In this document: positions 1-64,000 of the stretch, in pieces
Numbering within the stretch: position 1 is the first letter of the stretch
Layout of the letters: every line of letters starts with the position of its first letter
DNA from: Candidatus Peregrinibacteria bacterium
GTDB lineage: Bacteria; Patescibacteriota; Gracilibacteria; UBA1369; UM-FILTER-53-11
Reading direction: 5' to 3'
Length of the DNA stretch: 64,000 nt
Assembly (NCBI GenBank): GCA_016186205.1
Contig: JACPMA010000008.1
Span: 25,805 to 89,804, forward strand
Notes under the pieces: model-generated
The model's database searches: none
Told to the model about the DNA's origin: nothing
Seen by the model: only the letters and a program-made list of their open reading frames with translations
Position numbers and translations under genes: made by a program

Positions 1-2595
1 AAAGCTGATATGAAATCCATTCTTGGCGGAAAGGGGGCTGTTTTGGCAGACATGACTCGCATCGGCCTGCCTGTGCCGCCCGGTTTTACTGTAACCACGG
101 AAACATGCCATTTTTATCATACTCAAAAAAAATATCCAGAAGGGTTTTGGAATGATTTTGATATCTATCTCAAAGCGCTTGAGAAAAAAAGCGGTAAAGG
201 GTTTGGTTCAGAGACAAATCCGCTGCTTGTTTCAGTGCGGTCTGGAGCAGCGGTTTCTATGCCTGGAATGATGGATACCATTTTAAATCTTGGCCTGAAC
301 GATAAAACAATCCAGGGACTTATCAAGAAAACGAGGAATGAACGTTTTTGCTATGACGCTTATCGACGATTTGTAAATATGTTTGGAAATGTAGTGCTTG
401 GTATTTCCCATGAAAAATTCGAGGAAGCTATGGATGGAGTAAAAAAAGCGGCTGGCGCAAAACTTGATACGGAATTGGGGGTTAAAGAATTAAAACGATT
501 AGTCGAACTTTATAAACGACTAGTCGAAAAAGAAACCGGCGAGGATTTTCCGACGGATCCATATACGCAACTTAAACTGGCGGTCGAAGCGGTATTTAAA
601 TCATGGAACAACCAACGCGCAAAAACCTATCGAAAAATTCATAATATCACCGGTTTGCTCGGAACCGCTGTCAATATTCAAAGCATGGTTTTTGGAAATA
701 TGGGAGAAACTTCCGGAACCGGAGTGGCGTTTACGCGAAATCCATCTAATGGTGAAAAGGAATTTTATGGTGAATTTTTAATGAATGCTCAAGGAGAAGA
801 TGTTGTAGCCGGCATACGTACTCCTCAAAAAATATCAGAGCTGAAAAAAATAATGCCGCGTGTGTATAGTCAACTGCTGGAAATTCAGAAAAAGCTCGAG
901 CTCCATTACAAAAATATGCAGGATATTGAATTTACGATTGAAGATGGAAAACTTTTTATTTTACAGAGCAGAAATGGAAAACGGACTGCGCAGGCTGCGA
1001 TTAAAATCGCTGTTGATATGGTGAAGGAAAAATTGATTAGTCAAAATGAAGCTGCGTTGCAAGTCGATCCAATGCAGCTAAATCAACTGCTTCATCCGGC
1101 TATTCCGGCTTCACACAGAGGAAAAATCCTCTGCAAAGGGCTTCCGGCTTCTCCTGGCGCTGCTGTGGGGAAAGTCGTATTTACGCCGGAAGATGCTTGT
1201 AAATGGACAGAAAATGCCCAAAAGGTCATTCTCGTCCGCAAAGAAACCTCGCCTGAAGATATTCAGGGAATGTTTACAGCGCAGGGTATTTTGACTTCTA
1301 TGGGCGGCATGACTTCCCATGCAGCCGTGGTGTGTCGCGGAATGGGAAAGCCATGCGTAGCCGGCTGCGCAGCGATTCAAGTCGATACAAAGAAAAAGGT
1401 TTTTATATGCGGAGAAATCGTAGTGAGAGAAGGGGATACCATTACGCTTAATGGCTCTACTGGAGAGATTATTTTAGGCGAGGTTGAACTGATGGAGCCG
1501 AAAATGAGCAATGATTTTAAGCTGTTTATGAGCTGGGTGGATAAAATTCGCAAGCTTCGAGTGCGAACGAACGCTGATACGCCGCATGACGCCAAGGTTG
1601 CGCGTGATTTCGGCGCAGAAGGCATTGGGCTGTGTCGAACTGAACATATGTTTTTCCAAGAAGATCGTATTCCAAAAATGCGCGAGATGATTTTGGCAAA
1701 AGATACAGCCGGGAGGAAACGGGCGCTTGAAAAATTACTGCCGCTTCAACGGGAAGATTTTATAGGAATTTTTACGGCCATGGACGGATTTCCGGTAACG
1801 ATCCGGCTGCTTGATCCGCCGCTCCATGAATTTCTTCCGACGACGCATGGACAAGTTGAAAATCTCGCTATTGCGATGGGAGTTACGATTGATGACGTAA
1901 AACGCGTTGCCGACGGCCTGCATGAAATTAATCCAATGCTAGGACATCGCGGGTGCCGGCTTGCAGTAACCTATCCTGAAATTTATGAGATGCAGGTACG
2001 GGCGATTATTGAAGCCGCCATCGCCGCTCATAACATAGGCGTAAAAGTTCTTCCTGAAATTGAAGTGCCTATTATCGGTATGGCTGCAGAATTAAAACTT
2101 ATACGCCGGTTGGTGGAAGAAATTATTAACCGCTATCAAAATGAAATCAAATTTACTGTGAAAATCGGGACTATGATTGAACTGCCGCGGGCGTGCCTGA
2201 CTGCGGACGAATTGGCGCCGTATGCGGATTTTTTCTCATTCGGAACTAATGATCTTACTCAAATGACCTTTGGATTCTCCAGGGACGATGTTGGAAAATT
2301 TCTACCGGCATATCTCGATAAAGGCTTGCTTGAACGGGATCCATCTGAAACTATTGATCGAAAAGGAGTAGGAGAATTGATGAAAATTTGCGTAAAATTG
2401 GGACGGAGCGTAAAACCGAAATTAGAAATAGGCATTTGCGGAGAACATGGAGGCGAACCGCTGTCAGAAGAATTTTGTCATAAAATAGGCATGAATTATG
2501 TAAGCTGCTCACCTTATCGCGTGCCTATAGCACGACTTGCGGCTGCACAAGCGCAGTTAAAATTTCCTAGAAAGGCTTCGACAAGCTCAGCCTGA
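1..2595 (+). CDS. ppdK: Pyruvate, phosphate dikinase (5' end truncated by window edge)
   Basis: Protein contains LLGGKGA-like start, GGMTSHAAVVCRGMGKPCVAG phospho-His region and C-terminal GICGEHGGEP; reading frame stays open to base 1. Confidence 0.95.
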   Translation, partial: KADMKSILGGKGAVLADMTRIGLPVPPGFTVTTETCHFYHTQKKYPEGFWNDFDIYLKALEKKSGKGFGSETNPLLVSVRSGAAVSMPGMMDTILNLGLNDKTIQGLIKKTRNERFCYDAYRRFVNMFGNVVLGISHEKFEEAMDGVKKAAGAKLDTELGVKELKRLVELYKRLVEKETGEDFPTDPYTQLKLAVEAVFKSWNNQRAKTYRKIHNITGLLGTAVNIQSMVFGNMGETSGTGVAFTRNPSNGEKEFYGEFLMNAQGEDVVAGIRTPQKISELKKIMPRVYSQLLEIQKKLELHYKNMQDIEFTIEDGKLFILQSRNGKRTAQAAIKIAVDMVKEKLISQNEAALQVDPMQLNQLLHPAIPASHRGKILCKGLPASPGAAVGKVVFTPEDACKWTENAQKVILVRKETSPEDIQGMFTAQGILTSMGGMTSHAAVVCRGMGKPCVAGCAAIQVDTKKKVFICGEIVVREGDTITLNGSTGEIILGEVELMEPKMSNDFKLFMSWVDKIRKLRVRTNADTPHDAKVARDFGAEGIGLCRTEHMFFQEDRIPKMREMILAKDTAGRKRALEKLLPLQREDFIGIFTAMDGFPVTIRLLDPPLHEFLPTTHGQVENLAIAMGVTIDDVKRVADGLHEINPMLGHRGCRLAVTYPEIYEMQVRAIIEAAIAAHNIGVKVLPEIEVPIIGMAAELKLIRRLVEEIINRYQNEIKFTVKIGTMIELPRACLTADELAPYADFFSFGTNDLTQMTFGFSRDDVGKFLPAYLDKGLLERDPSETIDRKGVGELMKICVKLGRSVKPKLEIGICGEHGGEPLSEEFCHKIGMNYVSCSPYRVPIARLAAAQAQLKFPRKASTSSA
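2573..2593. repeat. Small palindrome AGGCT-TCGACAAGCTC-AGCCT overlapping the ppdK 3' end
   Basis: Perfect 5-bp stem with 11-nt loop read directly; encodes the last ppdK residues (KASTSSA). Confidence 0.6.
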
Positions 2596-2600
2596 CATAT

Positions 2601-3050
2601 ATGAAACTTAAAGAAAAAATTCATACGGATATTCTTGCGGCTATGAAAGCTAAGGAAGATGTAAGAATGGGTGCGCTTCGATTGCTCAAAGCAGCTGTAA
2701 TGAAATTTGAAGTAGCCGGCGATAAAAAGAAAGAAGCTTCGGACGAAGAAGTGCTGCAGATTATTGGAAGGGAAGTAAAACAGCGAAAGGATTCGATTGA
2801 TGCGTATAAAAAAGGCGGGCGCGCGGATTTGGCTGTAAAAGAAGAGGCTGAATTAAAAATTCTTCAGGCGTATCTTCCAGCGCAAATGGATGAAGCGGAG
2901 CTGAAAAAAGTGGTTAGCCAAGTGATTAGTCAAACCGGCGCTGCATCAAAAGCAGATTTTGGGAAAGTTATGGGCGCGGTCATGGCTCAAGTAAAAGGAA
3001 AGGCGGACGGACAGATGGTAAGCCAGCTGGTAGGGGAAATACTGAAATGA
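2601..3050 (+). CDS. yqeY: GatB/YqeY domain protein
   Basis: MKLKEKIHTDILAAMKAKEDVRMGALRLLKAAV... and ILQAYLPAQMDEAEL typical of YqeY family. Confidence 0.88.
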   Translation: MKLKEKIHTDILAAMKAKEDVRMGALRLLKAAVMKFEVAGDKKKEASDEEVLQIIGREVKQRKDSIDAYKKGGRADLAVKEEAELKILQAYLPAQMDEAELKKVVSQVISQTGAASKADFGKVMGAVMAQVKGKADGQMVSQLVGEILK

Positions 3051-3132
3051 TTTTTACGCCTCGTTAAACTCGCTCGGCATTCAAATCGCTTTCTTGTTCT
3101 TGCTTATTTATAAATGAAAACTTCGCTCATCT

Positions 3133-3184
3133 CTATGGCATCCGGCTCGCTTCCATGACAGGGAGCGCTTGCCGCATGCCATAG
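3133..3184. repeat. Long imperfect hairpin (CTATGGCAT ... ATGCCATAG with nested GGC/GCC, CGCT/AGCG, CC/GG)
   Basis: Nested complementary arms read directly in the yqeY-tRNA intergenic region. Confidence 0.7.
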
Positions 3185-3201
3185 GATTCGCTTGTTTTCT
3201 A

Positions 3202-3288
3202 TGGTGGGCAGGGAGGGATTCGAACCCCCGAAGGCTGGAAGCCAACTGGTTTACAGCCAGTCGCGTTTGGCCACTTCGCTACCTGCCC
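3202..3288 (-). tRNA. tRNA-Tyr(GTA), CCA encoded
   Basis: Acceptor pairing CCTGCCC/GGGCAGG, T-arm GGGATTCGAACCCCC, anticodon GTA, long variable arm. Confidence 0.95.
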
Positions 3289-3509
3289 GTGTTTTGCAAT
3301 AAATTAAGTATACCTACAATAAGATTTGATACAGCAAGAATCGCAATAACAACCGTTAACCAGAATATTCTACTCCCTGCCTTTTTATAAGCCAAAATCT
3401 GTCGTCGCATCATTTCCGCATGCGCTGCTTCGGTAAATTGTCGGCTCTCGTTTTTTTCGAGCGATTGAACGATTTCGGATTCGGATTGATCGAGAATAGA
3501 CATATTCAT
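3279..3509 (-). CDS. Small single-TM membrane protein lying between tRNA-Thr and tRNA-Tyr
   Basis: MNMSILDQSESEIVQSLEKNESRQFTEAAHAEMMRRQILAYKKAGSRIFWLTVVIAILAVSNLIVGILNLLQNTGR; start shortened from the ORF track because upstream codons lie in the tRNA. Confidence 0.7.
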   Translation of the reverse strand: MNMSILDQSESEIVQSLEKNESRQFTEAAHAEMMRRQILAYKKAGSRIFWLTVVIAILAVSNLIVGILNLLQNTGR

Positions 3510-3510
3510 A

Positions 3511-3586
3511 TGGAGCCGCCTCCCGGATTTGAACCGGGGACCCACAGTTTACAAAACTGTTGCTCTACCAGCTGAGCTAAGGCGGC
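3511..3586 (-). tRNA. tRNA-Thr(TGT), CCA encoded
   Basis: Reverse complement GCCGCCTTAGCTCAGCTGGTAGAGCA...TTTTGTAAA...GGTTCAAATCCGGGAGGCGGCTCCA. Confidence 0.96.
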
Positions 3587-3621
3587 GCTACAATAAGGCT
3601 GACTTATATTAACCACCCTAC

Positions 3622-4512
3622 ATGCTTTTTGAAAAGCTGAAAGAGCGATTTCCAGGTATTCGTCAAAAAGAACCGCTGAAAAATCATTGTACGTTTCGCG
3701 TTGGCGGACCGGCGGATCTATTTTATGAACTTACGAATATTGAAGAAATTCCGGAACTGATCGCTTTCACTGAAGAAAACAGCATTCCTTACCGTATTAT
3801 TGGGCGCGGAACAAATGTTCTTTTTACGGACAAAGGCTTCCGCGGCCTCATAATCAAAAATCTCTCGAATGAATATCGCGTGGATGGCGAGGAAATTTCA
3901 GCAAACAGCGGCGCGCTATTGAGTCAAATTATCCGTCTTAGTATTGATAATAATTTAAGCGGGCTTGAACCGCTCTATGGACTGCCTGGAACTATTGGCG
4001 GCGCCGTATGGGGAAATGCCGGAATTCCTGGAACTGAAATAAAACAATTTGTTAAAAAAGTGGTGCTTTTTAATGCGAGTGATGGAGTAAGAGAAATGAA
4101 CGCCGATGAAATTTCTTTCCAATATAGAAAAACTTCGCTGCAGGATGCACAAAATATCATAATGCATGTTGTTTTAAGGCTCCAAAAAGGCCATCAGAAA
4201 GCCTCAAAAGAACTGATGAAAAAAATCGACGAAATCCGGAGAGGAAAACAGCCGATCGGATATACGGCGGGTTCTTTTTTCAAAAATCCTTCTCCGGAAA
4301 AACCGGCAGGCTGGCTTATAGATCAAGCAGGTTTAAAGGGAACACGTATTGGCGATGCTGAAATCAGCGCGAAGCATGCAAATTTCTTTATGAACACCGG
4401 CCATGCAACCGCTTTGCAAATTTTTGAACTGGCAGAGCTCGCGAAAACAAAAGTGAAAGAAAAATTCTCGATTGATCTTGAAATGGAAGTAAAAATCATC
4501 GGTGATCTGTAG
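3622..4512 (+). CDS. murB: UDP-N-acetylmuramate dehydrogenase
   Basis: NHCTFRVGGPADLF, IIGRGTNVLF, GLPGTIGGAVWGNAG, AGSFFKNP motifs. Confidence 0.95.
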   Translation: MLFEKLKERFPGIRQKEPLKNHCTFRVGGPADLFYELTNIEEIPELIAFTEENSIPYRIIGRGTNVLFTDKGFRGLIIKNLSNEYRVDGEEISANSGALLSQIIRLSIDNNLSGLEPLYGLPGTIGGAVWGNAGIPGTEIKQFVKKVVLFNASDGVREMNADEISFQYRKTSLQDAQNIIMHVVLRLQKGHQKASKELMKKIDEIRRGKQPIGYTAGSFFKNPSPEKPAGWLIDQAGLKGTRIGDAEISAKHANFFMNTGHATALQIFELAELAKTKVKEKFSIDLEMEVKIIGDL

Positions 4513-4613
4513 CAAAGATTATTTTTTGTTTTAGTCAAACGTATTTAGCTGTGCGTCTTAGTTGATATGCTACAATTTCAGGTAAGAATTTCATTTTTTA
4601 ATCTTTTATCACT

Positions 4614-5021
4614 ATGAAAATCTCCAAAAATCTCGTGCGGCAGTTTCTTTGGGTCTCTGGTCTTATGATTTTGGGTCTTATCCTCGTCAACAGTCTTGGC
4701 GCAGATATTGCTCTTGCCCAAGTAATTGATCCGGAAACCGACCAACCGGCCATTATTAAATTGCTTTCCGGCGGCCAAACCGGACTCCGCGGCATTGTAT
4801 TAACGATCATTAACTTTTTCCTCACGTTCCTTGGGCTTTTGGCGGTGATTATGGTGATTTATGGAGGCTTTCTTTATGTCAGTTCTGCCGGCAATGAAGA
4901 AAATGTGAATAAGGCTAAAAAAATTCTTCTATATGCTGTACTTGGTATCGTTGTCATCATCATTTCCTTCGCTCTAGTCAATACGCTTTTGGGCGCAGCA
5001 TCAACCGAAAGACCGTCGTAA
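4614..5021 (+). CDS. T4SS pilin-like / TrbC-VirB2-type small membrane protein
   Basis: Signal-like N-terminus followed by two TM segments, GFLYVSSAGNEENVNKAKKILLYAVLGIVVIIISFALVNTLLG. Confidence 0.65.
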   Translation: MKISKNLVRQFLWVSGLMILGLILVNSLGADIALAQVIDPETDQPAIIKLLSGGQTGLRGIVLTIINFFLTFLGLLAVIMVIYGGFLYVSSAGNEENVNKAKKILLYAVLGIVVIIISFALVNTLLGAASTERPS

Positions 5022-5042
5022 AATATCTTACACATAAATTTT

Positions 5043-5072
5043 AAAAGCCCCGATTTTAGTCGGGGCTTTTTT
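5043..5072 (+). terminator. Rho-independent terminator
   Basis: AAAAGCCCCGA-TTTTAG-TCGGGGCTTTTTT stem-loop with U-tract after the pilin-like gene. Confidence 0.9.
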
Positions 5073-5096
5073 GTAAAAGGTTGCGGCATTAACCTA

Positions 5097-5615
5097 CTAC
5101 GCGGCAAAAGCCGATGATGGCGCTGCAGCTTTTTCTTTTTCTCGAGCCGCAATCCGGGCATCTTTTACGATAATCGATTCTTTGTGAATTCTTATAATCG
5201 ATTTGTAAGAAATGATTTTTTCCTGAAAACGGAAAAATAAAAATGTTTTTGCGACATGAATCGAAACAAGCATCATACCGCGCGTTTCGATTTCGTAGTC
5301 AACGACGCGGCCGAGATAGATTTTTGTATTTTGCGTAATGACGCGGCTGCCGAGAATTTTTATTTTGCGCTCTGCGACTTCTTTAGCGCGCAAAACGTCT
5401 TCTGTTGGCACAATATGGCTTTGGTCCTTTATAAAAAGACCGCGTCCTAAACGTTCAACATCGAGCGGCACAATAATTCGATTGTTTTTTACGGCGAATG
5501 CGACCACTTTCCCGTTTTCAGGATCAATAAAGATATCGCGAATGAGAGTTAGCGGAGAAGAGGAATATTCATCGAAAACCGGCAAACCGATGAGTTCGGA
5601 ATAGAGCTTTTGCAT
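5097..5615 (-). CDS. PRC-barrel domain protein
   Basis: MQKLYSELIGLPVFDEYSSSPLTLIRDIFIDPENGKVVAFAV...; start trimmed because upstream codons of the ORF-track version lie in tRNA-Pro. Confidence 0.7.
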   Translation of the reverse strand: MQKLYSELIGLPVFDEYSSSPLTLIRDIFIDPENGKVVAFAVKNNRIIVPLDVERLGRGLFIKDQSHIVPTEDVLRAKEVAERKIKILGSRVITQNTKIYLGRVVDYEIETRGMMLVSIHVAKTFLFFRFQEKIISYKSIIRIHKESIIVKDARIAAREKEKAAAPSSAFAA

Positions 5616-5677
5616 AAGATTAAGATGATGCCCTGCGGGGCCGAGAGAACGAAGCACACTCGCTGCGCTCGTGTGTA

Positions 5678-5753
5678 TGGTCGGGGTGCCCGGACTCGAA
5701 CCGGGGGCCTTCTGGTCCCAAACCAGACGCGCTAGCCATCTGCGCCACACCCC
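5678..5753 (-). tRNA. tRNA-Pro(TGG), CCA encoded
   Basis: Reverse complement GGGGTGTGGCGCAGATGGCTAGCGCG...TTTGGGA...GGTTCGAGTCCGGGCACCCCGACCA. Confidence 0.95.
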
Positions 5754-5789
5754 GAAAATTACTTGTTCATTATAACATTTATCTGCGTA

Positions 5790-6230
5790 TTAAGTACGGC
5801 CGAGAATCTTATAGGCCATGCGCTTCATGCGGACTTCTTCAAGTAATTTTTTATGGTCATAGCCAAAACAATGAAGCAGACCGTGAATAAAAAGAAATTG
5901 GAGTTCTTTGGCAAGAGGCTGGCCAATTTTTTTGGCTTGTCTAAGGGCAAACGGAACACAAATAAAAATCTCTCCTGCAAAATCATCCTGCATAGACGGC
6001 TTAAAATAACTTAAAGAAATAACGTCCGTTTGGCGATTTTTTTTGTGATACATCTTATTTAACCGCTGCATAAAAATTTCCCCGACAAGGGTGAGTTCAA
6101 GACGATAATTTTTCCGCGGCCGAATACGTTTTGTTTTTAAAAGACATTTTTCCGCAGCAAGCAGTAATTTGAAAAAAAGTTCTTTTGAAATACTGCTGCG
6201 AACTCGATTATGAATTTCAAGATGAAACAT
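5790..6230 (-). CDS. ybeY: Endoribonuclease YbeY
   Basis: Metal-binding motif HGLLHCFGYDH plus TDVISLSY. Confidence 0.9.
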   Translation of the reverse strand: MFHLEIHNRVRSSISKELFFKLLLAAEKCLLKTKRIRPRKNYRLELTLVGEIFMQRLNKMYHKKNRQTDVISLSYFKPSMQDDFAGEIFICVPFALRQAKKIGQPLAKELQFLFIHGLLHCFGYDHKKLLEEVRMKRMAYKILGRT

Positions 6231-6304
6231 GCTTGATAGATGTCTATTGTCTGGACGTTAATTGACTTTTACAGTGCATGCTCCAATAATAGAAGAAACC
6301 AAGT

Positions 6305-6859
6305 ATGGATGCTAATGTTTCAACCTATATCGATCGAAAAACCGCAAGTCAGCTTTTAAGTGTGTCTATACGGACCATAGACCGCTACATTCGATCTGGC
6401 AAGCTTTGGGCTATTTCGGAAAACGGCAGAATTTGGCTTGATAAAAAGGAAATACTGTCATTTTCTTCTGCGGAAACGACAAGCCGAAAAATGACAATAG
6501 ACAGACCGATGTCGCTACACGTCCGTTCCGCAAAAGAATCAAGCACGGATTTCTATCAAGATCTTTACGGAGAGGCAAAACGCGCTCTCTCTGACTATCA
6601 ACAAAAATTAGAACAAGCGAATTACCGCATCGGTCAATTGGAATCTCAAATTTTGAATCCGCTTGCGTCAAAAACTATTGAACGGCGTGATGAATCACTC
6701 TCAACTGAATTTATGCGCAAAGAACTCCACGAACGAGAAAAAGAAATAAATGCCTTTAAAGAACTTTTGAAAAAAGAACGGACTGGACGAATTATCTTTG
6801 CCGCTCTGACATACGTTTTGCTTATACTCCTACCGACGTTATGGTATCTACTCCGGTAA
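6305..6859 (+). CDS. Excisionase/MerR-like HTH protein with C-terminal TM anchor
   Basis: N-terminal YIDRKTASQLLSVSIRTIDRYIRSGKLWAISENGRIWL HTH; coiled coil; terminal IIFAALTYVLLILLPTLWYLLR. Confidence 0.65.
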   Translation: MDANVSTYIDRKTASQLLSVSIRTIDRYIRSGKLWAISENGRIWLDKKEILSFSSAETTSRKMTIDRPMSLHVRSAKESSTDFYQDLYGEAKRALSDYQQKLEQANYRIGQLESQILNPLASKTIERRDESLSTEFMRKELHEREKEINAFKELLKKERTGRIIFAALTYVLLILLPTLWYLLR

Positions 6860-7465
6860 TTTGGAGATAACGATCTTTTCACGTTCACTCAGCGTAATAC
6901 GCAAACCGGAGTAGCTGTTTTGTAGACGATCTAGAAATCCGCCGCTCTGGGAAATGGAAAGCTTGAGTTCTTGCTTGGGGCCAATAACCGATATGCGAAA
7001 CGGAGCCCGCAAAAAATGGCGTCGCATCAGCAGTCCTCCGCCAACATCTCGAAGGCCGGCAGTTTGGGGCGTAAGCCGAATATCGTTTATGGCAATGGCC
7101 TCGGCGCCCGCTGTCACAAGCTGTGTAATTAAATCGGCAATTCGATAAGCAGGAACAGAAATATTAAAAATAATCTCTATGCCTTGTCCGGAAACTTCAT
7201 GTTCGCCGGCAATAAGTTGAAGACGCAACAGTTCCGCTTCAACGGCTTGGCTGGTAATTTTTGATTGTATATCTTCAAAATTCTTTTCGCTTTCTTCAAG
7301 CTGCGTTCGAAGTTGCTGATTTGCAATTTGAAATACTCGCAATTCTTCAAAAACGCTTTCTGGTCCGGAACGCTGAAGAAGAAACTCAACCTTTTGAAAA
7401 GACCTAACCTGCAGGGCGAGAAAAATTCCGACAATAACCGCCGTAATAATAAAAACTTTTTTCAT
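6848..7465 (-). CDS. DUF881-like protein
   Basis: N-terminal TM, coiled coil, then GIEIIFN...LITQLVTAGAEAIAINDIRLTP...ISVIGPKQEL; paralogue of the next gene; 4-nt overlap with it. Confidence 0.65.
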   Translation of the reverse strand: MKKVFIITAVIVGIFLALQVRSFQKVEFLLQRSGPESVFEELRVFQIANQQLRTQLEESEKNFEDIQSKITSQAVEAELLRLQLIAGEHEVSGQGIEIIFNISVPAYRIADLITQLVTAGAEAIAINDIRLTPQTAGLRDVGGGLLMRRHFLRAPFRISVIGPKQELKLSISQSGGFLDRLQNSYSGLRITLSEREKIVISKLPE

Positions 7466-8154
7466 TGATTATCTAATGAGAGAAATTTAAGAGATCGTGG
7501 ATTATCCGCTGAAGCAACCGTGATGGTTTGCGGTGTATCTACAAAAATCTGGATTTTTCTTTTGTGCAAAACCTTTACGGCTTCTTGGAGCGCATCCGGA
7601 TTTCCGACAACCGAAATGACAAACGGTGAACCGATTTGAAAATTACCAACTAAAATACTGTCAAATACAGGCTGAATGGATGTAAATGGAAGAATGCGCT
7701 TTTCATTAATGGAAATTGCTTTCGCATCCTGGAGAAAAAGGACGTTTACAAGATCCCGTAAATCTGAAGCTTGCACGAAATTTTCATTAAGCGCGGAGAA
7801 ATCAACGCGAGATACCGAAGGATTATCAGACAGCGTAATACGGATCCCTTCTTCCGATACTGCATCAAAACCGGTCAGACGCTTGAGGCGGCTAAGGGTT
7901 TTTTGAGTTTCCCTAGATGAACGTTTTTCCATAATTTCTTTTGCGCTCGAAAGTTTTTCCTCAATACTCAAAAGCTTCTTTTTTAATGATTCCTGTTCTG
8001 TTAAAAAACTATTTAGAAGGGATTTTTGGATGGCAAGCTGTTTTTCGGGAGAAGAACCTGTGCCGACCGGCTGCGCACGGATTTGCAAAGATAAAATAAT
8101 GCCGATAATGATGCCGATAAAAATAAAGAACAGGTTAAAAAAACGGGTTTTCAT
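7462..8154 (-). CDS. DUF881-like protein
   Basis: GIRITLSDNP...LRDLVNVLFLQDAKAISINEKRILPFTSIQ...FVISVVGNPDAL pattern. Confidence 0.7.
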   Translation of the reverse strand: MKTRFFNLFFIFIGIIIGIILSLQIRAQPVGTGSSPEKQLAIQKSLLNSFLTEQESLKKKLLSIEEKLSSAKEIMEKRSSRETQKTLSRLKRLTGFDAVSEEGIRITLSDNPSVSRVDFSALNENFVQASDLRDLVNVLFLQDAKAISINEKRILPFTSIQPVFDSILVGNFQIGSPFVISVVGNPDALQEAVKVLHKRKIQIFVDTPQTITVASADNPRSLKFLSLDNQ

Positions 8155-8299
8155 AGAATTAAACTAGAATTTAATGGTTTGTATATAAGAAGTATTTGCA
8201 AAGAATTTTGTAGACTGATAAATTTACATGATTTGTTCTTTGACAATTCGCAAGGCAGGGAAAAATGAAAGATGGCTTGAATCCTATTATACATTTTTC

Positions 8300-8697
8300 C
8301 GGCGTGCATTTCTCTCACTTTTCTCTGCTTTGCGGTGATAAGGGATTACAACAGACCGCCCTTATCTCTCAAAATAAAAACAAAGCTTGGTGTCTCTGTT
8401 TCTCTCCTTCTAGCCTAGCTAGAAAAAAACAAAACACAAAAAACAAGCCGTCGTTAGGGTTCGACGAAAATAAAACCGAAGCAAGGCAGGTTCGCCTCGC
8501 GCGAATCAGAAGGGGTTGGTCTCCTTTCTCTCCATAAACTTTCGGAATTTCGTACCTCTGTTGTCTTTCAATTTTTTATACTTTGAACAACAGATAGGTT
8601 ACCCGGAAGCTGGTGGATGCTTATGGGCCTTTGCAATATTAAGGCCCATAAAAAAGCTCTCTAATACCGGACATATGTGCGGCAAGAGGGCTTTTTT
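8300..8697 (+). ncRNA. Candidate structured RNA of unknown family upstream of murI
   Basis: About 400 nt with no convincing ORF, several perfect hairpins (8409-8423, 8557-8594, 8621-8651) and a 3' terminator; no tmRNA, RNase P or SRP signature recognised. Confidence 0.4.
8650..8697 (+). terminator. Intrinsic terminator upstream of murI
   Basis: AAAAAAGCTCTC ... GAGGGCTTTTTT stem (one G-T pair) with U-tract. Confidence 0.75.
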
Positions 8698-8714
8698 ATG
8701 TTATAAATACAACT

Positions 8715-9560
8715 ATGATCGGTGTTTTTGATTCCGGCTATGGGGGACTTACGGTTTTAAAGGAAATTCTTAAAGCGCTCCCGCAGTATGACTATCTTTA
8801 TCTTGGAGATAACGCCCGGACGCCGTATGGAAATCGCAGCAAAGAAACAGTGACGCGGTTTACCGATGAGGCTGTACGATTTCTGTTTGAGAATGGAGCT
8901 CGGCTCATTATTATCGCTTGCTATACGGCAAGCGCTCTTGCATTGCGTGAATTACAAGAAAAATATCTGCGCAGTCCAAAATCAAAATATCGCGACAGAA
9001 AAATACTAGGCGTTATTCGGCCGATCGTTGAAACTGCTGTTACGGAAACAAAATCTAACCGAATCGGCGTGGTTGGAACGCGCGGGACCATCACCTCAAA
9101 AGCTTTTGAGGTTGAACTGAAAAATCAGTTTGCTGCGCTTGAGCGATCTTTGGATATCAAACTAACGGTAGTATCCCAAGCATGTCCGCTGCTCGTTCCG
9201 CTTATAGAAGAACATTGGCATACCAAGCCTGAAGCACGGATGATTTTGCGTAAATATCTGCGACCGCTCAAAAGCCACAATATCGATACGCTTATTTTGG
9301 GCTGCACGCATTATCCGCTTATGCTCCGCGATTTTAAACGCATTATGGGCAAACGTACTCGCGTTTTGGATAGCGGAAAAACTGTGGCGGAAAGTCTCAA
9401 AAATTATCTTGCTTGGCATCCGGAAATTGAGTGCCAGCTGACGAAAGAAGGGAAGCGCGCTTTTTACACCACCGACGATCCAGAGCGTTTTCGCGAGTTT
9501 ACAAAAACGTTCGCAGGAATTACTATTCCCACTCAATCGTGCCGGGCGGTTTGTTTGTAA
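8715..9560 (+). CDS. murI: Glutamate racemase
   Basis: MIGVFDSGYGGLTVLKEI, YLGDNARTPYGNRS, LGCTHYPL motifs. Confidence 0.94.
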   Translation: MIGVFDSGYGGLTVLKEILKALPQYDYLYLGDNARTPYGNRSKETVTRFTDEAVRFLFENGARLIIIACYTASALALRELQEKYLRSPKSKYRDRKILGVIRPIVETAVTETKSNRIGVVGTRGTITSKAFEVELKNQFAALERSLDIKLTVVSQACPLLVPLIEEHWHTKPEARMILRKYLRPLKSHNIDTLILGCTHYPLMLRDFKRIMGKRTRVLDSGKTVAESLKNYLAWHPEIECQLTKEGKRAFYTTDDPERFREFTKTFAGITIPTQSCRAVCL

Positions 9561-11319
9561 TGTCGTAAAAAACCGCGGAAACTTTTGGGGCGAGTTTGGC
9601 CACGAGTTTTTTCAGCAACATAAAATCCATTTTATAAAAATTGGCGGTCATGGCTTCTTCTGAGCAAACCGGGCGCAGCATCACCGCCTCACGCTTAATG
9701 CCATTGATAGAAAGCGGAAGAAGAATGGTCGGAAATTGCCATGTATCGCGTTCAATATGATTTTTTTGGATGAAAGTCATGACGATATCGTCAAGTTCCT
9801 GAAGGAGATGGACGCGCTTTTCTGTTAAAACTCCTGGAAGGATTTTTATCGAATGAATTTTTTGCGGTGCAAGAAGAAGGCAAACGCGATTGATTACCTG
9901 AAAACGATTCGTGAGGGCAGTTGAAAGATTTTCAAATTCATCAAAATTAATATTTTCTCCCCAGACAGCAAGCGGATTACGGTATGTGCGCGCGTCGCCC
10001 TGCACGCCGACGCTTTGGATCGGAAGAATTTTCCCGGAAAGTCTATGCGGCATAAGAAATGTTTCAATATTTTCTTCAGCAGCTGACGTATTTTCAGGAA
10101 GTTTTTCTGCATCAGCACATAGGATTCGTACAGCAAGTCCGGGGCCTGGAAATGGATGTTTCCACACCATACTATCCGGTAATCCGAGCTGCGTTCCGAG
10201 CTTGCGCACTTCGTCTTTATAGAGTTCCGCAAGCGGCTCAATAACTCGTCCTTTTTTAATAAGCTCCAAAATTTCCGGCACGCGGTTATGGTGAGTTTTA
10301 ATTTTGTCGGCGTATTTCGTGCCTGCGCTCTCGATGGTATCCGGATAAATCGTGCCCTGTCCAAGCACCCAATGCTCCGGATCGAGCTTAAGCTTACGAA
10401 CTGCCTGCGCTTGAACTTCTAAAAATAAATCGCCGATAATTTTCCGTTTTTCTTCAGGATTTATTACGCCGCGCAAGGCTGAAAAAAATCTTTTCTTCGC
10501 AGAAAATACATGAAAATTTTTCACGCCGATCTTTCTGAGCGCCGCAGCGATTTTCTTACCTTCATTCTTGCGGAGAAAACCGGTATCAACAAAAAGCCCG
10601 TAAACGCGGTCTGTGCCTAGGGCTTTAGAAAGCATTGCATACGCCACTGCTGAATCCACCCCGCCGCTTACAAGCAAAAAAACCTTGCGGTCGCCAAGCA
10701 TTTTTTTGATCGACGTAATTTTTTCTTCCATAAACCGCTCCATGCTCCATTCGCGTTTTGCATGGCAAATATCAAGAAAATTCGACAGCATTTTCATACC
10801 GTCAACTGTATGCGTAACCTCAATATGAAACTGCGCTGAAAAAATTTTGCGGGCCGGATTTCCCATGGCAGAATAAAAACAATCCGGCGTTTTTCCCAAA
10901 TGGATAAAATCTTTCGGGAGCGCTGTGACCGTATCTCCATGCGACATCCAAACCTGCGTGTGATCGCGAAGATTATCAAAAATTCCTACTTTTTTTAAAA
11001 CGGAAAGTTTTGCGAGACCATATTCTTTTGTCTGCCCGGGCTCGACTTTTCCGCCAAGAAGATGAGCAATAAGCTGATGGCCATAGCATAAACCAAGAAT
11101 CGGTATGCCGAGCGAAAAAATTTTCGGGTTGATAGTTGGAGCGCCTTTTTCGTAAACCGAATTCGGACCGCCGGAAAGAATGATGCCTTTGTATTTGGAA
11201 AATACATGGAGCGGCGTTTCAGGAAGAAAAATTTCCGCATACACTTGAAGACGGCGGACGCGATTCGCAATCAGATGAGCATATTGACTGCCGAAGTCGA
11301 TGACGGCGATTGAATCCAT
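9523..11319 (-). CDS. guaA: GMP synthase (glutamine-hydrolysing)
   Basis: GATase (LGLCYGHQLIAHLLGG), PP-loop SGGVDSAVA, KTHHNRVPE and HPFPGPGLAVR motifs; 598 aa long form. Confidence 0.94.
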   Translation of the reverse strand: MDSIAVIDFGSQYAHLIANRVRRLQVYAEIFLPETPLHVFSKYKGIILSGGPNSVYEKGAPTINPKIFSLGIPILGLCYGHQLIAHLLGGKVEPGQTKEYGLAKLSVLKKVGIFDNLRDHTQVWMSHGDTVTALPKDFIHLGKTPDCFYSAMGNPARKIFSAQFHIEVTHTVDGMKMLSNFLDICHAKREWSMERFMEEKITSIKKMLGDRKVFLLVSGGVDSAVAYAMLSKALGTDRVYGLFVDTGFLRKNEGKKIAAALRKIGVKNFHVFSAKKRFFSALRGVINPEEKRKIIGDLFLEVQAQAVRKLKLDPEHWVLGQGTIYPDTIESAGTKYADKIKTHHNRVPEILELIKKGRVIEPLAELYKDEVRKLGTQLGLPDSMVWKHPFPGPGLAVRILCADAEKLPENTSAAEENIETFLMPHRLSGKILPIQSVGVQGDARTYRNPLAVWGENINFDEFENLSTALTNRFQVINRVCLLLAPQKIHSIKILPGVLTEKRVHLLQELDDIVMTFIQKNHIERDTWQFPTILLPLSINGIKREAVMLRPVCSEEAMTANFYKMDFMLLKKLVAKLAPKVSAVFYDITNKPPGTIEWE

Positions 11320-11329
11320 AAAAACAAAA

Positions 11330-11470
11330 TCAAAAGTTTAAGCGAGCGGCGGGTCTCGTGGGTTCCCGCTGCGAGCGATACGCGCCCGTCTCAAGTAGCG
11401 CACAGCGCGATAGACGGGCGCGCAAATGAGCGTACTGACTTCCAAAATCGATAACGGCAATAGCATCCAT
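11330..11470 (-). pseudogene. 46-codon ORF starting with a diverged copy of GuaA codons 1-16, fused to repeat-derived sequence
   Basis: MDAIAVIDFGSQYAHL + RARLSRCALLETGAYRSQREPTRPAARLNF*; matches GuaA MDSIAVIDFGSQYAHL. Confidence 0.75.
11346..11422. repeat. Palindromic repeat copy 1 (hairpin with TCTCGTGGGTT loop plus second GC-rich hairpin)
   Basis: GCGGCGGG-TCTCGTGGGTT-CCCGCTGC, then GCGCCCGTCT...AGACGGGCGC. Confidence 0.75.
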
Positions 11471-11617
11471 GATTGGATTATAGCAGTGGCTGATAGTGGC
11501 TGATGGCGGGAGATGGTAGTAGATGGTGGGGTTTCCTTAACTATAAAATATACTCCTCTATGTCAATGGCTGGCACGTGCATAAAGCACAAAATTTATGG
11601 TAAAATAAAAGGATTTT

Positions 11618-12652
11618 ATGAACCCAAAATTACTTGCCGCCAACATACTAAAAACAAAAGCTGATCCGCTCACCGGAGCTGAACGCACGCAAATCGACTT
11701 TCAGGAGGTTGCGGTGAATATTTTGATGAAATTTATCGATGTATTGGAAGGAGTCGCAATAATCGCCATCGGCATTTTTTTGATGCGGTTTGCAAAAAGC
11801 TACATTGCAAAAGTTGAAACGACCCATGAACGACAGCGCACAGCGTTGAATCTGCTCGAAAAAATCACGAGCGGTTTTATTATAATTATTTCGGTCACGC
11901 TCGGCCTCAAAGTTATCGGTCTTGATTTAACCATTCTCGTAAGCGTTTTGACCCTCGGTCTTTCGTTCGGTCTCGGCGATGTGGTAAAAAATTATGTGGC
12001 CGGCTTATTGATTCTTTTTAAATCTCCATTTGAAATCGGTGACGTGGTTAATATTCGCGCATTCACGGGAAAAATTGAAAAAATCGAATTCCAGGCGGTT
12101 TCACTGCGGACTTTTGATCAAAAGCTCATAACGATTCAAAACAGCGACCTCCTCACGCAGCCTATTACGAATTTTTCAAAAGCGGAACAGACGCGTTTGG
12201 AAATCGATATCACTCTCGGCTATGGAAGCGATGTGGGTCGCGCTTTGAAAATTTTTGACCGTATTTTGCAAAATCATCCGGCGGTTTTGAAATCGCCGCG
12301 CTATTCGATCGTATTCAAAGAATTTAAACAGCTTGGGGTGGAAGTATTTATTCGGTTTTGGGTGAAAAAACCGTGTAACTCGCTCAAAATCCGTTCTGAA
12401 TTGGCGCTTAAAATCCAAGAGGCATTTGATGAAGAAAATATCCTTGCGCCGTATTCGCGGGAGGCCGGCTTGGACGGCGCGTTCGGCATGACCGAAGCGC
12501 GCAAACAACGACTCAAAGTTTTTTATGGTCAGCCGATTCTTGCTGATATTGCCGTGCAAACGGTTGAGCAGATTGCCGCAGCGGCTTCGCCAAACGGCGC
12601 GGTCGTGCCTGTAGCTCAAGAAGAATATATTGATTCGGAAGAACCGGAATAA
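11618..12652 (+). CDS. MscS-family mechanosensitive channel
   Basis: TM segments then GLGDVVKNYVAGLLILFKSPFEIGDVVNI...ITIQNSDLLTQPITNFS. Confidence 0.88.
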   Translation: MNPKLLAANILKTKADPLTGAERTQIDFQEVAVNILMKFIDVLEGVAIIAIGIFLMRFAKSYIAKVETTHERQRTALNLLEKITSGFIIIISVTLGLKVIGLDLTILVSVLTLGLSFGLGDVVKNYVAGLLILFKSPFEIGDVVNIRAFTGKIEKIEFQAVSLRTFDQKLITIQNSDLLTQPITNFSKAEQTRLEIDITLGYGSDVGRALKIFDRILQNHPAVLKSPRYSIVFKEFKQLGVEVFIRFWVKKPCNSLKIRSELALKIQEAFDEENILAPYSREAGLDGAFGMTEARKQRLKVFYGQPILADIAVQTVEQIAAAASPNGAVVPVAQEEYIDSEEPE

Positions 12653-12670
12653 GAAACTTCTGCAAATTCT

Positions 12671-13644
12671 ATGGCAAGAGAAGATAAGCATGAAAAACCA
12701 AAAGGATTAGAAGCACCCCCCCTCAACTCCCTCGTATACCGCTCACGCCGGAACGACGAAAATCGCTCCTTGCCATTTTACCTACGGCTAGAAAAGACCT
12801 CACTACTCTTTCCGAAAAACTGGATCAGTTACGCAAGAATTATCCGGATGAATTTGAAAATATTCACAGAAAACATCCGGCATTATCGATTGCCCTTGGA
12901 GAAGCCCGCCAAGCTGCTGATTTTTTAAATTCAAAAAATACGGGATTGAGCGACGAAGATATTCTCAAATCCATAGATGCGTATAACGAATATGCAAGGA
13001 TGGTCAATCAAACATTGCGACTCCTCAGAAATGAATCGGCGGAAGCGCAAGAACGTGAAATTACCGCAGCGGCAAACGGTGAACTTGAATTTAACGAAAC
13101 CGATTTAACGCCGGAACAACAAGTTGAACTCAAAAATCTCGCTATGGATTTGTGGGAAGAATTATTTCCGCCGTCGTATACGGATAAATTCGTAAAATGA
13201 GCAAATGGACAAACGCAGCTTGAGGGATACCAAAAAATTCTCCTAGCGCCGGCGAATGGAATCGAATCGGTCGTTGGTTCGGTTGTGAGTTTGTTGCGTC
13301 CGAAAACATATGTGGATTTAGCTCGCGCCATTCAAACTACGGCAGGCATGAGCTATAAAGATTGGTGTTCTACATGGAAAAGCCTCAAGTTTCTCTATGA
13401 ACGTCTTCCGATGGAAGACAAGGTTGCTCCGGTTCTTTCTCTTATTTGCGGAGTTGCTTTTCTTTTCGGCGGCGCCACGAAAATTCTTCAATATTTGGAT
13501 AAAGCGAAATATTCTTCAAAAATAAAAAATGTCGTGAAGGGCGCTCTAGTTGTGCGCACGGTTACACATCGGTTCGGTGAAACGGCGAAGGTTTTACCGC
13601 TTGCTACTATTACAGGATTATCGCTGAAATATGTTCAGCATTGA
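12671..13644 (+). pseudogene. Conserved hypothetical gene disrupted by a shift at a C7 tract and an in-frame TGA
   Basis: Frames join at 12716-12722 (CCCCCCC) to give ...PPPQLPRIPLTPERRKSLLAIL...TGLSDEDILK...TDKFVK; the TGA at 13198-13200 is in frame with ANGQTQLEGYQKILLAPANGIESVVGSVVSLLRPKTYVDLA. Confidence 0.7.
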
Positions 13645-13645
13645 A

Positions 13646-13667
13646 AAAGTGTGCACGTGCACACTTT
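13646..13667. repeat. Perfect 22-bp palindrome AAAGTGTGCACGTGCACACTTT
   Basis: Read directly from sequence. Confidence 0.9.
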
Positions 13668-14562
13668 AACTTTCCTGAAAGCGTTTAATTACGAACTCGC
13701 AAAGAACTGCGAGGTGTATACTCTTCTCGTGAAACTGAGAAAACACATTGGGCATGTTATTCGTGGCACGATCGGCATATTTGAAAATAATCGCCCTCAA
13801 AAAATCGTCTCGCGTGATGTAAAACGTTTTGAAATAGGCAAATCGATTGGCGGTCTGCCGATTGAGTGCTTTCAGATAGGACATGGGGGGCGCAAAATTA
13901 TTTTAGCCGCAGGAATACATGGCAATGAAGTTGGAACAGTAAAGCTTGCTCAACATCTTACCCATTGGCTGCATGCCAATACGGATGAATTCGAAATGAT
14001 GACCGTTTTTGTAGTTCTGTGCTTAAATCCGGATGGATTTTCAATGGCGAAAAAAAATCCGGATTATTTTCATGGTGGGAGGATCGGACGTTTTAATAAA
14101 AATAATGTAGACCTAAACAGAAATTTTTTAACCAAAAGTTTTCGCCAAAATTCATTATGGATGTTTGGCAAAAATTATTCTGAAACTGTGCCTGTGTATT
14201 GCGGGCCGCATGGCAATTCAGAGCCGGAAACCAAAGCATTAACTGACTTTATACTTTCAAATGGCATCAAAATGCTTGTTATGTTTCATAACGCTGGCCG
14301 TGAGGTCATGGGAAGCAATGATCCATTAGCGCAAAATCTCGCGGGGCTTTATGCGCAAAAAACCGGCTTCAAATTGGTCAATGGGAAGATGTGGCCGACC
14401 AATAAACAAACGGGAACGGCCAAAGATTGGTGCGAAGAAAATAGCGTATCGTACATAGAAATTGAAGGTTCCGTGCGATGGGGATCCGATTGGAAAACTC
14501 AAAAAGGTGCTCTCATCGCGGTATTGGAGGAGTTCAAAATGCTACGAAGTGATATCAACTAA
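13651..14562 (+). CDS. M14-like metallocarboxypeptidase / succinylglutamate desuccinylase family
   Basis: AAGIHGNEVGT, VDLNRNF, SYIEIEGS motifs; true start probably downstream of the first ORF codon. Confidence 0.75.
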   Translation: MHVHTLTFLKAFNYELAKNCEVYTLLVKLRKHIGHVIRGTIGIFENNRPQKIVSRDVKRFEIGKSIGGLPIECFQIGHGGRKIILAAGIHGNEVGTVKLAQHLTHWLHANTDEFEMMTVFVVLCLNPDGFSMAKKNPDYFHGGRIGRFNKNNVDLNRNFLTKSFRQNSLWMFGKNYSETVPVYCGPHGNSEPETKALTDFILSNGIKMLVMFHNAGREVMGSNDPLAQNLAGLYAQKTGFKLVNGKMWPTNKQTGTAKDWCEENSVSYIEIEGSVRWGSDWKTQKGALIAVLEEFKMLRSDIN

Positions 14563-16872
14563 AACCTGCTCACCCAAATCTCCACCGCAATATTTTACGA
14601 GCAATTCCTCAAGCTCGGAAAGGCAGTTTTTTACATCAGCAAGAGAGACGGCGTGATTACCGTCGACATTCAAAAATATATTTGTTGTCTGTTTATCAAC
14701 TTTGGTGAGTTCGGAATCAATATAGTTAAAATCGCGCGCCATAACTTTTCCTTCGCTATCGAAATAACAAAGCTCGCCTTTGATGAGCGGCACGGCCCTG
14801 TCGGTTCCGAGCGCATAGAATTTTTCACCGCCGTGCGCAAAACGCAACTCGACGGGCAATTTTATTTTATCTAAATCAAAAAGTCCGATGGAGAGCTGAT
14901 GTTTCACAACAAGAGTATTATAAATATCAACTGCAACATTGATACTGGGGAGCATTTTGCCGTTTGCTAGGCGAGAAACAAGCGCCAGGGGGCTTGGTTT
15001 ATTTTTGGTTGGATTCACGCCGAAATTGCGATAAATTTCACAAAATGCTTCGAGTCGGGGCGAAGTTTTTTTGATTTTTTCAAAATCGAGACCGGACAAA
15101 AGTTTGTTGCGAAGCTCGGAAAGACCTGAATGGTTACGCGTGATTTTTGTGCCCATCAAAATATTAAATCCAAGCTTAATTCCGGGGAATCGCTGTCTAA
15201 CTTCTTTATGAACTACAATAAGAGGCGTAATGAGATTTTGTATCTCGACCTTTTGGAATGCCGGCAAAGCTGCGCATTCTTGAAACCGCTCTATAACAAA
15301 AGCCTGATCGAGCGCATCAAGAAACCACCCTGCCTGAGGCCCAGATGTTTTCCCCAAGAGCGCAGTATAAATCGCTTCAAAGCCTTCTTTCGGAGAGAGT
15401 GGAGATTTTTTTCGGAGTTCATGAATTGCTGCGTGAAGTTCCTCACCGTGCTGTTTTGCTCCGGAAAGAAGACCGGCAACAACTATAAGAAATTTTTTCT
15501 GTTCGCCCGAAAGTGTTTTGGCCAGCTCCGGCATTTCTCTCTGCACGCTGAATTTATCGCTTTCGGTAGCGTATTCGGAAAGCCATATGCGTGCATATTT
15601 TGACCGACGCTCGGCTTCGGCTTTTTCTTCTACTGTGAGTTTTGCGCCTTTCAATTTTGCGACCTCATCTAAAAAATCAAGCTGCGGCATTTGAATAAGG
15701 AACGCGGTGCGCGAAAAACGCGGCCGAAAATAATCTTTTTCATGCTCCGGTTTAATTACGGAAAAATGGAGCGCTTTCTTTATTTCATCAGCCACATCAG
15801 ATGGCTTGCGGCCATACGCAATCTCCACGGATTCATCAAAAAAATCAAAAAGGCGAGGCGTTGTGGAGCCGGAAGGTTCAAAATCTATATGTCTTTCCGG
15901 ACTATTTCGAACCATCAAAAAACGCAATAATTCTTCCGGAAGCATATCGACGACTTCTGCTGCAGAGGCTCCGCGGGCCTTAGAAGAACTCATCTTCGCT
16001 CCGCCGATGGTAAAAAACTCATACGGCACATTCACCGGCACAATGCCTTTAAAAACTTCGCGTGCGATGCGCGCGGAAACATCACGGCTTCCGCCTGCAA
16101 CCGAATGATCTTTGCCTGCTCCTTCAATATCCACTGGAAAAATCTGCCATTTTGCAGCCCATTCCACTTTCCAAGGTAATTTTCCGCGGCCGCGGTAAGG
16201 GGCAACCTTGCCTTTATGCCCGCATCCATTCGCCCATTTCACTTTATCCAATTCACATATATATTCCACGGTTTTTTCTCCACGCGGTCCGCTGGAACCA
16301 ATCACAGTCGTTGTACCGACTTTTCCGCATTTCTCGCACACAACTTGCACGGGATTCCATTCTTCTTTTTTTTCGGAACCGGAAACTTCACGGTAAATGC
16401 GGCGGATATCCTCTGACTTTTCAAGCACAATATCAATCCACGGATCATATTTTCCTTCCGCGTAGAGTGTAGAACTTAAATAGAATTCGGGCTCAAAACC
16501 GAGCCGCCGGATCACAGCAATAAAATCATCGCCAAAATACTGGGCGTAATTTTTTTGCGGCGTCGGCGGAACATCCGGCGACAAAGGCGATGGCACATCT
16601 TTTAATGGCTTGCCCATATACGGCAAAAATTTCTCTTTCGGCAAATAAACCGGCATTCCGTCCATAGGATCCGCATCATTGATTTCATAAAAATATTTCA
16701 CGCTGTACCCTTTTTCAATAAGCGCCTGTGCAATAACTCCATGAATCACCACGCCGCGCAGAGATCCCACATGCACGCGGCCGGACGGCGTTTTTTCATC
16801 GCGCACAATAAAACTTTTTCTGCCTGGATACGTTTTCTCGGCAACGGCGACAACTTCATCAACCCAAAACAT
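14542..16872 (-). CDS. lysS: Class I lysyl-tRNA synthetase with C-terminal B3/4-like domain
   Basis: PSGRVHVGSLRG (HIGH-type), GGAKMSSSKA (KMSKS-type); C-terminal PTKNKPSPLALVSRLANGKMLPSINVAVDIYNTLVVKHQLSIGLFDLDKI resembles B3/4. Confidence 0.88.
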   Translation of the reverse strand: MFWVDEVVAVAEKTYPGRKSFIVRDEKTPSGRVHVGSLRGVVIHGVIAQALIEKGYSVKYFYEINDADPMDGMPVYLPKEKFLPYMGKPLKDVPSPLSPDVPPTPQKNYAQYFGDDFIAVIRRLGFEPEFYLSSTLYAEGKYDPWIDIVLEKSEDIRRIYREVSGSEKKEEWNPVQVVCEKCGKVGTTTVIGSSGPRGEKTVEYICELDKVKWANGCGHKGKVAPYRGRGKLPWKVEWAAKWQIFPVDIEGAGKDHSVAGGSRDVSARIAREVFKGIVPVNVPYEFFTIGGAKMSSSKARGASAAEVVDMLPEELLRFLMVRNSPERHIDFEPSGSTTPRLFDFFDESVEIAYGRKPSDVADEIKKALHFSVIKPEHEKDYFRPRFSRTAFLIQMPQLDFLDEVAKLKGAKLTVEEKAEAERRSKYARIWLSEYATESDKFSVQREMPELAKTLSGEQKKFLIVVAGLLSGAKQHGEELHAAIHELRKKSPLSPKEGFEAIYTALLGKTSGPQAGWFLDALDQAFVIERFQECAALPAFQKVEIQNLITPLIVVHKEVRQRFPGIKLGFNILMGTKITRNHSGLSELRNKLLSGLDFEKIKKTSPRLEAFCEIYRNFGVNPTKNKPSPLALVSRLANGKMLPSINVAVDIYNTLVVKHQLSIGLFDLDKIKLPVELRFAHGGEKFYALGTDRAVPLIKGELCYFDSEGKVMARDFNYIDSELTKVDKQTTNIFLNVDGNHAVSLADVKNCLSELEELLVKYCGGDLGEQVLVDITS

Positions 16873-17061
16873 GGCTATAGAATACAGGAAAATGGCGTAT
16901 GGCGAAATTGCGTGTATTGTCTAGTTGACATTCTTCGACCATTCTTCGATCTGCATTGCAAAAATTTCAACTGGATCAGTTATGCGCAAAGGATTTTCTT
17001 GTATTTACGAAAATAAATTCCGGTTTTTTTAGCGCCTTGTTGTACTGGCAAATAACAAACG

Positions 17062-17724
17062 CTAAGGAGCCCATGGATCCATTGCCTTAGGAGGAGTAGA
17101 ATCCTCCGGAGATGAAGGAGCCCATGGATCCATTGCCTTAGGAGGAGTAAAATCCTCGAGAGATGTATGGCTTTCAAATGTACCATCTGGGTTTAGAGTA
17201 ATATCCATTTTGCGTACTTTCTCGTTAGAAGGTTGATATTCTACATGAAGAAGCAAGCTACCAGGTTCATCACCGAAAGGAAACAAACCTTTAACCGAGC
17301 TGCTGGTTTTAAGTTTGCAATATAACAAATTTTGAAAGTCAATATTTAGATCGAGTTCTGCATTAAATTGTTTCGCAAGATCAAGCTCTTCCTCTCTAAT
17401 GGATTCGTAACTTGGATTTGTCTCTGGCATGAATTCCCCACGTTTGAAACGCTCGACCCATATTCTATATAGTTCATCACGTTTTTTTTCTAGTTTCCGA
17501 ACTATATCAAAGCGATCCTTAAATTTAATTTGCTGTAGTCTTTCCAGTCCGCTATTGGCTGCACCAAGAACATTCTTTCCAAGTGCTTGTTGAGATATTT
17601 CTGGTGGTCCATCAACTTGCAGTGATTCTGAAGCTGCTGGCGACGCATCTTTTCTTTCCAAAAAAATCAAACGTTGATGTGCAGCACATAAAAAATTGCC
17701 CAGAAAACAATTTAATAATTGCAT
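17062..17724 (-). CDS. Hypothetical protein with C-terminal tandem PPKAMDPWAP repeats
   Basis: Single intact ORF; no family recognised. Confidence 0.55.
   Translation of the reverse strand: MQLLNCFLGNFLCAAHQRLIFLERKDASPAASESLQVDGPPEISQQALGKNVLGAANSGLERLQQIKFKDRFDIVRKLEKKRDELYRIWVERFKRGEFMPETNPSYESIREEELDLAKQFNAELDLNIDFQNLLYCKLKTSSSVKGLFPFGDEPGSLLLHVEYQPSNEKVRKMDITLNPDGTFESHTSLEDFTPPKAMDPWAPSSPEDSTPPKAMDPWAP
17066..17167. repeat. Tandem duplication, period 51 bp, in the 3' end of the hypothetical CDS
   Basis: GGAGCCCATGGATCCATTGCCTTAGGAGGAGTA starts at 17066 and again at 17117. Confidence 0.85.
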
Positions 17725-17807
17725 ATTTATTTTTGTTTTAACAACTGATTATATCGTACACTATTATTACATATATGTCAACTACATACAAAATTAAGAA
17801 AAAGCGA

Positions 17808-19163
17808 CTAAGCTAGCACCTTCCGTTGGCGTTCGATATCAAGAAATCGCAACTTTTCCCGCTCAAACATAAGCTCAATATGGCCGGTCGGGCCATTGCG
17901 GTGTTTGCGGATAAAAATATCGGTTATGCCTTTGCGTTCGGAATCTTCTTCATAATAATCCTCGCGATACATCATAAGCACAACATCGGCATCTTGTTCG
18001 ATCGAGCCGGATTCACGCAAATCCGAAAGCTGCGGAATTTTGCTTGGACGGCCTTCCACAGCGCGTGAAAGCTGCGAAAGCGCCAAAACCGGAATGTGGA
18101 GTTCGCGTGCGAGATTTTTTAGAGCCCGTGTAATTTCTGAAATTTCCTGCACACGATTGGATTGATATGAACTTTTGGCAGCGACATTCATCATCTGCAG
18201 ATAATCCACTATAAGCATATCGAGACCATGTTGAGCTTTAAGTCGACGCGCTTTAGTGCGAAGTTCCACAATGCCATTCACGGAAGAATCATCAATAAAA
18301 ATTTTCGTTTGATTAAGATCGTCCATCACGCTCCCGATACGCGCAAAATCTTCATCCGCCAGCTTGCCGGTGCGCATCTTCCAGCTATCCACGCCTAAAA
18401 GCGCACAAAACATGCGTTCAACAAGCTGCTCCTTTGACATCTCAAGCGAAATGATTCCGACGGAGTAATCACGGCGCGCAATATTCTGGGCAATATTAAG
18501 GGCGAAAGCGGTTTTTCCCATAGCAGGACGCGCTGCAAGGACAACAAGATCGGTTGGCTGAAGGCCTGAAAGGAGATTGTCGAGTGTCCGAAAACCTGTC
18601 GGCAGACCGCGATAATGATTTTTTGATTCCGGGTCATGGAGGTCGGAAATTTTCTCATACGTCTGGGCGAGAATTTCTTTAATGTGAATGAAACGATCCT
18701 TAACAAAATTTTGAGAAACTGAAAAAAGCGCCTTCTCCGCTTCCTCAAGAAGATTCTCGAGCTCGTTCACTTCATCATAACCGAGCGCCATGATGCGGTC
18801 GCCGGTGGTGATGAGTTTTCTAAGGGTCGATTTGTGTTTGACAATAAGGGCGTATTGAACAATGTGGCTCGCTGTTGGCACTTCCAGCGTGAGCTGGGCA
18901 AGATATGACGCGCCGCCGGCTTGATCAAGCTTTCCATGGTCTTCCAGAAAAGTTGCGAGAATTTTGAGATCAATCGGCATGCGTTTGGCAAAAAGGTCAA
19001 GCATGCCTTGATAAATCATAATGTGCTGATCAAAATAGAAATCTTCCGGCTTCAAGAAATCGGCGATTTTAATAATCGCTTCTTTGTCTAGAATAAGCGA
19101 ACCGAGCGTGGCGCGTTCGGCCTCTTGGCTGTGCGGCGGGATGCGGGTGAGAGGAGTGGACAT
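17808..19163 (-). CDS. dnaB: Replicative DNA helicase
   Basis: PPHSQEAERATLGSLI, AARPAMGKTAFALNIA, IVDYLQMM, DLRESGSIEQDADVVLMMYR. Confidence 0.96.
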   Translation of the reverse strand: MSTPLTRIPPHSQEAERATLGSLILDKEAIIKIADFLKPEDFYFDQHIMIYQGMLDLFAKRMPIDLKILATFLEDHGKLDQAGGASYLAQLTLEVPTASHIVQYALIVKHKSTLRKLITTGDRIMALGYDEVNELENLLEEAEKALFSVSQNFVKDRFIHIKEILAQTYEKISDLHDPESKNHYRGLPTGFRTLDNLLSGLQPTDLVVLAARPAMGKTAFALNIAQNIARRDYSVGIISLEMSKEQLVERMFCALLGVDSWKMRTGKLADEDFARIGSVMDDLNQTKIFIDDSSVNGIVELRTKARRLKAQHGLDMLIVDYLQMMNVAAKSSYQSNRVQEISEITRALKNLARELHIPVLALSQLSRAVEGRPSKIPQLSDLRESGSIEQDADVVLMMYREDYYEEDSERKGITDIFIRKHRNGPTGHIELMFEREKLRFLDIERQRKVLA

Positions 19164-19190
19164 GAATTATGAATTACTAATGATGAATGA

Positions 19191-19256
19191 TGAATTTTTC
19201 ATGAAATTTTCATGAACTGCAAATGAATTTTTCATGAAATTTTCATGAACTGCAAA
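19191..19256. repeat. Two exact 33-bp direct repeats upstream of dnaB
   Basis: TGAATTTTTCATGAAATTTTCATGAACTGCAAA at 19191 and 19224. Confidence 0.95.
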
Positions 19257-19347
19257 TGAACTCGGTTGAAAGATTTACGGGATGATTTTTGGTATGTGCG
19301 AAAGATGTGCAAAAGATGCGTTTTCGTTTACCGCGGCAGCAAAAAAT

Positions 19348-19551
19348 CTGACAGGCTGGCTGATGTATTTCTGAGGCCAATTTGGGTCAGCTAGGCCGAG
19401 GGATCATGCTTTGCGAAGCCCAGCGCAGCTAGGCGCAGCAAAGTGCCGCGACTATCGAAGCGGCAATCCCAAGGCCGTCGCGAGGCCGTACATGCTAGGC
19501 CGAGCGACAGCGCTGACCATTGGCCGAAGGAATACTCAGCCAGTCTGTCAG
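19348..19551 (-). terminator. About 204-nt long inverted-repeat structure, terminator-like on the minus strand
   Basis: CTGACAGGCTGGCTGA / TCAGCCAGTCTGTCAG outer arms (1 mismatch), complementarity extends about 45 bp, followed on the minus strand by ATTTTTT. Confidence 0.6.
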
Positions 19552-19556
19552 TAAAA

Positions 19557-20549
19557 TCAAGTGGCAACCAACGCCCTCAAATCGAGTGATTCCAGACTAT
19601 GTCCGTCTTCCGGCAACACGGTTTCAATGGCAGTCCGCGTACTCCCGATTCGCCGCGCAATCAAATCGCCGTGGCTTTCATCAATATATGGATCTTTTTC
19701 TCCTCGAAAAACGCGCACGCGGCAACGATCTCTTACAACCGATGTAAGATCTCCGATTTCTCCAAAAAAACGCGCGCCGAATGCCCGCATATGCCAATCA
19801 ATTGGATTTCTTTGCGGCTGGGTAACATGATAAAAACGCGGTAAACTCGATAATACCTCCTTCAAAACGCCGATATGGCTTCCTGGGCCTGGCGCAACGA
19901 GGCTTTCGTCAACCGCAACGCGGGTATTAATAACCCTTAAAGCAATATCCGGATCTTTGGTATCCAGCGCTACTTGAACAAACGGCGAAAGGAAATTTGC
20001 GCAGTCCGGAGGCGGCATACCGCTTTTAGCACATTGGCGCAAAGCATAAAGCGCTGCCAAAGCGCCGTATGAATGACCGGCAATATGCATACTTTCGAGT
20101 TGCGGAGCATATCGCCGCATGGCTTTCATTGCGGCAAAAAGCGCTCGCGTATACCGCTCAAAAGAAAACGGTTGCTCAAAAAAGAACGGCCGCTGCCGAT
20201 GGAACTCATCCGCTTCTGGACCACCAAGTTCACCAATTCCCATTTTATAAGTTCCGCGCCGAAGACCTCCGGGCATCAATAAAAGCGTCGAGATATCTCC
20301 TGTTTCTTTCGCAAGCTTTCTTGCTTTCTCTTCAGCATCCATTCGCCATTGATCGCCTGGCAGACCATGCTGAACCAGTAATGCGCGGCGCACTTTTGAT
20401 AACGGACTTCCTTCGCAGGCCGGCGCAATGAGTTTTCCTGCTGCTGTTACCCATTTTCCATCAATGGTGTCTATTGGCAAGAAAACCATTTCCTCGGCCA
20501 CATCTGGGTCGGGGCCGTTAAGACAACCTAAAGATAATTGCTCTTCCAT
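19557..20549 (-). CDS. Alpha/beta hydrolase-like protein
   Basis: Nucleophile elbow AGHSYGALAAL; C-terminal GEKDPYIDES and EDGHSLESLD. Confidence 0.65.
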   Translation of the reverse strand: MEEQLSLGCLNGPDPDVAEEMVFLPIDTIDGKWVTAAGKLIAPACEGSPLSKVRRALLVQHGLPGDQWRMDAEEKARKLAKETGDISTLLLMPGGLRRGTYKMGIGELGGPEADEFHRQRPFFFEQPFSFERYTRALFAAMKAMRRYAPQLESMHIAGHSYGALAALYALRQCAKSGMPPPDCANFLSPFVQVALDTKDPDIALRVINTRVAVDESLVAPGPGSHIGVLKEVLSSLPRFYHVTQPQRNPIDWHMRAFGARFFGEIGDLTSVVRDRCRVRVFRGEKDPYIDESHGDLIARRIGSTRTAIETVLPEDGHSLESLDLRALVAT

Positions 20550-20586
20550 AAATAGGAGGCTTATTGTAAGCCATTTTCAGGATTTT

Positions 20587-21915
20587 TCAAGCACTGTACG
20601 CCACCTCAAAAATTGCCTGAATCATCTTGCTGATTTTTTCTTTTTTTACGCCGCAAAACGCGACGCGAAATCCTTGCTGTGAAGGCACGACTCCGACTTT
20701 TTTCTCTTTCAAGAGCCGCTCGGCAATATCCTTAGCATCGATGCTTTTCTCTAAATTCATATATGCAAAAAATCCGCCATTGCATGGATCTGCCCAAAGT
20801 TTCTGTTTGCCGTATTTTTTATAACCTTCCTCCAGCGCAACCATCATCATTTTCCAGCGATCACGGAGGCGGTTGATGATTTCTTCGCGCTGCGCTTCGA
20901 CCGTCGCAAAATCATCCATAAGCGCATCCGCCAAAATTTGGCCGTGGTGATTTACTTGCGAAATTTCGCCGCGGACCAGTCCGCCAATTTTCGAACCTGT
21001 TTCTGCACGAAGACCCCTCAAAAATTCTTCATTCATTAAATGCCCGTCCAAAGCGCTCGCAAAAAATGTCAGAAAACCGATGCGGTATCCGTATGCAAGC
21101 ATGACTTTTGAAATACCATCCATTTTCGCAACGCTCAAATTCGGAAGTGGTGCGAAAATTTGCGAAAGGAGAGAATATTTTTGGCCAATTTCATCATAAA
21201 CATAACCTTCATAAGCATCATCTAGCAAAACGACAAACGGCACCTGCGGCATTTCTCGGCAAAGCGCCTGTATGCGCTGACCAAGCTCCTTGGCATCGTC
21301 GGCGCTCGGCATAAAGCCGGTTTGATTATGCGGAAAATTCAGCAGCAAAACGACTTTTTTCTGAAGCTGCGCCGTTTCCCTGCATGCGCCGATTAAAGCA
21401 TCAATGTGGAGCACACCGTTGGTAAAAAGCGGAAATGTCGAAATCTTCACGCCCTGCACATCCTTAAAAATATGTTCGTAATTCTCCCACGATTTATCGG
21501 CAGTAATAAGCGTTTGACCGTTTTCAAGAAAAAGCCGGCCGGCGAGCGCAAGCGAATGTGTGATACCGTTGGTCACGACCGGCAGCGTTGCGTAATTTGC
21601 AAGCCCCGGATGTTTTTCAATAATTTTTGCGAGCCATTTTTTACGCAGCGATTCAACTCCTTCAATCGGCGCATAGCCGAAAATTTTTGCTTTTGGCACG
21701 CGTTCCATGATTTTCGCTCCAGCCCACGGTTCCGCGACTGCGATATGCGAAATCGTTCCATCATCGTCTTGCGCAATTCCGATGGTGCCGTCAATTTCCG
21801 CTTCAGTACGCGCCCGCCCGCTCCAATAAAAAATTCCTTTTGGCGTTTCGATGCTTTTGCCTAGCGGTGAAAACGCTGCCCAGAGCGAAGTTTTTTGTAA
21901 AAATGGAAATCCCAC
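20587..21915 (-). CDS. Class I/II PLP-dependent aminotransferase
   Basis: Large PLP-fold pattern including LLLNFPHNQTGFMPS, VVLLDDAYEGYVYDE, SKVMLAYGYRIGFLTFF. Confidence 0.85.
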   Translation of the reverse strand: MGFPFLQKTSLWAAFSPLGKSIETPKGIFYWSGRARTEAEIDGTIGIAQDDDGTISHIAVAEPWAGAKIMERVPKAKIFGYAPIEGVESLRKKWLAKIIEKHPGLANYATLPVVTNGITHSLALAGRLFLENGQTLITADKSWENYEHIFKDVQGVKISTFPLFTNGVLHIDALIGACRETAQLQKKVVLLLNFPHNQTGFMPSADDAKELGQRIQALCREMPQVPFVVLLDDAYEGYVYDEIGQKYSLLSQIFAPLPNLSVAKMDGISKVMLAYGYRIGFLTFFASALDGHLMNEEFLRGLRAETGSKIGGLVRGEISQVNHHGQILADALMDDFATVEAQREEIINRLRDRWKMMMVALEEGYKKYGKQKLWADPCNGGFFAYMNLEKSIDAKDIAERLLKEKKVGVVPSQQGFRVAFCGVKKEKISKMIQAIFEVAYSA

Positions 21916-21936
21916 GCGATTATCTTATATGCTAAA

Positions 21937-22311
21937 ATGCACGGCGTGAAGGCAAAAACTCTTGGGTATTCCGGCGAAACTCTTGCGGCGCAATTTCTCA
22001 AAAATAAAGGCTACGAGATTTTGCAAAATAATTTTACGATTCGCGGCGGGGAAATCGATTTGATAGCTCTTCACGGTACGATTCTCATTTTTGTAGAAGT
22101 AAAAACGCGAACGAATGAAAGTTTCGGACGCGGTGAAGAAAGCATGAATTATTTCAAACGGACACGTATCCATCGGGCGATCGAACGGTACCTCGACCGG
22201 CATGGAGATCGCGAGGACACGGATTATCGCGTTGATCTCATTGAGGTTGAACTTGATCCAACTACAAAAGCGTTAAAGAATATTAATCATTTTGAAGATA
22301 TTGAATTATGA
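21937..22311 (+). CDS. YraN / UPF0102 family protein
   Basis: GYSGETLAAQFLKNKGYEILQNNFTIRGGEIDLIALHGTILIFVEVKTR. Confidence 0.9.
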   Translation: MHGVKAKTLGYSGETLAAQFLKNKGYEILQNNFTIRGGEIDLIALHGTILIFVEVKTRTNESFGRGEESMNYFKRTRIHRAIERYLDRHGDREDTDYRVDLIEVELDPTTKALKNINHFEDIEL

Positions 22312-23567
22312 AATCCGAAGATCAAATTGCAATTCATAAACCATCGCGGAAACAAGCGCTTCTCTTCTTTTTCATTTCTATCCTGCTCGCGGCCGGCGTA
22401 ATCGCATGGACATTTTTTCTCAATAAAGGAAAACTTGTAGCCGAGGGTCCTGCGCCTTTCCGAATGAATGCTGGAGGCAAGCAAATTGTTTGCGAAAAAT
22501 CTCCGTGCATTATTGAACTTGCTCCACGGTCATATGACATTACGCTTCAGAAAGACGGATATTATGATGCTTCGCAACGCGTAGCTGTCGCGCGATGGAA
22601 AGAGACAAAAATCGCGGCGCAATTTGAATTTATTCCGAAAGTTTACGATAGAGGAGACATCGTGCTGCCTTTTGAAACTGCTCCGCTAAAATCGCCATTC
22701 ATCGACATGAAAAAATTCGAGAACTTTCCAAAAGATGTAAAAGAAGCTTTATTTTCCGCATCCGGAAATTTTGCCATGCTGAAGCTCGGCAGGGAACGCT
22801 ATATATATGATGTTCAAAATCGCGCTGTATCGAAAATTGATGTGCCGCTCAATGCGCAGCTTGCTTGGATCGGTGAAAAAATCGCTTCACTTGAAACCAA
22901 TGAAGAAAATGAAGAAAAACAAATTTTGTTTATATCCGATACTGCCGGAAAGCGCCAATCAAACGCATCTTTCGCGCGACCGTTGAAAAATCCTGCTATG
23001 TTTGGTTCGCCTTTGGGACAAAAAATAATTATTCGCGATGGCGGCACAAATGCTTTCTATGAAATAGATGTCGAAAAACAATCTCGCAAAAAGATTGAAG
23101 AACTGACTGCCGATGCGGTGGTTTCTCGCTGGGTCGGGAAATATATTATTTTTTCCGAAGAAGAAAAGATTTTTGCGCTTGATGCAGATACATTTGAAAA
23201 AATCGAGCTTGGCGCAGCTGATGCAGAGAACATTACGGAAATCAAACCGGGCGTGCTTGTTTTTCTTTCCTTAAATAAACGGGATTCCGGAAAAGCAAAC
23301 TTAAACCAAACTCTGGAAGAAGCCGTGGAAGCTGCAAAAAAAGAAACGCTTTCTGAAAAATCTGCAGAGAAATCAGTGGAAAAAACGCCGGAAAAATCAT
23401 TGTTTATCACGGAATTCACTATCGAAAATCGTACTTTAAGAACGCTGGCAGAAATTCCTCTAAAACCGGATGAAATCATCCATAGGCTCACTTTTGATGC
23501 AAATTCAGGCAATTTGTTTTTTATAAAAAATGAAAAATTATACGAGGTTCAGCTAAAGGCGAATTGA
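22308..23567 (+). CDS. PEGA-domain membrane protein
   Basis: N-terminal TM, APFRMNAGGKQIVCEKSPCIIELAPRSYDITLQKDGYYD. Confidence 0.7.
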   Translation: MKSEDQIAIHKPSRKQALLFFFISILLAAGVIAWTFFLNKGKLVAEGPAPFRMNAGGKQIVCEKSPCIIELAPRSYDITLQKDGYYDASQRVAVARWKETKIAAQFEFIPKVYDRGDIVLPFETAPLKSPFIDMKKFENFPKDVKEALFSASGNFAMLKLGRERYIYDVQNRAVSKIDVPLNAQLAWIGEKIASLETNEENEEKQILFISDTAGKRQSNASFARPLKNPAMFGSPLGQKIIIRDGGTNAFYEIDVEKQSRKKIEELTADAVVSRWVGKYIIFSEEEKIFALDADTFEKIELGAADAENITEIKPGVLVFLSLNKRDSGKANLNQTLEEAVEAAKKETLSEKSAEKSVEKTPEKSLFITEFTIENRTLRTLAEIPLKPDEIIHRLTFDANSGNLFFIKNEKLYEVQLKAN

Positions 23568-23660
23568 TCTGTTATTTGACGATTTGCGCTTAAGCGCTTG
23601 TCATAAAAAATTCATAAAAAGTTTAGAAGGATTTCATAAGGATATGTTACACAGGCCTCT

Positions 23661-25196
23661 ATGCCTGCGAAAATTTTTTCTGCCTCAATTTTTGGCTTTG
23701 AATGCCGGCTTGTGGAGGTGGAAGTGGATATTTTGAACGGTCCGGCATCTATGACGATTGTCGGGCTAGGAGATGCATCGGTTCAAGAATCAAAAGAGCG
23801 AATTCGTTCTGCGATAAAAAACAGCGGTCTGGAATATCCGCGGCGCAAAAAAACCATCAATCTCGCGCCTGCGGATCTGCGGAAGCACGGCCCGATGTAT
23901 GATTTGCCAATCGCTCTTGGACTCCTAATACAGTCGGAACAAATTCCAAAAAATTGTCTAGAAGATACTTTCGTCGTAGGGGAATTGGCTCTATCCGGAA
24001 TGCTTAGGCGGATTCCAGGCGTATTAACAATGATTTCTCATGCGGCGAATAAAGGCTTTAAATATGCAGTTATTCCTGCTGCGAATGCCGAAGAGGCGGC
24101 GCTTGTAAACGGTATCCGTATCATTCCGGCGCCGGATTTCAAAACTTTGGTTGATCATTTACGCGAAGAAAAAACCATCCCGCCTTATACGGCGGAGCTT
24201 GATGTCATAGATTTTTCTTCGGATAATCTTTGGCATTTTGAAGATATTCGCGGACACGAATACGCGAAACGAGCGCTTACAATTGCGGCGGCCGGCGGCC
24301 ACAATGTGCTCCTTTATGGTCCGCCGGGTTCGGGAAAAACGCTTCTCGCCCGCAGTTTTCAAAGCATTTTGCCTTCGCTCAATTTTGAAGAAGCGCTTGA
24401 TGTGACGAAAATTTATTCCATCGCCGGAAAACTTCCGGCTGATATTTCTCTCATTCATACTCCACCTTTTCGCGCCGTCCATCACACCGCGTCGACAATT
24501 TCGCTCGTTGGCGGAGGAAGCATTCCGCGGCCGGGGGAAATTTCGCTCGCGCATCGCGGCGTGCTTTTTTTGGATGAACTTTTGGAATTTCCGCGCGCAA
24601 GTTTGGATTGCCTTAGACAGCCGCTGGAAGACGGGGTTGTTAATGTGACTCGCGTGGCCGGCTCTAGCCGTTTTCCGGCTCAATTCACCCTTATCGCCGC
24701 CACAAATCCATGTCCGTGCGGATATTTCGGCGATTCAACAAAAGCATGTTCATGCACGCCTTCACAGCTACAAAAATACAGAAAAGCGCTTTCCGGAGCG
24801 CTTTTAGACCGCATAGATTTAATGTGCTATGTACCTCGGCTTCCATTTGAAAAAATAACCACGCTTTCCGGCACCGACACTTCGAATAATATTCGAAAAC
24901 GCGTGGCGACGGCGCGCGAAAAACAAAAACAGCGGTTTGGCGCCCTTGGCATGAACGGAACCGTATCAAGCAACGCCATACGCCAATACTGCGCACTAAA
25001 ACCTGATGCCATCGGACTTCTTAAAGAAGCTTTTTCGACATTTCAGTGCTCCGGACGGGCTTATTACAGAATTTTGAAAGTGGCGCGCACCATTGCCGAC
25101 CTCGAAAACTCGCCGGAAATCGCGCCGCACCATCTTGCGGAGGCGTTACAGTATAGACCAAAATTGTTTGACAATTTGTCTGACAAAATGGTATGA
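23661..25196 (+). CDS. comM: YifB/ComM-type Mg-chelatase-like ATPase
   Basis: GPASMTIVGLGDASVQESKERIRSAIKNSG, GPPGSGKTLLA, LFLDELLEF. Confidence 0.93.
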   Translation: MPAKIFSASIFGFECRLVEVEVDILNGPASMTIVGLGDASVQESKERIRSAIKNSGLEYPRRKKTINLAPADLRKHGPMYDLPIALGLLIQSEQIPKNCLEDTFVVGELALSGMLRRIPGVLTMISHAANKGFKYAVIPAANAEEAALVNGIRIIPAPDFKTLVDHLREEKTIPPYTAELDVIDFSSDNLWHFEDIRGHEYAKRALTIAAAGGHNVLLYGPPGSGKTLLARSFQSILPSLNFEEALDVTKIYSIAGKLPADISLIHTPPFRAVHHTASTISLVGGGSIPRPGEISLAHRGVLFLDELLEFPRASLDCLRQPLEDGVVNVTRVAGSSRFPAQFTLIAATNPCPCGYFGDSTKACSCTPSQLQKYRKALSGALLDRIDLMCYVPRLPFEKITTLSGTDTSNNIRKRVATAREKQKQRFGALGMNGTVSSNAIRQYCALKPDAIGLLKEAFSTFQCSGRAYYRILKVARTIADLENSPEIAPHHLAEALQYRPKLFDNLSDKMV

Positions 25197-25204
25197 TGGA
25201 AGCG

Positions 25205-25495
25205 ATGAAAAAAACGATTACGATCAATAACCGCGAACTCGTGCGCTCATATCGACTGTACCGCGAAAAACTCCTTAATGGAGAAGTTGACCGCGTAATC
25301 ATTCCTGTGAACGGGAAAAAATTGTATCTCGCCATACTGCCGGAAAAACCGACTCATCGCCCTGGCGACATCCGACCGCTACTTGAAAAAATTAAACTGG
25401 AAAATCCGTATAAAGATTTGAAATTTATTCGTCTTTCCGGAGAACTGACCAGCCTAAAGCTTTGGAAAAAATCTGATAGGAAAAACCGCACATGA
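25205..25495 (+). CDS. Putative antitoxin paired with the PIN toxin
   Basis: Small basic protein, 4-nt ATGA overlap with the PIN gene. Confidence 0.6.
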   Translation: MKKTITINNRELVRSYRLYREKLLNGEVDRVIIPVNGKKLYLAILPEKPTHRPGDIRPLLEKIKLENPYKDLKFIRLSGELTSLKLWKKSDRKNRT

Positions 25496-25881
25496 CTCGT
25501 TATCTGCTCGACACAAATATCGTCATCTATATCCTCAAAAATGACACAGGCGTCATGAATTTAATCTCGCGTTATTCAGGCGCGCTCTTCTTTATAAGTA
25601 TAGTAACTTGGATTGAAACGCTTGGCGGGAGTTTCCATCATGGAAAAAATATACACGAACTTGCTCATACCTTAGAGGTTTTTTATCGTATACCAATACA
25701 TGAAAAAATTGCTATCTTAAGCGCAAATCTCATACAATCTTCAGCTCTCAAAAAACAAAAATTGCGTTTCCAGGATACTGTAATTGCGGCTACGGCTATT
25801 ACAGAAAATATTCCTCTCATCACAAATAACCCCAAGGATTTCAGGCATTTTAAAGGACTCAAAATTATTTCGCCGAATTAG
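25492..25881 (+). CDS. PIN-domain (VapC-like) toxin
   Basis: MTRYLLDTNIVIYIL...WIETLGG...FQDTVIAATAITENIPLITNNPKDFRHFKGLKI. Confidence 0.85.
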   Translation: MTRYLLDTNIVIYILKNDTGVMNLISRYSGALFFISIVTWIETLGGSFHHGKNIHELAHTLEVFYRIPIHEKIAILSANLIQSSALKKQKLRFQDTVIAATAITENIPLITNNPKDFRHFKGLKIISPN

Positions 25882-25926
25882 CGTTTTGCAAGTTGATGAA
25901 CTCTCCGCTATACTCTGCCGGAAAGC

Positions 25927-28900
25927 ATGAAAAATTCGGCTAAACCCAAGAAGGTTCTCGTTCTTGGCTCCGGCGCGCTGAAGATCGGAGAGGCTGGAGA
26001 GTTCGATTATTCCGGTTCGCAAGCCATAAAAGCCCTGCGCGAGGAAGGCATCAAAGTCATCCTCGTAAATCCCAACATCGCCACCAATCAAACTTCCAAA
26101 AACCTCGCTAATGAGGTTTATTTTTTGCCGGTGAATCCGTTTTTCGTTGAAAAAGTGATTGCGCTTGAGCGGCCGGATGGAATATTGCTCGGATTCGGCG
26201 GCCAAACGGCATTAAATTGCGGCTTGGAATTGGATCGAAAAGGCGTGCTGAAAAAATACGGCATACGCGTGCTCGGGACATCCGTGAAAACCATTGAAAT
26301 AACGGAAGACAGGGAACTTTTTAAAAAAGCGCTGGCTGAAATCGGCGTGGCTGTTCCGCGGAGCATCGCGTGTACGACAAAAGAAACGGCGAGGACGGCA
26401 GCTAAAAAAATCGGCTATCCGGTGATTTTGCGCGCAGCGTTTGCGCTCGGCGGAAAAGGATCGGGGTCGGCCTATAACGAAGAACAACTCGACGACCTTT
26501 TGGATACGGCATTCGCATTTTCGCCGCAAGTTTTGATTGAAGAAAATTTAAAAGGCTGGAAGGAAGTGGAATATGAAGTGGTGCGCGACCAATATGACAA
26601 TTGCGTGACGGTCTGCAACATGGAAAATGTGGATCCGCTAGGAATTCACACGGGGGAAAGCATAGTTATTGCTCCGTCTCAAACTCTCACAAATTCCGAA
26701 TATCATTTCCTTCGCGAACTTTCTATGCGCGTCATCCGACACCTGGGCGTGATCGGCGAATGCAACATTCAATATGCGCTTGATCCACAATCTGAAACTT
26801 ATAGGGTTATAGAAGTCAATGCGCGTTTATCCCGATCTTCAGCGCTTGCGTCAAAAGCAACGGGATATCCGCTGGCTCATGTTGCTGCAAAACTTGCACT
26901 TGGATACCGTCTTTCGGAACTCAAAAATGCCGTGACGAAAAATACAACCGCGTGTTTTGAACCGGCGCTCGATTACGTCGCGCTCAAAATTCCTCGCTGG
27001 GACCTCGATAAATTCAAAAAGGTCTCGCGCGAAATCTCGACGGAGATGAAATCCGTCGGAGAAATCATGGCGCTCGGACGAAATTTTGAAGAAGTGCTGC
27101 AGAAAGGACTGCGCATGCTGCAAATCGGACTACAGGGATTTACGGCTAACAACAAAGTAAAACTGGAATCAAACAATCTTGCGCATGATATAGCCGTGCC
27201 GACGCCGAAACGGATTCTCGCCATTGCCGAGTCGCTCAAACGCGGCTGGTCAACTAGCAAAATCGAGAAACTTTCCGGCATCGACCGATGGTTTCTCGAC
27301 AAAATGAAAAATATCATTGCGTGCGAACGGCGCCTTAAAAAACACCGCTGCACGACGGAAGATTTACGGCTTGCAAAACGCTTTGGATTTTCTGACAAAC
27401 AAATCGGCAATATCGTCGGCAAATCAGAAATGGAAATCCGGCAGCTGCGTAAAAAACTCAAAATACTGCCTCAAATCAAGCAAATCGACACTATGGCGGC
27501 CGAATATCCGGCCAAAACAAATTATCTTTACGTAACCTACCATGGCGAAAAACACGACATTACAGTCGATCACCGGCGTAAAAAAATAATGGTGCTCGGA
27601 AGCGGCGCATATGCGATCGGCACATCGGTGGAATTCGACTGGTGCGGAGTGACCTGCGTTCAAACGCTGGCGCGCGAAGGCTTTGAAACCATAATGGTGA
27701 ACTATAATCCTGAAACGGTTTCCACGGACTATGATATTTGCTCTAAACTTTATTTTGATGAACTTTCCCTTGAACGCGTACTCGACATTTATGAAAAAGA
27801 AAAACCGATCGGCGTTGTGATTTCGACAGGGGGGCAGGTGCCGAATAATCTTGCTCTGAAGCTCCACGAGGCGGGTGTAAAAATTCTAGGGACATCGCCG
27901 CTGAATATCGATCGGGCGGAAGATCGGCATAAATTTTCCGGACTGCTCGATGAACTCAAAATCGACCAGCCGGTTTGGCGCGAATTAAGCTCGATTGCCA
28001 AAGTCAGCGATTTTGCTAAAAAAGTCGGCTACCCGCTGCTCGTGCGGCCGAGTTACGTGCTCTCCGGCGCCGCTATGAGCGTGGCGCATAATGATGATGA
28101 TCTTAAAATTTTTCTTAGCAAAGCAACCGATGTTTCTGAAGAAACTCCTGTTGTAGTAAGCAAATTTGAACAGGGTGCGAAAGAAATTGAAATAGACGCC
28201 GTGGCGCATCGCGGGCAAATCGTCATTTACGCAATTTCCGAACATATTGAAAACGCCGGCGTTCATTCTGGCGACGCAACTATGGTTCTTCCGCCGCAAA
28301 AACTTTATTTTGAAACCGTAAAACGCATCAAACAGATAGCTCAAAAAATTGCGCACGTGCTTCAAATTTCCGGCCCGTTCAACATACAATTCCTCGCGAA
28401 AAATAATTTAGTGAAAGTCATTGAATGCAACTTGCGCGCAAGCCGAAGTTTTCCATTTGCTTCAAAAGTAACCGGCCATAATTTCATAGAAATCGCCACG
28501 TACGCCATGCTCGATCTGGAAAAAATCAAACATTACAAAACGATGAAGTTCCATACGCTCGACCTTGAACATGTCGGCGTCAAAGCTCCGCAGTTTTCTT
28601 TTTCACGGCTGAAAGGAGCTGATCCGGTGCTCGGAGTAGAAATGGCTTCGACCGGAGAAGTTGCATGTTTTGGAAACGATCTTTCCGAAGCGCTACTAAA
28701 AGCCATGATTTCAGTGGGCTTTATAATTCCCAAAAAAAATATTTGCCTGACCATCGGCCGCATTGAAGATAAAGCGGATTTTCTGCCGTCGGCCAGAAAG
28801 CTGGCGCGGCTTGGGTTCAAGCTCTTTGCCACCGAAGGCACTGCGGCATTTTTGCGGCAAAACGACCTCGATGTAACGACTCTGCACAAAGCGCGCACCG

Positions 28901-29136
28901 GAAAACATCCGAGCATTATCGATTATCTCATTGAGAAAAAACTCGACCTTGTCATTGATGTTCCAAAATCATACAGCCGCGCCGATATCACTGACGGTTA
29001 CCTAATTCGCCGGCGCGCAATAGACTCAAACATTCCGCTTATAACAAATCTTCAAATTGCCAGAGCCGTTGTGGATGCAATTGAACGGTATAAAGAAACA
29101 GACCTTGAAACGAAACCGTGGAGCGCATATGTCTAA
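25927..29136 (+). CDS. carB: Carbamoyl-phosphate synthase large subunit
   Basis: Two ATP-grasp halves; [36 protein letters not shown]. Confidence 0.95.
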   Translation: [1069 protein letters not shown]

Positions 29137-29149
29137 AATGCTGCTTGCC

Positions 29150-29749
29150 CTATCGGCCTAGCGCTGCTCGGACATTTTCAAAAGGACGATCTTCAAAAAG
29201 CGTTTTTGTTTCCCATTGATCGCCGGTTTTTGTCGCGCGGATATAAGTCATTAAAAATGGCGGCAAAGGACTTATGCGCAAAGAATAACCGCTGTATTCG
29301 CCGTCTGGGCGGAAGAAGTTAAATTTTGTGCAAGATTCATCGGTCGGCCTTGTAGTCGCCCCTGTTCCCAAACGTTTTTGTGCAAACCATGCGGCAATAG
29401 CATTTCTATTTGATTGCGCTGCAAGCGCTTCTTGTTGAAGCTGGCGCTCTGCAGTAGACGATAAACTGGCTGCAAAAGAATTGGCAGCATGCGGAGGAAT
29501 AACCAATCGCAATGCGGCAAGAAGGCGAGAATTGAAATGACGTTGTGTATCGGGAGCCGGCGCATCAGGCGCAGCAAAAGATTCGAGTACAGACTCATGG
29601 TTTTTACCATTTGAACCGGGTCTTGGTGCATTACTTAAGCCCGCTGCTTCTAGATCTTCTAAGGAAACGCCATTAAACCAAGCGGTTTCTAATTCGCCGT
29701 CAGCTAACGGATCGACTATCTGAAGATCTGGTGTGGTATCTGGTGGCAT
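29150..29749 (-). CDS. Hypothetical orphan protein
   Basis: Intact ORF with consensus-like promoter directly upstream. Confidence 0.5.
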   Translation of the reverse strand: MPPDTTPDLQIVDPLADGELETAWFNGVSLEDLEAAGLSNAPRPGSNGKNHESVLESFAAPDAPAPDTQRHFNSRLLAALRLVIPPHAANSFAASLSSTAERQLQQEALAAQSNRNAIAAWFAQKRLGTGATTRPTDESCTKFNFFRPDGEYSGYSLRISPLPPFLMTYIRATKTGDQWETKTLFEDRPFENVRAALGR

Positions 29750-29761
29750 ATATAGTTTGAC

Positions 29762-29789
29762 ATAATACTAAATTGGTGTAATTTGTCAA
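29762..29789 (-). promoter_or_regulatory. Promoter of the 29150-29749 gene
   Basis: Minus strand TTGACA - 16 bp - TATTAT, few nt before the ATG. Confidence 0.6.
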
Positions 29790-29845
29790 TAGTATTTACC
29801 TAAACCTGTACAAAACCATTTCTAATCTGTTACAACCTTATTGAT

Positions 29846-30763
29846 ATGAGACAACATAGACCCCTTCTAAAGAATACAGAAAAGCTGAAACGCGGGCTCG
29901 CCCAGATGCTTAAAGGAGGTGTAATCATGGATGTGGTTACGTCGGATCAGGCAAAGATTGCTGAAGCAGCTGGCGCGGTTGCAGTTATGGCGCTCGAGCG
30001 GGTGCCGGCCGATATTCGCAAACAAGGAGGTGTTGCTCGCATGTCTGATCCTAAATTAATACGTGCGATCATGAAAGCTGTTTCAATTCCTGTTATGGCA
30101 AAAGTGCGCATCGGGCATTTTGTCGAAGCGCAAATTCTGGAAGCGCTCGGGGTTGATTATATTGATGAATCTGAAGTTTTGACGCCGGCGGATGAAGAAT
30201 TTCATATAGCGAAAGAAAAATTTCGCGTGCCATTTGTGTGCGGAGCGCGCGATTTGGGCGAGGCTCTGCGGAGAATTGCGGAAGGCGCATCAATGATTCG
30301 CACAAAAGGGGAGGCGGGAACTGGAAATGTGGTGGAGGCAGTAAGGCATATGCGGCGAATTACTGGCGAAATAAAAGAGCTTCAGGAAAAATGGAATTTT
30401 CTAAAAGGAGCGCGCAAAATTTTTATGTTCAAGAAAAAGGCTGAAAGTTTGCGCGTGCCAGTCGAACTGGTCGAATTGGTTGCCATGCACGGCAAGCTGC
30501 CTGTGGTAAATTTCGCTGCCGGCGGAATTGCAACGCCGTCCGATGCCGCGCTCATGATGCAGCTTGGCGCTGAAGGAGTTTTTGTCGGTTCTGGAATTTT
30601 TAAGTCGGAAAATCCTCAAAAACGCGCACGCGCCATAGTTGAGGCTGTGCTCCATTTTGATAATCCGGATATTATTGCAAAAGTTTCCGAAGGGCTCGGT
30701 ATCGCCATGGAAAGTTACGAAATCGAAAAACTCGACCAGCTCTACGCGAAGCGGGGGATTTAA
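29846..30763 (+). CDS. pdxS: Pyridoxal 5'-phosphate synthase subunit PdxS
   Basis: [50 protein letters not shown]. Confidence 0.97.
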
Positions 30764-31986
30764 AAAACTTCAGCAAAACTATTTACAACCAACACGGCGC
30801 TTAATGCAATGAGCGCAACAACCGTAGTCCATGCGATAACATTATGCCACGGCTTATTTGTATAATGCCCCATGAGCCATTTTTTGTTTACGAGCAGCAC
30901 AATGAAAATGAGCACCGGCGCCAGTAAAATGCCATTCACCACCTGCGCCGTGAGCATGACTTTTAAAAGCGGCGTCTGTGGAAAGAGCGCCGGAATTGCG
31001 CCGAGAATAATAAGAACCGTAAAAATTCCGTTAAACCAAGGCGCCTCGCGGAAACTTTTGTTCACGCCTGATTCAAATCCAAGGCCTTCGCAGATGAAAT
31101 AAGAAGTAGCGAGCGGGACAATCATAGCGCCGAGAATTGATGCGTTCAGCAAGCCGATCGCGAAGAGTATTTCCGCAAATTGTCCGGCAAATGGAAGAAG
31201 GGCCCGCGCTGCATCGGCGGCGGTTTCCACTCTGATGCCGTGAACAAAAAGCGTGGCTCCGGATGCCACCATAATAAAAAAAGCAACTGCGCCGGAAAGT
31301 ATTGCTCCGATTCCAACGTCAAATTTCGTGTAGCGGTAATCCTCCGTCTTCACGCCTTTTTCTACAACCGATGATTGCAGAAAAAATTGCATCCATGGCG
31401 TAATCGTCGTACCGATGACTCCAACAAGCATCAAAAGATAAGGTTTTGAAAATTCAAATGAAGGCCGCAATGTACCCTCAAAAACCTCGCCCCAATTCGG
31501 ACGCGCCAGAAAACCCGAAACAATGTAGGCGAAATAAAGAATGGCCGCGGCAAAAAATATTTTCTCCGCGGAACGGTATGTGCCTTTCGTAATAACCCAC
31601 CAAACGAGGAATGCGGCGATCGGCACGGATACGTATCGCGGAACGTCGAAAATTTCCATGCTTCCGGCGATGCCGGCAAATTCGGAAAGGATGGTTGAAA
31701 GATTTGCAATAAGCAATCCGATGAGCATGTAGAATGTGGTTTTTGCGCCGTATACTTCTCGTACAAGATCAGAAAGTCCTTTTCCGGAAACCACACCCAT
31801 GCGCGCGCACATTTCCTGAACGATAACGAGAACGAGTGTAATCGGAATCATCACCCAAAGAAGACGGTATCCGAAATGCGCTCCGGCTGCGGAATAAGTG
31901 GCTATGCCTCCGGCGTCATTTCCGACTGCGGCTGCAATAATGCCTGGGCCGATTAGCGCGAGAATTTTTAATGCGCGATGCTTCAT
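30760..31986 (-). CDS. NRAMP-family divalent metal transporter
   Basis: [31 protein letters not shown]; multiple TM segments. Confidence 0.9.
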
Positions 31987-33233
31987 GCTGCTGCTTTAAA
32001 TAATGGCAAAATATCATCAACCGTAATAATGCCCTCGAGTTTCTTATTTTTCCCGACAACCGGAATGGCGATTAAATTGTACTTTGTGAATTTTGCAACG
32101 ACTGATTTTGCATGTTCCCGACTCTTTGCAAAAACCGGCTTCCGTTTTATAAGAGAAGCCAGCGGCGTTTGAGGTTCGACAAAAATAAGTTCGCGGAGGG
32201 AAATTACACCCTCAAGGCCGCCTTCGCCATCAACAATATAAAGATAATAAATATATTCCGCCTGCTGGCCTTTGCTGCGAAGTTCCTTAAGCGCTTCTTC
32301 GGCAGTCAAAGTTTTTTGGAAAGCGACAAATTCAGTATTCATGAGGCTGCCTGCGGTATTTTTCCGGAACTTTAGCAATTCGTGAATGTCTTTTGAGTCA
32401 GAAGTGCGCATGGTTGCCAGCACATGCTGCATTCGGCGCCGCGGGAGTTCGGAAACGATGTCGGTTGCCGCATCAGGTGCAAGGCGTTCGAGAACTTGCG
32501 TTAGGGTTTCATCTTTCAATTTTCCGAGAATTTCTTTCCGCACTTCCGGATTTAATTCCGCAATGGTTTTTGCAACCGTATCGGTCGGCAATGCCTGCAG
32601 AATGGAAGTGCGTTCAAAGTGATCAAGGTCAGACATAATGTCTGCCAAATCAGCAGGATGCATTTGCTTTAATTGTTCTTGCGCGACCGTAAGAGTGATG
32701 TCATGACGGATGCGCGCCGGAAACGGATCAATGTATTTTGCCGGCACGAGGGTATTGGAAAAAGAACGTCGGAGGATTTGCGCGAGAGAAAGGGCCCATT
32801 GTTCTAATCCTATACGCCGGAGGAGCCCGCGCAGCCCGATATCGGCAGCCACCATAAAAAGCTCGTCTTTCACCGCAACAATTTTTAAATCATTCACGCG
32901 CACAACGCGGTGATTTTCCGTATCGATGATTTGCTGATCGAGAATATCGCGCTTTAAACGGAGTTCATCTTCATCATAATCGATCGGCGCAATTTCAGCA
33001 AATTTTTTATTTACTTTTAAGCTTACCGGGTCGGCTTCTATGGAATGAATATCATGCCATGGAACAATAACGCGGTGTCCGTCGCGGGTGCGAATACGCA
33101 CTTTGGTTATAAGAAAATTCCCGTTCTGTCTTTTTACGATGAAATCGCGAAAATTTCCGTAGTATTTTTCGTCGATTGTGTAGACGGGTTTGCCAATAAG
33201 CGTGGAAAAGAAAATTTCAGAGAAGAAAGCCAT
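31983..33233 (-). CDS. MgtE N-terminal-domain plus CBS-pair protein with PRC-barrel-like N-terminus
   Basis: IGKPVYTIDEKYYGNFRDF; LKQMHPADLADIMSDLDHFERTSILQALPTDTVAKTIAELNPEVRKEIL; tandem CBS; no transport TM domain. Start trimmed to MAFFSEIF because the longer ORF overlaps pdxT. Confidence 0.82.
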   Translation of the reverse strand: MAFFSEIFFSTLIGKPVYTIDEKYYGNFRDFIVKRQNGNFLITKVRIRTRDGHRVIVPWHDIHSIEADPVSLKVNKKFAEIAPIDYDEDELRLKRDILDQQIIDTENHRVVRVNDLKIVAVKDELFMVAADIGLRGLLRRIGLEQWALSLAQILRRSFSNTLVPAKYIDPFPARIRHDITLTVAQEQLKQMHPADLADIMSDLDHFERTSILQALPTDTVAKTIAELNPEVRKEILGKLKDETLTQVLERLAPDAATDIVSELPRRRMQHVLATMRTSDSKDIHELLKFRKNTAGSLMNTEFVAFQKTLTAEEALKELRSKGQQAEYIYYLYIVDGEGGLEGVISLRELIFVEPQTPLASLIKRKPVFAKSREHAKSVVAKFTKYNLIAIPVVGKNKKLEGIITVDDILPLFKAAA

Positions 33234-33273
33234 AGATGATTGCTTAATCTTATTTTCAAGGTAAAATATCGCC

Positions 33274-33879
33274 GTGTCAATAAAAAGTGTGCAAATTGGC
33301 GTTTTAGACATCCAAGGCTCCGTAGAAGAACATTTGGCAATGCTTGGAAAAATAGGTGCGAGCGCTGTTGCTGTAAAAACAAAAAAGGATTTGGATGAAG
33401 TCGACGGTCTTATTATTCCCGGCGGCGAATCTACCACTATCGGGAAATTAATGAAAAAATATAGACTGGATGAAGAAATTAAAAAGCGCGGAGATACATT
33501 AACGATTTGGGGAAGCTGTGCAGGCGCAATTCTTCTCGCAAAAAAAATCCGCAATCGCAAACCGGATGCGCTTGGGTTGATGGATATCGAAATCGCACGA
33601 AACGCATACGGCCGGCAAATTGACAGTTTTGAAACGAAGCTTTCGGTGCCGAGTTTGCGCAAGCAAAAAATCCCTGCGATTTTTATACGCGCACCACGCG
33701 TGAAAAAGGCTTCTCCAAAAGTAAAAGTACTGGCAGAATACCGTGGGGAGCCGGTTATGCTACAGCAAGAAAATCTTCTTGCAACTATGTTTCACCCGGA
33801 GCTCACCAACGACCCCACGATCCACCGATATTTCCTTGAACTCGTAGCAACCTATGCCAAAAGTAAAAATGGATATTGA
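33274..33879 (+). CDS. pdxT: Pyridoxal 5'-phosphate synthase glutaminase subunit PdxT
   Basis: IGVLDIQGSVEEHLAML, IIPGGESTTIGKLM, WGSCAGAILLAKK, FHPELTND. Confidence 0.95.
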   Translation: MSIKSVQIGVLDIQGSVEEHLAMLGKIGASAVAVKTKKDLDEVDGLIIPGGESTTIGKLMKKYRLDEEIKKRGDTLTIWGSCAGAILLAKKIRNRKPDALGLMDIEIARNAYGRQIDSFETKLSVPSLRKQKIPAIFIRAPRVKKASPKVKVLAEYRGEPVMLQQENLLATMFHPELTNDPTIHRYFLELVATYAKSKNGY

Positions 33880-34414
33880 GGAAGCCGTCAAGGCGCTCAT
33901 CGCCTCCCTCGGTGAAAGCGTTTCAAGTCAACAGCTCTCTAAAACGCCGACGCGCGTGGCACGGGCTTTTGAAAAAGTTTTTTCAGGCTATGGGAGGGAC
34001 CCGCAGGCGCTCCTCACGGTTTTTGAAGATGAGCACTACGATGAAATGATTGTTGTAAAAGACATTGAATTCTACTCAACATGCAGCCATCACCTCCTCC
34101 CGTTTTTTGGAAAAGCGCACATCGGCTATATTCCGAATGGAAAAATCATCGGCCTCTCAAAAATGCCGCGCCTCGTAGAAATTTACTCACGACGATTGCA
34201 GGTCCAAGAACAACTCACCATGGAAATCGCCCGAGCCCTCAAGGATCTCGTGCATCCGAAAGGGGTGGGCGTTGTGCTTGAAGCAAAACATCTTTGCATG
34301 ATGGCCCGCGGCGTGGAAAAACAAGGAAGCCAAGTTGTGACATCGTCGATGATGGGGCTGTTTAAGAAAAATTTGAATACGCGCAGCGAATTTTTAAAAT
34401 TAATTGGAAAATAA
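33854..34414 (+). CDS. folE: GTP cyclohydrolase I
   Basis: TPTRVARAFEKVFSGY, YSTCSHHLLPFFGKAHIGYIPNGKIIGLSKMPRLVEIYSRRLQVQEQLT. Confidence 0.96.
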   Translation: MPKVKMDIEEAVKALIASLGESVSSQQLSKTPTRVARAFEKVFSGYGRDPQALLTVFEDEHYDEMIVVKDIEFYSTCSHHLLPFFGKAHIGYIPNGKIIGLSKMPRLVEIYSRRLQVQEQLTMEIARALKDLVHPKGVGVVLEAKHLCMMARGVEKQGSQVVTSSMMGLFKKNLNTRSEFLKLIGK

Positions 34415-35040
34415 TGCTTCCGAAATCTCTACAAAAACTCATTGATGCTTTTGCAAAACTTCCAGGCGTAGGGAAGAAAACCGCCCAGCGGTACGCATAT
34501 TTTCTACTGCGTTCGCACCGGTCTCTTTCAAGAGATATCGGCGAATCGCTTCTTCATCTTCAGGAAAATATCGCATTGTGCCGTGAGTGTTATATGATTT
34601 CCGAGGCAGCGCTTCCCGGTAGCGCTTCACTTTGTTCGATTTGCATCAATCCGCGGCGCGATCAATCCACCGTCTGTGTTGTGGAACATGTTTTTGATGC
34701 TGAAGCGATTGAGCGGTCAGGGGAGTATCGCGGCGTATACCATGTTCTGCACGGCCGCATTGCTCCGCTCGATAACGTGACGCCGGACGATCTCAAAATA
34801 AAAGAACTGCTCATGCGCATTAAAAGAATCAATGGAAAAGGCGGTGCGCTTGAGATTATCCTTGCGACAAATCCAAGCAGCGAGGGTGAAACAACGGCTT
34901 TTTATATTCAAAAACTTTTAAAACCGCTCGGCATAAAACTGACGCGAATCGCCACCGGCATTCCGGTTGGAGCGGATTTAGAATATGCCGATGAATTGAC
35001 GCTTGCGCGCGCGCTCAAAGGAAGACAAAATTACGAGTGA
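34414..35040 (+). CDS. recR: Recombination protein RecR
   Basis: KLPGVGKKTAQRYAYFLL, TOPRIM VVEHVFDAEAIERSGEYRGVYHVLHG. Confidence 0.95.
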   Translation: MLPKSLQKLIDAFAKLPGVGKKTAQRYAYFLLRSHRSLSRDIGESLLHLQENIALCRECYMISEAALPGSASLCSICINPRRDQSTVCVVEHVFDAEAIERSGEYRGVYHVLHGRIAPLDNVTPDDLKIKELLMRIKRINGKGGALEIILATNPSSEGETTAFYIQKLLKPLGIKLTRIATGIPVGADLEYADELTLARALKGRQNYE

Positions 35041-35846
35041 ATTCTTATAAGTGCGCCTCCGGATCCGCAAAGCATGACTTTTCCGGATTTTCCGGCCTCG
35101 ATTTTTTGTTTTATTTCGGCCAATTCCGGATATTTTCCAAAGACGAATTCCTCAAAATCATTATGGAGATTTTTGAAAATGCCTTTTGAATCACCAACTT
35201 TCAGGGCCGCAATAAATCTTTTGGTTTTTTCCGTATTTTTTCCGCAACGAGCTAAATCAATATGTTCGTATGCCCAGCGAGATGAAATTTCGACGCCAGT
35301 TTCAATAACCTCAAAACGGATATTTTCTGGCAGCGATGGTAAAGGAGTAATTTTTTCTCCGAAATGCTCACCGAGAACCGTGCCGTTGTAAAAGAAAAAC
35401 CTGCAATCCATGCCGATTTGGTCCGCAAGTCCATGGAGAAAACATCCTTCGCGATGACGGCCGTCGCAACACGAAATACTCCAAAGCGCCGCAAGCGCTT
35501 CTAAGACGGCCGCAGCATTGCTTGCGCCTCCGCCGAGTCCGCTCATGATGGGTATTTTCTTTTTGATAAAAATTCTCGCACCGCCTAAAATGCGTGTGTA
35601 CTGTTTCAGCAGTACGGCCGCCTTGTAGACCGTATTGGTTTCATCACAAGGAACTTTTTTATTATCGCATTCAACTACTATGCGGTCGTCATTGCAGGGT
35701 TCAATGATAATTTCATCCCGCGGCTCCGACAGTTGATGAAAAACTGTCCGTATTTCATGGTATCCGGACGGAGTTTTACCTAAAATATCCAGAGCTAAAT
35801 TGACTTTTGGATACGAAAATACAGAAATAACAGATTTACTTGACAT
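35031..35846 (-). CDS. ispE: 4-diphosphocytidyl-2-C-methyl-D-erythritol kinase
   Basis: YPKVNLALDILGKTPSGYHEIRTVF, KKIPIMSGLGGGASNAAAVL. Confidence 0.92.
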   Translation of the reverse strand: MSSKSVISVFSYPKVNLALDILGKTPSGYHEIRTVFHQLSEPRDEIIIEPCNDDRIVVECDNKKVPCDETNTVYKAAVLLKQYTRILGGARIFIKKKIPIMSGLGGGASNAAAVLEALAALWSISCCDGRHREGCFLHGLADQIGMDCRFFFYNGTVLGEHFGEKITPLPSLPENIRFEVIETGVEISSRWAYEHIDLARCGKNTEKTKRFIAALKVGDSKGIFKNLHNDFEEFVFGKYPELAEIKQKIEAGKSGKVMLCGSGGALIRIHS

Positions 35847-35898
35847 ATTACAAAAAAGATGAAAGAATGGCGCCCTTATCTATTAAACATCCTATCAT

Positions 35899-37113
35899 AT
35901 GCCTTCAGTGCCTCCGGAAGAACCCGCAGCAGCAAGAACATTTACGCCTGATGAATTATATCAATTGGCTAGCCAAGCTGAACTTTCTGAAAGGGCAGCC
36001 AGAGCTTATCCGAACCGCTTTTCAGTAGCAGATATTATTCACTTGGCCAGATGCAAAGTTTCTGCAAAAAAAGCAGCAGCATATCAGAGAGGTTTAAGAG
36101 CCGAAGAAATAATTCGGTTGGTTGAGGTAAAAGTTTCACCTGATGTCGTTGCGGCATATCCACATTCTTCAACCGTGCAAGAAATTATCGCTTTTGTTCA
36201 TGGAAGAATAGGAGCAGAAATGGCTGGAGAATATCCGGAACGTTTCGGCGAAAATGCAAGAATAATTTTAGCTCAACAAGGCATACAGCCGACCGTGGCG
36301 GCGAGTTATGCAGTACGATTTAGCGCCGTTGATATTGCTTTATTGTACGCCGCCAAAATTCGCCCTGCAGAAGCCGCTTTGTTTCCGCAGCGCATTACCG
36401 GTGAAGAAATTCTTGCTTTTGTACAAAACAATATTACGGAACCGGAAGTCAGCGGCTATCCGGCACGGTTTTCAGGAAAAGAAATACTCGAGTTTATTAA
36501 AAACGGTGTGCCTGCAATAGAAACAGCGGCTTATTCACAGCTTGTTAATGCAAAACTCATCACGCAACTTCATCAAGCAGAAATTTTACCGAGCGAAGCC
36601 AATCCATATTTGGAGATTATAGGCCGGTTGCATCCGATGTTGCTTGACTATTCCGATTCCATCGCCGCTCTCGTTATTCAATGTGTAAAAAAGAATGCGC
36701 CTTTGGCAACAGTAGATGCATATTGTAAAACTGATATTGCCAGCGCCACTGAACTTATAAAAGCAGGTGTTACTCCGGAGCAAGCGTCTCAATATGAAGG
36801 ATTTAGCGGTTATGATATTGCTCAACTTGTAAAAGCAAATGTTCCGCCTGGTGTAGCTGCAAAATACCCATCATCTTACCGCGGGGAAGCTATTGCATTA
36901 TGCTTTAAGAATGGAGTTATACCTGGCGAGGCGCCTCCAGAATTTTTTGGAAGATTTGACGGCAATGAAGCAGTGGCTTTATTGAAAGCGCATGTATCTA
37001 TTAGTGATGCTCTTTCTTATTCACCACGATTTTCAGGAGGTCAAATTGTCCGTTTTGTTCAAATAGGATTAGACGCTGATGCTGCGGATGCGTCTGATCC
37101 AGAAATGGATTAA
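35899..37113 (+). CDS. Hypothetical protein built of 25-residue helical repeats
   Basis: Repeating units such as AVDIALLYAAKIRPAEAALFPQRIT / GEEILAFVQNNITEPEVSGYPARFS / GKEILEFIKNGVPAIETAAYSQLVN. Confidence 0.7.
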   Translation: MPSVPPEEPAAARTFTPDELYQLASQAELSERAARAYPNRFSVADIIHLARCKVSAKKAAAYQRGLRAEEIIRLVEVKVSPDVVAAYPHSSTVQEIIAFVHGRIGAEMAGEYPERFGENARIILAQQGIQPTVAASYAVRFSAVDIALLYAAKIRPAEAALFPQRITGEEILAFVQNNITEPEVSGYPARFSGKEILEFIKNGVPAIETAAYSQLVNAKLITQLHQAEILPSEANPYLEIIGRLHPMLLDYSDSIAALVIQCVKKNAPLATVDAYCKTDIASATELIKAGVTPEQASQYEGFSGYDIAQLVKANVPPGVAAKYPSSYRGEAIALCFKNGVIPGEAPPEFFGRFDGNEAVALLKAHVSISDALSYSPRFSGGQIVRFVQIGLDADAADASDPEMD

Positions 37114-37129
37114 TGTAGATTCTGCAAAA

Positions 37130-38284
37130 TTATTCCAAAAGCACTGCTGCTTGGCAGCGGATTGCTTTGCCGCGGCCGAATGGAGTAAGTGATTTTCCGG
37201 AAGTTGCCGTAATGCCGATGCGTTCTTGCGGGATTTTTAGAAGTTTTCCGAGGCTTTTTTTAAATGCATTGGCGAGCGGATCTATTTTAGGCCGGCTTGC
37301 CTCAATGGCAATGCTGCAATTTTTAATACTGCGATGGGAATGATAGAGTTCATTCATTATTTTTTGAAGATAAACGCGGCTGTCGCGAATGCCGTTTTTA
37401 CACATTCGTGTGGCGTAAGTGCCGAGTGAGCCTTTTCCCAAAGCGCTTGCGAGCGCATTACAAAGCGCATGGAGCACAACATCTCCATCCGAATCCGCCT
37501 CAAGCGCCGGCAAATTTTTGATTTTAACTCCTCCCAAAGTTAAAAAACCATCAACCTTAAATTCATGACTGTCTTCACCAATGCCAACCGCAATCGCTGT
37601 ATCTGGCAAATCATCGGGTGTTGTAATTTTTTTATTGCGCGGCGATGCTAAAACGACGCCTGTTTTCTTTCCGGCGGATTCCAAAACCGATAAATCATCC
37701 GTATAGTCGGCCTTTTGAGGGGCTTTTTTAACGACTTCCATAAATTCGCCAGCGCGAACGACTTGCGGAGTTTCCATTTCCCAAAGTTGAGTCCGCGGCA
37801 ACGTGTGGTGCACTGTGCGGTCGGGGTTAATTTGTTTGATGGTTGAGACAACCGGACGGCCGACGCCAACTCCACTGAATCTCATTCGTTTTAGCGTGTT
37901 AATACATTGATACAACTCTTTTTGTGTGGCGTACGGATTGACTGCATTGTGGATGACGAGGTGACGGATGGTAGTGGACGGTTGCGGATATCGGCGAATG
38001 GCATGGATGGCTTTTTTAACTGATTCAAAACGTGTTTTGCCGCCGAGCACGATTTTTTTTACTTTCCGAAAAGATTCATCGTGCACGAGTTTTTCAATGC
38101 GTTTTTTATTTGAGGAATTGGCGGCAATAAAAATTTCATCAACGTAACGTGATTCATTTAAAAATTGAAGCGCATAAAAAATAATCGGCTTCCCGTTAAG
38201 GTCAAAAAACAGCTTGTCGCTTCCGAAGCGTTTGCTTTTTCCGGCAGCAAGCAGAATTCCGATATTTATATTTTGCAAGCTCAT
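37130..38284 (-). CDS. ispDF: Bifunctional IspD/IspF
   Basis: N-terminal LLAAGKSKRFGSDKLFFDLNGKPIIFYAL; C-terminal IGEDSHEF...ADSDGDVVLHALCNAL. Confidence 0.85.
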   Translation of the reverse strand: MSLQNINIGILLAAGKSKRFGSDKLFFDLNGKPIIFYALQFLNESRYVDEIFIAANSSNKKRIEKLVHDESFRKVKKIVLGGKTRFESVKKAIHAIRRYPQPSTTIRHLVIHNAVNPYATQKELYQCINTLKRMRFSGVGVGRPVVSTIKQINPDRTVHHTLPRTQLWEMETPQVVRAGEFMEVVKKAPQKADYTDDLSVLESAGKKTGVVLASPRNKKITTPDDLPDTAIAVGIGEDSHEFKVDGFLTLGGVKIKNLPALEADSDGDVVLHALCNALASALGKGSLGTYATRMCKNGIRDSRVYLQKIMNELYHSHRSIKNCSIAIEASRPKIDPLANAFKKSLGKLLKIPQERIGITATSGKSLTPFGRGKAIRCQAAVLLE

Positions 38285-39462
38285 ATTTGCAATGAAAGTT
38301 CTCGTAGGGCTTCCAAAGAAAGCGGCGCGTTTTGAATCTTTGAAAGCGCTCTTTTTATAAAATCGTACATTCCCAAGAATGAAATTTCTCCGGCGATGAA
38401 TTTTTTAACCGCAATTTCGTCGGCCATACAGAAAACCGCAGGAAGAATGCCGCCTGCTTGCAAAACTTCGTAAGCTAATTTCGGGCCTTCAAATAAAGAA
38501 AAGTCCGGTTTCTCAAATGTCAGCGTTTGTTGCGTGACATCGAGATGCGAAGGCGCTCGCTTCGCTCGCGCAGGATAAAAAAGCGCATGCGAAATAGGAA
38601 TGCGCATATCCGGCTGACTCAAAATTGCCGCCGTATTCCCATCAATAAATTGTACGAATGAATGAACAATGCTTTGGCGATGAATCACTGCTTCGATTTT
38701 TTCAGCCGGAATATCAAACAGCCAGCGCGTCTCGATAATTTCGAATGCTTTATTCATAAGCGTCGCACTGTCTATAGACACTTTTTCGCCCATTTTCCAT
38801 GTCGGATGTTTGATAGCTTGCGCTGCCGTAACTTTTTCAAGCTCCTCGCGTTTCCATTTCCAAAACGGCCCGCCTGACGCTGTGAGGATAATTTTTTCAA
38901 TGTTCTGTTTGTGGGGAAACCTACGGTTTCCCCCCTCTAAGCCGGCGTTCGCCGGCTCCCCCCTTCCCTTAGTCCGCTCGGATTGGGAACCCACGAGACC
39001 CAATCCTCGCTTTTCCAAATTACTATGTTTATTTCCTATCATCTGCCAAATCGCATTCATCTCTGAATCAATCGGCAAAATTTGCGCGCCGGTTTCGCCG
39101 GCCAACTTTATAATCAGTTCGCCGGCCATAACAAGCGACTCTTTATTCGCAAGCGCAATGGTTTTGCCGACTTTTACAGCGGCATATGTCGGCATCAATC
39201 CGGCGGAACCGGTAAGAGCATTCACGATAAGATCGGCATCGGCTGTCTGTGCAAGCGACATCAATGCTTCCTGCGGATTTTCGCTGAAAGAAGTTTGCAC
39301 TACATATTTTGGACGAAATTCCCGAACCTGCCGTTCAAATAAATCCGTATTCTCATGAGCAGAAAGTCCGAGAACTTGAATTTCGTCCGGATTCGCCCGG
39401 ATAACATCAAGCGTCTGCGTCCCGATCGAACCAGTAGATCCTAAAATTATAATCTTCTTCAT
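38281..39462 (-). CDS. dxr: 1-deoxy-D-xylulose 5-phosphate reductoisomerase with in-frame repeat-encoded insertion
   Basis: ILGSTGSIGTQTLDVI, ANKESLVMAGELI, PIDSEMNAIWQ, ILTASGGPFW, HPTWKMGEKVSIDSATLMNKAFEIIE. Confidence 0.95.
   Translation of the reverse strand: MKKIIILGSTGSIGTQTLDVIRANPDEIQVLGLSAHENTDLFERQVREFRPKYVVQTSFSENPQEALMSLAQTADADLIVNALTGSAGLMPTYAAVKVGKTIALANKESLVMAGELIIKLAGETGAQILPIDSEMNAIWQMIGNKHSNLEKRGLGLVGSQSERTKGRGEPANAGLEGGNRRFPHKQNIEKIILTASGGPFWKWKREELEKVTAAQAIKHPTWKMGEKVSIDSATLMNKAFEIIETRWLFDIPAEKIEAVIHRQSIVHSFVQFIDGNTAAILSQPDMRIPISHALFYPARAKRAPSHLDVTQQTLTFEKPDFSLFEGPKLAYEVLQAGGILPAVFCMADEIAVKKFIAGEISFLGMYDFIKRALSKIQNAPLSLEALRELSLQI
38911..39006. repeat. Palindromic repeat copy 2, inside dxr
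   Basis: GGATTGGG-AACCCACGAGA-CCCAATCC hairpin, AGCCGGCG-GTT-CGCCGGCT-type central hairpin and GGGGAAACC-TAC-GGTTTCCCC hairpin; 96 bp = 32 codons. Confidence 0.9.
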
Positions 39463-39464
39463 AT

Positions 39465-39499
39465 TTATTACCCGTTACCGGTTACTCGTTACTCGTTAC
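39465..39499. repeat. Imperfect heptamer tandem repeat (5 x 7 bp) at the ispG 3' end / dxr leader
   Basis: TTATTAC CCGTTAC CGGTTAC TCGTTAC TCGTTAC. Confidence 0.9.
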
Positions 39500-40579
39500 C
39501 ATTTTCATAAATTCATCGACTAATTTATCCTCTGCCACCCACTTCACAACTTTTCCTTTGCGAAAAATCACACCCTGCTTCCTTCCGCCGGCAATTCCCC
39601 AATCCGCTTCGCGCGCTTCGCCGGGCCCGTTTACCACGCATCCCATGACAGAAACTTTTATAGGCTTCCCGATCTTTATAAGTCGCGACTCGATTTCCTT
39701 TACGTGTTTGATGAGATCGATTTCAATACGGCCGCATGTCGGACACGAAATCACTTCCGGTTCCTTTGTATATAAATGGAGCGATTTTAAAATCTGCTTA
39801 CAAACTTTTATTTCTTCCACTGGATCTGCAGAAATGGATACGCGAATTGTGTCGCCAATGCCTTGGAGTAAAAGCGCGCCAATCCCGACAGCGCTTTTTA
39901 TACTTCCGTACGGCGGCAAACCGGCTTCGGTAATTCCTAAATGAAACGGGTAATCGCACTGAAGCGCAAGAAGCTGGTAGGCCCGCACTGTTTCCGGCAC
40001 GTCTGAACTTTTTAAAGAAATAACAAAATTCGTAAATTCATATTTTTCAAAAATTTTAATCCAATCGAGCGCAGATTCTGTGAGCGCTTCCGGACTCGGA
40101 CGGCCATATTTATCCCACAATCGCTGCTCAAGCGATCCGGCATTTACGCCAAGCCGCATGGCCACACCGCATCGCTTCGCTTCGCGCAAAATCTGCGCCA
40201 TGCGATCCTCGCCGCCTATATTTCCAGGGTTGATGCGAATTTTATCCGCGCCTTGTTTTATGGATTCCAGCGCAAGCCGATAATCAAAATGAATATCCGC
40301 CACAAGAGGAATGTGAATTTTTGATTTGATCGCCGGAATATTAGCCGCTGCTTCAAAATTCGGCACGGCTATCCGAACCATTTCGCACTCTTCTTTTTCT
40401 AGCCCCAAGATTTGCGCAACAGTCGCATCCACATCTTCCGTACGCGTAGAACACATTGATTGAATTATGACAGGAAAATCGCCACCAGTGGAAAGCGAGC
40501 CGACTTTAACGGTTCGAGTTTTTCTTCGAGGAATAATCATAGGCACTTTATTATGCACCTCGAAGCTTGACTTACTCAA
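39482..40579 (-). CDS. ispG: 4-hydroxy-3-methylbut-2-enyl diphosphate synthase
   Basis: VGSLSTGGDFPVIIQSMCST, DIHFDYRLALE, RINPGNIGG, SCPTCGRIEIDL, VMGCVVNGPGEAREAD. Confidence 0.96.
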   Translation of the reverse strand: MSKSSFEVHNKVPMIIPRRKTRTVKVGSLSTGGDFPVIIQSMCSTRTEDVDATVAQILGLEKEECEMVRIAVPNFEAAANIPAIKSKIHIPLVADIHFDYRLALESIKQGADKIRINPGNIGGEDRMAQILREAKRCGVAMRLGVNAGSLEQRLWDKYGRPSPEALTESALDWIKIFEKYEFTNFVISLKSSDVPETVRAYQLLALQCDYPFHLGITEAGLPPYGSIKSAVGIGALLLQGIGDTIRVSISADPVEEIKVCKQILKSLHLYTKEPEVISCPTCGRIEIDLIKHVKEIESRLIKIGKPIKVSVMGCVVNGPGEAREADWGIAGGRKQGVIFRKGKVVKWVAEDKLVDEFMKMVTSNE

Positions 40580-40595
40580 GCCTTTTCCATAAGAT
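40567..40595 (+). promoter_or_regulatory. Sigma70-like promoter of the infC-rpmI-rplT operon
   Basis: TTGACT - 17 bp - TAAGAT. Confidence 0.6.
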
Positions 40596-40621
40596 AACCC
40601 TGCTCTTAACCCTTTTGAAGT

Positions 40622-41131
40622 ATTTCAAAATACTTTCGCACGAACGACAGAATCCGCACACCGACCATCCGGCTCATCGATGAAAATGACGAGCAGATAG
40701 GAATCGTGGCGCGCGAAAAAGGGCTTGAAATGGCTCGGGCAAAGGAGCTCGACCTCGTGGAGGTTGCGCCTAATGCAGCGCCTCCGGTATGTAAAATCAT
40801 GGATTTCGGGAAGTTTTTGTACCGGCAAAAAAAGCAGGAACAAAAACAGAAGAAATCGCAGAAACAAGGCGAAGTGAAAGGCATCCGGCTCTCCATGCGG
40901 ACGGATACGCATGACCTTGAAGTTAAAGCGGAGAAGGCAAAAATGTTTCTGAAGGAGCGGAATCTTGTAAAGGTGGCGATGATTCTTCGGGGCCGCGAAC
41001 TCGCCCATATGGATCTTGCGCGCAACAAAATGAAAGTTTTCTCGGATATGCTTCTCGACACAGGAAAAATTGAGGAGATGCCGAAAAAACAGGGGCACAA
41101 TCTCATTATGATGATTACGCCGAAGCAATAA
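40622..41131 (+). CDS. infC: Translation initiation factor IF-3, probable AUU start
   Basis: In-frame N-terminus ISKYFRTNDRIRTPTIRLIDENDEQIGIVAREKGLEMARAKELDLVEVAPNAAPPVCKIMDFGKF; no ATG/GTG/TTG between the upstream stop and conserved NDRIR. Confidence 0.9.
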   Translation: MSKYFRTNDRIRTPTIRLIDENDEQIGIVAREKGLEMARAKELDLVEVAPNAAPPVCKIMDFGKFLYRQKKQEQKQKKSQKQGEVKGIRLSMRTDTHDLEVKAEKAKMFLKERNLVKVAMILRGRELAHMDLARNKMKVFSDMLLDTGKIEEMPKKQGHNLIMMITPKQ

Positions 41132-41141
41132 TAAAAGATTT

Positions 41142-41339
41142 ATGAAATTGAAATCACATAGCGGTACAAAGAAACGCGTAAAAATTTCCGGACGCGGAAA
41201 AATTTTGTTCCGAAAACCGGCAAAACAACACCTCCTTATCAATAAGAGCAAACGGCAAAAAGCGTTTCAAAATCCGGGCAAACTTGCGCATCCGTCTGAT
41301 GTAGAAAAGATAAAACGATTATTGCCTACATCTTTTTAA
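41142..41339 (+). CDS. rpmI: 50S ribosomal protein L35
   Basis: MKLKSHSGTKKRVKISGRGKILFRKPAKQHLL, position after infC. Confidence 0.95.
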   Translation: MKLKSHSGTKKRVKISGRGKILFRKPAKQHLLINKSKRQKAFQNPGKLAHPSDVEKIKRLLPTSF

Positions 41340-41349
41340 TTAAAATTTT

Positions 41350-41694
41350 ATGCGTGTCAAAGGCGGTGTCGTAACAAAAAGACGCCACAAAAAAATCTTG
41401 AAGCAAGCGAAGGGCTATCGCGATAAGCGTTCCAATGTTTGGAGTTTGGCGCGGCGAGCAGTCATGATCGCAGGCAAACAAGCTTTCATCGGCCGCAAAC
41501 TTAAAAAACGCGATTTTCGGAGCTTATGGATATCGCGTCTCAATGCGGCGCTCAAAATGCATGGTCTTTCCTATAATCGGTTTATATACGCGCTTACGCG
41601 CAAGCGCGTGGGGCTGAATCGAAAAATGCTCTCGGAGCTGGCGATTCAGGAACCGAAAGTGTTTGAGGAAGTGGTGAAATTTGTAAAGGCTTAG
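41350..41694 (+). CDS. rplT: 50S ribosomal protein L20
   Basis: MRVKGGVVTKRRHKKILKQAKGYRDKRSNVWSLARRAVMIAGKQAFIGRKLKKRDFRSLWISRLNAA. Confidence 0.97.
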   Translation: MRVKGGVVTKRRHKKILKQAKGYRDKRSNVWSLARRAVMIAGKQAFIGRKLKKRDFRSLWISRLNAALKMHGLSYNRFIYALTRKRVGLNRKMLSELAIQEPKVFEEVVKFVKA

Positions 41695-41755
41695 ACTCCC
41701 TAAGTGCACCATTTGAGCGAGGCTCATCCTGATGTCCTTTTTAAGCATTTTTCAC

Positions 41756-41779
41756 TTTGTACTGATATGCCAGTACAAA
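41756..41779. repeat. Perfect 9-bp-stem hairpin TTTGTACTG-ATATGC-CAGTACAAA downstream of rplT
   Basis: Read directly. Confidence 0.85.
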
Positions 41780-41862
41780 TGAGAAAATGACGAGAAAGGC
41801 ACCACGCCACCTTCGGCAAACAAAATGGTATATAGATTAACAGATTGGTGCGCCCTTTGGGC

Positions 41863-42135
41863 TTACCTAATCGAAAAATCCGGGAAGTTTTCGAGCTGAT
41901 CGCGCCACTCTACTGCGACATTTTTTACATGCGCGCTATCCGGGCCATCCCAGCACCAAGTGACAAAATGCTGCAATCGATCTTCTTCGCCTTGTGCAAC
42001 GGCTTCAACGCCGCCGTCTAAAGTATTTCGAACCCAACCCGTAAGTCCAAGCTTTCGTCCTTTCTCACAAGTTTCAGCGCGAAAAAAGACGCCCTGCACT
42101 TTTCCGGATATTTTTACATGCACCTGTTTTTTCAT
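41863..42135 (-). CDS. acyP: Acylphosphatase
   Basis: VHVKISGKVQGVFFRAETCEKGRKLGLTGWVRNTLDGGVEAVAQG. Confidence 0.95.
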   Translation of the reverse strand: MKKQVHVKISGKVQGVFFRAETCEKGRKLGLTGWVRNTLDGGVEAVAQGEEDRLQHFVTWCWDGPDSAHVKNVAVEWRDQLENFPDFSIR

Positions 42136-42741
42136 TCAATCTATATATGGCAAAACTTGAACGACTACACTTTCCATAATTACATCTTCAAGCGGAACGT
42201 CATCCGAATCCCGCTTAACATTTGCAATAACATCAACAACGTCTAATCCTTCAAATGCTTGTCCAAAAACCGTGTACTGTCCATCCAAACTTGAAACGCC
42301 GTTTTTATTCTGCACAATGAAAAATTGGCTTGTAGCGCTGTTTAAATCCCCGCCTCTACGTGCCATAGAAACCGCGCCGCGGATATGTTTGAGCTTGTCG
42401 GAAATTTCTGCTTTGAGCGTTGTGCCGGAACCTTTATATGTTTCCCCGCCGGTACCGGTTCCAAGCGGATCGCCTCCCTGAATCATAAAATCCGGAATAA
42501 CGCGGTGAAATTTCAGGCCGTTATAAAAACCTTTTTTGGCGAGTTCGGTAAAATTTTTGACCGTCTCGGGCGCAAATTGCGGAAAAAACTGGATTTTGAT
42601 CACCCCTTTATTGGTTTTTATCACAGCTATTCTTTCACCGGATCTCGGCGGAGCTTTTTGATCAAAATTCATAGATTGTTTCGAGCCGCACGCGGTTATA
42701 GCAGATAAAACGAGAATGATAGCAAGTAACCGGAATTTCAT
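42136..42741 (-). CDS. Cyclophilin-type peptidyl-prolyl isomerase, probable lipoprotein
   Basis: Lipobox ITAC; FHRVIPDFMIQGGDPLGTGTGG, SQFFIVQNK; start trimmed to MKFRLLAII. Confidence 0.92.
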   Translation of the reverse strand: MKFRLLAIILVLSAITACGSKQSMNFDQKAPPRSGERIAVIKTNKGVIKIQFFPQFAPETVKNFTELAKKGFYNGLKFHRVIPDFMIQGGDPLGTGTGGETYKGSGTTLKAEISDKLKHIRGAVSMARRGGDLNSATSQFFIVQNKNGVSSLDGQYTVFGQAFEGLDVVDVIANVKRDSDDVPLEDVIMESVVVQVLPYID

Positions 42742-42764
42742 AGATATGGCTGTATAATACATAC

Positions 42765-44048
42765 GTGCTGTCATTGAAACAATATGCAAAACGACGCGTG
42801 GAATTATTGCTCGCGCGGCTTGTGAAGCGAAAATTAAAACGCACGCAACCAACCGTCATCGGTATTACCGGATCTTTTGGAAAAACCAGCACAAAAGAGG
42901 CTGTGTATGAAGTCTTGAAAACGCGCTGGCGCGTGTACAGAAACGCAAAAAGCCTCAATACGGAAATCGGCTTGCTCCTTGCCGTTTTGGAACAATCATC
43001 CGGCTTTCGTTCGCCTATTAAATGGATAAAAGTTTTTAGCGGCGCGCTCTGGAATGCTTTCTTTTCGGAAAAACATGATTTTCTTATTTTGGAATATGGC
43101 GTAGACAAACCGGGGGATATTCAACATCTTTTATCAATAGCAAAACCGCATATAAGCATCATCACACATATTGCGGCCGTGCACCAAGACGAAGGGCAAT
43201 TTAAAAATGCCGAGGAAGTTTTTGAGGAAAAAAAGAAACTCGCGACGTGTCTTGAAAAAACCGACATGGCTATTCTAAACGACGCTGATCCGTTTTTAAA
43301 AAAACTTACTGGAAAACTTAAGGCAAAAACATTTTGGTTTAATGGACTTGCCGGCAACGCAGATCTTTCGGCGGATAATTTGAAAAACACAGCACGCGGA
43401 TTTTCCGCAACGCTTCATCATGCCGAACAAAAACTGCATGCGCAGTTTCCTGTAGCCGGTGCATATCACATCGATGTTTTTTTACCGGCATTGCTATGCG
43501 GAATGCTCCACGGCATTTCTTTGAAGGAAGGCGTAGCGGCACTTCAAAATTTTCATCTTCCGCCTGGACGCATGTCGATTATTGAAGGGAAACAGGGTTC
43601 AACCCTTCTCGATTCCACTTATAATGCATCACCGGAAACCATGAAGCAGGCGCTTCAACTCCTCCATGATTTCCCTGGAAAAAGAAAAAAGGCGGTTCTT
43701 GGAAATATGAATGAACTTGGCGAATTTTCGCCGCACGGCCACGCTGATATCGGGAATCATATTGGAGTATGGCTTGATCAGTTGATAATCGTAGGCTCCC
43801 AGGCGGCGCTTATTGCCGAGCAGGCCTTGAAAAATGGCTTTCCAAAGACTAGAATAAAAATCCTCTTCAATGCTGAAGAGGCGGCGCATGCATTGAGCAC
43901 GAATCTTTCCAAGGGCGATGTGGTGCTGCTCAAAGGCTCTCAAAACAAAGTGCGCCTCGAGCGGGCCGTAAAACTTCTTATGGCGCATACGGAGCAGGCG
44001 AAAACACTTCTCTGCCGCCAGGAACACGAATGGCAACATTATGAATAA
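42765..44048 (+). CDS. MurF-like Mur ligase
   Basis: GTG start; VIGITGSFGKTSTKEAV, LLDSTYNASPETMKQAL, LGNMNELGEFS, DVVLLKGSQNKVRLERAV. Confidence 0.88.
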   Translation: MLSLKQYAKRRVELLLARLVKRKLKRTQPTVIGITGSFGKTSTKEAVYEVLKTRWRVYRNAKSLNTEIGLLLAVLEQSSGFRSPIKWIKVFSGALWNAFFSEKHDFLILEYGVDKPGDIQHLLSIAKPHISIITHIAAVHQDEGQFKNAEEVFEEKKKLATCLEKTDMAILNDADPFLKKLTGKLKAKTFWFNGLAGNADLSADNLKNTARGFSATLHHAEQKLHAQFPVAGAYHIDVFLPALLCGMLHGISLKEGVAALQNFHLPPGRMSIIEGKQGSTLLDSTYNASPETMKQALQLLHDFPGKRKKAVLGNMNELGEFSPHGHADIGNHIGVWLDQLIIVGSQAALIAEQALKNGFPKTRIKILFNAEEAAHALSTNLSKGDVVLLKGSQNKVRLERAVKLLMAHTEQAKTLLCRQEHEWQHYE

Positions 44049-44118
44049 AATCCTAAATTTAAAATTCGGATTTTAAATTTCATTCGTCATTAGTAATTAG
44101 TAATTCGTCATTCACTAT

Positions 44119-45027
44119 ATGTACTATCACTGGAATGTTATCGGCCATCAAAAAGAACTTGCGCAGCTTGAGAGCGATTTTCAAACTGAAAATATTCCGC
44201 ATGCTTATCTTTTTGTAGGACCGGAGAAAATCGGAAAGTTTCGAATTGCAAAATCGGTCGCCGGAATTCTTCAATGCCCGAGCAATTTTTGCCATACTTG
44301 CCCGACGTGCGTCCAAATCGAGAAAAAATGCCATCCGGATACCATCGAACTTGAGGATGACGGCGAATCCATAAAAATCGACGCGGTGCGCGATATCATC
44401 GCACGGCTCAATATGACGGGCCAAAGCCGATATAAAATTTTCCTTATTCAAAATATCGGGCGCCTGACGGACGAAGCAGGAAATTGCTTACTCAAAACTC
44501 TCGAGGAGCCGCCGGGAAAAACACTTTTCCTTTTTACGGCCGGCCAACTGAAAGATATTATGCCGACGGTTGCATCCCGTATGCGCATAGTGCAATTCAG
44601 AAAACTTCAGGATGAAGTGCTTCGCGCCGCTCTAAAAGAAATGTTTGCTGATGCCGATCAAGATATGCTTAATCAAGCAGTGCTTCTTTCGCTTGGAAGA
44701 AGCGGAAAAGCGATTCAGCTTTTGCGCGACCCGGAAGCATTCCAAGAAGTACGCGACCTTTATCGGCTCATTCAATTTCTTGATGAAAAAGCGACTCCGG
44801 CTAACCGCTTTGTGGCTCTTCAGGAAATTATTCAAGATCCGCAAAAAATGCGAAACTTTTTATCGCTCCTCGTGCATTACTTCCGCCAAAAAATGTTTGA
44901 CGCGCCTTCTGCGGCGAAAAAATATGCGGCGATCGATATTATTTCTGAAATCCACCGCGTGATGAATCTCGCAAGCCGCAATATTAATCCTCGGCTCCTC
45001 ATGGAAAATCTCATGCTCAAATTATGA
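44119..45027 (+). CDS. holB: DNA polymerase III delta' subunit
   Basis: IPHAYLFVGPEKIGKFRIAKSVA, CHTCPTCVQIEKKCHPD zinc cluster, LLKTLEEPPGKTLFLF. Confidence 0.9.
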   Translation: MYYHWNVIGHQKELAQLESDFQTENIPHAYLFVGPEKIGKFRIAKSVAGILQCPSNFCHTCPTCVQIEKKCHPDTIELEDDGESIKIDAVRDIIARLNMTGQSRYKIFLIQNIGRLTDEAGNCLLKTLEEPPGKTLFLFTAGQLKDIMPTVASRMRIVQFRKLQDEVLRAALKEMFADADQDMLNQAVLLSLGRSGKAIQLLRDPEAFQEVRDLYRLIQFLDEKATPANRFVALQEIIQDPQKMRNFLSLLVHYFRQKMFDAPSAAKKYAAIDIISEIHRVMNLASRNINPRLLMENLMLKL

Positions 45028-45770
45028 CAACCGTTACCCTTATTATCGTTTTATTTTGCGCAGCAGCGCTTGTGGTTCTTTTTCGAAAAAAAGCCTCGGC
45101 GCTCAAGAAAAAACAAACCATCCGGCGCCTCACGACAGGTGTTGAAAAAATACCGGCGCCCTCTAGGCCTGACGAACCGGATGAAACCGCACCGCCTGCG
45201 TCTGATGTGGACTATTCAGAAGTAAACCGTACATACCGTATCGCCGATATGCATTTTGCGCGCGGCGATTTTGAAGAAGCTGAAAAATGGTTTATCCGCG
45301 TGCTTGCAAGGCACGAGCAGCATCCGGAAGCGCTTAACCGTCTCGGCGTAATTTACATCCAGCAAAATAATCCGCATCGTGCGGAAATTCTTTACCGAAA
45401 ACTTTTCGCCATCACGCAAAAAGAACCGGCATATTATGCAAACTACGGACGCTGCCTCTACAATCAAGGCCGGCTTCATGAAGCGCTGGAAGCTTATGAA
45501 AATGCGGTAAAACTTGATGCTACTCGGCCGGCTCGTTTTGTAAGCATCGGCCAAATTTATTATGAACAAAAAGAATTTGTGAAAGCGCTTGCTTATTTTT
45601 TAAAAGCGCTTGATCTTGATCCGCAAAATATCGGATATCTTTCTGTGGCAGCCGAGCTTGCGCGCGAAGCGGGGGATTTTGAACGCGCGCACCGAAGTTT
45701 GAAAAAAATCCTCGAGCTTGATCCGTATAATGAGGACGCAAAAAGGAAACTCACAGAATTGCAGATCTAG
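45024..45770 (+). CDS. TPR-repeat membrane protein
   Basis: N-terminal TM and several TPR units (ALNRLGVIYIQQNNPHRAEILYRKLF etc.). Confidence 0.82.
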   Translation: MTTVTLIIVLFCAAALVVLFRKKASALKKKQTIRRLTTGVEKIPAPSRPDEPDETAPPASDVDYSEVNRTYRIADMHFARGDFEEAEKWFIRVLARHEQHPEALNRLGVIYIQQNNPHRAEILYRKLFAITQKEPAYYANYGRCLYNQGRLHEALEAYENAVKLDATRPARFVSIGQIYYEQKEFVKALAYFLKALDLDPQNIGYLSVAAELAREAGDFERAHRSLKKILELDPYNEDAKRKLTELQI

Positions 45771-45791
45771 GTTTCCTGACTAACCAAGTAT

Positions 45792-47582
45792 TTATTCAAA
45801 CGGATTAGTATTTTCCGTAAGCCCTTTATTTTCACCTTCTGCGCTCACTTCACCGCCAACAAGATATTTTGCAGGCACTGCTTTATAGCGGCTGTAAATT
45901 TCTTCCTTCGCGGTTTCACCGTTTTTTGTGACATACCGATACCATAAAGAATCAAATCCGCCGTGCGGTTTCTCGACTTGTTTTTTCTCGCCTGGCGCAA
46001 GATCTTTATCCGGAACTAAAAGGGCTTCTGCCGGCGCAGAGCGTTTATTTGAAATTGTCGGCCCTTCCATAACAACTTTTCTGCCGTCGTTTGTGCCATA
46101 AAATTTAAAATATGCATGATCGCCGTCAACGTATGACTGTATAACTATGCTGCCCGGCGTGTCGTTGAGAAATTTTAGGTCGCGCGATGGCGGATAAATG
46201 GTCGCATCAAGGCCGTGGCCGCCGACTTGCGCATAATACGTCACGGCATAGGAATGCGGCCAGCGTTCAACGACCGGCAGACCGGTATACATAATGGCGC
46301 GGAACATCGTGGAAGAAACTTGGCACAGTCCGCCTCCAAATTCTGGAATGGTGCCTTCCGGCTTAATCACAAGTTCTTTTCTATAGCCGGTTGAACCATC
46401 CACAGGGCCGAGATTATCATTAAAAGAAAAAGTACTTCCTTGCGGAACAATAAGTCCGTTAAATTTCGCAATTCCGACGCCGATATTATGTTTGCGATTC
46501 TTGGGCGAGCCTTCAAATTTTGTATGGCCAACGCCGATAAGTTCAGAAATGCCAAGTTCGTTCAGGTCCTGCGCAACTTCAACCTTTGGAAAGACGACTT
46601 TCAGCGGAATTTCGATTTCTTCTTTTTGTTCTGCAATGGCAAGATTGGCCAGCGTGAGGAGCCGTTCGCGCTCAATGGCGCGGCCGTCAACTGCACGGCC
46701 GTCAAATTGAATACTTCCGTTTTCATCGCGAAAAATACGGACATTTTCCGGCGCCTGTTCCAGCTCCGATGCTGTATTTTGCAAAAACCGCGAAAACGCA
46801 ACAGGCTCCCATTGGAGCGAAAACGGCAGCTGTCCTTCGGCGACCTTATATGGCTTTCGGTCCAAAACGATCCATTCCGGATGTTTTTCAAAATTCGCCT
46901 CCCATTTTTGCTTTTCAAAAAGGAGCGTAAGTTTTTTTGGGAAACTTTTTTGTATTTCGACTTCGTGGGCTTGAAGATCGGCTGCGGAAACATCCGGTTT
47001 TGATTCCCGAAAATCCACTACGAGCGGCTGGTGTTCAAGAAAAGTTATTTGCTGGCGGATTTGATGAATAAAAGGTTCGAGATTCGGCGTAACTCCGACT
47101 TCGGCTTCACGGATTTTTATCTTTTTTCCATTAAGCTCAAAATACGCATTGCGAGCCTTGGGAATATTCGGAAATTTTTCTTCAATAACTCGGAGCAGTT
47201 CCGGTTTTTCAATAGGAATGTTCGGGGCGACGCGCTGCCCGGCAACGCTCCATACAATGAGTTCAAGATTTGAAATATTATTGGCAAACGGAATATTCTG
47301 TAAAAGAATCGATTCGTTTACTTGAATTCCAAAATCCTTGAGCATAACGGACTGCACTTCTCCGCGGGCGCCCAAAGAAAAAGGCTGCTCAAGAAACGTC
47401 TGCAATTTCTGGCGGATGGTTTCGCGTGCTTCGTCGCGCGTCATTCCGCCAAGCGCCAAATCGCCGAGCACGGTGCGCGGAATTACAAGATCTCTCCTTT
47501 TAAAAAGATCCAGCGCAAGCGCTGCGCTGGAAAGAAGAATGATGGAAACGATACTCACGGCTAGCCCGAAAATGGCTTTCAT
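45792..47582 (-). CDS. VanW family protein
   Basis: GGGLCQVSSTMFRAIMYTGLPVVERWPHSYAVTYY; peptidoglycan-binding-like domains upstream. Confidence 0.9.
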   Translation of the reverse strand: MKAIFGLAVSIVSIILLSSAALALDLFKRRDLVIPRTVLGDLALGGMTRDEARETIRQKLQTFLEQPFSLGARGEVQSVMLKDFGIQVNESILLQNIPFANNISNLELIVWSVAGQRVAPNIPIEKPELLRVIEEKFPNIPKARNAYFELNGKKIKIREAEVGVTPNLEPFIHQIRQQITFLEHQPLVVDFRESKPDVSAADLQAHEVEIQKSFPKKLTLLFEKQKWEANFEKHPEWIVLDRKPYKVAEGQLPFSLQWEPVAFSRFLQNTASELEQAPENVRIFRDENGSIQFDGRAVDGRAIERERLLTLANLAIAEQKEEIEIPLKVVFPKVEVAQDLNELGISELIGVGHTKFEGSPKNRKHNIGVGIAKFNGLIVPQGSTFSFNDNLGPVDGSTGYRKELVIKPEGTIPEFGGGLCQVSSTMFRAIMYTGLPVVERWPHSYAVTYYAQVGGHGLDATIYPPSRDLKFLNDTPGSIVIQSYVDGDHAYFKFYGTNDGRKVVMEGPTISNKRSAPAEALLVPDKDLAPGEKKQVEKPHGGFDSLWYRYVTKNGETAKEEIYSRYKAVPAKYLVGGEVSAEGENKGLTENTNPFE

Positions 47583-47688
47583 CCAAGCGTAAGCGTAGCG
47601 AAACGCTTTTTATAAAATAAGAGAGGATTGCATTGCTGCATCAATCATATCATACGCAAGTGTGTATTTTTTATTACAGGCGAGCGGT

Positions 47689-47988
47689 TTATTCTTTCTC
47701 TTCCGGAAATTCGAGAGTTGCTTTCGGCATTGGTTCGTCGGTTTTTTTGCGGCGGAAAAGCCAACGGAAAAATCCCCGGCCTTTTTTGAGCTGATATTTT
47801 GCGCTCTGAAAAGTCTCACGGTGATCGCGGATAAAATCTTGCCCTTTCTGCTTGATAATCTCGCGCGTCTCCTTGCCTTTGCGCGGCGCAAGCGTGAGCC
47901 CCAGCACGGAACCGATGGCTCCGCCGAGAATAATTCCCATCACGAGCTTGTCTATCTTCTTCCCTATTTTTTTATCTTCTTCGCCCAT
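47689..47988 (-). CDS. YtxH-like protein
   Basis: GIILGGAIGSVLGLTLAPRKGKETREII. Confidence 0.8.
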   Translation of the reverse strand: MGEEDKKIGKKIDKLVMGIILGGAIGSVLGLTLAPRKGKETREIIKQKGQDFIRDHRETFQSAKYQLKKGRGFFRWLFRRKKTDEPMPKATLEFPEEKE

Positions 47989-47990
47989 AA

Positions 47991-48917
47991 TTATGAATAA
48001 TCCACATAAGCCGCGACTCCCTTTAATAATTTTATCACAGATATAGCCGCGTTACAGCCCTCTCCTGCGCTTTTGGCAGCTTGCGCGTTGCCGCCTGTGC
48101 AATCACCGGCGGCATAAACGCCTTTAACATTCGTTGCGCCGGTGCGCGGATCAGCAACGATATATGCATTTTGCGGACCGGTGCGTTTGAGGCCGAGTTT
48201 ATTTGCAAAATCAGACGCCGATGCCACACCAAGCGCAACAAAAACACCGTCGTAAACGGCTTCCGTCCCGTCTGCAAATTTAAGCTTTTCAAGTTTTGCA
48301 GCGCCGATAAATTCTGTAATTTTCGGCGTTTTTAAAAAATTGACGCCGTTTTTTTCAAGTCCTTCTTGTATCTTCGGAGAAAACGAAAAATCTTTACCGT
48401 GGCTCAAAATACTTATCTGCTTGGTATAAGTTAGCAGCTGAAGCGCTTCTTCTCCGGCATAATTCGCATTACCAACCACTGCCACGTTTTTTTCTTTGAA
48501 GAAAAATCCATCGCATGTAACGCAAAAAGAAATTCCTTTGCCGATGAGCGGTTGTTCATTTTTAATGCCGGACGGCTTAAATCCGAGTCCGGAACAAACA
48601 ACAACCGTTTTTGCCGTATATAAATCGCGCTCTGTATCGGTGGCCGTAAAAGTTCCGTCATCATTCTGCTTCACGTCCACTACTTCACGCTCGACATATT
48701 GCGTTCCAAACTTTAGCGCCTGCTTTTTTCCTTCCTCCATTAAAAACGGCCCGCTGATCTGTTTTTCGTAACCAAAATAATTTTCAATTACGTGCGCTTT
48801 ATAGGCGTTTGAGTTTTTCAAAATTCCGAGGAGAACCGTTTGGAGTCCGGCCCGCGCAGTATAAATTGCAGCGCTCCAACCGGCCGGTCCGGCGCCTATA
48901 ATAACAACGTCGTACAT
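47991..48917 (-). CDS. Thioredoxin reductase-like FAD/NAD(P) oxidoreductase
   Basis: VVIIGAGPAGWSAAIYTARAG, FCVTCDGFFF redox motif, GVYAAGDCTGG. Confidence 0.9.
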   Translation of the reverse strand: MYDVVIIGAGPAGWSAAIYTARAGLQTVLLGILKNSNAYKAHVIENYFGYEKQISGPFLMEEGKKQALKFGTQYVEREVVDVKQNDDGTFTATDTERDLYTAKTVVVCSGLGFKPSGIKNEQPLIGKGISFCVTCDGFFFKEKNVAVVGNANYAGEEALQLLTYTKQISILSHGKDFSFSPKIQEGLEKNGVNFLKTPKITEFIGAAKLEKLKFADGTEAVYDGVFVALGVASASDFANKLGLKRTGPQNAYIVADPRTGATNVKGVYAAGDCTGGNAQAAKSAGEGCNAAISVIKLLKGVAAYVDYS

Positions 48918-48941
48918 ATTTGTCCGAAAAGGGTTTTTACG

Positions 48942-50468
48942 TTATTTGGCATAATCGGTGATTTTGGTAGTTCGAATCGTTACCACTTTGATTTTTCCCG
49001 GATATCCGCCTTTTTCCTGAACTTTCGCAGCGATTCCATCTGCCAAAATTTGATTTGCTTCATCGTTAACTTTTTCCGGCTCAACAACCACGCGCACTTC
49101 TCGTCCGGCATTGATCGCATAGGCTTTTTTAACGCCTTCAAAAGACAAAGCCGTTTCTTGTAAATCTTTTATTTTTGTAAGATAGCGTTCAAGCGATTCT
49201 GCGCGCGCGCCGGGACGGCCTGCCGAAATAGCATCGGCTGCCTGCACAATGCGCGCTTCAATTGTTTCCTGCGGAATGGCATTGTGATGCGTCCATGCAG
49301 CATGCGTAATCTCCCATGAAAAACCGTATTTTTCGAGAAGTTCTTTTGAGAGCACATCATGGGAACCGCCTGTTTCTTGATCAACGGCTTTTCCCAAATC
49401 ATGAAAAAAACCTCCAAGCCATGCGGTGTCCGTATTCGCTCCCAATTCTCCGGCGATAAGCCGCGCAAAATAACCGACTTCAAAACAATGGCTCATGATA
49501 TTTTGCCCGTAGCTTGTGCGAAATTTTAACCGCCCAACCAATTTTGCAAAATCCGGCGGCATTTTTTGATCCAAACCGAGAATTTTCAAAGCGGCTTGTC
49601 CTTCTTTAAGCAACAATTTTTGCGTATCTTGTTCGGCAAGCGGCTTGATTCGGGCTATAACCTCTTCGCTGATAACCCGCTCCCTCATGAGCCGTTCGAG
49701 GGCAAAGCGCGCCGTTTCGCGCTGAACAAGATTAAAACAGCTCAAAATAATCGTATTCGGCTCGTCGTTAAAAATAACATCGACTCCAAAAAGTTCTTCG
49801 AAAAAAGCTATATTCCGGCCTCCTCGGCCAACGATACGCCCTTTAATTTCATCGCGCTGGACTATGATATCTTTCAATTCATGCTCCACGGATGTCGCAG
49901 CAGCATAACGATACATGGCTTCTGCGAGAAAATTACGCGCATCGCGCGTTACATTATCTTTCGTACATTCCACGGCATGCTGAAGCCTTAATTCGGCGTC
50001 GGCAAGGAATTCTTTTTCATAATCCTGCAAAAGGTGTTCTTTAATACGGTCCGCTGAAAAACCTGTTCTTTGTAAAAGCTGTTCATTTAAACGGCGATCG
50101 TTTTCGCTCATCATACTCTGTAGCGCCTGTACGGATTTTTCTTCTTCTTCGAGCGCGCGTTTCAATTCAGCGATTTTTGCCTCTCTTTTTTGAAAAGAAA
50201 CGCTTTTTACAGAAAGCATTTGTTCCATTTTATCGATTTGCTGGGCAAACTCTTGCTGCTCTACCTCGAATTGTTTTTGTTTTTCGATGAGCTGCGTTTT
50301 TGTCTCATTAATAATATGGGTGCTTTCTTTTGCGGCATCAGCCATGAGCTTTTCTGATTTTCTTTTCAGGGACTGCTCGTCAAATTTCCGCTGGTTTATA
50401 ACAAACAGACCAACCGGAAGGCCGACGAAAAAACCGGCAATAGACAACAAAAAAAGCGTGTAGGACAT
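48942..50468 (-). CDS. rny: Ribonuclease Y
   Basis: N-terminal TM, coiled coil, KH GRIVGRGGRNIAFFEELFGVDVIF, HD GGFFHDLGKAVDQETGGSHD; start trimmed to MSYTLFLL. Confidence 0.94.
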   Translation of the reverse strand: MSYTLFLLSIAGFFVGLPVGLFVINQRKFDEQSLKRKSEKLMADAAKESTHIINETKTQLIEKQKQFEVEQQEFAQQIDKMEQMLSVKSVSFQKREAKIAELKRALEEEEKSVQALQSMMSENDRRLNEQLLQRTGFSADRIKEHLLQDYEKEFLADAELRLQHAVECTKDNVTRDARNFLAEAMYRYAAATSVEHELKDIIVQRDEIKGRIVGRGGRNIAFFEELFGVDVIFNDEPNTIILSCFNLVQRETARFALERLMRERVISEEVIARIKPLAEQDTQKLLLKEGQAALKILGLDQKMPPDFAKLVGRLKFRTSYGQNIMSHCFEVGYFARLIAGELGANTDTAWLGGFFHDLGKAVDQETGGSHDVLSKELLEKYGFSWEITHAAWTHHNAIPQETIEARIVQAADAISAGRPGARAESLERYLTKIKDLQETALSFEGVKKAYAINAGREVRVVVEPEKVNDEANQILADGIAAKVQEKGGYPGKIKVVTIRTTKITDYAK

Positions 50469-50517
50469 CGTTATCATTATAACATATGAAATTCTTTGGG
50501 TTGCATCGAGTCGCCGA

Positions 50518-50637
50518 AGCTTGGGTCTCGTGGGTTCCCAAGCTGAGGCGATCAAAGGGAAGGGGGGCGAGTATCCGACAGTAAGCAAAGCGCACGCGTC
50601 GGATCGAGCTAACGGGGGAAACCGTAGGTTTCCCCCG
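50518..50637. repeat. Palindromic repeat copy 3, between rny and the cysteine desulfurase gene, covering the latter's stop codon
   Basis: AGCTTGGG-TCTCGTGGGTT-CCCAAGCT, conserved AAAGGGAAGGGGGG, ATCCGAC...GTCGGAT hairpin, GGGGGAAACC-GTA-GGTTTCCCCC. Confidence 0.9.
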
Positions 50638-51820
50638 AAGAAAATGGGGAAATTTCGCGTAGTTCTTGAATTATTTTAGGGAGATGCTTGAGGACAAAAT
50701 CGACTTCTTCCTCGGTATTGCCGTGCCCTAATGAAAATCGCGTAGATGAATGCGTCCATTCGCTATTTGAATTTATGGCGCGAATAACATGCGAAGGCTC
50801 AAGATAACCCGACGTACAAGCAGATCCCGAGGACGCAGCGATATTAAGCATATCGAGCCGAAGCAAAATCGCCTCGCCTTCAAGTCCGCGGAAAGAAACA
50901 TTTATATTATTCGGAAGACGATTTTTGCTGTCGCCGTTCAGGCGCGACTCTGGAATTTTTTTCAGAATTCCGTTTATGAGTTTGTCGCGCAGTTTGAGCA
51001 GGCGTTTGGTTTCAATTTTTCGATCCGACTGCACAAGCGAAAGCGCTTTTGCAAAACCGACGATTGCCGGAACATTTTCTGTGCCGGACCGCTTTCGGTA
51101 TTCCTGCCCGCCGCCAAAAAGAAGAGGCGTCAGCTCCACGCCTTCTCGAATAAAAAGCGCTCCGACTCCTTTTGGGCCGTAAATTTTTCCGCCGTTAAGA
51201 GTCATAGCATCAACGCCTAAATTTTTCACTGAAATATCAAGGTACGGCGCGGCTTGGCAGGCGTCTGTGTGAAATAAGGGTGAAGGGTTTAGGATTGAGG
51301 GTTGAGGGTGCGTTTTGCTGTAGTATTCGATGACTCTGCTGATTTCTTGGATCGGTTGGATCGTGCCAATTTCATTATTCGCATACATAATTGTCACAAA
51401 AATCGTGTCCGGCCGAAGAGCTTTTTGCACATCTTCCGCATCAACAATGCCGTTTTTGCCAACATCAAGATAAGTCACTTCAAAACCTTGCGACTCCAAA
51501 TGTTCAAGCGGTTTTAAAACAGAATCATGCTCAATTTTCGTCGTGATAATATGCTTACCGAATTTTTTATAAGCTGCAGCAGCGCCTAAAATAAAAAAAT
51601 TATTGCTCTCTGTCCCGCAACTCGTAAAAATCACTTCGCGCGGCACGCACTCCAAAATTTTGGCAGTTCTTTCGCGGGCATCATCAATTGCCTGACGGGC
51701 TTTTTGCGCAAAACGATAAATGCTCGACGGATTTCCGTACCACTGCGTGAAATACGGTTTCATCGCCTCAAAAACCCGCGGATCAAGCGGTGTGGTGGCC
51801 GCATGGTCAAAATAAATCAT
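50609..51820 (-). CDS. Cysteine desulfurase
   Basis: MIYFDHAATTPLDPRVFEAMKPYF, SCGTESNN, LNGGKIYGPKGVGAL, GSACTSG. Confidence 0.95.
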   Translation of the reverse strand: MIYFDHAATTPLDPRVFEAMKPYFTQWYGNPSSIYRFAQKARQAIDDARERTAKILECVPREVIFTSCGTESNNFFILGAAAAYKKFGKHIITTKIEHDSVLKPLEHLESQGFEVTYLDVGKNGIVDAEDVQKALRPDTIFVTIMYANNEIGTIQPIQEISRVIEYYSKTHPQPSILNPSPLFHTDACQAAPYLDISVKNLGVDAMTLNGGKIYGPKGVGALFIREGVELTPLLFGGGQEYRKRSGTENVPAIVGFAKALSLVQSDRKIETKRLLKLRDKLINGILKKIPESRLNGDSKNRLPNNINVSFRGLEGEAILLRLDMLNIAASSGSACTSGYLEPSHVIRAINSNSEWTHSSTRFSLGHGNTEEEVDFVLKHLPKIIQELREISPFSSGETYGFPR

Positions 51821-51841
51821 TACGGCTCTATTGTAGCTCTC

Positions 51842-52582
51842 CTACGTACCGATGTGAATTGCGCCTTTTGCGTAAAGGATCAGTAGAATCCCGAGTCCGA
51901 TCATCAAAAGCCCCATTGCGAGCCTCATCCATTTTCGATATTGCTGCTTCCACCGGCTGATTACTTTAATACTCATGCCGGCGTAAACGGCGCCGACAAT
52001 AATGATAAGCGGCAGAACAAAAATAAAATTATAGAGGAGAAGATAGACAATGGCGCGTGTAAAATTTATAACATCGAAATTGGCGGCCTGGAGCGTGGCG
52101 GCGATGTAGGTCGTAATGGCAAGATACGGACCGCCGGTACATGGAAGTTCAATTGCAGAAACAAAAAATCCCAGGATGATTACTCCCGGAATTGTCGCGT
52201 GACGGGCGATCTTTTTAATACGAGCAATGTACTTTGGCCCTATGCCAAGAGAAAATCCTTGTCCGTACGCAAAAAAATCTTTCAGTTCTATAAACCCCAA
52301 CACGACGATTAAAAGCCCTACGGCAATTCCTACTTCCTCAATAATATCCCATCGGCTGACGAACCAAATGAGGCCGAGGCCGGCGATGAAATATGTCACA
52401 TACACCGCGGCAATGTATATAAAACCGACGAGCAGCATCCGTTTTCGATTACGCGAAAGGGCGAGAAGCGTTGATATGAGAAAAATCAGCACCCCGATGG
52501 CACAAGGATTTATGGAATCCACGAGGCCTGTGACTACAATAATCGGAATGGTAATTTGATCAAGCATATCAGCAAAATTCAC
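51842..52582 (-). CDS. CcdA/DsbD-like transmembrane protein
   Basis: GLVDSINPCAIGVLIFLISTLLAL and SAIELPCTGGPYLAI. Confidence 0.8.
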   Translation of the reverse strand: MNFADMLDQITIPIIVVTGLVDSINPCAIGVLIFLISTLLALSRNRKRMLLVGFIYIAAVYVTYFIAGLGLIWFVSRWDIIEEVGIAVGLLIVVLGFIELKDFFAYGQGFSLGIGPKYIARIKKIARHATIPGVIILGFFVSAIELPCTGGPYLAITTYIAATLQAANFDVINFTRAIVYLLLYNFIFVLPLIIIVGAVYAGMSIKVISRWKQQYRKWMRLAMGLLMIGLGILLILYAKGAIHIGT

Positions 52583-52994
52583 ATACCTTTCGTTCTTTAA
52601 CGTCTTTCTGAATGAAATACGAAACGATCATCCACAATAAAAAAACGGCGATCAAAATTCCATCCAGCCACCACTGGCGATGCCATTCCGCAATAAAATC
52701 AAAGACGCCGGCAGCCGCCAAAAATCCGGCGAGCCATTGAAATATTTTTATAATTTTCCCTGTCCGCAGGAAAAAATGATCAAACCAATGACGCGCGATT
52801 CCAACGGCTCCGAATGATTCAACCAAAAGAAGAATAGCGAGTATGGAAAATATAAAACGGCTTGGCGCTGCGAAGCCGGGCGCTTTGTATACGGTGAGAT
52901 AAAATAAAAATACCGCTGACGCAAACGCAATGCCGCTGATCAACAAAAGCAGGAAAATAAGTTTTTGTTTAGCGCTTTTTATACCTATTGCCAT
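52569..52994 (-). CDS. Small membrane protein ending in CEFC, overlapping the ccdA-like gene
   Basis: Four predicted TM segments; 14-nt overlap with downstream gene. Confidence 0.6.
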   Translation of the reverse strand: MAIGIKSAKQKLIFLLLLISGIAFASAVFLFYLTVYKAPGFAAPSRFIFSILAILLLVESFGAVGIARHWFDHFFLRTGKIIKIFQWLAGFLAAAGVFDFIAEWHRQWWLDGILIAVFLLWMIVSYFIQKDVKERKVCEFC

Positions 52995-53068
52995 CTTTAT
53001 ATTCTACCATATTTTTGTGTTTTTGAAAACTGTGGTAGACTTTTCTTCAGTTTCTTTTCCGCATTCTT

Positions 53069-54304
53069 ATGCAAACTGTAGCAGTTCTTGGGCTTGGATA
53101 TGTCGGGTTTCCGCTGGCGGAACTCCTTGTAAAAAGCAAAAAATATAAAGTGGTCGGGCTCGATATTTCGCCGGCCGCTGTTCTGCGGGCTCGCCGTTTG
53201 CTCAAAAACAAAAATTTTACAGCGAGCGGTGATTTTACGGCGCTTAAACGCGCGGATATTTCTGTGGTGTGCGTCCCGACGCCTACGCTGCGAAATTTTC
53301 AGCCGGATTACGGGCCGGTTAAAAATGCCTGTCTTTCCATAGTGAAAAATCTAAAATCAGGCCAGCTCGTGATTATTGAATCAACGGTCAATCCGGGCAC
53401 ATGCGAAGAGGTTGTTATGCCGATTTTGGAACGCTATGGCGCTATTGCCGGCAAAGATTTTCTCCTCGCCCACTGCCCGGAACGCATTGATCCTGGAAAT
53501 AAAAAATGGACGCTTGTAAATATTCCTCGCAATGTCGGCGGGCTTGATCCGGAAAGCACAAAACGCGCTAAAGAATTTTACCGTTCATTCCTGAAAAGCG
53601 AAATTAAAGTGATGGGCTCGCTGAAAGGAGCTGAAGCTACGAAAATCATTGAGAACACTTTCCGCGATATTAACATCGCCTATGTAAATGAACTAGCAAT
53701 GTCTTTTGATGCCATGTGCATTGATCTTTTGGAAGTAATTGAGGGTGCGAAAACAAAACCGTTTGCATTTATGCCGCATTATCCGGGAACCGGCGTTGGC
53801 GGACACTGCATAAGCGTGGATCCTTATTATCTCATTGATCGCGCGCTCAAAAGCGGGTTTGAGCATCGTTTTTTGGAGATGGCGCGTGCGGTCAATAATG
53901 GAATGCCTGCTTATACGGTCAGCTTGCTGGAAAAAGAATTGGAGAAGCTAGGTCTTAAATTGCGGCATGTTACCATGGGTCTCTTAGGCCTTGCGTATAA
54001 ACCGAATGTCGCTGATATGCGCGAGTCGCCTGCGCTGAAAATCCTTAAAATTTTGAAGGGAAAACGGGCTAAGGTTTTTACATTTGACCCGTTTATTCCA
54101 AAGCTTTCCACTGTAAAAAATCTAGGCGTACTTTTGAAAAAATGCGAAGTGATTGTGCTTGCTACGGCTCATCGCGAATTTATAAATCTTTCGCCGCAGA
54201 CTTTGAAAAAAGCCGGCGTAAAACTCGTAATTGACGGCCGCAACTGCCTTCCAAAAGAAAAAATTCTGGCCGCGGGAATCGCTTATAAAGGAATCGGGCA
54301 CTAG
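53069..54304 (+). CDS. Nucleotide-sugar (UDP-sugar) dehydrogenase
   Basis: VAVLGLGYVGFPLAELL, ESTVNPGTCEEVV, PGTGVGGHCISVDPYYL, GLAYKPNVADMRESPAL. Confidence 0.92.
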   Translation: MQTVAVLGLGYVGFPLAELLVKSKKYKVVGLDISPAAVLRARRLLKNKNFTASGDFTALKRADISVVCVPTPTLRNFQPDYGPVKNACLSIVKNLKSGQLVIIESTVNPGTCEEVVMPILERYGAIAGKDFLLAHCPERIDPGNKKWTLVNIPRNVGGLDPESTKRAKEFYRSFLKSEIKVMGSLKGAEATKIIENTFRDINIAYVNELAMSFDAMCIDLLEVIEGAKTKPFAFMPHYPGTGVGGHCISVDPYYLIDRALKSGFEHRFLEMARAVNNGMPAYTVSLLEKELEKLGLKLRHVTMGLLGLAYKPNVADMRESPALKILKILKGKRAKVFTFDPFIPKLSTVKNLGVLLKKCEVIVLATAHREFINLSPQTLKKAGVKLVIDGRNCLPKEKILAAGIAYKGIGH

Positions 54305-54320
54305 GAGCTGTTTACATATC

Positions 54321-55280
54321 ATGATGACGTCAGCAAAAAAATTACTTTGGAATATTCTTTCAGTATTGCTCGTCGTTGCGGTTTTTTATTTTCTCGGCCG
54401 AGAGTTATTGAAAAATTGGGAACAGATTAAATCATATGAATTCCGTTTTAGCGGCCCGCTTTTATTCGCCGCATCAGCGGTTTACGCAATCACGCTCACG
54501 GTGTTTGCCATCGGCTGGCGCATCATTCTCCAGCATCTGCACTATCGGATCTCACTGAAAGAAATTTGGCTGTATTTTTGCATCACGCAGCCGGCAAAAT
54601 ATATCCCCGGGAAAATCTGGATGCCTGTAACGCGCATGAAATTCTGCAAACCGTGCGGCGTGCCGAATTCCATCACTCTTCTTTCGACAGGCATCGAAGG
54701 TGTTATGGAAATTTTTGCCGGTTCATATGTTGCTGTCACAGCGCTGTTGCAGGCGGAATTTTTGAGCTCGTTTGCGATTTGGGGGACCATTGCCGTCGGC
54801 GGAGGAGGTCTTATTCTTCTTTATCCGCCGATTTTCTACTTTTTCATCAATTTATATTTGCGCATAGTAAAACAGCCGCTCATTCCTAAAAATATGCAGA
54901 CTTCTTTTTGGCAGCTGGTTTTGCTCCAAATAATTTATATCATCGGCATGCTCGGTCTGGGCGTGTCGCAATTTTTATTTCTTCAATCATTCGCAGCCGT
55001 TCCTGCGCAGTATGCTGCGCTTCTCATAAGTATCGGCACATTTTCAATAGTGGCGAGCATTCTTGCTTTTTTTGCTCCTGCCGGCCTGGGTGTGCGCGAA
55101 GGAATTTGGTATGTTGCACTCAAAAATATAAGCATGCCGTCTGTGGCGCTTATATACGCTTTTGTCAGCCGTTTATGGATGATTATTGTGGAAGCGCTTC
55201 TGGCTTTTATCGCTTTGCCGCTCTTTTTGGTAAGGCAGCGGAAAGCTCGCATGACCAACGCTCTCCGCCCCCCTTTATAA
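54321..55280 (+). CDS. Lysylphosphatidylglycerol synthase TM-region-like membrane protein
   Basis: Multiple TM, YFCITQPAKYIPGKIWMPVTRMKF, FFAPAGLGVREGIWYVAL. Confidence 0.78.
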   Translation: MMTSAKKLLWNILSVLLVVAVFYFLGRELLKNWEQIKSYEFRFSGPLLFAASAVYAITLTVFAIGWRIILQHLHYRISLKEIWLYFCITQPAKYIPGKIWMPVTRMKFCKPCGVPNSITLLSTGIEGVMEIFAGSYVAVTALLQAEFLSSFAIWGTIAVGGGGLILLYPPIFYFFINLYLRIVKQPLIPKNMQTSFWQLVLLQIIYIIGMLGLGVSQFLFLQSFAAVPAQYAALLISIGTFSIVASILAFFAPAGLGVREGIWYVALKNISMPSVALIYAFVSRLWMIIVEALLAFIALPLFLVRQRKARMTNALRPPL

Positions 55281-56250
55281 TCATGGCAAATGCAACGGCG
55301 AAAAGCGGAAGATGGCCGAGGAGCTCATAAATGCCGAATAGGCCGAGTGTAAGCGTAAAACATATGATGAGCACTGCGCCGGAAAGCCGTGGGAGCAGTC
55401 CCAGAAAAATAAGAAATCCCAAAAGCAGTTCGATTATTCCTGCTGCCAAAACAAAAAGTTCGTTAGAAAAATTTACGAAGCCGAGAGCTGGCATAAAGTT
55501 CACATTATGCGTACGCAAAAATTCAAGCGCATAACCCGGTTCGTATAACTTGAATCGAGCAGCGACGAACATAATTGCAATGCCGGCAAACATACGAAGG
55601 AGCGACATAGCATACGGTTTTGCTTCTTTGAGATGGGAAAAATTTTCGAGATTCGGAAAAATTTTCATGCTGCGGACTTTTGGCAGAGAAGGATCGCCAA
55701 CAATAAAAATAAAGGCAAAAATGCCGACGAAAAACAAATAACTTAAAACATCGAACCACGGAAAAACTCCGAGCGCCACGATATAAAGCGTAAGGCCGAG
55801 AAGGCTCATGAAACGCGGAAAAATGCCGACAATAAAAGCAAGACCGACAAGAAGTTGAACGGCAAGAAGCACCCGTTCAACCGGCAATGGAAGTACAGCT
55901 GTTTGAAGATCCGGCGCAAATAGAAAGCGCGAAAAACTCGCGGAAAAAAGCAGCAACCCTGTGAGAGTGCGCAATACTGACGGAACCCACGCAGCCCATT
56001 TTCCAAAAAAAGACCGCATGCTGCGAGCCCACCGATGCGGCCGAACCGCAAAATGAATTAGAAGCGCTGCGAGGAGCGCAAAAATGCCGAGTAGCGCTGC
56101 CGATGCATTAACAGAACTCCACTGCGAAAAAAGAAGCGGTTTTCCCAGCGGAACCGTTGCACTATTGATAAACCACTTTTCGTGGGCAAAAACCGTAGGC
56201 GCTGCGAATAGAGAAAAAATAAACGCGGGGAAAAAATATTTTCGTAACAT
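55207..56250 (-). CDS. DoxX-like membrane protein
   Basis: Multiple TM; LELLLGFLIFLGLLPRLSGAVLIICFTLTLGLFG-type pattern. Confidence 0.65.
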   Translation of the reverse strand: MLRKYFFPAFIFSLFAAPTVFAHEKWFINSATVPLGKPLLFSQWSSVNASAALLGIFALLAALLIHFAVRPHRWARSMRSFFGKWAAWVPSVLRTLTGLLLFSASFSRFLFAPDLQTAVLPLPVERVLLAVQLLVGLAFIVGIFPRFMSLLGLTLYIVALGVFPWFDVLSYLFFVGIFAFIFIVGDPSLPKVRSMKIFPNLENFSHLKEAKPYAMSLLRMFAGIAIMFVAARFKLYEPGYALEFLRTHNVNFMPALGFVNFSNELFVLAAGIIELLLGFLIFLGLLPRLSGAVLIICFTLTLGLFGIYELLGHLPLFAVAFAMIIKGGGERWSCELSAALPKRAAKR

Positions 56251-56295
56251 AAAATAATATAAATTAGGAAATTTATATTCATTGTAGCATTTATT

Positions 56296-57375
56296 TCATA
56301 AAACCTGCCTCGCTGGTTGCCAAGAATCAAAATGCCGCTCAACAGCAACGCGGAATGTTTTCGGCTCATGAAATGCGCCGTGCGGAAGCTGTCTTTCTTC
56401 GGTGCGCTCAACAAGCATCAAAAGCGGCCTTCTGTGATCAAAAACCATTCTCAATAAATCGCGGCGGAGCACGTGTTTTTTGTCTTCGCTGAATTTTTCT
56501 CGGCCAACGCGCCGCGCAATTTCATGAACTACAAGAAAAGGATGCACCGATTGATCGGGATACTTTAAACTACGCCAATCTCTTTCCTTAAAAGTTTCTA
56601 CGAAATAATCTGTGTCGGCCGGTTCGGACGCTTGTCTATCAAAAAGCGGAGCAAAAAAAGCGAGCACTCTTTCCGGCTGGCCAACGATACAGTCCACATC
56701 AGTTCTATCGTTTTGCATCATTTGCCCGAATTGTGCTTCGGCGCGGGCCGTATCTTGCCGAAAACCTTCTGCTCTATTGAGCCATTCAAGCATTCGCGCG
56801 CCGGCTTGCAATTTTGTTCGCGTTTCCGCTTTACTTTCCGAGCCATCCATTTGAGCAAGTTCTTCACTTAAAGAAGCCGCCCCTCCTAATCTCTCTCGCG
56901 TTCTTTCAACTTCTTTTGCTAACGTTAATAAACGTACTTTACCGTGTGTATTCGGCCATCGCTCTGCATGCCTATCCAGAGTTGCGCCCAAAAGAAGATT
57001 GTCAAAAATCATACGCCGTGCAGCTTCAGAAATTCTTTTTTCTTTAGGAACTCCAAAAATGTTTGCTGCTGAAAAAACTTGAAAGGCAAAATTTATCAGC
57101 TCGCGCACATTTTTTTCAACAATTTGACCCTCCGTATCTGCTGGATTTTTTTCGAGCGCCGGCAAAATCGCACGATAAAGAAGATCACGCGCCTGCTGTG
57201 TAATAGAAACACCAAAATCAAAATCTGCGAGAATTTTCCTCAAAATATCTGCCGCGTGCGCAGACTGCGTTTCTTCCTCTGGCTGTGGAACAAGCCGAAG
57301 TTCAGGACGCACCGGCGTATCGCTAACTGCCCCAACCGATTCCGCTGCCTCTACTCTTGCATCAAGATCATCCAT
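56296..57375 (-). CDS. Hypothetical orphan protein
   Basis: Intact 359-aa ORF; own promoter-like TTGACA-N16-TAAAAT upstream. Confidence 0.55.
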   Translation of the reverse strand: MDDLDARVEAAESVGAVSDTPVRPELRLVPQPEEETQSAHAADILRKILADFDFGVSITQQARDLLYRAILPALEKNPADTEGQIVEKNVRELINFAFQVFSAANIFGVPKEKRISEAARRMIFDNLLLGATLDRHAERWPNTHGKVRLLTLAKEVERTRERLGGAASLSEELAQMDGSESKAETRTKLQAGARMLEWLNRAEGFRQDTARAEAQFGQMMQNDRTDVDCIVGQPERVLAFFAPLFDRQASEPADTDYFVETFKERDWRSLKYPDQSVHPFLVVHEIARRVGREKFSEDKKHVLRRDLLRMVFDHRRPLLMLVERTEERQLPHGAFHEPKTFRVAVERHFDSWQPARQVL

Positions 57376-57535
57376 ACAATAACATTTACATATATCAAGA
57401 GCTATTTTACAAGTGCTTTAGTGGCTGTCAAGTTATTAAGCTACCAAAGACCTAAAAATGTTTTCTGCAAGCCAAAAAGGAGTATATTAAAAGAGAGTTT
57501 TTCAGAGATTCCGATATTCATTAACCCCTTCTAAA

Positions 57536-57826
57536 ATGCCTGCTAAAACGGCAAAAAAACGTGCGCCTAAAAAGGCTAAGGCGCCAAAGCCGATCGGCAA
57601 AGTCACCCACTATTACGACAAAATCAATGTGGGAATAGTAAAGCTGGCTGGGGTGATTAAACTCGGCGAAGTTTTACGCTTTCACGGAAAGCACGGAGAA
57701 TTCGTCCAAGCTGTAACTTCACTCCAGTTTGATCACAAATCAATCACCAAGGGCGCTAAGGGAAAAGACGTCGGCATGAAGGTTGATCAGCCGGTCTGCG
57801 AAGGTGATTTGGTTTTTCGGGTATAA
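57536..57826 (+). CDS. Small EF-Tu domain 2-like (translation factor-like) protein
   Basis: PIGKVTHYYDKINVGIVKLAGVIKLGEVLRFHG...VGMKVDQPVCEGDLVFRV. Confidence 0.7.
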   Translation: MPAKTAKKRAPKKAKAPKPIGKVTHYYDKINVGIVKLAGVIKLGEVLRFHGKHGEFVQAVTSLQFDHKSITKGAKGKDVGMKVDQPVCEGDLVFRV

Positions 57827-57834
57827 TAGAGCCC

Positions 57835-58761
57835 ATGTCATGCTCATCATGTCCCGCAATGATTCAGCTTGTGCCGAACCGTTTGTCAAAGCCGGATTGG
57901 TTTAAGCGAAAAGCATCTCCGGCAAATGAAAAATATTTAAAAATCCGCGAAACGGCGCGGACACTAAAATTGGCGACTGTTTGCGAAGAAGCCATGTGTC
58001 CGAATATCGGCGAATGTTGGGGCGGCGGAACAGCGACATTTATGCTTATGGGCGACACGTGCACACGCGCTTGCCGATTTTGCCATGTGAATCATGGAAA
58101 ACCGCAACCGCTCGATCCGGATGAACCGCAAAATCTTGCGACTGCCATCGGCCGGCTTGGAATTGATTATGCGGTTATTACATGTGTTGACCGCGATGAT
58201 GTGCCGGACGGCGGAGCAGCGCATTTTGCGCAGTGTATTCGTTATTTACGCGCCAATTCGCCAAAAATTATTGTTGAAGTTTTGGTGTCTGATTTTCAAG
58301 GCAATACCGAATCAACCCAAAAAGTCATGGATGCAAAACCGCATGTTTACGGACATAATATTGAAACCGTAGAACGTTTACAGTCATACGCGCGCGACCA
58401 TCGGGCGGGCTATAAACAATCACTAGGCGTTTTGGAATATGTGAAAAAAACCGACCCATCGATGTACACAAAATCATCCATTATGATCGGCTTGGGGGAA
58501 AAACCGGAAGAAGTGGCGCAAGCAATGCGCGATTTGCACAGCGTTGGGGTTGATTTTTTAACAGTCGGACAATATCTTCGGGCAACGTCGTGGAATTTGA
58601 AAGTGACAGAATATGTACCGCTGGAACAATTTAAAAAATATGAAACCGACGGGCTGGCGCTCGGATTTAAATATGTTGCCTCCGGACCGTACGTGCGTTC
58701 ATCCTATAAAGCCGGCGAATTATTCATAAAAAATGTGATCCAATCCAATGCCACTCATTGA
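57835..58761 (+). CDS. lipA: Lipoyl synthase
   Basis: CEEAMCPNIGECWGGGTATFMLMGDTCTRACRFCHV. Confidence 0.96.
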   Translation: MSCSSCPAMIQLVPNRLSKPDWFKRKASPANEKYLKIRETARTLKLATVCEEAMCPNIGECWGGGTATFMLMGDTCTRACRFCHVNHGKPQPLDPDEPQNLATAIGRLGIDYAVITCVDRDDVPDGGAAHFAQCIRYLRANSPKIIVEVLVSDFQGNTESTQKVMDAKPHVYGHNIETVERLQSYARDHRAGYKQSLGVLEYVKKTDPSMYTKSSIMIGLGEKPEEVAQAMRDLHSVGVDFLTVGQYLRATSWNLKVTEYVPLEQFKKYETDGLALGFKYVASGPYVRSSYKAGELFIKNVIQSNATH

Positions 58762-59815
58762 AAATTTCAATCCGCTTACGGACAAAATGTTTCAGGTTCT
58801 TGATCATGAGGCGAATGTCGTGCGTCCGGAACTTTTGCCAAAATGGAATGATGAAAAATTACGCGAAGTTTATGCGCAGATGCTTTTTTTGCGTTTGGCG
58901 GATTTCAAACTTATAAATTTACAGCGACAAGGACGCTGCGGATCTTATATTTCAATTGAAGGCCAAGAAGCTGCGCAGCTTGGAAGCGGCTTAGCCATCG
59001 AAAAATCAGATTGGGTGTTTCCGGCGTTTCGTGAACTCGGCATTTGCTATATACATGGCGTGCCACTTGAAAAAATTGCGCTTTATTGGATGGGGAATGA
59101 ATGGGGGAGCAATTACGAAGCCAATGTTGCACCAGTCAGTATTCCAGTCGGAACGCACCCTCTTCATGCAGTCGGTTTCGCGTGGGCTATGAAACTTCAA
59201 AAAAAACCAACGATTACAATTTCTTATTTTGGGGATGGTGCGACGAGCGAAGGCGATTTTTATGAAGCCATAAATTTCGCAGGCGTGATGAATGCGCCGA
59301 CGATTTTCTTTTGTCAAAACAACCAATGGGCGATTTCAGTGCCGCGTTCAAAACAAACTCTGGCAAAAACTTTGGCGCAAAAAGCGATAGCCGCCGGAAT
59401 TCCCGGAATTCAAATCGACGGAAATGATATTTTTGCCGTTTACGCGGCAACTGCCGAAGCTGCTGCGCGAGCGCGCGCCGGAAAAGGCCCAACGCTTATA
59501 GAAGCTGTGACTTACAGATTCGGCAATCATTCGACGTCCGACGATGCGACAAAATATAGGGCAAAAGATGAAATTGATTATTGGCGGCCGCGCGATCCGC
59601 TAGTGCGGTTCAAACTTTTTCTGCAAAAGAAAAATTTGTGGAGCGAAGAATGGGAACAAAAAATCGCAGATGAAGCGCGTGGAAAAATCCTCGAGGCTGC
59701 AAAAAAGGCCGAAGAAACGCCGCGTCCGAAGCCGGATGATATTTTTGATTATCTTTATGCAAAACCGACTCCGGAACTCGAAGAACAAAAAGCATATCTT
59801 CTTAAATTTTTATAA
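58748..59815 (+). CDS. pdhA: Pyruvate dehydrogenase E1 component alpha subunit
   Basis: GDGATSEGDFYEAINFAGVMNAPTIFFCQNNQWAISVP (TPP motif). Confidence 0.93.
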   Translation: MPLIENFNPLTDKMFQVLDHEANVVRPELLPKWNDEKLREVYAQMLFLRLADFKLINLQRQGRCGSYISIEGQEAAQLGSGLAIEKSDWVFPAFRELGICYIHGVPLEKIALYWMGNEWGSNYEANVAPVSIPVGTHPLHAVGFAWAMKLQKKPTITISYFGDGATSEGDFYEAINFAGVMNAPTIFFCQNNQWAISVPRSKQTLAKTLAQKAIAAGIPGIQIDGNDIFAVYAATAEAAARARAGKGPTLIEAVTYRFGNHSTSDDATKYRAKDEIDYWRPRDPLVRFKLFLQKKNLWSEEWEQKIADEARGKILEAAKKAEETPRPKPDDIFDYLYAKPTPELEEQKAYLLKFL

Positions 59816-59817
59816 GG

Positions 59818-60750
59818 ATGCCTCTTCTCACTATCGCCGATGCCATCAATCAAGCTCTCCATCAAGAAATGGAGCGTGATTCAACCATCATGATTTTGGG
59901 CGAAGATGTCGGCGTTGATGGCGGCGTTTTCCGTATCACCGATGGGCTGCTAAAAAAATTCGGCCCTGACCGCGTGACGGATACACCACTTGCAGAATCC
60001 GGAATTGTTGGGACTTCAATCGGACTTGCTATGGCAGGACTCAAACCGGTTGCCGAACTTCAGTTCGACGGTTTCGTCTACCCGGCTTTTGACCAGTTGA
60101 TTAGTCATGCCTCGCGAATCCGCAACAGGACGCGCGGAAAGCTCTCTTGTCCTCTGGTTGTGCGTTTTCCGTATTCCGGTGGAGTGCGCGCCCTTGAACA
60201 CCACAGCGAAAGTATGGAAGCGCTCTTTGTTCATATTCCGGGATTAAAGGTCGTATGTCCTTCAACGCCTTATGATGCAAAAGGCCTACTGATTGCCGCA
60301 ATCCGTGATCCTGATCCTGTAATTTTTATGGAGCCTAAAAAACTTTACCGCTCACTAAAAGAAGATGTGCCAAAAGAATCTTATGAAATTCCCCTCGGCA
60401 AGGCGCGCGTGATGATTGAAGGAAATAATGCCACCATTATCGCGTGGGGTTCTATGATTCCTGTAGCTTTAAAAGCCCAAGCCGTGCTGGCGCAAGAAAA
60501 TATTTCGCTTGAAGTGGTTGATTTACGAACACTTTCTCCGCTCGACAACGAAACGATTTTTGCTTCAATTCAAAAAACCGGCCGCTGCGTTATTATTCAA
60601 GAAGGACCGCGCACATGCGGACTCGCTGCGGAAATTTCTGCGCGCATCACGGAAAAAATGTCCGGCTCATTAAAATCGCCGGTGAAGCGCGTTACCGGAT
60701 TCGATATTATTCCGCCGCTTTTAAAATCAGAGGAAGTCCTCTCAAGCTAA
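59818..60750 (+). CDS. pdhB: Pyruvate dehydrogenase E1 component beta subunit
   Basis: MILGEDVGVDGGVFRITDGL, DTPLAESGIVGTSIGLAMAGLKPVAELQF. Confidence 0.94.
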   Translation: MPLLTIADAINQALHQEMERDSTIMILGEDVGVDGGVFRITDGLLKKFGPDRVTDTPLAESGIVGTSIGLAMAGLKPVAELQFDGFVYPAFDQLISHASRIRNRTRGKLSCPLVVRFPYSGGVRALEHHSESMEALFVHIPGLKVVCPSTPYDAKGLLIAAIRDPDPVIFMEPKKLYRSLKEDVPKESYEIPLGKARVMIEGNNATIIAWGSMIPVALKAQAVLAQENISLEVVDLRTLSPLDNETIFASIQKTGRCVIIQEGPRTCGLAAEISARITEKMSGSLKSPVKRVTGFDIIPPLLKSEEVLSS

Positions 60751-61179
60751 AAGCTCTGACAAACCGCTCAACATAGGCCTACCGCCCTGCTCGCCAATCT
60801 TTACGGCATATGCTGCAAAATCTATATCTTCAACATCCGCAGTCGGCCGATAAAAAACAGCTTTGAATCCACCGAGCTTTCTTCCGCATGCCGGATTTCC
60901 ATAGAGATACGCCGGCTCTACCTGAACAAGATCAAATTTTTTAGCCTGCATTTCATCAACAAAACCGGGCTGTGAACTTCCGCGTGAGGCCGGACGCGCT
61001 TCGTTTATATTTGTTAAAAAACACCATCCTTCATCAAGCAATTGAGCATAATAAGGATCGCTTCTCATTTCTTCCCGTGTTGGTTTACGGCCTGCAAATT
61101 GAAGCTCTGCAGCTCTGCTGTCAATATATTCCCTCCTCACCGGTTCGCTTAAACTTGCAGCAAAAGATTCATCTAACAT
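60742..61179 (-). CDS. Hypothetical orphan protein, antisense within the PDH operon
   Basis: Intact ORF; TTGACA-N17-ATAATT immediately upstream. Confidence 0.5.
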   Translation of the reverse strand: MLDESFAASLSEPVRREYIDSRAAELQFAGRKPTREEMRSDPYYAQLLDEGWCFLTNINEARPASRGSSQPGFVDEMQAKKFDLVQVEPAYLYGNPACGRKLGGFKAVFYRPTADVEDIDFAAYAVKIGEQGGRPMLSGLSELLA

Positions 61180-61187
61180 ATTGTATA

Positions 61188-61216
61188 AATTATCTCCGTA
61201 AATTTAATTTTGTCAA
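61188..61216 (-). promoter_or_regulatory. Promoter of the 60742-61179 gene
   Basis: Minus strand TTGACA - 17 bp - ATAATT. Confidence 0.5.
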
Positions 61217-61247
61217 GCATTTGTTTTTTTAGGTATACTGGAGTCCT

Positions 61248-62345
61248 ATGGCCTACGAATTTAAATTCCCCGATGTCGGCGAAGGCATTCATGAAGGCGA
61301 AATTGTGAAGTGGCGCGTAAAGGCCGGCGATGAAGTAAAAGAGGACCAACCGCTTGTGGAAGTTGAAACCGCCAAGGCAATTGTGGAAATTCCATCGCCG
61401 CGCAGCGGAACTATTTTGGCGACTTTCGGAAAAGAAGGCGAAATAATTCATGTCGGTGCAACGCTAACGGTTATTGGAGATAAAGGTGAAAAATTCGATC
61501 CGTCAAAACTTTCAAAAGGGACGCCACAAATAACAAAGGCGCCGGGTGTAATCGGACAAATTCCAATGGAGGCTGGCGTAGTGCTGCCGCCCAGAAAATC
61601 GGAAACTGAAAAAAAATCTTCCGCACCGGTGTCTTCAGTCCAGCCGCCAAACCGCGACTCGTGGGGAGACATAGAATATGTTCCGCTCAAAAGCATACGC
61701 AAAGCAATCGCCGAACATATGGTGAAATCAAAATTTACGATCCCGCATGTAACACACATGGATGAGTGCGATGCGACCGCGCTCATCAAACTTCGCGAAA
61801 GCAAAAAAGCCGAAGCGGAAAAGCAGGGCTTAAAGCTGACTTTCCTTCCATTCATTATTAAGGCGGTTGCAGAAACTCTCAAGACACATCCTGCGCTGAA
61901 TGCCGCATTTGATGACGCCACAAAACAAAATATTATTTATAAAAAATATTTCAACACGGGGATTGCCGTGGATACGCCGGACGGTTTGATGGTTCCGGTA
62001 TTGCGAAATGTCGACCAAAAAAATATTTTCCAAATCGCCAGCGAACTTAACGAGCTTGCACAAAAATGCCGCGACCGCACTGTGGGTTTGGAAGAATTGC
62101 AAGGCGGAACTTTTTCAATCACAAATATCGGATCTGTAGGCGGCATCTTTGCAACGCCGATCATCAGCTACGGCCAGACGGGAAATCTAGGCGTTTTTCG
62201 CATCAAAGAAAAACCGGTCGCGTTAAACGGCAAGGTTGAAATTAGACCAATCCTCACGCTCGCGCTTTCATACGATCACCGAGTGGTGGATGGAGCGGAA
62301 GCTGCACGATTCATAAACGATCTTATCGCCACTCTCGAAAAATAA
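61248..62345 (+). CDS. pdhC: Dihydrolipoamide acyltransferase (E2)
   Basis: Lipoyl domain VEVETAKAIVEIPSP; catalytic SYDHRVVDGAEAARFINDL. Confidence 0.93.
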   Translation: MAYEFKFPDVGEGIHEGEIVKWRVKAGDEVKEDQPLVEVETAKAIVEIPSPRSGTILATFGKEGEIIHVGATLTVIGDKGEKFDPSKLSKGTPQITKAPGVIGQIPMEAGVVLPPRKSETEKKSSAPVSSVQPPNRDSWGDIEYVPLKSIRKAIAEHMVKSKFTIPHVTHMDECDATALIKLRESKKAEAEKQGLKLTFLPFIIKAVAETLKTHPALNAAFDDATKQNIIYKKYFNTGIAVDTPDGLMVPVLRNVDQKNIFQIASELNELAQKCRDRTVGLEELQGGTFSITNIGSVGGIFATPIISYGQTGNLGVFRIKEKPVALNGKVEIRPILTLALSYDHRVVDGAEAARFINDLIATLEK

Positions 62346-63701
62346 TTACCACGGTGTCGCCACGCCTGCTGCCTGTGCCCAGTCTTTACCGCCTAATTCC
62401 ACCGCGTGTGCGCGTTGCGTAAAACCGGCAATATCAACACGCCCTTTAAAACCTCCATATGTTGTTGGCGGTTTTGCATCAGCCTTATTATCAAAAGCTC
62501 CATCATTCAATAACGAACGTAATACACTGTATAGTCTTGGTTCGCCATATCTGTCTCTATCAGCCTGCGGATCTTCAGGCCTCATAACAAAATCGGCTGC
62601 CGGCCTGTTCGACGTCATCATTAAACGTATTGTATCGGCTAAAACTTCATTTGGTTTTCTAATTTCTCTCCGGAGCCCGAATTCAGCTTGATCAATACAA
62701 ACAACACTGTCTGGAACCTTATGTTCTCCATGTGGTGAAACTAGGTAGGAATCTCTAAACGGTCTTAATTTATCGACGCTTTCATCGTCGTTCCATCGAG
62801 CATAGGTACCGCTAAAACCTGTTTGTCTCAAAAATTGATATGCTCCAGCCAACATAGTTGTTTTTCCAACGCCAAACGGTCCGTGCATGAGAAGGTGCAG
62901 TGCTGCCCACGCTTGAGTTTGAATGGCTCTTTCAATGGCCCGCAAAGCTTGTTCCTGTTCAGGCTGAACTTGAAATTCGACAGGAAATCCACTGTGAGCG
63001 CGCTCTGGCACGCCTTCTTCTTTTAAAGGATCAGCCATGGCTTCCAAAAGCATTCGCCGAAATTCTTCTGTAGAAGCCTTAAGCCGGTGTCTTTCCCACA
63101 TTGTATAAAGATTTTCCGCACCTTGCTGGATATCAATAACATCAGTCGTGCCAGCCGAAAATAAACGCATTAATTTGCTGTACATTTTTTGGCCGAGCTC
63201 TCCGCCAAGCAATCTTTTCACTTCTGGAGTAAGAACAAGAATTAAACCTCTTTTATCTTCTGCTTTAAGCGCTTTCAATAAGGCGTTATGAGTTCCACCG
63301 CTTTCTTCAATTTCAATGGCGTTTTTTGCGAGCGAACCATACTGATGTTTTGTAGATTCCTCTGCGTGTTCTTGTCTATCGTCCGGACTCACAATTGCAA
63401 AATCTTTAAATCTTTCATCGCGGGCCAACCCACGATGAACAAATTGATAAAGGTCAGCGTGCGGTTCAAAAGTAATCGGTGGAGAAGAATGATATTGCCC
63501 GCCGTACTGGGCAGGTTTAGCTGGCGGCGGAACGATTTTAAGTACAAAAAGAAGTCTGCCTGAATGCAGACCGCCAAGCATTCTTGCCGGAACATCGGCT
63601 AAATTCGGTGGTAAACGACGTTGTTCAACAAGGGCTTTGCCATGAATATCCGCAAGCGGAGGAACGTCTAAAGCCCATAGATCAGTCGCATTAAGTGCCA
63701 T
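62346..63701 (-). CDS. P-loop ATPase-like orphan protein
   Basis: Walker A GPFGVGKTT, Walker B-like SVVCIDQAEF. Confidence 0.6.
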   Translation of the reverse strand: MALNATDLWALDVPPLADIHGKALVEQRRLPPNLADVPARMLGGLHSGRLLFVLKIVPPPAKPAQYGGQYHSSPPITFEPHADLYQFVHRGLARDERFKDFAIVSPDDRQEHAEESTKHQYGSLAKNAIEIEESGGTHNALLKALKAEDKRGLILVLTPEVKRLLGGELGQKMYSKLMRLFSAGTTDVIDIQQGAENLYTMWERHRLKASTEEFRRMLLEAMADPLKEEGVPERAHSGFPVEFQVQPEQEQALRAIERAIQTQAWAALHLLMHGPFGVGKTTMLAGAYQFLRQTGFSGTYARWNDDESVDKLRPFRDSYLVSPHGEHKVPDSVVCIDQAEFGLRREIRKPNEVLADTIRLMMTSNRPAADFVMRPEDPQADRDRYGEPRLYSVLRSLLNDGAFDNKADAKPPTTYGGFKGRVDIAGFTQRAHAVELGGKDWAQAAGVATPW

Positions 63702-63731
63702 AAGGTTGTGTTAAAGTGTAAATTAGGAGGT

Positions 63732-63758
63732 ATTATAATAGTTTTTTATGTAAAGTCA
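63732..63758 (-). promoter_or_regulatory. Promoter of the P-loop orphan gene
   Basis: Minus strand TTGACT - about 16 bp - TATAAT. Confidence 0.5.
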
Positions 63759-63842
63759 AGCAATTCATGTATGCGCGTTTATATCTGTAAACCTTGACAG
63801 ATTAGCAATCAAAAATACAAATTGATCAAATCCTTGATAAGA

Positions 63843-63862
63843 ATTCACTCTTAAGAGTGAAT
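63843..63862. repeat. Perfect 20-bp palindrome ATTCACTCTTAAGAGTGAAT
   Basis: Read directly. Confidence 0.9.
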
Positions 63863-63930
63863 AAGAACACAAAAATCTTGGCTTAAGGACATTCCGAAAA
63901 AATCTCCTGTTTTTTGTCACCTAAAGTTCA

Positions 63931-64000
63931 TGGCGGGCCGGACGGGACTTGAACCCGCGACCTATCCCGTGACAGGGGATTGCTCTAGCCAGCTGAGCTA
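63931..64000 (-). tRNA. tRNA-Asp(GTC), 5' end cut by window edge
   Basis: Reverse complement TAGCTCAGCTGGCTAGAGCA...CTGTCAC...GGTTCAAGTCCCGTCCGGCCCGCCA. Confidence 0.93.

Follow-up and report, generated by a model that had tools for sequence, protein, structure and literature searches.

The window analysed here (the whole 64,000-nucleotide stretch of DNA) carries on its minus strand two tRNA genes with a small open reading frame (ORF) placed between them. The upstream gene, tRNA-Thr(UGU), lies at 3511..3586 and the downstream one, tRNA-Tyr(GUA), at 3202..3288; both were called by ARAGORN (tgt and gta) as well as by Rfam, and both encode their CCA, which the Rfam calls leave off. A first ATG (3507..3509) stands 1 base past the CCA of tRNA-Thr, a second in-frame ATG follows at 3503-3501, and from the latter the ORF (3279..3503, 74 aa) runs up to a TAG at 3281-3279. 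This stop codon is made of nucleotides 8-10 of tRNA-Tyr, with an overlap of 10 nt between the ORF and the tRNA gene. The original prediction had described this very anatomy, and it was confirmed by ARAGORN, Rfam and the sequence itself. The segment between the two tRNA genes (3289..3510, minus strand) measures 222 nt. The divergent neighbour murB (3622..4512, plus strand) is separated from the 5' end of tRNA-Thr by only 35 nt, and a gene for a YqeY-like protein (2601..3050, plus strand) converges from the other side; both are used below as synteny markers.

No other tRNA-Thr with the anticodon UGU was found in the genome, the nearest match having the anticodon CGT, and the tRNA-Tyr(GUA) is the sole full copy found, with just a 3' fragment matching elsewhere; as the assembly is 92% complete, a missed copy of either is possible. 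An exact 10-nt repeat, CTTATTGTAG on the minus strand, is present in the 3' part of the ORF (3314-3323) and again 1 base before tRNA-Thr (3588-3597). It occurs in 13% of shuffles and is, therefore, attributed to chance. An RNA-structured coupling across the whole locus was also considered and rejected, the fold z being only -1.4.

It had been proposed that GGGAGG in tRNA-Thr acts as the Shine-Dalgarno (SD) sequence of the ORF. The letters are indeed there (3524-3519, minus strand), where they are simply 3'-strand letters of the T and acceptor stems. However, an SD-like match of at least 4 bases is seen for 4 of the 43 window genes, against 4.5 expected in shuffles. The canonical 16S 3' tail is GGATCACCTCCTTT, and the tail found here, GGAATACCTCTTTTT (L056, around 3147-3210), reads CCUCU, without the CCUCC anti-SD core. 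With no SD enrichment and an altered 16S tail, SD-led initiation does not serve as a general signal in this genome; that the ORF lacks a separate SD, therefore, means nothing. An SD-led start from GGGAGG was ruled out on the same two grounds. A start 7 nt past the tRNA end would be workable under SD-independent or leaderless initiation. The 16S gene itself appears in two pieces (G000:C18:171049-171871 and 172472-174169), which suggests an intron.

The small protein and its homologues

A scan of genome contigs gave two homologues of the ORF product (L002 and L003, from two f26/g132 genomes), with E-values of 1e-23 and 1e-20 that are relative to the candidate stretches. Both come from distant genomes of the same class, and both align colinearly with the window protein over its whole length at 58% identity. 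The three proteins have an invariant block of 15 residues, SRQFTEAAHAEMMRR, in common, and membership of the window protein in this family of small proteins is further borne out by the RIFWLT motif and a C-terminal hydrophobic helix. The full-length alignment rules out a spurious ORF, and the original prediction, which had hinged in part on the protein being conserved, stands in this respect. On sequence grounds, the ORF encodes a genuine conserved protein. A phage origin was also considered and rejected, as no relatives were present among viral contigs.

The first Met of both homologues aligns with the second window ATG (3503). The two residues MN added by the first ATG thus fall outside the family. 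The predicted protein, of which QFTEAAHAEMMR is an example peptide, has a charged helical N-terminal half followed by one hydrophobic C-terminal helix, for which the hydropathy in the three family members is 2.6, 2.0 and 1.7; in a model built on the three sequences, the predicted helix spans residues 8-73. Each homologue terminates a few codons sooner, at a stop codon of its own, whereas the window frame continues via the spacer into tRNA-Tyr. Its C-terminus, NTGR, is accordingly makeshift, being composed of spacer and tRNA sequence.

In the domain libraries (Pfam, NCBIfam, PHROGs and PDB), no functional name was obtained for the small protein. The best E-values were 0.5 in Pfam, 0.02 in NCBIfam (13.5 bits for the window protein against a cut-off of 70 bits) and 0.2 in PHROGs, and there was no match in the PDB. 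The comparison of the ORF with L002 over 67 codons revealed changes at 48 third, 26 first and 21 second positions, with dS saturated. Judged by this pattern, the ORF is a protein-coding gene that was constrained over the time since its divergence from the homologues, the signal covering that period as a whole. Through a profile search of the class, the family was detected in 4 of 353 genomes (one of them with a weak partial match), that is, in two genera of the 208 searched, and a search of 380 genomes drawn from the phylum found the small protein in none of the others. The weak partial relative (E 2e-4) lies at a contig edge in G144 (L007, 3-182, minus strand), where it adjoins a gene resembling the aconitase family, named by eye, and no tRNA.

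Occupied and empty sites, and the elements at tRNA 3' ends

In the genomes of the two homologues, an aminotransferase-like gene lies upstream, with the start of the small-protein gene at its stop codon or directly next to it, and an RsmE-like gene lies downstream (both labels assigned by eye); there is no tRNA within 6 kb. The original prediction had called for a look at the order of tRNA-Thr, ORF and tRNA-Tyr in relatives, and this order did not hold. In three genomes of the same family (G001, G005 and G004), tRNA-Thr(tgt) and tRNA-Tyr(gta) lie on one strand with gaps of only 4, 8 and 18 nt, respectively, and no ORF between them. A syntenic comparison is provided by G005 (L010), where PPDK, YqeY, tRNA-Tyr, tRNA-Thr, murB and the next ORF follow each other as in the window. 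Since the flanking order is kept around a tRNA gap of 8 nt, G005 represents the empty site. At the level of the order, 29 other tRNA-Tyr loci were surveyed, these three genomes included; in 11 of them, tRNA-Thr(tgt) immediately precedes tRNA-Tyr on the same strand, at a distance of 4-97 nt, and a profile search of the order placed the small-protein gene in none of the 11. A conserved tRNA-ORF-tRNA order was thus rejected.

The short Thr-Tyr gaps and the syntenic empty site within the family indicate that the ORF was inserted or relocated into an ancestral Thr-Tyr pair. The 222-nt insert holds little besides coding sequence, at most 7 nt preceding the second ATG. Four genomes of the family (f1) have the TAG at nucleotides 8-10 of tRNA-Tyr, three of them without an ORF at this place; the stop, therefore, predates the insertion and was inherited from the tRNA. 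As far as comparative sequence analysis goes, a tRNA pair has here received a lineage-specific insertion; the layout is unusual but does not amount to a new kind of system. The patchy distribution of the family would favour transfer from outside over a move within the lineage with losses elsewhere; with so tiny a set of homologues (two genera of 208), it is uncertain in which direction the gene moved, and when. The occupied site is known from one genome, the only one of its genus.

A strongly covarying 92-nt hairpin element (3108..3199, minus strand) begins 2 nt past the CCA of tRNA-Tyr, and the fold of this region has a z of -7.6. The element carries a conserved loop, TCCCTGTCAYGGA, and is flanked by AAGCGA and GAGCGAAG. 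There are 5-6 copies in this genome and 12 in G002, mostly 0-4 nt past tRNA CCA ends or duplicated tRNA 3' ends. Besides the window copy, they include those at L051 (1502-1594), L058 (415-516 and 241-332), L077-L101 and L079. In this genome, the hairpin also follows tRNA-Val(cac) and tRNA-Ala(cgc), and in G002 it follows tRNA-Met, Asp, Ser(cga), Ser(tga) and Ile. Among 18 aligned copies, 95% of the pair cells are standard, and 20 of the 28 pairs have changed on both sides, as against 13.6 in shuffles and 4-10 in slid versions, the alignment being fitted to the model. The hairpin has no match in Rfam. A REP/RAYT origin was rejected, as no Y1 transposase was found in this genome. The hairpin may be a mobile element, an RNA linked to tRNAs or a terminator.

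In this genome (G000) and in G002, an insert of 128-142 nt comes after other tRNAs, and its last 21 nt exactly repeat the 3' end of the tRNA in front of it. These inserts, found at tRNA-Pro(cgg) (L066), tRNA-Val(tac) (L074), tRNA-Lys (L095) and tRNA-Pro(ggg) (L098), share GATTYGAATGCCG and a GC-rich stem, with an inverted T-arm copy at the near side; degenerate forms are present at L053, L071 and L097. A motif GATTTGAATGCCG with a small stem, located downstream of the hairpin in the window (3060-3087, minus strand), is apparently a truncated relative of these inserts. With different tRNAs carrying different copies, the inserts have the appearance of a family of very small elements that target tRNAs. 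Taken together, the hairpins and the inserts with 21-nt copies show that, in this lineage, tRNA 3' ends are hot spots for the insertion of small repeated elements. That a gene was inserted directly behind tRNA-Thr is, accordingly, less of a surprise. Nevertheless, site-specific integration at the 3' end of tRNA-Thr was rejected, as no repeat of that end exists within 400 nt; in contrast, a duplicated 3' end is present in this genome for tRNA-Pro(cgg) and for tRNA-Val(tac).

Transcription, termination and the fate of the message

The locus has the layout of a tufB-type mixed tRNA-protein operon, with its members on the same strand, short gaps and an ancestral tRNA pair, and from this we infer shared transcription of tRNA-Thr, the ORF and tRNA-Tyr. 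If they are co-transcribed, the stop within tRNA-Tyr would be lost on processing, as the original prediction had put forward; the accompanying loss of the SD carries no weight, as an SD is neither needed nor informative here. Cleavage of the shared transcript by RNase P would leave an mRNA with no stop. A conflict between the end of translation and the maturation of tRNA-Tyr is thus a fair prediction under co-transcription, and its use in regulation is without support.

The reading that we favour, with somewhat better than even confidence, is that a genuine small membrane-protein gene was inserted or moved into the Thr-Tyr pair, is read through from the tRNA-Thr promoter and borrows its stop from tRNA-Tyr. 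An ancestral tRNA-Thr(UGU)/tRNA-Tyr(GUA) pair would have received the gene in this lineage; the gene would have lost its own flanking DNA together with its own stop, and would now terminate at the TAG supplied by the tRNA. It would most likely be transcribed via read-through from the tRNA-Thr promoter, and its translation would begin without an SD at the second ATG, the template being either the transcript before processing or a fragment that has a very short leader. The cut by RNase P at tRNA-Tyr would then generate a non-stop message that could be rescued by tmRNA, and a tmRNA with a tag reading frame is present in the genome. A bolder version, in which an expressed gene has its only stop in a single-copy essential tRNA, so that each transcript could yield either a proper protein end or a mature tRNA-Tyr together with a non-stop mRNA, and in which tmRNA is in routine use, appears rather improbable.

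The gene may also be a mere passenger, an intact inserted copy that is expressed hardly or not at all since tRNA processing removes its ends, and that will decay with time. The arrangement is seen in one genome only, the stop and any leader fall within tRNAs, and the C-terminus is makeshift, all of which speak for this possibility. However, the 74-codon frame is intact and SRQFTEAAHAEMMRR is fully kept despite heavy synonymous change from the homologues, and we regard decay of an unused copy as unlikely, although no close relative carries the gene by which the insertion could be dated. Promoters, too, might be separate, with an mRNA start inside or just after tRNA-Thr and a promoter of tRNA-Tyr within the ORF, in which case there would be no conflict. 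TATACT lies in an AT-rich stretch around 20 nt before tRNA-Tyr, and a -10-like hexamer within the ORF might provide tRNA-Tyr with a start site of its own; inside the ORF, the consensus scan picked up a single weak promoter-like site on the minus strand. In that scan, however, promoter-like sites were no commoner than in shuffles, and the gaps of 4-18 nt in relatives imply an ancestral shared promoter; such independence is quite improbable.

It is most improbable that the arrangement was selected as a regulatory coupling, in which translation through the 5' end of tRNA-Tyr competes with RNase P, with an effect in turn on tRNA-Tyr or the protein. A ribosome terminating at nucleotides 8-10 would cover the RNase P site, and both tRNAs are single-copy as far as seen; nevertheless, the arrangement is kept in no relative, the homologues are located elsewhere, and the TAG is an old feature of the tRNA-Tyr of the family. 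As the order is not conserved and the homologues lie away from tRNAs, the proposal in the original prediction of competition between translation and tRNA maturation finds no support as a selected trait. An insertion that borrowed its stop would, with both an occupied and an empty site available in syntenic relatives, be a clean natural case of a protein gene that landed in a tRNA operon. If it is expressed, the locus would allow one to measure how a single RNA is shared between translation termination and cleavage by RNase P.

A limited literature search yielded no usable bacterial precedent for a stop codon inside a tRNA, and the locus is best placed beside three known systems. In mitochondrial tRNA punctuation, the excision of tRNAs yields mRNAs without leaders or full stop codons. 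Similarly, tRNA excision would define both ends of the mRNA here, but no stop-completing polyadenylation is expected, and rescue by tmRNA is the likely fate. In the tyrT operon of E. coli, the small tpr ORF lies in the tRNA-Tyr transcript beside repeats of the tRNA-Tyr 3' end. There, too, a small ORF is squeezed into a tRNA-Tyr transcript near repeated tRNA 3' ends; however, tpr lies in tRNA-derived repeats, whereas the window ORF is a conserved protein gene that has no relation to such repeats and came from elsewhere. The enterobacterial thrU-tyrU-glyT-thrT-tufB operon (PMC6134099) likewise joins a tRNA-Thr/tRNA-Tyr pair to a protein gene, the mRNA and the tRNAs being parted by processing. 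In that operon, the EF-Tu gene comes after the tRNAs, while here the ORF sits between Thr and Tyr and takes its stop from the tRNA.
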